Below, one piece after another: positions 1 to 27,644 of a DNA stretch of 27,644 bases. The stretch's first letter is position 1. Each line of letters starts with the position of its first letter. A model generated the notes under the pieces. That model saw only the letters and a list, made by a program, of their open reading frames with translations. It ran no database searches and was not told the DNA's origin. Position numbers and translations under genes: made by a program. Source of the stretch: Pseudomonadota bacterium (GTDB lineage Bacteria; Desulfobacterota; Syntrophobacteria; Syntrophobacterales; Syntrophobacteraceae); the NCBI GenBank assembly GCA_023416335.1, contig JAEZHY010000075.1:1-27644 (forward strand). The letters are read 5' to 3'.

Positions 1-46
1 GCTTCCCCTGCCCACTCGTTTCGTTTCCAGGACGGATGTACTATGA
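1..46 (+). CDS. rplP: Ribosomal protein uL16, 3' end only (partial)
   Basis: The first 46 bases, read from position 2, encode a 14-residue tail ending [14 protein letters not shown] followed by TGA at 44-46. This matches the usual uL16 C-terminus (a basic Leu-Pro...Thr-Phe-Val segment) and its normal place directly before rpmC. The stop overlaps the rpmC start as ATGA, so the two genes are probably translationally coupled. uL16 sits in the large subunit near the A site and the GTPase-associated region. The rest of the gene lies outside the window, so the identification rests on the short tail and on gene order. Confidence 0.85.
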   Translation, partial: LPLPTRFVSRTDVL

Positions 47-249
47 AATCATCAACTAATGCTTTTCGGGACATGACAAAGGACGAACTGCTCCAGAAGC
101 TCAACGAGCTTCAGGAAGCCGGATTCAATCTCAAGTTTCAGCATGCAACGGGGCAGTTGGAAAACACAGCTCAGATCCCCAAGAATAAGAAGGAAATCGC
201 GCGGATTCTGACCATTTTGTCCGAACTGGACAGAAAAGCCGGAGCATAG
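43..249 (+). CDS. rpmC: 50S ribosomal protein uL29
   Basis: This 68-residue protein has the L29 pattern: an N-terminal helix with '[31 protein letters not shown]' character (roughly residues 8-38) and the typical ending '[14 protein letters not shown]' (roughly 48-61). In the family it is a small helical-hairpin protein near the peptide exit tunnel that contacts SRP and trigger factor. The start ATG overlaps the rplP stop by four bases. rpsQ follows after 13 nt. Length is close to the family norm (60-70 residues). Confidence 0.97.
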
Positions 250-262
250 GGGCAAAGGTATC

Positions 263-526
263 ATGGAAGAACAGAAATCACTCAGGAAGACTCGCGTCGG
301 TACGGTTCTGAGCAATAAAATGGACAAGACCGTCGTGGTTATGGTCGAACGGCTCATCCAGGACTCGAAATACCGCAAGTTCGTCCGGCGCAGAAACAGG
401 TTCAAGGCGCATGACGCGCAAAACGCCTGTTCCGTCGGTGACCGCGTGCTGATTGAAGAAAGCCGGCCCATTAGCAAAGACAAGCGCTGGCTGGTTGTGA
501 AAATCCTGGAAAAGGCGGCCATCTAG
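263..526 (+). CDS. rpsQ: 30S ribosomal protein uS17
   Basis: An 87-residue OB-fold protein that binds 16S rRNA early in 30S assembly. The family signatures are clear: '[20 protein letters not shown]' near residues 11-30, then '[30 protein letters not shown]' near 50-79. The ATG is preceded by 'ggcaaaggt', a weak but usable ribosome binding site. It lies between rpmC and rplN, as expected. The family is usually 80-90 residues. Confidence 0.98.
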
Positions 527-567
527 CCGAGTCCGGCTCATGCCCGTCCCAAAATGTGGAGTAAACA

Positions 568-936
568 ATGATTCAAGCGGAAACTCAATTAAACGCCGCT
601 GATAATTCCGGTGCCAAGCGGCTTTATTGCATAAAGGTGCTCGGCGGCACGCGCAGGCGATACGCTTCTGTTGGCGATATTATCGTCGTCTCCGTCCAGG
701 AAGCCATCCCGAATGCCAAGGTCAAGAAGGGAGACGTGCTCAAGGCGGTTGTCGTGCGCACCAAAAAGGAAGTCCGTCGCCCGGATGGTTCCTACATCAA
801 ATTCGACGACAACTCCGCAGTTCTCATCAATGCGGCGAAGGAACCCATTGGGACCCGCATTTTCGGACCAGTCGCCAGGGAACTGCGCGCCAGGCAATTT
901 ATGAAAATCATATCGCTCGCGCCGGAAGTTCTTTAG
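568..936 (+). CDS. rplN: 50S ribosomal protein uL14
   Basis: 122 residues, the standard length. It begins [27 protein letters not shown] and contains the family block '[35 protein letters not shown]' near residues 52-86, ending in 'FGPVARELR...[12 protein letters not shown]'. uL14 is at the subunit interface (bridge B5/B8 region) and binds the silencing factor RsfS in other bacteria. The preceding gap of 41 nt is slightly longer than its neighbours and holds no recognisable structure. Confidence 0.99.
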
Positions 937-954
937 CGCCAAAGGACTCATGCG

Positions 955-1281
955 ATGAAACACGAGACTTACCATATTAAGAAAAATGACACGGTTAAGG
1001 TTATAGCCGGAAAAGATGAAGGCAAAAACGGCAAGGTCCTTCGGGTTATTCCGAAGAAGGACCGGGTGATCGTGGAAAAGATCAACATGGTCAAACGCCA
1101 CATGAAACCCAGCCAGCAGACAAGGCAGGGTGGCATTCTCGAAAGAGAGGCGCCCATTCACATTTCGAACCTCATGCTGATCTGTTCGAAGTGCACAGAC
1201 CCGACCCGGGTGGGCTATAGAACTCTCGATGACAACCGCAAGGTCCGGTACTGCAAAAAGTGCCAGGAAGTCATCGACTAG
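955..1281 (+). CDS. rplX: 50S ribosomal protein uL24, zinc-ribbon form
   Basis: 108 residues. The N-terminal KOW motif is visible ('[23 protein letters not shown]', about residues 9-31), followed by the L24 segment '[27 protein letters not shown]'. The C-terminus carries two CxxC pairs, CSKC and CKKC, about 25 residues apart, as in L24 proteins that can bind Zn2+. uL24 initiates 50S assembly by binding the 5' domain of 23S rRNA and later lines the tunnel exit. ATG start, 18 nt after rplN. Confidence 0.98.
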
Positions 1282-1316
1282 GAGACGTCCACCGCAAAGG
1301 CGGGAACGGAGGAAAA

Positions 1317-1856
1317 ATGGCAGTTCTGCGGGATAAGTACAATCAGGAAGTAGTTCCCCAGCTCCAGGAAAAGTACAGCTACAAGAGCCCCATGCAGATC
1401 CCGAGGATCACCAAGATCATACTGAACATGGGTCTTGGAGAAGCGATCCAGAACATCAAGATTCTGGATTCGGCCACAGCCGAACTTACGCAGATTGCGG
1501 GCCAGAAGCCCGTAATCACGCGCGCGCGGCAGAGCATCGCCGCTTTCAAGCTGCGCAAGGGCATGCCGATCGGGTGTATGGTTACCCTCAGGGGCGATCG
1601 GATGTACGAATTTTTCGACAAGCTGGTCAATGTTGCCCTGCCCCGTGTCCGCGACTTCCGCGGAGTCTCGACCAAGGCGCTTGACGGCAGGGGCAATTAT
1701 ACGCTCGGCATTAAAGAGCAGATTATTTTCCCCGAGATCGATTACGACAAAATCGACAAGATCAAGGGAATGAATATCACCGTTGTTACGACGGCCAGGA
1801 CCGATGATGAGGCCAGAACGCTTCTCGCCCTCATGGGAATGCCGTTCAAGCGCTGA
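1317..1856 (+). CDS. rplE: 50S ribosomal protein uL5
   Basis: 179 residues, matching the family norm. I place the start at the ATG at 1317, because GGAGG lies immediately upstream and the protein then begins [20 protein letters not shown] as in other uL5 proteins; an in-frame upstream ATG at 1260 lies inside rplX and would add 19 non-family residues. Core motifs include '[11 protein letters not shown]', '[32 protein letters not shown]' and '[23 protein letters not shown]'. uL5 binds 5S rRNA in the central protuberance and contacts the P-site tRNA. Confidence 0.98.
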
Positions 1857-1870
1857 TAAGGAGGCCTGTT

Positions 1871-2056
1871 TTGGCTAAGAAGTCTCTGATTGCAAAAGCA
1901 AAACGTACTCCCAAGTTCAAGGTCCGGAGCTACAACAGGTGCCCGGTGTGCGGTCGCCCGAGGGCTTACATCCGTAAGTTCGGAATCTGCCGGATATGCT
2001 TCCGAAACATGGCATTGAAGGGAGAACTTCCCGGCGTCGTCAAGGCCAGCTGGTAG
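1871..2056 (+). CDS. rpsN: 30S ribosomal protein uS14, zinc-binding (type Z)
   Basis: 61 residues, starting at TTG 1871 behind the ribosome binding site AAGGAGG. The protein begins [24 protein letters not shown] and has two CxxC pairs (CPVC at about residues 24-27, CRIC at about 37-40), which define the short zinc-binding uS14 rather than the ~100-residue zinc-free form. It binds the 3' major domain of 16S rRNA in the 30S head. TTG is the only start that preserves the conserved N-terminus; it lies 14 nt after rplE. Confidence 0.97.
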
Positions 2057-2083
2057 ACGGCGGATCCTTAAGGAGCACATAGT

Positions 2084-2479
2084 ATGGTATCGGATTCAAT
2101 AGGCGATTTCCTCAACCGCATTCGGAATGCACAGAAGGCACGGTTCGACAAGGTGGACATCCCTGCCTCCCGTATTAAGGCGAACCTGGCCCGTATTCTG
2201 AAGGAAGAGGGATACATCAAGAATTACAAATTCATAAGGGACGACAAACAGGGAATACTCCGGATTCACCTCAAGTACGGTGACAGCCGGAACGGCGCCC
2301 TGGCCGGTGCACGCCGCATAAGCAGGCCTGGCCGCCGCCTTTATGTCGGTCACGAAGATATCCCCAGGATAATGAACGGAATGGGAGTTGCAATCGTCTC
2401 CACTTCCAGGGGTGTTATGACTGATCGACAGGCCCGCAAAGAACGGGTCGGCGGCGAAGTCCTCTGCGCGCTCTGGTAG
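2084..2479 (+). CDS. rpsH: 30S ribosomal protein uS8
   Basis: 131 residues. Starts MVSDSIGDFLNRIRNAQ, a standard uS8 opening (D-x-I-x-D-x-L-T/N-R-I-R-N). The conserved C-terminal signature is clear as 'GVAIVSTSRGVMTDRQARKERVGGEVLCALW'. uS8 binds the central domain of 16S rRNA; in Escherichia coli it also represses the spc operon by binding mRNA at rplE. Whether that control exists here cannot be told by reading. An AAGGAG ribosome binding site lies just upstream. Confidence 0.99.
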   Translation: MVSDSIGDFLNRIRNAQKARFDKVDIPASRIKANLARILKEEGYIKNYKFIRDDKQGILRIHLKYGDSRNGALAGARRISRPGRRLYVGHEDIPRIMNGMGVAIVSTSRGVMTDRQARKERVGGEVLCALW

Positions 2480-2521
2480 TCTTTGTCGCTCCACTTGCGC
2501 AAATCATAAAGGAGTATTGGC

Positions 2522-3064
2522 ATGTCACGGGTGGGTAAATTGCCCATAACCATACCAAAAGGCGTGAATGTCGCCCTCGAGAACTTGGTCATCACGGTCA
2601 AAGGCCCAAAGGGCTCCCTGACGCGATCGCTTCCGGACGTCCTTAACGTCGAGATCAGCGACAAGACCATCGAGTTCAAAAGGAAGGACGATTCCAACCA
2701 GACGCGATCCACTCACGGCCTCGTTCGGGCGCTGGTGAGCAATATGGTTCACGGAGTCAGCGAAGGTTTTTCCAAGGGGCTCGAAATCCAGGGAACAGGT
2801 TACCGCGCCGAAGTCCAGGGAAATAATCTCAATTTGAGCCTGGGCTATTCTCATCCCATTCAGTTCCCGTTGCCGGATGGAATCAAGGCCGTAGTGGAAA
2901 GAGCCAACCTCGTCCGACTCGAAGGAATCGACAACGAAGTCCTCGGCGAGACTGCAGCCCGGATCCGTGCGCTTAGACCGGTCGAGCCTTACAAGGGCAA
3001 GGGCGTTCGCTATGTCGGCGAGCACGTTCACCGCAAGGTCGGCAAGACCGGTTCCAAGAAGTAG
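2522..3064 (+). CDS. rplF: 50S ribosomal protein uL6
   Basis: 180 residues, the usual length. Starts [17 protein letters not shown] and contains two uL6 repeats, with '[13 protein letters not shown]' in the first and the signature '[33 protein letters not shown]' at the C-terminus. uL6 sits near the sarcin-ricin loop where elongation factors bind. It is preceded by AAGGAG and a 42-nt gap after rpsH. Confidence 0.99.
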
Positions 3065-3081
3065 ATTCGGAGGGTGCTGAA

Positions 3082-3456
3082 ATGTCATCAGGTAACACGA
3101 GTTCGCGCGAGTTGGCTCGGCTGAAGCGCAAGAAGCGCATCAGAAGGAAGGTCGAGGGCACGGAAGAACGTCCCAGACTGACCGTTTTCCGCAGCGATAA
3201 ACATATTTACGCCCAGATCATCAATGACGTAACGGGAAAGACCCTTGTTTCAGCCTCCACGCTCTCGTCCGAATACAAGGAGGGGGAAGCGGTAAAGGGC
3301 AAGGTGAACTCCGCGAAGCGCGTAGGTGAAATTGTCGCACAGAAGGCCCTGGACCAGGGAATCGCCAAAGTAGTCTTCGACCGCAACGGCTTCATCTATC
3401 ACGGGCGCATTCGGGCTCTTGCAGATGCGGCCAGGCAAAAGGGTCTGGATTTTTAA
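3082..3456 (+). CDS. rplR: 50S ribosomal protein uL18
   Basis: 124 residues. It has a basic N-terminal tail ([23 protein letters not shown], about residues 9-31), then '[26 protein letters not shown]' and the typical ending '[28 protein letters not shown]'. uL18 binds 5S rRNA with uL5. The start is ATG with GGAGG upstream. Slightly longer than the 116-120 residues usual in the family, because of the short N-terminal extension. Confidence 0.98.
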
Positions 3457-3483
3457 CCTCTTAGAAAATCGGAGGCAGCCAAA

Positions 3484-3981
3484 TTGATAGCTGTGGAATC
3501 AAACCAGCTGCAGTTAATTGACAAGGTAGTTCATATAAGCCGCGTGGCCAAGGTTGTTAAAGGCGGGCGCCGCTTCTCGTTCAGCGCCATCGTCGTGGTA
3601 GGAGACGGAAACGGCAAAGTCGGCTACAGCCTGGGTAAGGCAAACGAAGTCCCCGAGGCTATACGCAAAGGTATGGAATCTGCGAAGCGTAGCATGGTCG
3701 ACGTACCTATCCTGAATACCACTATTCCACACGAAGTACTTGGACAGTTCGGAGCCTCCGCGGTCATTCTCAAACCCGCTTCCCCCGGTACCGGCGTTAT
3801 CGCAGGTGGTGCCGTCCGCGCCATCATGGAAGCCGCAGGGATCCACAATATTCTGACCAAGTGCGTCGGATCGCGGAATCCTCACAATGTCGTGAAGGCC
3901 ACCGTAGAGGGTTTGAAGAAACTCCGCAGCGCGGAACAGGTCTCGAAGACAAGAGGAAAGAACATACTGGAAGAGGCGTAG
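3484..3981 (+). CDS. rpsE: 30S ribosomal protein uS5
   Basis: 165 residues, starting at TTG 3484 behind GGAGG. The double-stranded RNA-binding-like region '[60 protein letters not shown]' spans about residues 10-70, followed by the second conserved block '[47 protein letters not shown]'. uS5 contributes to decoding fidelity and mRNA unwinding at the entry tunnel. The 72-nt gap that follows is longer than most in this operon. Confidence 0.98.
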
Positions 3982-4053
3982 CCGGCCTGAAAAGGCCCCC
4001 TCCTCCGGCTCAAACCGATTCCGTACAGGAATTGAAAATCGTAAGGTGCAGGA

Positions 4054-4236
4054 ATGGTTAAACCTATCGAAGTAAGACTGGTTCGCAGCCCGATCGGGCG
4101 ACCCGAGAAACACCGCAAGATCCTGCAGGCCCTGGGTCTTACCCGGATGCACAGACCGGTTAGCCTCTACAGCTCGCCTCAGGTGCTCGGTGCCCTTAAG
4201 AAAGTAATTCACCTCGTCAAAATCGAGGAAAAATAG
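4054..4236 (+). CDS. rpmD: 50S ribosomal protein uL30
   Basis: 60 residues with the typical uL30 pattern: 'VRLVRSPIGRPEKHRKILQALGLTRMHRPVSLYSSPQVLGALKKVIHLVKIEE'. The gene is optional in bacteria but sits in the usual place between rpsE and rplO. The ATG is preceded by 'aaggtgcagga', which gives an acceptable ribosome binding site. Nothing unusual in length or composition. Confidence 0.97.
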   Translation: MVKPIEVRLVRSPIGRPEKHRKILQALGLTRMHRPVSLYSSPQVLGALKKVIHLVKIEEK

Positions 4237-4260
4237 AACCAATTCAGAACGGGGTTTTTC

Positions 4261-4719
4261 ATGAGACTTGGAGAACTGGCTCCGCCTGCTGGAGCAAAAA
4301 AGAATACGAAACGCCTGGGCCGCGGATCCGGCTCCGGTCAGGGTATGACCGGCGGCAAGGGTACCAAGGGACAAAAAGCACGCTCGGGCGGCGGAACTCC
4401 TCCGTGGTTCGAAGGTGGTCAGATGCCGCTCCAGCGCAGGATCCCCAAGCGCGGCTTCACCAATATATTCAAGAAAGAGTTTTCGATCGTAAATCTTGAC
4501 GATCTGCAAAGATTTCCGGCCGGAAGCGAAGTTGGTCCGCTCGATCTCACCAGCGTCGGTCTGCTCAAGAAGATTCCCTACGGGGTCAAGCTCCTTGGCA
4601 ACGGCGAAATTACGCAATCGCTCACTGTTCGCGTGCACAAGGCCAGCGCTTCTGCCGTCCAGAAAATCGAAGCGGCCGGCGGTAAAGTTGAACTCATACC
4701 GCTCAAGGAAGGAAAATAG
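4261..4719 (+). CDS. rplO: 50S ribosomal protein uL15
   Basis: 152 residues. It starts MRLGELAPPAGAKKNTKRLGRGSGSGQG, with the Gly/Arg-rich extended tail typical of uL15 ('GGKGTKGQKARSGG'), followed by 'GFEGGQMPLQRRIPKRGF'-type sequence (here PPWFEGGQMPLQRRIPKRGFTN) and a globular C-terminal domain ending 'ASASAVQKIEAAGGKVELI'. uL15 is a late 50S assembly protein. It ends 3 nt before the secY start, so translation of the two is likely coupled. Confidence 0.98.
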   Translation: MRLGELAPPAGAKKNTKRLGRGSGSGQGMTGGKGTKGQKARSGGGTPPWFEGGQMPLQRRIPKRGFTNIFKKEFSIVNLDDLQRFPAGSEVGPLDLTSVGLLKKIPYGVKLLGNGEITQSLTVRVHKASASAVQKIEAAGGKVELIPLKEGK

Positions 4720-4722
4720 AAC

Positions 4723-6030
4723 GTGCTCGCAGGTTTTTCAAATATAGGCAGAATTCCCGAACTCAAGCGTCGCATAGGAATGACCCTGATGCTTCTTGCG
4801 GTCTACCGCATCGGAGCGCACATTCCGACACCGGGCATCAATACGGATGCCCTTATGGCGTATTTCAGACAGGCTCAGGGAACGCTCCTAGGCCTCTTTG
4901 ACATGTTTTCCGGCGGTGCTTTGAGTCACCTCTCCGTATTCGCTCTCGGGATCATGCCCTACATCAGCGCATCGATCATCCTGCAACTCCTCACGGTCGT
5001 CATCCCTACCTTGGAGCGACTCAGCAAGGAAGGTGAAGCGGGACGGCGCAAGATCACGCAGTACACGCGTTACGGAACGGTGGTTCTCAGCGTCATCCAG
5101 GGGTTCGGCATTGCGGTCGGACTCGAAGGCATGATGGGCCCCGGGGATGTTTCCATCGTTCTCGCCCCCGGTTGGGGCTTCCGCCTCATTACCGTTCTGA
5201 CGCTCACGGCCGGAACGGCTTTCATCATGTGGCTCGGTGAGCAGATTACCGAGCGCGGCATCGGCAACGGAATATCCCTCATCATTTTCGCCGGTATCGT
5301 TGCCGGAATTCCCAACGCCATCATCAGCACCGCAAGGCTCGTTCAGGCCGGTGAAATGAGTATTTTCGTACTCGTCGGCCTTGCTGTGATGATGCTTGCG
5401 GTTGTCGCTTTCATCATCTTTATGGAACGCGGCCAGAGGAGAATTCCCGTACAGTATGCCAAGCGCGTGGTAGGAAGACGGGTATACGGCGGACAGAACA
5501 CCCATATCCCCTTGAAGATCAATGCTTCCGGGGTTATTCCGCCGATTTTCGCCTCGTCCATCATCATGTTCCCGGCAACGGTGGCCAACTTCATCAAGGT
5601 ACCCTGGGTGCAGTCGGTCGCAGCCGCTCTTACGCCCGGACACTGGGCCTATACGTTGCTGTACATTCTCTTCATCGTTTTCTTCTGCTTTTTCTACACG
5701 GCCATCGTCTTCAACCCGGTGGACGTATCCGAGAACATGAAGAAGTACGGTGGATTTATTCCCGGTATTCGTCCGGGCCGCCCCACGGCGGAATACATCG
5801 ATAAAGTTCTCAGCCGAATCACCCTCGGCGGAGCGGTCTATATTTCGGCGGTTTGTGTGCTTCCTACTCTGCTTATTCAGAAATTCAGCGTCCCTTTCTA
5901 CTTCGGTGGAACCGCCCTCCTGATCGTTATCGGCGTCGCGATGGACACTCTGGCTCAGATTGAAGCTCACATGTTGTCGCGCCATTACGAAGGTTTCCTG
6001 AAGAAGGGCCGCATGAAGGGTCGCCGCTAA
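4723..6030 (+). CDS. secY: Preprotein translocase subunit SecY
   Basis: 435 residues forming the channel of the SecYEG translocon in the inner membrane. The start is GTG 4723, with the purine-rich end of rplO (AAGGAAGGAAAA) acting as ribosome binding site. About ten hydrophobic segments are visible. Family landmarks include the plug-region '[34 protein letters not shown]' (about residues 49-92), '[18 protein letters not shown]', the cytosolic loop '[10 protein letters not shown]', and '[22 protein letters not shown]'. Length is typical (430-445). Its position between rplO and adk is standard for the spc operon. Confidence 0.99.
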
Positions 6031-6105
6031 TCCTCCTCCCCCAAGTCGGAGGACACCGCGGATGCAAAGTCAACAAACCAGGATCTTTAAACGGGAGGCA
6101 CACGA

Positions 6106-6747
6106 ATGAACATCATTTTGCTTGGACCGCCGGGAGCCGGCAAGGGTACCCAGGCTAAGCGCCTGGTAGAGAAGTATCATATTCCCCAGGTATCCACAGG
6201 CGATATGCTTCGCGCAGCCCTCAAAGAAGGCACCCCCCTCGGGCTCGAAGCGAAGAAGTACATGGACGCGGGCGGGCTGGTTCCCGACTCCGTCGTGATC
6301 GGACTGGTCAAAGAACGCATTCAGAAATCCGATGCGAAGAACGGATATATGCTGGACGGTTTTCCCCGCACGGTCGGCCAGGCTCAGGAACTTGACAAGA
6401 TCCTTGCCGAACTGGGCCAGAAAATCGACCACGTGGTGAGCGTAGAAGTTCCTAATTCGGAGCTCCTTGGCCGTCTTACCGGCCGTCGTACCTGCCGCGC
6501 CTGCGGCGCAGGCTTTCACGTGATGTTCGATCCCCCGAAGAAGGACGGCGTCTGCGATAAATGCGGCGGCGAACTCTATCAGAGATCAGACGACAACGAG
6601 ACCACGGTACAATCGCGGCTCGAAACATACGAGAAGCAGACTAAACCGCTTATCGACTACTATGTGGACCAGGGCAAGCTTCGCCACATTGACGGCGTAG
6701 GCAAAATGGATGACATTTTGAAACGCATTCAGTCGGTGCTTGGCTAA
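6106..6747 (+). CDS. adk: Adenylate kinase, zinc-LID type
   Basis: 213 residues. Catalyses ATP + AMP = 2 ADP in the cytoplasm. The P-loop GPPGAGKGTQ is at residues 7-16, the NMP-binding region includes 'STGDMLR' (about 30-36), and 'GFPRT' lies at 85-89. The LID domain carries four cysteines at 130, 133, 150 and 153, the structural zinc site seen in Gram-positive and many anaerobic Adk proteins but absent in E. coli. A GGGAGG ribosome binding site precedes the ATG. The 75-nt gap after secY contains only a weak 6-bp inverted repeat (TCCTCC/GGAGGA). Confidence 0.98.
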   Translation: MNIILLGPPGAGKGTQAKRLVEKYHIPQVSTGDMLRAALKEGTPLGLEAKKYMDAGGLVPDSVVIGLVKERIQKSDAKNGYMLDGFPRTVGQAQELDKILAELGQKIDHVVSVEVPNSELLGRLTGRRTCRACGAGFHVMFDPPKKDGVCDKCGGELYQRSDDNETTVQSRLETYEKQTKPLIDYYVDQGKLRHIDGVGKMDDILKRIQSVLG

Positions 6748-6760
6748 AGGGACAAAGTTT

Positions 6761-7525
6761 TTGATCATACTCAGATCCCCTGCTGAAATAGAGAAGATCA
6801 AGAGCGCCTGCCGGATTGTCGCCGAGATCCTCCAGCGGCTGACCGAGCATGTTCAGCCAGGGGTTACCACGTGGGATCTGAACGCCATAAGTGAGGATCT
6901 CGCTGAGAAGAAGCATGCAAAACCGGCGTTCAAAGGGTATCACGGATATCCGTATGCCCTTTGTACGTCGGTCAATGAACAGGTCGTCCACGGAATGCCT
7001 TCCAAGCACAGGAAACTGAAGGAAGGCGACCTCATCAGCATGGATTTCGGCGTGGTGGTTGACGGCTATTACGGCGATTCCGCCATCACCCGCGCGGTGG
7101 GAACCATTTCCGATGAAGCCGCATTGTTGTGCGCGGTAACCGAGGAATCGCTGTATGAGGGTATTTCGCGAGCCCTTTCCGGGAACCGTCTTTCCGACAT
7201 CTCCCATGCTATACAGGAGTATGTGGAAAAGCGTGGTTTTTCCGTTGTGCGGGAGTTTGTCGGGCATGGAATCGGCCAGCACCTGCACGAAAGCCCGCAG
7301 ATTCCCAATTACGGCCCGCCGGGAAAAGGCGTGAGACTCAAGCCCGGAATGGTGCTTGCAATCGAGCCGATGATAAACTCGGGTGTACCGGACGTGGAGA
7401 TCCTTGAGGACCAGTGGACTGCGGTAACGCTGGACCGTAAGCTTTCGGCGCATTTCGAGCACACTATAGCGGTAACGGAAAACGGCCCTGAAATTCTGAC
7501 GCTGCAGGAAACTGCTTTACAATAG
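6761..7525 (+). CDS. map: Type I methionine aminopeptidase
   Basis: 254 residues using the TTG at 6761; I prefer this start because AAAGGG lies about nine bases upstream and the product then opens LIILRSPAEIEKIKSACRIV as in family members. A TTG at 6740 inside adk is also in frame but lacks a ribosome binding site. The protein removes initiator methionine from nascent chains. Metal ligands follow the family pattern: Asp in 'SMDFGVVVDGYYGDSAIT', His in 'EFVGHGIGQHLHE', Glu in 'GMVLAIEPM', and a final Glu in 'FEHTIAVTE'. It lacks the N-terminal zinc-finger extension found in some Map proteins. Confidence 0.97.
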   Translation: MIILRSPAEIEKIKSACRIVAEILQRLTEHVQPGVTTWDLNAISEDLAEKKHAKPAFKGYHGYPYALCTSVNEQVVHGMPSKHRKLKEGDLISMDFGVVVDGYYGDSAITRAVGTISDEAALLCAVTEESLYEGISRALSGNRLSDISHAIQEYVEKRGFSVVREFVGHGIGQHLHESPQIPNYGPPGKGVRLKPGMVLAIEPMINSGVPDVEILEDQWTAVTLDRKLSAHFEHTIAVTENGPEILTLQETALQ

Positions 7526-7544
7526 CGAACTCACTCAGTATAAT
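7516..7544 (+). promoter_or_regulatory. Sigma70-type promoter for infA and downstream genes
   Basis: TTTACA at 7516-7521 and TATAAT at 7539-7544 are separated by exactly 17 nt, giving 11 of 12 consensus matches. The -35 element lies inside the last codons of map. Transcription would begin near 7551, about 34 nt before the infA ATG. GCGAAC (7525-7530) and GTTCGC (7550-7555) form a 6-bp inverted repeat that brackets the -10 element. Confidence 0.72.
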
Positions 7545-7584
7545 AAAAAGTTCGCGATAATTCATACAAGGAGATCCGTAAAGC

Positions 7585-7806
7585 ATGGCCAAAGAGGACA
7601 CTATCGAGGTGGAAGGTACGGTGGTGGAAACCCTTCCCAATGCCATGTTCCGCGTGGAGTTGCCCAACGGTCATCGCATTCTCGCTCATATTTCCGGAAA
7701 AATGCGCATGCACTTCATCCGCATACTCCCCGGAGATAAAGTTACGGTTGAACTTTCTCCTTACGATTTGACTCGGGGCCGCATTACTTACAGGTCCAAG
7801 TCCTAA
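7585..7806 (+). CDS. infA: Translation initiation factor IF-1
   Basis: 73 residues, an S1-type OB-fold protein starting [41 protein letters not shown] and ending '[20 protein letters not shown]', both diagnostic of bacterial IF-1. It binds the 30S A site during initiation. A GGAG ribosome binding site precedes the ATG. The gene has its own strong candidate promoter immediately upstream. Confidence 0.99.
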
Positions 7807-7842
7807 GCGGACCCAACGCTTTGTTTCCGGAAAGGAATTGAA

Positions 7843-7956
7843 ATGAAAGTGCGAGCATCGGTAAAGCGAATTTGCAGAAAATGCAAAATCATCCGCCGCC
7901 ATGGAAATGTGCGCGTAATCTGTGAGAATCCCAGGCACAAGCAGCGCCAGGGCTAA
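7843..7956 (+). CDS. rpmJ: 50S ribosomal protein bL36, zinc form
   Basis: Thirty-seven codons from ATG 7843 to TAA 7954-7956 encode [19 protein letters not shown] and on to a HKQRQG ending. This is the short bL36 with the CxxC...C...H zinc ligands: Cys11, Cys14, Cys27 and His32. Length and position (between infA and rpsM) are exactly those expected. An AAAGGA ribosome binding site is present. Confidence 0.97.
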
Positions 7957-7971
7957 TGGAGGAATAAGACA

Positions 7972-8346
7972 TTGGCACGCATTGCAGGCATCGACCTACC
8001 AAAGAACAAGCGCATCGAAATCGCTCTCACATATATTTACGGTATCGGCAGACCGACGGCCCAGAAGATTCTCGAGATGGCCGAAATCAGCCGTGACGTG
8101 AAGAGTGACGACCTGACCGATGCTCAGGTTAATACGATCAGGCAGATCATCGATACACACTTCAAGGTGGAAGGTGACCTACGATCCGAGGTTTCCATGA
8201 GCATTAAGCGTCTCATGGACCTGGGCTGCTATCGCGGACTCAGGCACCGCCGGGGCCTTCCTGTCCGAGGACAACGTACGCACACTAATGCCCGCACTCG
8301 AAAAGGTCCGCGCCGCTCCGTTATGGGCAAGCGGAAGAAGGCATAG
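7972..8346 (+). CDS. rpsM: 30S ribosomal protein uS13
   Basis: 124 residues from TTG 7972, with GGAGGAA upstream. Starts [26 protein letters not shown] and ends with the basic tail '[36 protein letters not shown]'. uS13 is in the 30S head, contacting the P-site tRNA and uL5 across the subunit bridge. Only 15 nt separate it from rpmJ, so there is no room for an E. coli-type alpha-operon pseudoknot leader at this position. Confidence 0.98.
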
Positions 8347-8358
8347 CACGGAGGAGAT

Positions 8359-8751
8359 ATGGCCAGAGAGAAAGCAGCTCGAACCAAGAAAAAAGAGCGC
8401 AAGAATATCCTGAACGGCGTTGCGCATATACGGTCCACATTCAACAACACGATCATCACGATCACGGACCTGAGCGGCAATGCCCTTTCATGGTCGAGCG
8501 CCGGAAGCCAGGGTTTCAAGGGGTCCAGGAAGAGCACCCCCTTCGCCGCGCAGGTTGCCGCCGAAGTCGCCGCAAAGAAGGCCCAGGAACACGGCGTACA
8601 GAATATCGAAGTCTACGTGAAGGGTCCCGGATCCGGCCGCGAAGCAGCCCTCAGGGCACTCCAGGCCGCCGGTTTCAATATCACCTTCATCAAGGACGTG
8701 ACACCTATTCCGCATAATGGCTGCCGGCCTCCCAAAAGGCGGAGAGTGTAA
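8359..8751 (+). CDS. rpsK: 30S ribosomal protein uS11
   Basis: 130 residues. It has a basic N-terminus ([20 protein letters not shown]), then '[44 protein letters not shown]' and the family ending '[19 protein letters not shown]'. The '[13 protein letters not shown]' motif is nearly invariant. uS11 lies on the 30S platform near the E site. GGAGG ribosome binding site, 12 nt after rpsM. Confidence 0.99.
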
Positions 8752-8803
8752 GGAACTGAACGAACCAGCCGTGCTATTTGTAATATAAGTCAGGAGGAAC
8801 ATT

Positions 8804-9430
8804 TTGGCTCGCTATACAGAATCTCTATGCAGGCTTTGCCGGCGTGAATCCATGAAGCTCTATATTAAGGGCGACCGCTGCTATTCGGATAAATGCTCGC
8901 TCGAGCGCCGCAACTACCCCCCCGGCCAGCACGGCCAGAACAGGGGCAAGCTTTCCGACTACGGGCTGCAGCTTCGCGAAAAGCAGAAGATCAAGAGAAT
9001 GTACGGTCTGGTGGAGAAGCAGTTCAAGAGCTATTTCAAAGAAGCCGACCGCCAGAAAGGCGTCACCGGCACGAACTTCCTTGTCCTGCTCGAACGCAGA
9101 CTCGACAATACCGTCTATCGCCTCGGGTTCTCCAACTCCCGCAACCAGGCCAGGCAGCTGGTCCGGCACAGCCACTTCCTCGTGAACGGCAGGAAAGTGA
9201 ATATTCCGTCCTACCTGCTCAGACCCGGCGATGTCGTTGCCGTAACTGAAGGCAGCCGTAATCTTGCCAGCATCAATGAATCGATGGGAGCCCTGCCGCG
9301 CAGAGGTCTTCCCGCCTGGCTGGATTTGGATACCTCCAAGTACGAGGGCACCTTCAAGGTGTACCCCACCCGAGAGGAGATGAACCTGCCTGTTCAGGAA
9401 CAGCTCGTGGTGGAATTCTATTCGAAATAA
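8804..9430 (+). CDS. rpsD: 30S ribosomal protein uS4, cysteine-containing (C+) form
   Basis: 208 residues from TTG 8804, behind CAGGAGG. It opens [34 protein letters not shown], with Cys at about 9, 12, 26 and 31, as in C+ uS4 proteins that bind zinc. The S4 RNA-binding domain follows at about residues 95-160 ('[48 protein letters not shown]'). uS4 is a primary 16S rRNA binder (5' domain) and helps mRNA unwinding and fidelity. Confidence 0.98.
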
Positions 9431-9463
9431 GAAGAGCAGCATTTTACAGGAATCTGGCACCAA

Positions 9464-9496
9464 GGGCCTTTGGATCTTCACGCATCCAAATGGCCC
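9464..9496 (+). other. RNA hairpin in the rpsD-rpoA gap
   Basis: GGGCCTTTGGAT (9464-9475) can pair with ATCCAAA (9484-9490) and, after one bulged T, GGCCC (9492-9496). The stem has 12 base pairs and an 8-nt loop. There is no U tract after it, so it is not an intrinsic terminator. It lies in the longest gap of the alpha operon (120 nt). A processing signal, mRNA stabiliser or protein-binding site are possible; I cannot choose between them. Confidence 0.5.
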
Positions 9497-9550
9497 ACTT
9501 GACTTTCCAGACGGGGCACCTGTGCTGAAACTCTTTAATGAGGACTAACC

Positions 9551-10558
9551 ATGCAAAAGAACTGGCGCGAACTTATCAAACCCAAGCGCTTGGAAATCGA
9601 AACATCAGACCCGAATACATACGGGAAATTTGAATGCGAGCCCCTCGAAAGGGGTTTCGGCATAACGCTCGGCAACGCACTGAGGCGAGTTCTCCTCTCC
9701 TCTCTTCAGGGTTCGGCCATAACGAGCGTAAAAATCGACGGAGTCTTGCACGAATTCTCGACGATCCCCGGTGTCCTCGAAGATGTTACCGATGTAATCC
9801 TTAATCTGAAAGAAGTCCGCTTCAAGGTCGCGGGCGACGGCAATCTCAGACGCGTTTACATCGAAAAAGACGGCGAAGGAAGGGTACGTGCGGGTGACAT
9901 CCAGGCAGGGGCTCACGTGGACATATTGAACCCCGAGCAGCATATCTGTACTCTTGCCAAAGACGCAAAGCTCAGAATGGAACTCACCGTCAAACAGGGC
10001 AAGGGGTATGTGCCGGCAGAAAAGAACCTGGAAGAAAATCAGCCGATCGGCACCATTCCCATCGACGCCATTTTCTCGCCCATCCGCAAGGTCAGCTATG
10101 CCGTAACCCAGGCCCGTGTCGGTCAGATAACCGACTACGATAAACTGACCCTGGAGATCTGGTCGGACGGCAGCGTCAAGCCGGAGGACGCGCTTGCATA
10201 CGCGGCCAAGATCCTGAAAGACCAGTTGAGCGTTTTCATTAACTTCGAAGAAGAGACCGAAACGACGGAAGAGGAGATCCGCACGGAACCTTCCTTCAAT
10301 GAAAACCTCTTCCGCAGTGTCGACGAACTCGAACTTTCCGTCCGCTCGGCAAATTGCCTCAAGAACGCGGATATACGTTATATTGGCGAACTCGTACAGA
10401 AAACCGAGCAGGAGATGCTCAAAACCAAGAATTTCGGCCGCAAATCGCTCAACGAGATCAAGGAAATTTTGAGCGAAATGGGACTCTCTCTTGGGATGAA
10501 GCTGGACAGCTTCCCCACGCGCGATGAAATCGAAGAGAGAAGAAAGGAACAGGAATAG
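9551..10558 (+). CDS. rpoA: DNA-directed RNA polymerase subunit alpha
   Basis: 335 residues. The N-terminal domain, which dimerises and nucleates RNA polymerase assembly, shows '[32 protein letters not shown]' at about residues 27-58 and '[21 protein letters not shown]'. A Glu-rich linker ([10 protein letters not shown], near 235-244) leads to the C-terminal domain, which has two helix-hairpin-helix motifs and binds UP elements and activators: '[51 protein letters not shown]'. Length is typical. rplQ follows after only 2 nt. Confidence 0.99.
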
Positions 10559-10560
10559 TC

Positions 10561-11016
10561 ATGCGCCACGGAGTTTCCGGTAGAAAACTGAACCGAACGA
10601 CCAGCCACCGTCTCGCTATGTTCCGGAATATGGTGACATCTCTTTTGAACCATGAGCGCATCTATACGACTGTGCCGAAGGCCAAAGAGATGCGCAGATG
10701 GGCCGAGTGGATGATTACCCTGGGCAAGCACGGCGATCTGCACGCCCGCAGGCAGGCCCTTTCGCTGATCCGGGAAAAAGACGTTGTTCATAAGCTCTTT
10801 ACCGAGTTGGCCGAAAGATACCAGAACCGCGCGGGTGGATATACCCGCATCGTGAAAGTCGGTTTCCGCCGCGGCGATGCATCCCCCATGTGCCTCCTTG
10901 AGCTGATCAACGACGGTAAGCGTCCGGAAAAGGCCAAGAAGAAGGGTGCGGCAAAAGCACAGAAAGAAGCCAAACCTGAAGCCGCCCAGGCAAAAGAGGA
11001 AGCTTCCGAAAGCTAG
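10561..11016 (+). CDS. rplQ: 50S ribosomal protein bL17 with a charged C-terminal tail
   Basis: 151 residues. The bL17 core spans about residues 1-117 ([56 protein letters not shown], later '[25 protein letters not shown]'). The last ~33 residues are a low-complexity Ala/Lys/Glu tail absent from the E. coli protein. bL17 sits near the tunnel exit. The gene ends the operon and is followed by an intrinsic terminator 20 nt downstream. Confidence 0.98.
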
Positions 11017-11035
11017 ACACTTTCGATCGATCCAT

Positions 11036-11069
11036 AAAAAAACCCCGTCTTCAAAAGACGGGGTTTTTT
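11036..11069 (+). terminator. Intrinsic terminator of the ribosomal protein operon
   Basis: CCCCGTCTT (11043-11051) pairs perfectly with AAGACGGGG (11055-11063) around a 3-nt loop, preceded by seven A and followed by six T. This is a textbook Rho-independent terminator for the + strand. The A tract also allows use from the opposite strand, but the next minus-strand gene ends 60 nt away. Confidence 0.95.
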
Positions 11070-11128
11070 GCAATCAGGCGCTCCGCCTCACTAGGCGGTC
11101 ATTCAAACAGGCGTAATAGTTCCAGGGC

Positions 11129-11347
11129 CTAGCAGCTTTCATCATCCTTCTGGACGTAGGATGCGCATTCCCTACAGGTAAATCCGCTCCACATTCCCTT
11201 GGCTGCTTTGTCCAGGCAATTGTCATAATTCGGACAGGCGAAATTGCGGACTCCTTTTCCTTCCTTGCACATCATGGGATACGGTGCATCCCTGTCCACT
11301 CTTTCGGGTTGAACCGGCTGTCCTCTGACACCTTTTTCCTTAGCCAT
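11129..11347 (-). CDS. Small six-cysteine protein of unknown function
   Basis: 72 residues. The ATG at 11347 is preceded by AAGGAG at good spacing, and a sigma70-like promoter lies about 100 nt upstream, so I regard it as a real gene. It is hydrophilic, has no signal peptide or membrane segment, and has cysteines at 27, 38, 44, 58, 61 and 72. The segment CPNYDNCLDKAAKGMWSGF followed by TCREC resembles small cysteine clusters I associate with uncharacterised Desulfobacterota proteins: a C-x5-C pair, an aromatic spacer, then CxxC. This suggests a zinc site (or less likely an Fe-S site). The gene stands alone between the ribosomal operon and an unknown membrane protein on the other strand. No function is assigned. 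Confidence 0.75.
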   Translation of the reverse strand: MAKEKGVRGQPVQPERVDRDAPYPMMCKEGKGVRNFACPNYDNCLDKAAKGMWSGFTCRECASYVQKDDESC

Positions 11348-11454
11348 GCTCGGGCACTCCTTACCTGAGATGCTTTCCCGCCGGAAAACAGCTCGGTTTT
11401 GCGAGATCTTGCGAAAACTTCCGTACTCAATTCACCTGTTTCAAACTGCTACAA

Positions 11455-11483
11455 ATTATAGCTTTTTTGCATCTCAATGGTAA
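11455..11483 (-). promoter_or_regulatory. Candidate promoter for the six-cysteine protein
   Basis: On the minus strand TTACCA (complement of 11478-11483) and TATAAT (complement of 11455-11460) are 17 nt apart: a perfect -10 and a 4-of-6 -35. The start would be near 11448, giving a leader of about 100 nt before the ATG at 11347. Confidence 0.5.
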
Positions 11484-11600
11484 CCGTCTAAACCCTCCTA
11501 TTTAAACATTGGATTTTCCGGAATCAAATGATTATTCTGCTTTCTTGAAAAAAAACTACCGTAAAACCTTGGTTCAGAGCCAAAACCGGGGAACGGCAGG

Positions 11601-12614
11601 ATGAATATCCAAAGAAAGATCCAATTCATCATGGACAAAAGCCGCAAATCCATTTCTGCCGAATATCTGCGGGCTGCCGCCCTGCTCCTTTTCACGATCG
11701 CAACCATCGGCATGGCGTGCCGTTTTGAACCGTTCTACACTGGTTATTACTCGTTTGCGTGGTGGAGCTACATTCTTTTCGCCCAGTCTTATCTCCATCT
11801 TAAAGGTGGGAGATCGCTGCTCTTTGAGAATCCGAAAAAATTTCTCCTTATGCTTCCCGTTTCCATTACCGTGTGGCTGATCTTCGAAGCCGCCAACTTT
11901 CGCCTCTCAAACTGGCACTACGTGGAAATACCTGCCAGTACTCCCGCCCGCTGGGTGGGCTACCCGGTTGCATATTCGACGGTCTTACCCGGGATTTTTT
12001 CTACAGCGGCGCTGCTGGATTATTTCGGTGTCTTCAAAAATTCCGGCCTTTCCCCCCTGTCCAAACCGGAGAAGCTGTATAAACCCTTTTACTGCGTCGG
12101 CGCTCTTTTTCTTGTTCTGCCGCTGATCGGGCCGCAGTTCTTCTTTCCCCTCATATGGGGCGCTTTCATCTTTCTTTTGGAGCCGATCAATCACAAGCAC
12201 GGAGCCCCTTCCCTCTTGCGTGCCTGGGAGAAAGGATCCCTGCGAAAGTTCTACATCCTGTTGCTCTCCGGTGCGCTCTGCGGTCTCCTGTGGGAGCTGT
12301 GGAACTTCCGGGCCGGGGCCAAGTGGGTCTATACAGTGCCCTATGTCGGCGGACTCAAGGTGTTTGAAATGCCTCTGCTCGGCTTTCTTGGATTTCCTCC
12401 CTTTGCAGTCGAATGCTATGCAATGACCGCTTCCATCTTTTTGCTTATCAGGACCATAAAAGAGCGCTTCCCCCGGAAAGAGGCGCTCGGCTACTATGTC
12501 CTTGGCGCTTGCCTGGTCGTTCTGTTCGACCTTTTTGTGTTCGCAGGAATAGATAAATTTACGATACTGTCGTTCCAGGATATCGGCTTTCTGCCCTTCG
12601 GGCTGAAGCACTGA
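11601..12614 (+). CDS. Multi-pass membrane protein of unknown function
   Basis: 337 residues with about eight hydrophobic segments (for example near residues 24-40, 48-62, 76-92, 125-142, 163-195, 215-235, 255-283 and 297-318), so an inner-membrane protein. I do not recognise an enzyme signature. Conspicuous polar/aromatic patches are 'FEAANFRLSNWHYVEIP' (about 93-109), 'LWELWNFRAGAKWVYTVPYVGGLKVFEMPLLGFLGFPPFAVECYAM' (about 233-278), which look like paired W-E-x-x-N-x-R-x-x-x-W motifs in two halves. This suggests an internal duplication. GGGGAA lies 7 nt before the ATG; a second in-frame ATG at 11631 has no ribosome binding site. It is followed 73 nt later by rimO, with no visible terminator. 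Confidence 0.8.
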   Translation: MNIQRKIQFIMDKSRKSISAEYLRAAALLLFTIATIGMACRFEPFYTGYYSFAWWSYILFAQSYLHLKGGRSLLFENPKKFLLMLPVSITVWLIFEAANFRLSNWHYVEIPASTPARWVGYPVAYSTVLPGIFSTAALLDYFGVFKNSGLSPLSKPEKLYKPFYCVGALFLVLPLIGPQFFFPLIWGAFIFLLEPINHKHGAPSLLRAWEKGSLRKFYILLLSGALCGLLWELWNFRAGAKWVYTVPYVGGLKVFEMPLLGFLGFPPFAVECYAMTASIFLLIRTIKERFPRKEALGYYVLGACLVVLFDLFVFAGIDKFTILSFQDIGFLPFGLKH

Positions 12615-12650
12615 TTGCCCCCGAGGCAGTCAAAGTTGCAGACAAACGAA

Positions 12651-12678
12651 TGCCGACCCGTTCCCTTCCTGTTACAAT
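12651..12678 (+). promoter_or_regulatory. Weak candidate promoter for rimO
   Basis: TGCCGA (12651-12656) and TACAAT (12673-12678) are 16 nt apart. The -10 is good and the -35 poor. A start near 12685 would leave the ATG at 12688 almost leaderless, which favours the ATG at 12709 as the rimO start. Confidence 0.3.
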
Positions 12679-12708
12679 TACCAAACTATGAATAGTGAAA
12701 GAAACCAT

Positions 12709-14052
12709 ATGAAATTTGCTTCTCTTATCAGCCTGGGATGTGCGAAGAACCTCGTCGACAGCGAGTCCATGGTCAGGCAGCTTAGCGACATGGGCTACGG
12801 GATGACCGAAGACCTCCCCGTGGCGGACCTCATCCTGGTCAACACATGCGGCTTCCTGGAGAGCGCCGTTCAGGAAGCCATAAACGCGATCCTGCAGGCC
12901 GCCGCCTATAAGGAAGAGGGAAGATGCCGCATGCTGGCGGTTACCGGTTGCATGGTCCAGAGATATGGCAAGAAACTGCTCGATCAGCTGCCCGAGGTGG
13001 ACCTCTTCCTGGGAACATCGCACTATCACGAACTGCAGGCGGCCCTCGAATCCAAACTGGCCGGCAACCCCAAACGCCTCTGGATAGCCCGCCCGGTACA
13101 CGTTTCCGGCAGTACACCCGGTCGCGTACGATCGACCGGATTTTATACCGCTTACCTGAAAATCGCCGAAGGGTGCGGGAATTCCTGTTCGTTCTGCATA
13201 ATCCCAAACCTCCGCGGTTCGCTTAGGAGCCGGTCAGAAGACGACATTCTCCTTGAAGCGACTCAACTGGCCTCCGAGGGCGTAAAGGAAATCAACCTCA
13301 TCGCCCAGGACACAACCGCGTTCGGCCTCGACCGCAACGATCCGGACGCTTTATCGAGCTTATTGGAAGCGTTAGACGCGGTCCCCGGCCTGCGCTGGAT
13401 CAGGATTCTTTACGCCTATCCGGACCGCATTTCCGATCGCCTGCTTCAGACAATTGCCCAGTCTGAAAAAGTCGTTCCGTACCTCGACATTCCGATCCAG
13501 CATTGCGTCCCCGGTGTTTTGAAGGCCATGGGCAGACCTGCCGAAAACCCCGAAAGAATCGTCGACAGGATCCGCTCCGCCATCCCCGACGTTACTTTGC
13601 GCACAACCATCATGGTGGGCTTCCCCGGAGAAACGAGAACCGATTTCAGAAATCTTCTCGCATTCATGCAGCGCGTGGAATTCGATCACGCAGGCGTTTT
13701 TGCGTATTCTCCCGAAACGGGTACCCGAGCGGCAAATCTGCCGGGACGGCCCACTCGCAAGACCGCCGAAAACAGAAGGGCCGCTCTGTTGGAAGTACAG
13801 AAAGAGATATCGCACCGAAAGCTGCAGGGAAAGGTCGGCCGAACCCTGCCCGTACTGGTAGAAGGGACGCATCCCGAGACTGAGCTGCTCCTCTCCGGCA
13901 GACTTGCCTCACAGGCGCCGGAGGTTGACGGAAATGTGATCATAACGGGAGGGAACGCCGAGGTTGGAGAGATCCTGAACGTAGAGATCACCGTTGCGCA
14001 CGATTACGATCTGGAGGGGTTTATACTCGATAACGACTCGAAATGCATTTAG
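12709..14052 (+). CDS. rimO: Ribosomal protein uS12 methylthiotransferase RimO
   Basis: 447 residues from ATG 12709, chosen because the product then opens MKFASLISLGCAKNLVDSESM like other RimO proteins and GAAAGA lies upstream; ATG 12688 would add seven residues. RimO is a radical-SAM enzyme that adds a methylthio group to an aspartate of uS12. The N-terminal methylthiotransferase domain has its three cluster cysteines at 11, 47 and 81. The radical-SAM motif CxxxCxxC is at 156, 160 and 163 (EGCGNSCSFCIIPNLRG). A C-terminal TRAM domain follows (about 380-445). The 'LGCAKNLVDSE' opening separates RimO from the tRNA enzyme MiaB. Standing next to an unknown membrane gene and far from rpsL, it appears to be transcribed alone. 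Confidence 0.96.
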   Translation: MKFASLISLGCAKNLVDSESMVRQLSDMGYGMTEDLPVADLILVNTCGFLESAVQEAINAILQAAAYKEEGRCRMLAVTGCMVQRYGKKLLDQLPEVDLFLGTSHYHELQAALESKLAGNPKRLWIARPVHVSGSTPGRVRSTGFYTAYLKIAEGCGNSCSFCIIPNLRGSLRSRSEDDILLEATQLASEGVKEINLIAQDTTAFGLDRNDPDALSSLLEALDAVPGLRWIRILYAYPDRISDRLLQTIAQSEKVVPYLDIPIQHCVPGVLKAMGRPAENPERIVDRIRSAIPDVTLRTTIMVGFPGETRTDFRNLLAFMQRVEFDHAGVFAYSPETGTRAANLPGRPTRKTAENRRAALLEVQKEISHRKLQGKVGRTLPVLVEGTHPETELLLSGRLASQAPEVDGNVIITGGNAEVGEILNVEITVAHDYDLEGFILDNDSKCI

Positions 14053-14092
14053 CTTTGCTCCTAAGAAGCTATTAGTGCCGGCAACAGAACTA

Positions 14093-14101
14093 TGGTATAG
14101 A
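14093..14101 (+). promoter_or_regulatory. Extended -10 candidate upstream of the BNR-repeat gene
   Basis: TGGTATAGA (14093-14101) fits an extended -10 (TGnTATAAT, one mismatch). No convincing -35 lies upstream. Transcription from here would give a leader of about 75 nt ending in a very strong ribosome binding site. Low confidence. Confidence 0.28.
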
Positions 14102-14181
14102 TTTCCTTACTGCACACTGCTGATGATCGATTCTTGAGTCTGGTTCCAAACACAAGTACAACTGGAGGGAGGGGTACTGGC

Positions 14182-16206
14182 GTGCAAAGGAACGATTGTA
14201 GCTATCGAGCATCGATACATCACATTCTGCTTTACCTGCTGATGTTTTGCATCTTCTGCCTTTTCCGGCCAGCCTCGACTTTTGCTGAATTTATCAGTAT
14301 TGGCCCCGGCGGCGGTACAATAGGCTTTTTGGCCGTTGATCCAAAGACACCGCAGACCATCTATGCCGTAAGTGATTACTACGGAGTATATAAGAGTACC
14401 AATGGCGGCGCGAATTGGAATCCGCTCAATTCGGAATTTACAACTTATGTCCGGTCTCTGGCAATAGACCCTCTAAACTCTCAAACTATATATGCCATGA
14501 GCGGCGGCTGGATCTTGAAGAGTACCGATGGCGGAACATCCTGGGAGGGGCTCGGCAGCAGCTCTGATTTCCTGATTATCGACCCGACAAATTCTCAGAC
14601 CCTGTATTCCAGATCCAGATCCTCCGGTGTATCCAAGAGCACCGATGGCGGTATAACCTGGAGACGATTTGACATCTGGGCCAATTCTCTGGCCATTGAC
14701 CCTTCGAATTCTCAGATCATCTATGCAACATCAGATGACGGAGTATACAAGAGCAGCAGTGGCGGTACAGCTTGGGCCAAAATCAGCCAATCAGTTTTTC
14801 GCTGCAACTGGGATTCGAATCAGCTTGTTGTTGACCCTTCCAATCCTCAGACAATGTATGCCGGCCATGGTGACGGCATATACAAGAGCACCGATAGCGG
14901 TGCAACCTGGAACAAAATCAGCGACGGCCCGCAGAACATACTCGGGTTTGGTTATGGAATGGATTTCTTGACCCTTGATCCTCATAATCCCCAAACCATT
15001 TACACAGGGAATGCGGGCGGCTTAATAAGGAGCACCGACGGCGGACTAAACTGGAGCACGATAATCACAGAGACCCGCGTCAAATCCATAGCATTTGATC
15101 CCGTAGATCTCCAGACCATTTACATCGGAACAGATTTCGGGACTTACGGCCAAGGCGTGTTCAAGAGCACGAATGGCGGAACTGATTGGTGCCGGGTCAG
15201 CTCCGGGCTGAGGGGACTCTACACTACGGCTGTGGCGTTAGATTCAGGAAGTCCTCCGACCATTTACGCGGGAACCAGCGGCGGTGGTATATTCAGGAGC
15301 GATGACAACGGCGCAAACTGGACCCCGATAAATTCCGATATGACGAATTGGCTGGGTCTTTCTTCTTTTATCAACTGCCTGGTGATCGACCCGGTAAATA
15401 CCCAAATTATCTATGCAGGAACGCAAGTCGGCTTGTTCAAGAGTACCAATGCCGGTACAAGCTGGAACAGGCTCAGTCAGGGGTTTACAGAGCTGAACAT
15501 TCTTTCTCTTGCCATTGACCCTGCAGACCCTCGTATCATTTATGCCGGAACCGGCCAGGATGTGTTTCTATTTTTCCCATACGGCAGCAGCGGCGTTTTC
15601 AAAAGCACTGATGGCGGCGAGACCTGGAACAAGGCATCAGTGGACCAACACGAAAGCATCCAGGTCCTGTCGTTGGCAATCGCCCCAGGAAGTAATCGTG
15701 GTCAGACTCTATATGCCGCAACTTACGAGGGAGTATTGAAAAGCATTGACGGAGGCATGAATTGGAAGGTGGAAATCGCCGGCCCACAAGACGTTATGTG
15801 TCTGGCGGTGGACCCCACGACGGCAGAAACCGTCTACGCAGGGACTTATTCCGGTGTCTACAAAAGCGCCAATGGCGGAACGAGCTGGACAAATATCAGC
15901 TCGGATCTCCCAAACCAGGTCATAGTATCATTAATCATTGATCCACTTTCACCTCAAACCATCTTTGCAGGAAATCATCTAGGCCTTTTCAAAAAAAATA
16001 CAGGCAATACTGCTGCCTGGCACAGTGCAACCCCGAGTTTTCCAGACCCAGGGAAACCACCTCACATCGAACTACACCCCTCGATTTTTGCTTTCGCTCC
16101 CCACAATCCCCGATGTATTTACATCGGAACCGGAGACGGTTTATACGTGGACATTGAGAGGATTGATCTCTCACCAATACTGCAACTTCTCTCGGATGCA
16201 AAGTAA
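14182..16206 (+). CDS. Secreted protein with twelve Asp-box (BNR) repeats
   Basis: 674 residues from GTG 14182. This start is favoured by the exceptional ribosome binding site GGAGGGAGGGG seven bases upstream and because it places a signal peptide at the N-terminus: basic region (residues 1-13), hydrophobic core ILLYLLMFCIFCLF (15-28), and a likely cleavage site after TFA (residue 35). A TTG at 14134 is in frame but would bury the signal. The mature part has twelve copies of the Asp-box pattern S-x-D/N-x-G-x-x-W (for example YKSTNGGANW, LKSTDGGTSW, FKSTDGGETW), spaced about 40-55 residues apart and alternating with 'IDPxNxQTIYA' strands. This is the sequence form of sialidase-like or VPS10-like beta propellers, probably two of six to seven blades. 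No sialidase Arg triad or catalytic domain is evident, so a binding or structural role is likelier than hydrolysis. No anchor or sorting tail is visible. Confidence 0.88.
   Translation: MQRNDCSYRASIHHILLYLLMFCIFCLFRPASTFAEFISIGPGGGTIGFLAVDPKTPQTIYAVSDYYGVYKSTNGGANWNPLNSEFTTYVRSLAIDPLNSQTIYAMSGGWILKSTDGGTSWEGLGSSSDFLIIDPTNSQTLYSRSRSSGVSKSTDGGITWRRFDIWANSLAIDPSNSQIIYATSDDGVYKSSSGGTAWAKISQSVFRCNWDSNQLVVDPSNPQTMYAGHGDGIYKSTDSGATWNKISDGPQNILGFGYGMDFLTLDPHNPQTIYTGNAGGLIRSTDGGLNWSTIITETRVKSIAFDPVDLQTIYIGTDFGTYGQGVFKSTNGGTDWCRVSSGLRGLYTTAVALDSGSPPTIYAGTSGGGIFRSDDNGANWTPINSDMTNWLGLSSFINCLVIDPVNTQIIYAGTQVGLFKSTNAGTSWNRLSQGFTELNILSLAIDPADPRIIYAGTGQDVFLFFPYGSSGVFKSTDGGETWNKASVDQHESIQVLSLAIAPGSNRGQTLYAATYEGVLKSIDGGMNWKVEIAGPQDVMCLAVDPTTAETVYAGTYSGVYKSANGGTSWTNISSDLPNQVIVSLIIDPLSPQTIFAGNHLGLFKKNTGNTAAWHSATPSFPDPGKPPHIELHPSIFAFAPHNPRCIYIGTGDGLYVDIERIDLSPILQLLSDAK
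14390..15900 (+). repeat. Degenerate intragenic repeats encoding Asp-box blades
   Basis: Twelve imperfect copies of a motif close to AAGAGCACCGATGGCGG, each followed by a TGG codon, begin near 14390, 14517, 14634, 14751, 14883, 15030, 15162, 15297, 15441, 15600, 15738 and 15864. Spacing is about 115-160 nt. Codons for the motif vary between copies, so this is an old protein-level duplication and not a recent DNA tandem array. Confidence 0.75.
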
Positions 16207-16228
16207 CGGGTCTAATGAGGGCTCAAGC

Positions 16229-16263
16229 AAAAGAAAAGGCGGGGAACCCCCGCCTTTTCTTTT
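16229..16263. terminator. Bidirectional intrinsic terminator, 16-bp perfect stem
   Basis: AAAAGAAAAGGCGGGG (16229-16244) pairs without mismatch with CCCCGCCTTTTCTTTT (16248-16263) around a 3-nt loop. Each arm provides the U-rich tail on one strand. It lies 22 nt after the BNR-repeat gene (+) and 27 nt after the sigma-factor gene (-), so it can end both convergent transcripts. Confidence 0.93.
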
Positions 16264-16290
16264 GATAATTCAATTCGGTAATTCTGGAAC

Positions 16291-17598
16291 TTATTCCATA
16301 AAAGTCTTCAGGCATGCCTGCCTGTTGGGGTTCTTCAGCTTGCGGAGGGCTTTCTTTTCGATCTGCCGGATCCGTTCTTTGGATACGTTGAAGATCTTTC
16401 CGATTCTTTCCAGCGTTTCGGCCGGCTGACCGTCAAGGCCGAACCTCAGGCGAAGGATCTTCTCTTCCCTGGGCTGGAGAGTGGACAGAAGGGACCTTGT
16501 TATCTCGGCAAGTTCCCGATCCGAACATTCTTCCATCGGGGAAAGCGCGCGGTCGTCCTCGATGAAATCCCCCAGCCGCTGTTCGTCTTCACCGATCGGA
16601 GTCTCCAGAGAAATCGGCTGAGCTGCCAGGGTCAGAACCATCTGCACTTTTTCGACCGGCAGTTTGGAACGTTCGGCGATTTCCATCGGGCTGGGTTCGC
16701 GCCCGAGTTCCTTGAGCAATTCGTAGTAAACCTTGAAGAACAGGTTCTTCAGCTCGATAAAGTGAACCGGAAGACGGATTGTCCTCGTCTTGTCGTAGAT
16801 CCCGCGGATAATGCTCTGACGCACCCACCAGGTCGCGTAGGTGCTGAAGCGGTTTCCCTTTGTATGGTCGAAACGACCGACTGCTTTGAGCAGCCCGAGG
16901 TTACCCTCCTGGATGAGGTCGTCGAAGGTCATTCCGCGTCCTCTATACCGCTTGGCTATGCTCAAAACGAGCCTCAGGTTGGCTCTGACCATCTCCTGCT
17001 TGGCCGTATCGACTGCTTTCATTATGGCCCGGACCCTTGCAAGCGAAGTTGCAAAGACCGGAAAATCCGGGTGGTCGTACGCAGCACGCTCGAGCGTTCG
17101 TACAATAACTTTCAGCACCTTATCCCGAACACCGGGAAAGGTCTTTTCGTGTTCCAGCAGCTTTTCGACCTTGTCGTTCAAGTCGGCCAGAATTCGATGC
17201 TCGCCCGTATGTTCCCGGACGATGTCAACAAGCTCGTCCTGACCGTGCCTGATTATCTGGGCCAGCTCGGTTTCGCGCTCCTGGGTAAGGAGCGGATAGC
17301 TCGACACCTCCTTGAGATAACAGGTTATATGGTCTTCTTCGAAATCTTCTCCGGTCGAGATCGGAACTTCGGCGAGAGCCTCTTCCTCCTCCGCCTCTGC
17401 CTGTTCCTCGGTAAGCATGGGGGCATCCATGGCGTCTTCCGAAGCGGCACTTTCAACCTGCTCCAGCTCCAGGTCCGCACCGGCAAAATTGCCTCCCATT
17501 ACCTGCCCTTCAATCAGGCCTTCGAAGTCTTCCTCCGCATCGCGTTTCTTGAGATAGTAATCGAACGGAAGGCACTTCTCAGAGGAATAGGATTTCAT
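16291..17598 (-). CDS. RNA polymerase sigma factor, sigma70 family (RpoD/RpoS-like, group 1-2)
   Basis: 435 residues from the ATG at 17598, chosen because AAGGAG precedes it; the reading frame stays open further upstream but without a matching ribosome binding site. After an acidic N-terminal stretch (many Glu, about 15-95) come region 1.2 ('DHITCYLKEVSSYPLLTQERETELAQII'), region 2 ('EMVRANLRLVLSIAKRYRGRGMTFDDLIQEGNLGLLKAVGRFDHTKGNRFSTYATWWVRQSI'), region 3 ('IRLPVHFIELKNLFFKVYYEL') and region 4 ('LQPREEKILRLRFGLDGQPAETLERIGKIFNVSKERIRQIEKKALRKLKN'). The core-binding and -10 recognition motifs are intact. The large region 1.1 plus non-conserved region of many proteobacterial RpoD proteins is lacking, so it may be a group-2 factor (RpoS-like) or a short RpoD; I cannot decide. 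It appears to be transcribed alone. Confidence 0.93.
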   Translation of the reverse strand: MKSYSSEKCLPFDYYLKKRDAEEDFEGLIEGQVMGGNFAGADLELEQVESAASEDAMDAPMLTEEQAEAEEEEALAEVPISTGEDFEEDHITCYLKEVSSYPLLTQERETELAQIIRHGQDELVDIVREHTGEHRILADLNDKVEKLLEHEKTFPGVRDKVLKVIVRTLERAAYDHPDFPVFATSLARVRAIMKAVDTAKQEMVRANLRLVLSIAKRYRGRGMTFDDLIQEGNLGLLKAVGRFDHTKGNRFSTYATWWVRQSIIRGIYDKTRTIRLPVHFIELKNLFFKVYYELLKELGREPSPMEIAERSKLPVEKVQMVLTLAAQPISLETPIGEDEQRLGDFIEDDRALSPMEECSDRELAEITRSLLSTLQPREEKILRLRFGLDGQPAETLERIGKIFNVSKERIRQIEKKALRKLKNPNRQACLKTFME

Positions 17599-17655
17599 TT
17601 TCGTCTCCTTCGGGCCGGCTGAGAGAAAAACACAATTCAGCCACCACCCCTCCTT

Positions 17656-17684
17656 ATTATATATGGACGGCCCACCCTGATCAG
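17656..17684 (-). promoter_or_regulatory. Candidate promoter for the sigma-factor gene
   Basis: A perfect TATAAT (complement of 17656-17661) with a weak -35 CTGATC (complement of 17679-17684) at 17-nt spacing. The start would be near 17649, giving a leader of about 50 nt. Confidence 0.35.
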
Positions 17685-17699
17685 AGTACACTTATGGCG

Positions 17700-18129
17700 G
17701 TAGGTCGCCAATAGCACACAAGTTAAGCTAGTTAAGGTGCTTAGTCAATATTTGAGAGTCAGTCTAGGGTAAGAGCAGAGGTTGACATCCAGTCGATATA
17801 AAAACAAGAAATTTCCATCAGTCAGAATCTGATCTCAGATATTTTTCATTCCCCGCACCGTAAACTTACATTATAACCATCTTAGATCAGGAAGCAAGGA
17901 TTATTTGAGGGCAGTAATGTAACCTGCCCCCTTCCGCCTTCTCCGTCTTGAAATCCGAATCATTGACTCCTGATAGCCCACGTATATTTTCCATTCAGTG
18001 CGGCGACCGTTAAGATACGCCTTTCCACATTTCATTTGCCATTCAAGAGTGTTACCGATTGAATAGAGAGGCACACCTTATGGGGTCCGAACCTCATATC
18101 TGCCTGGGGCTCGCGCAAAGGAGTCAAGC
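17700..18129. other. Non-coding interval between divergent sigma-factor and hicB-like genes
   Basis: About 430 nt, visibly more AT-rich than its surroundings. I see no RNA gene, mobile element or convincing reading frame in it. The right part holds one possible + strand promoter (TTGACT 17963-17968, 16-nt spacer, TATTTT 17985-17990), which would give the hicB-like gene a leader of about 130 nt. A TTGACA near 17784 has no partner -10 element. Confidence 0.5.
17963..17990 (+). promoter_or_regulatory. Candidate promoter for the hicB-like gene
   Basis: TTGACT (5 of 6) and TATTTT (4 of 6) with a 16-nt spacer. Predicted start near 17997. The long leader makes this tentative. Confidence 0.3.
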
Positions 18130-18363
18130 ATGGAAATTCAAATCACCCTGACAGCAAAACTGCCTATTCAAATGAAGAGAAAAGCGAAGTGGTTTCCGGC
18201 GTCCTGCCCTGCACTGGATGTAGCCGGCCAAGGGGAAACCAGGGAAATAGCAACAAAGAATGTTGCTAAAGCACTCGGCTTGTTCCTGCGGTCATGTTTG
18301 GAGCAAGGGACACTGGATTTTTCGCCCCTAAATATGAATCTCCACGATGTCGCCGTCCTGTAA
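18130..18363 (+). CDS. Orphan HicB-like antitoxin-fold protein
   Basis: 77 residues, ATG preceded by AAAGGAG at good spacing. The sequence KRKAKWFPASCPALDVAGQGETREIATKNVAKALGLFLRSCLEQGTL (about residues 16-62) follows the HicB pattern: two beta strands containing W-x-A-x-C-P-x-L-D-V-x-x-Q-G, then a helix with A-x-x-N-x-x-x-A-L. In HicAB systems this partial RNase-H-like domain neutralises the HicA mRNA interferase. No HicA-like gene (small, dsRBD-fold, G-x-H) lies on either side, and there is no C-terminal DNA-binding domain. It may be a solitary regulator or the remnant of a lost pair. Its last 36 nt overlap the 3' end of the GTPase gene on the other strand. Confidence 0.7.
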   Translation: MEIQITLTAKLPIQMKRKAKWFPASCPALDVAGQGETREIATKNVAKALGLFLRSCLEQGTLDFSPLNMNLHDVAVL

Positions 18364-19314
18364 CACGTAATCCCTCTGAACCATCTGCCCGTTGAACACG
18401 GAAGTCCCCCACACCTTCGCGAATTTCAGCTTCATGACGAAATCCTTGTGGATTTCCTCGGCGAGGTCTTCGAGCCTGCTTTCCCGGGGCAGTACAAAAG
18501 GAGATTTCAGGTCGGGGTCTTTGCCGGGCGATTTGGTATAGACCCGGATGATTTCGGCCATAGCGTAGAGTTTTTTCAGGAATTCCCTCAGGTTGTATCC
18601 GGCACGGATGGAGAGGGGTATCGATGGAAGGGGCGCTTCACACAGATCGAGGAAAGCGAGGTAATCTTCCTCCATTGAGCTCGAATCCACCTTGTTCACC
18701 GCAAGCAATATCTTCTTTATGAAGGGCGCCTTCCTCAAATCCGCGGGGACCGGCATGCCGGGAGCATATATCCGAAGCCCGTTCAGAAAGGAAACGACAT
18801 CCTCGAGCTGCTGCAGCGGATCGCCCTGAATATCCACGACAGGGACGATAATGTCGGTGCGCCTGAGAAGATCCGTCAGTCCGGGGTCGATAAACTCCAT
18901 CGGAATGGGAGGAGTGTCGACAAGCTGGAACTGGACGTTTTCATAGTTTGCCATACCGGGAGTCGGTTTCCATGTCGAATGAGGGAAATCGGCGACCTCA
19001 GGCTTGGCGTTTGTCAGAGCAGCGACGATGGAAGATTTCCCGACGTTGGCCACTCCCAGGATTATGGCCTGTGCCGCTCCTTCCCTGTCGATGTTGTAAT
19101 TCGTATCGCGCTTTGCCGCCCCTTTTTTCTGCTGGGCTTCCGACTTGTGCTTTGCGATACGCTTACGCAGATCCGCCCTGAGCTTATCGGTGCCCTTGTG
19201 CTTGGGCATGATCGTAAGCATCTCTTCCAGGGCTTCGATCTTCTCTTCCGGGGTCCTCCCCTCCCTGTATCGCTTCTCGGCCTCAAAGTAAGGAGGCGGC
19301 AGATTGGCAGGCAT
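18328..19314 (-). CDS. DRG/Obg-type GTPase with C-terminal TGS domain
   Basis: 328 residues; ATG 19314 with AAGGAA upstream. Domain order: a charged N-terminal helical region (about 10-70, 'EKIEALEEMLTIMPKHKGTDKLRADLRKRIAK'), which is the DRG-like helix-turn-helix, then the GTPase core with G1 GVANVGKSS (87-95), G3 DTPP (133-136) and G4 NKVD (207-210), and a TGS domain from about residue 260 to the end ('VWGTSVFNGQMVQRDYVLQDGDIVEIHI'). The family binds GTP and is generally linked to ribosomes or translation. G3 has Pro where most P-loop GTPases have Gly (DxxG), which would affect gamma-phosphate sensing. The stop lies inside the hicB-like gene with no terminator between them. Confidence 0.88.
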   Translation of the reverse strand: MPANLPPPYFEAEKRYREGRTPEEKIEALEEMLTIMPKHKGTDKLRADLRKRIAKHKSEAQQKKGAAKRDTNYNIDREGAAQAIILGVANVGKSSIVAALTNAKPEVADFPHSTWKPTPGMANYENVQFQLVDTPPIPMEFIDPGLTDLLRRTDIIVPVVDIQGDPLQQLEDVVSFLNGLRIYAPGMPVPADLRKAPFIKKILLAVNKVDSSSMEEDYLAFLDLCEAPLPSIPLSIRAGYNLREFLKKLYAMAEIIRVYTKSPGKDPDLKSPFVLPRESRLEDLAEEIHKDFVMKLKFAKVWGTSVFNGQMVQRDYVLQDGDIVEIHI

Positions 19315-19466
19315 GACGGCACTTCCTTTTTCCGGCTTTCAGGCCGTGTCTGAGAGTTCGCCATGTTTTCGGAATTGAGGTAACGCTGTTCCGCGCTCTT
19401 CGGTGTTTTTCCGTTCAAAAGATCCGGATTGCCGGGATTCGCTCTTGCAGTTCGCGTCCAAAATCA

Positions 19467-19472
19467 ATTATA
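19467..19472 (-). promoter_or_regulatory. Possible -10 element for the GTPase gene
   Basis: Perfect TATAAT on the minus strand, about 155 nt upstream of the GTPase ATG. No good -35 element is visible at 16-18 nt, so this is weak evidence. Confidence 0.25.
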
Positions 19473-19526
19473 GAAGGGGTTTGCACCTGCTCGCCAGTTC
19501 CAATGGTAGTGTGTTCCACGACTCGT

Positions 19527-19532
19527 TATACT
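19527..19532 (+). promoter_or_regulatory. Possible -10 element for the dual-CXXC selenoprotein candidate
   Basis: TATACT (5 of 6) lies 18 nt before the start codon and only a few bases before the ribosome binding site AGGAGG (19539-19544). No clear -35. If used, transcription would start close to the ribosome binding site, so a promoter further upstream is equally possible. Confidence 0.2.
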
Positions 19533-19550
19533 TGACCCAGGAGGACCCAA

Positions 19551-19718
19551 TTGATCTGTGAAAAATGCAAGCAGGAACTCGTCATCGTCAGAACGTGACG
19601 GAAAGTCTACCTGCGCTGCCGGGAATGCGGCGCAACGTACAACCTGATGGATTACCGTGAAGAACTCACGGATGAGCTTGAAAAGGAATTATCGTTCTGC
19701 AGAGCGGACATGATCTGA
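19551..19718 (+). CDS. Dual-CXXC small protein with in-frame UGA, candidate selenoprotein
   Basis: Fifty-five codons are read from TTG 19551 to TGA 19716-19718, through an in-frame TGA at 19596-19598 (codon 16). Ribosome binding site AGGAGG sits six bases before TTG. The product is MICEKCKQELVIVRT-U-RKVYLRCRECGATYNLMD and onward to SFCRADMI: a CxxC at residues 3/6, a second CxxC at 23/26, U at 16, then an acidic helix (about 35-47). Small proteins of this layout are known from anaerobic delta-type bacteria; from memory, public annotation uses the name 'dual CXXC motif small (seleno)protein' for a family with Cys or Sec in the central position. Coding character continues past the TGA (the second CxxC and the acidic helix are in frame), and a SECIS-like hairpin follows. 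Standard gene callers would miss it or split it. The alternative is a pseudogene with a nonsense mutation. The role is unknown; zinc or redox chemistry is likely. Confidence 0.8.
19596..19639 (+). promoter_or_regulatory. UGA codon and bacterial SECIS-like hairpin
   Basis: The UGA at 19596-19598 is followed 13 nt later by TGCGCTGC (19612-19619), which pairs over 8 bp (one G-U) with GCGGCGCA (19627-19634). The apical loop is the 7-nt CGGGAAT with G in its second position. A lower helix TAC/GTA (19608-19610 with 19637-19639) adds three pairs. The loop begins 22 nt after the UGA, within the 16-37 nt window known for SelB-dependent insertion in bacteria. Confidence 0.7.
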
Positions 19719-19733
19719 CCTGCAGTAAATCAT

Positions 19734-19769
19734 AAAAAAGGACCGGGCAATGAGCCCCGGTCCTTTTTT
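19734..19769. terminator. Bidirectional intrinsic terminator
   Basis: AAAAAAGGACCGGG pairs with CCCGGTCCTTTTTT over 14 bp around an 8-nt loop. It lies 15 nt after the dual-CXXC gene (+) and 3 nt after the alaS stop (-), and has A and T tracts on both sides, so it can serve both convergent transcripts. Confidence 0.93.
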
Positions 19770-19772
19770 CGT

Positions 19773-22433
19773 CTATGCGAGTTTCTCGCGAATCAGTTTT
19801 TCGGCAAGGCCGAGCGCATTTTCGAGCTTATCGGGGTCGTTTCCGCCCGCCTGGGCCATATCGGGCCTTCCGCCGCCGCTTCCTCCCACTTCCTTCACAA
19901 TCTCCTTAATGAGATTTCCGGCGTGGATCTTCGAGGTAAGTTCGGGCGTCACCCCGGCAAGGAGGAAAACCTTTCCTTCGGAGACCGCGCCGAAGACAGC
20001 CACACCACGGGCAAATTTTTCCTTGAACTTATCGTTTACCTCTCTGAGGACCTTCGGATTATCCGCATCGATCTGCGCGACGAGTACCTGAGCACCGCCC
20101 ACTTCAACGGTTTTCTCGAAAAGATCGGCCGAGCGCCTGCCGGCAAGGGATGCCTTCAGCGCTTCCAGTTCTTTTTCCGTCTGCCGTTCCTGTACCAGCA
20201 GCTTCTCGATTCTGTCCGGCAATTCGGAAGGCGCAACCTTGAGCACCGACGCGGCGCGCTCGATCAGTTTTCTCTGACGGTTGACGAAGGCCACCGCCTC
20301 CCTGCCCGCAAGGGCTTCGATTCTTCTTACGCCCGAGGCGATGCTGGCCTCCTGAACGATGATAAAAAGCCCGAGATCCCCCGTTCTGCGGCTGTGGGTC
20401 CCGCCGCAAAGTTCACGGCTGAAGCCGGGGATTTCCACCATTCGGACACGATCGCCGTATTTTTCTTCGAACAGCGCCATTGCCCCGGTCTTGAGAGCCT
20501 CCTCGAGATCCATCACATGGGTCTGCAGGTCCTGGTTCGCGCGGATTTCATCGTTTACCAGCTGCTCGATCCGGTCCATTTCTTCCGGGCTTATCGCTCC
20601 GAAATGCGTAAAGTCGAACCGCATCCGATCGGGCGCTACAAGCGATCCAGCCTGCTTAACGTGGTCGCCGAGTACTTTTCGGAGGACCGCGTGCAGAATG
20701 TGGGTAGCGGTATGGTGTACTTCCGTGTCCCGGCGAAGCTGCCCGTCAACGGCAAGGCGCACCGTATCGCCTGCATGGAATACTCCGGATTCGACTTTAC
20801 CGACGTGAACTATCAAGTCTCCCGGAAGCTTTATCGTATCGCTGACGGTCATTCTTCCCGAAGGGCCGGTTATGACGCCCCGGTCTCCGACCTGTCCGCC
20901 TGCGGCCCCATAAAAGGGCGTGCGTTCGACGACCAACTCGACTGCGGTTCCTTCCCCCGCGGTCCCGACTTCTTCGCCCCCGAGCACCATGGCAACAATC
21001 TGCGATTCGCCTTCCAGCGTTTCATACCCGATGAACGTGCTCCTGACTCCCCGGGTGGATAGCTGGCGGTAGGCCTCCGAAATCTCCCGCTCGCCGCTTC
21101 CCTTCCAGTGAGCGCGCGACTGCTCGCGCTGTTTTTCCATGAGTTCCTGGAACCCGAGTTCATCGGCGCCGAATCCGAGTTCGCGGGACATATCGGTCAC
21201 GATATCGATCGGGAATCCATACGTATCGTACAGCTTAAAAATGAGCGCCCCGGGGACGGTATCCGCATTTTCGTCCTGCAGGCGCTTGATTTCGTTTTGA
21301 AGCAGACGCAACCCGTTGTCGAGTGTCTCGTTGAAGCGCTCCTCTTCATTCAGGATCACGCGGGTGATAAAGCTGCGATTTTCGAGCAGTTCCGGATAGG
21401 CATCCTGCATGGATTCCATAACGGATACGGCAACTTCACTGAGGAATGGCTTGTCGAGGCCGAGGAAACGGCCGTGCCTGAGCGCACGCCGCAGTACGCG
21501 CCTGAGGACATATCCACGCCCTTCATTGCTCGGAAGTGCCCCGTCGCCGATCAGGAAAGCCGCGGCCCGGCTGTGATCGGCAATGACCTTCACTGAAACG
21601 TCTTTTTCTGCATTGGTGCCGTACCGGTAGCCACTCAGCTCCTCGATCTTCTCCATCATGGGACTGAAAAGGTCCGTATCGTAATTCGAAGGGACCTTCT
21701 GGATAACCGCGGCAATTCTTTCCAGCCCCATGCCGGTATCGATGCTCGGCTTGGGAAGGGGTTCCAGCACGCCGTCATCCCGGCGGTTGAACTGCATGAA
21801 AACGAGATTCCACAGCTCCAGGTACCGGTCGCAGTCGCAGCCCGGAGCACAATCCGGCTTCCCGCATCCCATGGCGGGTCCCTGGTCGATCAGGATTTCC
21901 GAACATGGTCCGCAGGGCCCGGTATCGCCCATGGACCAGAAGTTGTCTTTCGTCGGGAATGCGAGAATCCGTTCCTCGGGAAGGTAGCGAGCCCAATACC
22001 CACGCGCTTCCTCATCAGCACCGAGGTTCATCGAGGGCTCGCCCTCGTGAATCGTGGCGTAAAGCTTGTCCTTCGGCAAGCCGAGGACGTCCGTCAGGAA
22101 CACCCACGCAAACTCGACCGCGTCCTTTTTGAAATAATCGCCGAACGAGAAATTCCCGAGCATCTCGAAAAAAGTATGATGGCGCGCCGTGCGGCCGACG
22201 TTTTCGAGGTCATTGTGCTTGCCTCCCGCCCTCATGCATTTCTGGCTGGTGGTCGCACGATTGTAGGACCGCTTCTCCTCCCCCAGGAAAGTCCTCTTGA
22301 ACTGAACCATTCCCGCGTTTGTAAAAAGCAGACTGGGATCGTCGTGTGGAATGACGGAGGAACTCTTTACAATCGTATGACCCCGTTCCTGAAAAAACTC
22401 CAGAAAGGCCTTCCGAATCTCGCTGGCTTTCAT
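19773..22433 (-). CDS. alaS: Alanine--tRNA ligase
   Basis: 886 residues from ATG 22433 (a TTG directly before it, at 22436, is also possible because AGGAG is spaced 7-10 nt from both). Charges tRNA-Ala in the cytoplasm. The class II catalytic core opens MKASEIRKAFLEFFQERGH and has motif 1 'SLLFTNAGMVQFKRTFLGEEKR' and 'KCMRAGGKHNDLENVGRTARHHTFFEMLGNFSFGDYFK'. The editing domain, which clears Ser- and Gly-tRNA-Ala, keeps HHTATHILHAVL (near residue 570) and the zinc-site CGGTH (near 670). The C-terminal C-Ala region includes 'GGSGGGRPDMAQAGG' near 840-860. Length is typical (870-890). Confidence 0.98.
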   Translation of the reverse strand: MKASEIRKAFLEFFQERGHTIVKSSSVIPHDDPSLLFTNAGMVQFKRTFLGEEKRSYNRATTSQKCMRAGGKHNDLENVGRTARHHTFFEMLGNFSFGDYFKKDAVEFAWVFLTDVLGLPKDKLYATIHEGEPSMNLGADEEARGYWARYLPEERILAFPTKDNFWSMGDTGPCGPCSEILIDQGPAMGCGKPDCAPGCDCDRYLELWNLVFMQFNRRDDGVLEPLPKPSIDTGMGLERIAAVIQKVPSNYDTDLFSPMMEKIEELSGYRYGTNAEKDVSVKVIADHSRAAAFLIGDGALPSNEGRGYVLRRVLRRALRHGRFLGLDKPFLSEVAVSVMESMQDAYPELLENRSFITRVILNEEERFNETLDNGLRLLQNEIKRLQDENADTVPGALIFKLYDTYGFPIDIVTDMSRELGFGADELGFQELMEKQREQSRAHWKGSGEREISEAYRQLSTRGVRSTFIGYETLEGESQIVAMVLGGEEVGTAGEGTAVELVVERTPFYGAAGGQVGDRGVITGPSGRMTVSDTIKLPGDLIVHVGKVESGVFHAGDTVRLAVDGQLRRDTEVHHTATHILHAVLRKVLGDHVKQAGSLVAPDRMRFDFTHFGAISPEEMDRIEQLVNDEIRANQDLQTHVMDLEEALKTGAMALFEEKYGDRVRMVEIPGFSRELCGGTHSRRTGDLGLFIIVQEASIASGVRRIEALAGREAVAFVNRQRKLIERAASVLKVAPSELPDRIEKLLVQERQTEKELEALKASLAGRRSADLFEKTVEVGGAQVLVAQIDADNPKVLREVNDKFKEKFARGVAVFGAVSEGKVFLLAGVTPELTSKIHAGNLIKEIVKEVGGSGGGRPDMAQAGGNDPDKLENALGLAEKLIREKLA

Positions 22434-22499
22434 CAATTAAGATCTCCTGAAACGACAATTTACGTAAATGCAATTCACTGCTCGGCTCACCGCCGGACT

Positions 22500-22538
22500 A
22501 TTGCCGAATCACTTGAGACATTCACATGATTCGGCAAT
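22500..22538 (-). repeat. 12-bp inverted repeat in the alaS leader
   Basis: ATTGCCGAATCA (22500-22511) and TGATTCGGCAAT (22527-22538) are perfect inverted copies with a 15-nt spacer. The element lies 67-105 nt upstream of the alaS ATG and downstream of its candidate promoter. No U tract follows on the minus strand, so it is not a classical terminator. An operator or a leader-RNA structure is possible. Confidence 0.7.
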
Positions 22539-22583
22539 GCGGCAAGCGGTCGATTGTCTGAAAAATCGCTGAAAATTTCGGTA

Positions 22584-22592
22584 ATTATACCA
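22584..22592 (-). promoter_or_regulatory. Extended -10 promoter for alaS
   Basis: The minus strand reads TGGTATAAT, a perfect extended -10 (TGn plus TATAAT). The -35 is poor, as is common with extended -10 promoters. Predicted start near 22577, giving a leader of about 144 nt that contains the inverted repeat. Confidence 0.5.
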
Positions 22593-22678
22593 AGATTAAC
22601 GAAAATGGCCCACCCGGCCGTATAATTCTCCATTTAACCGGCCGAGTTGGAAGCTAACCGGAATCTCCCTGTTTGGAA

Positions 22679-23707
22679 TTATTCACCCGGAGATGCTGCG
22701 CCATGGGCAATACCGCTCGGCAAGTCATTTGCCAGACGGATTTTTCCCTCGATTTCGGCCAGCAGTTCGGGATGCTCCCGGAGAAAAGTCTTGGCATTTT
22801 CTCTTCCCTGCCCCAGTCTTTCCCCGTTGTAGGAATACCAGGTCCCAGACTTGTCGACCATATTTCCCTCAACTCCGAGGTCGAGCACGTCGCCTTCTCT
22901 GGAGATCCCGCGGCCGTACACAATGTCGAACTCCACTTCTTTGAAGGGCGGCGCGATCTTGTTTTTGACCACCTTGACCCGCGTACGGTTGCCTATCACA
23001 TCCTGGCCTTCCTTGATCGGGCCCACCCGGCGAATATCCATGCGCATCGTGGCATAGAATTTCAGCGCATTCCCGCCTGTCGTGGTCTCGGGCGAACCGT
23101 ACATGACACCTATTTTCATACGGATCTGGTTGGTAAATATAACGCAGGTTTTTGACTTGCTGATGGCGGACACGAGCTTGCGAAGCGCCTGGCTCATGAG
23201 TCGCGCCTGAAGTCCGACATGCGGGTCGCCCATTTCGCCCTCGATTTCGGCCTTCGGCACAAGGGCCGCAACGGAGTCGACCACGATGACGTCTATTGCG
23301 TTGCTGCGCACAAGCACTTCGGCAATCTCGAGTGCCTGTTCCCCATAATCGGGCTGGCTGACGAGCAGGTCTTCCACCGACACACCCAACTTTCGGGCAT
23401 ATTGAATGTCGAGGGCGTGCTCTGCGTCGATGAAAGCGGCCAGTCCCCCAAGCTTCTGGGCTTCCGAAATAATATGCAGCGCAAGGGTCGTTTTCCCGGA
23501 TGATTCCGGTCCGAAAATCTCGATTATTCGCCCGCGAGCAACTCCGCCTATCCCAAGTGCAAGGTCGAGGGAGAGACAGCCGGTTGAAATAACGGGGACT
23601 TCGATGTGAGCCCCTTCTCCGAGACGCATAATTGCGCCTTTGCCGCACATGCGCTCTATCTGAGATACCGCCGCGTCAATTGCTCTTTGCCGATCATCCA
23701 CTCCCAT
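22679..23707 (-). CDS. recA: Recombinase RecA
   Basis: 342 residues; ATG 23707 with AAGGAGG eight bases upstream. ATP-dependent strand exchange and SOS co-protease. Walker A is GPESSGKT (66-73); the conserved blocks '[22 protein letters not shown]', '[41 protein letters not shown]' and '[38 protein letters not shown]' cover the Walker B and DNA-binding loops L1 and L2. Length is normal. No recX follows; alaS is next, 245 nt away. I see no obvious LexA site in the ~250 nt upstream. Confidence 0.99.
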
Positions 23708-23954
23708 GAAAAGGGCCTCCTTAAAGGTCAGAGATCATAAACATATATCGTAATCGGATGCTGAAAGCTGGAGATATCGGATATAGGAAGTCGGAACGCC
23801 GCTTGGGTCTTAATATTCCGATTCCTTCACAGGACTCCGGACATTGGCTGCCCTGCCCCGCCGGTGCCGTTTCAAATATCGGAAGCAGGCTGGGACCCCA
23901 TTCCCCAACCCTATGTTCTTCGGCATCCGATGTCCGTCCGTATTATTTCGTAAG

Positions 23955-24542
23955 CTAAGAAGGGAGGCGCCCGGCGAAAGGCGCTCGTAACAGTGGAGTA
24001 TAGCGCGCGCCATCCGGCCTCAACTCGCTTTTATACAATACAAGCTCAGTAACGTCAAAAGGTTCCGCCGCAAACTCCTGATGCGCAAGAAGGGCCTGCT
24101 GCAGGAATTGGAGCCGCTGTCTGCCCTTGACGCGTCCGAGCGTCAGGTGCGGCCTGAAAGGACGGTCCTCCGGCTTGAAGCCGAAATCCGCCATGGCGGA
24201 TTCCACTCTTTTCTGGAGTTCTGCGAGCGGTTGGCTCTGCCCTCTGAGCCCCACCCAGACAACACGGGGCGCTTTAACATTCGGGAATGCACCGCAGCCG
24301 GCCGCCTCGATGTGGATCGGATCGGTCTCAGACGCAATTTCGGAAAGGACCGGCTTGATCTGCTCGATGAGATCGAGCGAAACGTTCCCGAGAAATTTCA
24401 GCGTGAGGTGAATGCCCTCGGGCCTCACCCATCCCACTGCGGCATCGCTCTTTCTGAGTTCCGCCGCCAGAGCTTCGATCCGCCGTCGAACTGCCGGGGG
24501 AAGATCGATTGCAATAAAACTGCGCACGGATGATGGTTGCAT
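23955..24542 (-). CDS. thpR: RNA 2',3'-cyclic phosphodiesterase (LigT family)
   Basis: 195 residues from ATG 24542. Neither this start nor the in-frame TTG at 24575 has a strong ribosome binding site; I chose 24542 because MQPSSVRSFIAIDLPPAVRRRIE fits the family N-terminus. The 2H fold is marked by two catalytic HxTx motifs, HLTLKFLG (His45) and HLTLGRVKG (His132). The enzyme opens 2',3'-cyclic phosphate ends of RNA and can ligate tRNA halves in vitro. It lies between cinA and recA, a common arrangement in delta-type and some other bacteria. Confidence 0.93.
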   Translation of the reverse strand: MQPSSVRSFIAIDLPPAVRRRIEALAAELRKSDAAVGWVRPEGIHLTLKFLGNVSLDLIEQIKPVLSEIASETDPIHIEAAGCGAFPNVKAPRVVWVGLRGQSQPLAELQKRVESAMADFGFKPEDRPFRPHLTLGRVKGRQRLQFLQQALLAHQEFAAEPFDVTELVLYKSELRPDGARYTPLLRAPFAGRLPS

Positions 24543-24694
24543 AGGCTGCCCGGATTTCTGAAGATTCCCTTTCAAACATTCCTAATGAGTTGTGATCATA
24601 AAGATAACATCCAAACACGAACCGAACTTTGAAGGCGTTGAAGATTTCTAACGAGATCCGGTGGGTACAGCACCATGTGCCCACCATCCCCAAC

Positions 24695-25960
24695 TCAATC
24701 GCAGTGCAGTTGGGATTCCCCGGTGAGAAGCCTCCACAGTAAAACGAGAGCCGCCTGGGTTGCACTTTCCTGGATCTGTTCGCGCGTACCTCCGAAGGTG
24801 TATTTCTCCACTTTCTTCTTTTCCGGAGTGACGCAGCCGATAAAGACAGTCCCGACAGGCTTTTCGGGGGTCCCGCCGGTAGGCCCGGCTATGCCCGTGA
24901 TGGAGACCGCGACATGGACGCCGGCACGTTTGCAGGCTCCTTCGGCCATCGCAAGCGCAACCGGTTCACTGACGGCACCGTGCGCGGCCAGGGTCTCTTC
25001 GGGAACTCCGAGGAGGTCCATCTTGGCCTGGTTGCTGTACGTAACGAATCCACGGTCGAGGTAATCCGAAGCGCCGGCCACCGCGGTAATCTTTCGGGAA
25101 AGCAGTCCGCCGGTACACGATTCGGCAGTCGCAATCTTCCAGCCCCGTTCGCGTAAATGCCGTCCGATCACTTTTTCGAGGCAATCATCGTTGTGCCCGC
25201 TGATGTGCCGGGCTCCAATCAGGTTGATGATCTTATCCTCCGCCTGTTTCACCAGGGCGCGACACTCCTCCTCGTTCGGAGCGGAAGCAAATATGGTGAC
25301 CCAGTTCTCCCTCCCCTGCGGCAGATAGCCTATATCCACTCCCATCACCCGGGGATCGAGCGAGCGAAGCCGCCTGTTCACCTCTGCTTCCAGCAATCCC
25401 TGCACGCGGACCACATGTTTTACATAGGCACATCGGTTCGGGAACCTGACTTCGAGATCGGGAATGACAACCCGATCGAGAAGGTACTTCACTTCATTGG
25501 GCACGCCCGGCAGGAAATAGCATGGGATTTCATTGTGCAGGAGAAAAAAACCCGCCATATCCAGGCCGAGTTTCACAGCGCCCTCGGGCAGAGCAGCCAT
25601 TCGCTGCACCTCAGCGGTCCATTGCATTCCGTGCTCGGCCAGACGGTGCCGCAGCCACATCGCGTAATCGCGATTCGTAATGAGAGGGATGCTGAACGCC
25701 TTCGAAACCGCGGCATTGGTCCGGTCGTCATCGGTCGGCCCGAGACCGCCGGTAACTATTATGAACCTGGATCCCGTCAGGCATTGACAAAGCAGTTCGG
25801 CTATGTCGTCCACGGTATCCCCGACCGTAATTATCCTGTGAAGGCGGAAGCCTCTTGCCCGCAGCTCAAGAGCAATATGATGGGCATTACGGTTGGGAAT
25901 GTCCCCGAGAAGGATTTCGTCCCCAATTGTCAGCAGTGTGCCTATTATCTGATCGGACAT
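24695..25960 (-). CDS. cinA: CinA family protein (nicotinamide-nucleotide amidohydrolase / ADP-ribose pyrophosphatase type)
   Basis: 421 residues, the full two-domain form. The N-terminal MoaB-like (COG1058) domain has 'TIGDEILLGDIPNRNAHHIALELR' (about 11-34) and 'VTGGLGPTDDDRTNAAVSKAF' (about 69-89). The C-terminal CinA domain (about 265-415) has 'TAESCTGGLLSRKITAVAGASDYLDRGFVTYSNQAKMDLLGV' and 'AVSITGIAGPTGGTPEKPVGTVFIG'; this domain deamidates NMN to nicotinate mononucleotide in characterised members. It is upstream of thpR and recA on the same strand, consistent with the competence/recA association seen elsewhere. A GGGGGA lies about 10 nt before the ATG. Confidence 0.95.
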   Translation of the reverse strand: MSDQIIGTLLTIGDEILLGDIPNRNAHHIALELRARGFRLHRIITVGDTVDDIAELLCQCLTGSRFIIVTGGLGPTDDDRTNAAVSKAFSIPLITNRDYAMWLRHRLAEHGMQWTAEVQRMAALPEGAVKLGLDMAGFFLLHNEIPCYFLPGVPNEVKYLLDRVVIPDLEVRFPNRCAYVKHVVRVQGLLEAEVNRRLRSLDPRVMGVDIGYLPQGRENWVTIFASAPNEEECRALVKQAEDKIINLIGARHISGHNDDCLEKVIGRHLRERGWKIATAESCTGGLLSRKITAVAGASDYLDRGFVTYSNQAKMDLLGVPEETLAAHGAVSEPVALAMAEGACKRAGVHVAVSITGIAGPTGGTPEKPVGTVFIGCVTPEKKKVEKYTFGGTREQIQESATQAALVLLWRLLTGESQLHCD

Positions 25961-26087
25961 CTTCTTTCATTCCCCCGGTCCGCTTGACCCGACTCCCGCA
26001 GGCCGCATCCATCTGAAGGTCCGCTCCGTTCTCCACTACTATCTTGAATCTAAGACATCCAGTCCGAAACCGGTTTGCGAACCGCAC

Positions 26088-27245
26088 TCATTTCACACTC
26101 AACTGAATTTTTCTATAAACGTCGGGAATCGGAACTCCAGTTTCACCGGCAATTCGCCGGCATTCCTCGTATTCCGGAATCAGCCGTTCGGTTCCGTTTG
26201 GAAGCTGGACGCGTTTTACCCTGCACGGACCGAACTCGGTTGCAATTGTCTTCCCCTCGCGGGGAACCTCGATCCGCCTGACATCCAGCACCCGGATACC
26301 AAGCGTTGTAGTCTCGTTGAACAGAAGTTCCGCTGCAGTATCTTCCAAAGCAGGGTCGATCAGCACGCGAAGCAGCACGCCGGGGCGGTTTTTCTTCATC
26401 TGAACCGGAACGATACCGACGTCGAGAGCACCAAGGGCAAACAGCTTTTCCGACACATAATTATAAAATTCCGGGTTCATGTCATCAATGCTGGTTTCGA
26501 TCATTATGAGTTGGCGGACGCGTGTCGAATCGAGTTCCGTTCCCAGGTAGACGCGCAGAAGATTGGGCGGATCGGATGCCGGATTGGTTCCGACCCCGTA
26601 TCCGGTGGAAAGCAGGGTCATGGAAGGCAGAGTACCGAACGACTCCGCGAGAGAAGAGACTATGGCGGCCCCGGTCGGTGTCACGAGTTCCCGTTCGATC
26701 GGCGTTCCGTACACAGGAACACCGGAGAGCAAAAGCGAGGTCGCAGGCGCGGGAAGTGGAATCGTCCCGTGCTGCGTATTGACAAAACCCCTCCCGAGCG
26801 GGATCGGGGACGCAATTATCTTTCCGATGTCCAGGTATTTGAGGCAGAATACCGTCCCGGCGATATCCAGGATTGAGTCGACCGCTCCGACCTCATGAAA
26901 GTGAACCTTTTCGGGATCGACCCCATGCACGCGGCCTTCGGCCTGAGCGATGCGTGTGAAAACCGCGATACTCTTTTCTTTTACTGCAGCGTCCAGGCCG
27001 CTTCCATCGAGCATTTCCCTGATATGGGAAAAAGACCGATGCGGCTGGTCCAGGGCGGAAACGAGGACACGGGTCCCTTCGATTGCTCCCCGCCTTTCCC
27101 TCACCGTCTCGATAGACCAGTTCTCGATCGGAAGTTTTTTCATTTCCGATATCAACGCCTCGACGGGAACGCCGAGGTCTATCAGTGCACCCAGAGTCAT
27201 ATCTCCGCTGATACCGGAGAAGCAGTCGAAATAGGCAACCTTCAT
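26088..27245 (-). CDS. larC: Nickel-pincer cofactor biosynthesis protein LarC
   Basis: 385 residues from ATG 27245, chosen because AAAGGTGAT precedes it and the product begins MKVAYFDCFSGISGDMTLGALIDLGVP, the family opening. In the Lar pathway LarC is a CTP-dependent cyclometallase that inserts nickel into the pyridinium bis-thiocarboxylate made by LarB and LarE. Further family motifs are 'VHFHEVGAVDSILDIAGT', 'RGFVNTQHGTIPLPAPATSLLLSG', 'ELVTPTGAAI' and 'IETSIDDMNPEFYNYVSEKLFALGALDV'. Here the protein is one uninterrupted frame, unlike Lactobacillus where larC1 and larC2 are joined by programmed frameshifting. No larA, larB or larE is in the window. Confidence 0.93.
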   Translation of the reverse strand: MKVAYFDCFSGISGDMTLGALIDLGVPVEALISEMKKLPIENWSIETVRERRGAIEGTRVLVSALDQPHRSFSHIREMLDGSGLDAAVKEKSIAVFTRIAQAEGRVHGVDPEKVHFHEVGAVDSILDIAGTVFCLKYLDIGKIIASPIPLGRGFVNTQHGTIPLPAPATSLLLSGVPVYGTPIERELVTPTGAAIVSSLAESFGTLPSMTLLSTGYGVGTNPASDPPNLLRVYLGTELDSTRVRQLIMIETSIDDMNPEFYNYVSEKLFALGALDVGIVPVQMKKNRPGVLLRVLIDPALEDTAAELLFNETTTLGIRVLDVRRIEVPREGKTIATEFGPCRVKRVQLPNGTERLIPEYEECRRIAGETGVPIPDVYRKIQLSVK

Positions 27246-27309
27246 ACAAATCACCTTTGTAGAAATGTCGGAATTGAACGGCGGAATCTCTTCCACGAAT
27301 AAGCGAATG

Positions 27310-27339
27310 ATTTTACTTGTGTATCCTTCAGAAGGTCAA
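27310..27339 (-). promoter_or_regulatory. Promoter for larC
   Basis: On the minus strand TTGACC (complement of 27334-27339) and TAAAAT (complement of 27310-27315) are 18 nt apart, 5 of 6 matches each. The start would be near 27303, about 58 nt before the larC ATG. Confidence 0.55.
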
Positions 27340-27388
27340 GACGGAAGTCGGAGGACGAAGACTTCCGACCTCCGACTTCCGTCTTGAC
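27335..27388. repeat. 20-bp perfect inverted repeat between larC and tRNA-Ser
   Basis: The arms 27335-27354 (GTCAAGACGGAAGTCGGAGG) and 27369-27388 are perfect inverted copies with a 14-nt spacer, which itself contains another ACTTCCGA copy. The arm ends supply the TTGAC of two divergent -35 elements. It could be an operator, a dispersed REP-like palindrome that landed here, or both. No U tract marks it as a terminator. Confidence 0.85.
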
Positions 27389-27412
27389 AGTTTCGACTTG
27401 GAACGCTAAAGT
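27384..27412 (+). promoter_or_regulatory. Promoter for tRNA-Ser(UGA)
   Basis: Perfect TTGACA (27384-27389), 17-nt spacer, TAAAGT (27407-27412; 4 of 6). Predicted start near 27419, giving a 5' leader of about 26 nt before the tRNA. It could also drive the second tRNA-Ser downstream. Confidence 0.65.
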
Positions 27413-27444
27413 AGTCTGTCTGAACGGGAATTCCTTCCCAAACA

Positions 27445-27537
27445 GGAGGGATGGCCGAGTGGTTTAAGGCGGCGGTCTTGAAAACCGTTGTTCCGTTAGT
27501 AGCGGAACCGTGGGTTCGAATCCTACTCCCTCCGCCA
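27445..27537 (+). tRNA. tRNA-Ser (anticodon UGA), CCA encoded
   Basis: A class II tRNA of 93 nt. The acceptor GGAGGGA pairs with TCCCTCC, followed by G and the encoded CCA. The D arm is 'GCCGAGTGGTTTAAGGC', the anticodon loop is CTTGAAA between GCGGT and ACCGT (anticodon TGA), and a long variable arm (GTTCCGTTAGTAGCGGAAC) precedes the T arm with GGTTCGAATCC. The long variable arm and discriminator G fit serine. Confidence 0.97.
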
Positions 27538-27551
27538 CCCGATCAAATTTT

Positions 27552-27644
27552 GGAGAGATGGCCGAGTCGGCTGAAGGCGCTCGCCTGCTAAGCGAGTGTA
27601 CGCTGTAAAGGTGTACCGAGGGTTCGAATCCCTCTCTCTCCGCC
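27552..27644 (+). tRNA. tRNA-Ser (anticodon GCU), cut at the window end
   Basis: Acceptor GGAGAGA pairs with TCTCTCC; the anticodon loop CTGCTAA between CTCGC and GCGAG gives anticodon GCT. It has a long variable arm (around TGTACGCTGTAAAGGTGTACC) and the T-arm GGTTCGAATCC. The window ends after the second C of what is probably an encoded CCA. It begins 14 nt after the previous tRNA-Ser, so the two are probably cotranscribed. Confidence 0.96.

Follow-up and report, generated by a model that had tools for sequence, protein, structure and literature searches.

The window, i.e. the whole stretch of 27,644 nucleotides that was analysed, contains on its forward strand a short frame of 55 residues at 19551–19715, which begins with a TTG codon and is closed by a terminal TGA at 19716–19718, so that the gene including its stop spans 19551–19718. 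The ribosome-binding site AGGAGG at 19539–19544 precedes the TTG at a spacing of 6 nt, and a TTG two codons ahead of the first cysteine is also found in the related loci L001 and L002. A further TGA lies in frame at 19596–19598 as codon 16. Read through this codon the peptide carries C3, C6, U16, C23 and C26 and an additional Cys50, with residues 14–16 (R14-T15-U16) forming part of the motif R-T-U-R. The first CxxC knuckle comprises residues 3–6 (19557–19568, +) and is invariant in 13 aligned sequences; zinc binding would be expected from the motif. The second comprises residues 23–26 (19617–19628, +), is likewise invariant in the aligned members and overlaps stem and loop of a hairpin at 19612–19634 (+), which we assign to a bacterial SECIS element on the basis of its fold and of the comparison with relatives. 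This hairpin starts 13 nt downstream of the UGA and consists of a stem of 8 pairs (19612–19619/19627–19634, one G-U pair) and a loop of 7 nt at 19620–19626 (CGGGAAT), the second base of which is G. The loop begins at +22 relative to the UGA, with 21 nt in between. A script check found start codon, AGGAGG, both CxxC motifs, the TGA at codon 16 and the stop at 19716 exactly where a sequence-only reading of this DNA had placed them, and the hairpin which that reading described (8-bp stem, 7-nt loop, G in position 2, loop at +22) was recovered base for base.

The gene stands alone between two genes of the opposite strand. Upstream it is divergent from an Obg-like GTPase gene at 18328–19314 (–), for which only weak family matches were obtained, and downstream it is convergent with alaS at 19773–22436 (–). 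A near-symmetric terminator-like hairpin at 19734–19769 is common to the gene and to alaS (–22.2 kcal/mol, z –5.4, reached by 0 of 200 shuffles). A scan of the window from 19250 to 19850 for promoters of the sigma-70 type found none. Elsewhere in the window, a cysteine-rich frame of 72 aa at 11129–11347 (–) has no NCBIfam match, and a repeat protein of 690 aa at 14134–16206 (+) matches the F510_1955 family glycosylhydrolase model in nine stretches.

Read through the TGA, the window peptide matches NCBIfam NF041197 (CxxC_Se_CxxC, named 'dual CXXC motif small (seleno)protein') with 60.7 bits over positions 1–52 of 53, the curated cut-off being 40 bits; a Pfam profile search of the peptide gave no match over a cut-off. 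In the available parts of a 2026 review (PMC13188914) NF041197 appears as 'Dual CXXC motif small protein (hypothetical protein OS_HP3)' with the motif RxU and a citation of Zhang and Gladyshev 2007, and OS_HP3 is also tabulated in the available part of PMC9312934. The RxU motif of the OS_HP3 form and two CxxC motifs with selenocysteine (Sec) between them are both present in the window peptide, and the five Cys/Sec columns are invariant in 13 aligned members. The window gene is a member of this published selenoprotein family and not a new family. A literature search on NF041197, OS_HP3 and the family name, limited in reach, found no described function. The expectation that automatic annotation would miss the gene proved right only in part. 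The only two database proteins found with the window peptide, the JGI entries P0002 (38 aa) and P0003 (35 aa), are indeed fragments which both start after the UGA, whereas the current NCBI model does match the read-through peptide. The window gene adds a member to a family that some pipelines truncate at the UGA.

We determined the state of the residue-16 column among relatives. In the class of genome G002, 45 of 55 genomes match the family, and all 47 places listed hold exactly one TGA. In a draw of 395 genomes from the phylum, with up to 16 candidates scored per genome, 112 genomes match. Twenty-six places over the cut-off, with the profile covered to position 51 or beyond, are free of stops; all 26 were read and carry Cys exactly at the UGA column, just as had been predicted for Cys-form relatives. 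One more stop-free place over the cut-off (G411) spans profile positions 17–53 only, the remaining places over the cut-off have one TGA each, and below the cut-off there is one weak place with two TGA (G099). For places not fetched in the class and phylum scans the count refers to the number of stops only; in every locus whose sequence was read the column is TGA or Cys, and a homologue with neither, which the sequence-only reading had counted against itself, was not among them. Coding character continues beyond the TGA, as had also been claimed: pN is lower than pS downstream of it in comparison with seven of seven relatives, silent sites being near saturation in several pairs, and the changes are mostly at third positions.

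Folded as a single sequence, the window hairpin has an energy that is ordinary for its base composition. Its z is about –1 in three framings, in which its stability is equalled by 24, 33 and 29 dinucleotide shuffles out of 200; of 100 codon-order shuffles, 0 reach the window hairpin. The fold alone is weak evidence, and the case for a hairpin beyond chance comes from the comparison with relatives. TGA forms have a strong hairpin here and Cys forms a weak one. For the first copy, the RxU type, 58 unique Sec rows have a mean energy of –9.7 kcal/mol and 25 unique Cys rows one of –3.4 kcal/mol (p 1.1e-8 by the Mann-Whitney test, a value made optimistic by relatedness). G occupies one of the first two loop positions in 45/46 Sec loci versus 10/18 Cys loci for the first copy, and in 17/17 versus 0/2 for the second copy, which is described below. 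Stem pairs 16-32, 17-31 and 18-30 can form in 49, 51 and 53 of 59 Sec rows versus 5, 9 and 15 of 26 Cys rows. The difference is small for pairs 14-34 and 15-33 (37 and 35 of 59 versus 10 and 12 of 26) and absent for pair 13-35 (36/59 versus 18/26), and the innermost two pairs are fixed by Cys codons in Sec and Cys forms alike.

We also assessed the selenocysteine machinery. Genes for selA, selB, selD and tRNA-Sec are present in all four relatives tested (G043, G040, G001 and G002), and the absence of sel genes that had been named as contrary evidence was not seen there. ARAGORN assigned the anticodon TCA to tRNA-Sec in four of four; the tRNA-Sec family also matches weakly in controls, and the calls rest on scores of 73–75 bits together with ARAGORN. 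By AlaRS the nearest genome is G043 (84%), which itself has the TGA form; 38 of 53 positions of that form are identical to the window peptide. SelB is not over the cut-off in 4 of the 55 class genomes (G003, G005, G046 and G052), all with the TGA form, and these cases may be assembly gaps. G001, G002, G040 and G043 each have two or three selD genes scoring above the cut-off, every one of them with an in-frame TGA, and in five class genomes a second selB-like gene of full length exceeds the cut-off.

In summary, family match, Cys replacement, a hairpin linked to the TGA, constraint downstream and the machinery in four relatives all support the selenoprotein interpretation. UGA16 is taken to be read as selenocysteine because the frame stays under protein-level constraint and relatives have Cys at this position; SelB and tRNA-Sec would carry out this reading, directed by the downstream hairpin. 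That the window gene is a selenoprotein of the NF041197/OS_HP3 family we rate at about 95%, a figure which refers to selenoprotein identity and excludes the biochemical role. The contrary explanation, that UGA16 is a true stop followed by a decayed or chance frame and an incidental hairpin, could draw on the ordinary single-sequence energy of the hairpin and on the two database entries that start only after the TGA. The occurrence of one TGA in 47 of 47 listed class places, the low pN downstream of the TGA in all seven comparisons, the exact Cys replacement at the UGA column and the tie between hairpin strength and TGA forms stand against it. The comparative data argue strongly against a true stop, which we consider very improbable. 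A true selenoprotein can thus be spotted by tool-less reading of raw sequence.

The surroundings of the gene were compared over 83 loci, i.e. 80 regions chosen from the class and phylum scans together with the window, L001 and L002. The alaS cluster adjoins in 14 and the GTPase cluster in 10 of the 83 loci. These recurring neighbours are always on the opposite strand, which indicates a conserved gene order and not an operon. Same-strand neighbours within 80 nt number 44; among the 20 of these that were scanned, 16 gave families and 4 did not, and the families vary by lineage (SPOUT methyltransferase, pseudouridine synthase, semialdehyde dehydrogenase, acyl transferase, topoisomerase, aconitase, Mrp-like ATPase and others). 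A constant operon partner was therefore rejected, none being found on the same strand over the 83 loci with 20 of the 44 close neighbours scanned, and the neighbourhood consequently does not reveal the function. Two local patterns were noticed by eye. Six Cys-form loci ending in IIYD (L095, L096, L098, L100, L101 and L106) have a gene 3–35 nt upstream that resembles pyrE, presumably orotate phosphoribosyltransferase, and five loci of the second copy have a dnaX-like gene 28–32 nt downstream; neither generalised to other loci as a partner.

Many genomes have this second dual-CxxC copy, of GxU type, and often the RxU copy as well (L127–L145 except L132 and L139). In the genome scan the second copy scores under the NF041197 cut-off, while three of three Sec peptides scanned alone came out just above it, and in the family tree it stands apart on a long branch. 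The GxU form is filed under NF041197 in the available part of PMC13188914, and a hypothetical protein DW is found in that of the deep-Sep paper PMC12013277. The second copy is probably this protein, a match based on the GxU motif given in the table of the review and not on sequence. A quick tree of 102 unique members implies at least 4 changes between Sec and Cys, many of its branches being unsupported. The idea that Cys forms are due to loss of the Sec machinery was rejected, since all 50 genomes tested have selB above the cut-off and 26 of these carry the Cys form. Four genomes combine a Cys form of the window-type protein with a TGA second copy (G307, G398, G416 and G196), and the reverse combination occurs in G091 and G429. 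The Cys form L099 (5988–6143) groups with the TGA form L104 (SH-aLRT 80) and has a hairpin of –7.1 kcal/mol at the place of the SECIS element, matched or beaten by 14 of 100 codon shuffles; this hairpin is perhaps a relic of a recent change from Sec to Cys. Because both Sec and Cys forms occur in selB-bearing genomes, the family is well suited to testing what selenium contributes to so small a protein.

The predicted model of the window protein is ribbon-like (pLDDT 72), with strands at residues 9–15 and 18–23; residue 16 occupies the turn of the beta-hairpin, and the CxxC pairs lie at its base. Its fold resemblances are weak only. The first Foldseek match is the small zinc-finger protein ZifS, and the VIA-align list, in which all matches are weak, consists mostly of topoisomerase ribbons and of RNA-polymerase chain I, which we take to be of RPB9 type. 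Motif and model suggest that one metal ion, probably zinc, would be held by both CxxC knuckles in an RPB9-type ribbon, and that the selenocysteine would sit exposed at the hairpin turn, away from the metal site. Our best guess is a zinc ribbon whose beta-hairpin exposes a selenol at its tip. Tentatively, the exposed selenolate could be a reactive redox or electrophile-binding group. A cysteine in the C-terminal stretch, Cys50 in the window, is present in 45 of 58 unique Sec forms and could pair with the Sec in most members; as a general mechanism a resolving C-terminal Cys was rejected, 13 of the 58 being devoid of it, and in such members the selenolate would need an outside thiol partner.

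Other roles are conceivable for such a selenoprotein. Residue 16 could itself be a metal ligand. Sec would then complete a Cys/Sec site, and the protein would act as a carrier or sensor of a metal or metalloid in a manner resembling the zinc ribbon of HypA, a nickel chaperone. Weak matches to the HypA profile (E 0.0014, far below the cut-off of that model) and to the HypA structure 3a43 (E 0.00075) as well as the invariance of five Cys/Sec columns in 13 sequences point in this direction; the model, however, separates residue 16, at the turn of the hairpin, from the CxxC pairs at the base, and no constant same-strand neighbour was found. We regard a metal-ligand role as rather unlikely. The ribbon may instead bind nucleic acid or a polymerase and deliver a reactive Sec at the hairpin tip to a macromolecule. 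Most VIA-align matches, weak as they are, would agree with this, being RNA-polymerase chain I and topoisomerase ribbons, as would the Arg or Lys that mostly flank the selenocysteine at the tip and the JGI label RNA polymerase subunit M/TFIIS given to some Cys forms, yet we judge it improbable. TFIIS-type ribbons carry catalytic acidic residues at the hairpin tip. By analogy, a zinc-ribbon finger might insert a single catalytic selenol, in place of such residues, into a macromolecular partner, for instance a polymerase or another nucleic-acid enzyme, which seems quite improbable to us.

Compared with known systems, the window protein shows a weak fold resemblance to RPB9-type zinc ribbons over residues 1–42. 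It shares the CxxC zinc-ribbon layout with the ribbon of HypA (3a43) and with E. coli YfgJ (2jne), both weak profile matches; HypA and YfgJ differ in being without a selenocysteine column, and HypA, with 139 residues in 3a43, is the longer protein and includes a nickel-binding part. Hypothetical protein DW has the same layout of two CxxC motifs and Sec as the window protein, but GxU instead of RxU and a different C-terminus. In relation to NF041197/OS_HP3 the window protein is alike in length, in the two CxxC motifs, in the Sec column and in RxU, with nothing different in kind; its sequence is new and is 64–65% identical to that of the nearest named genome found.
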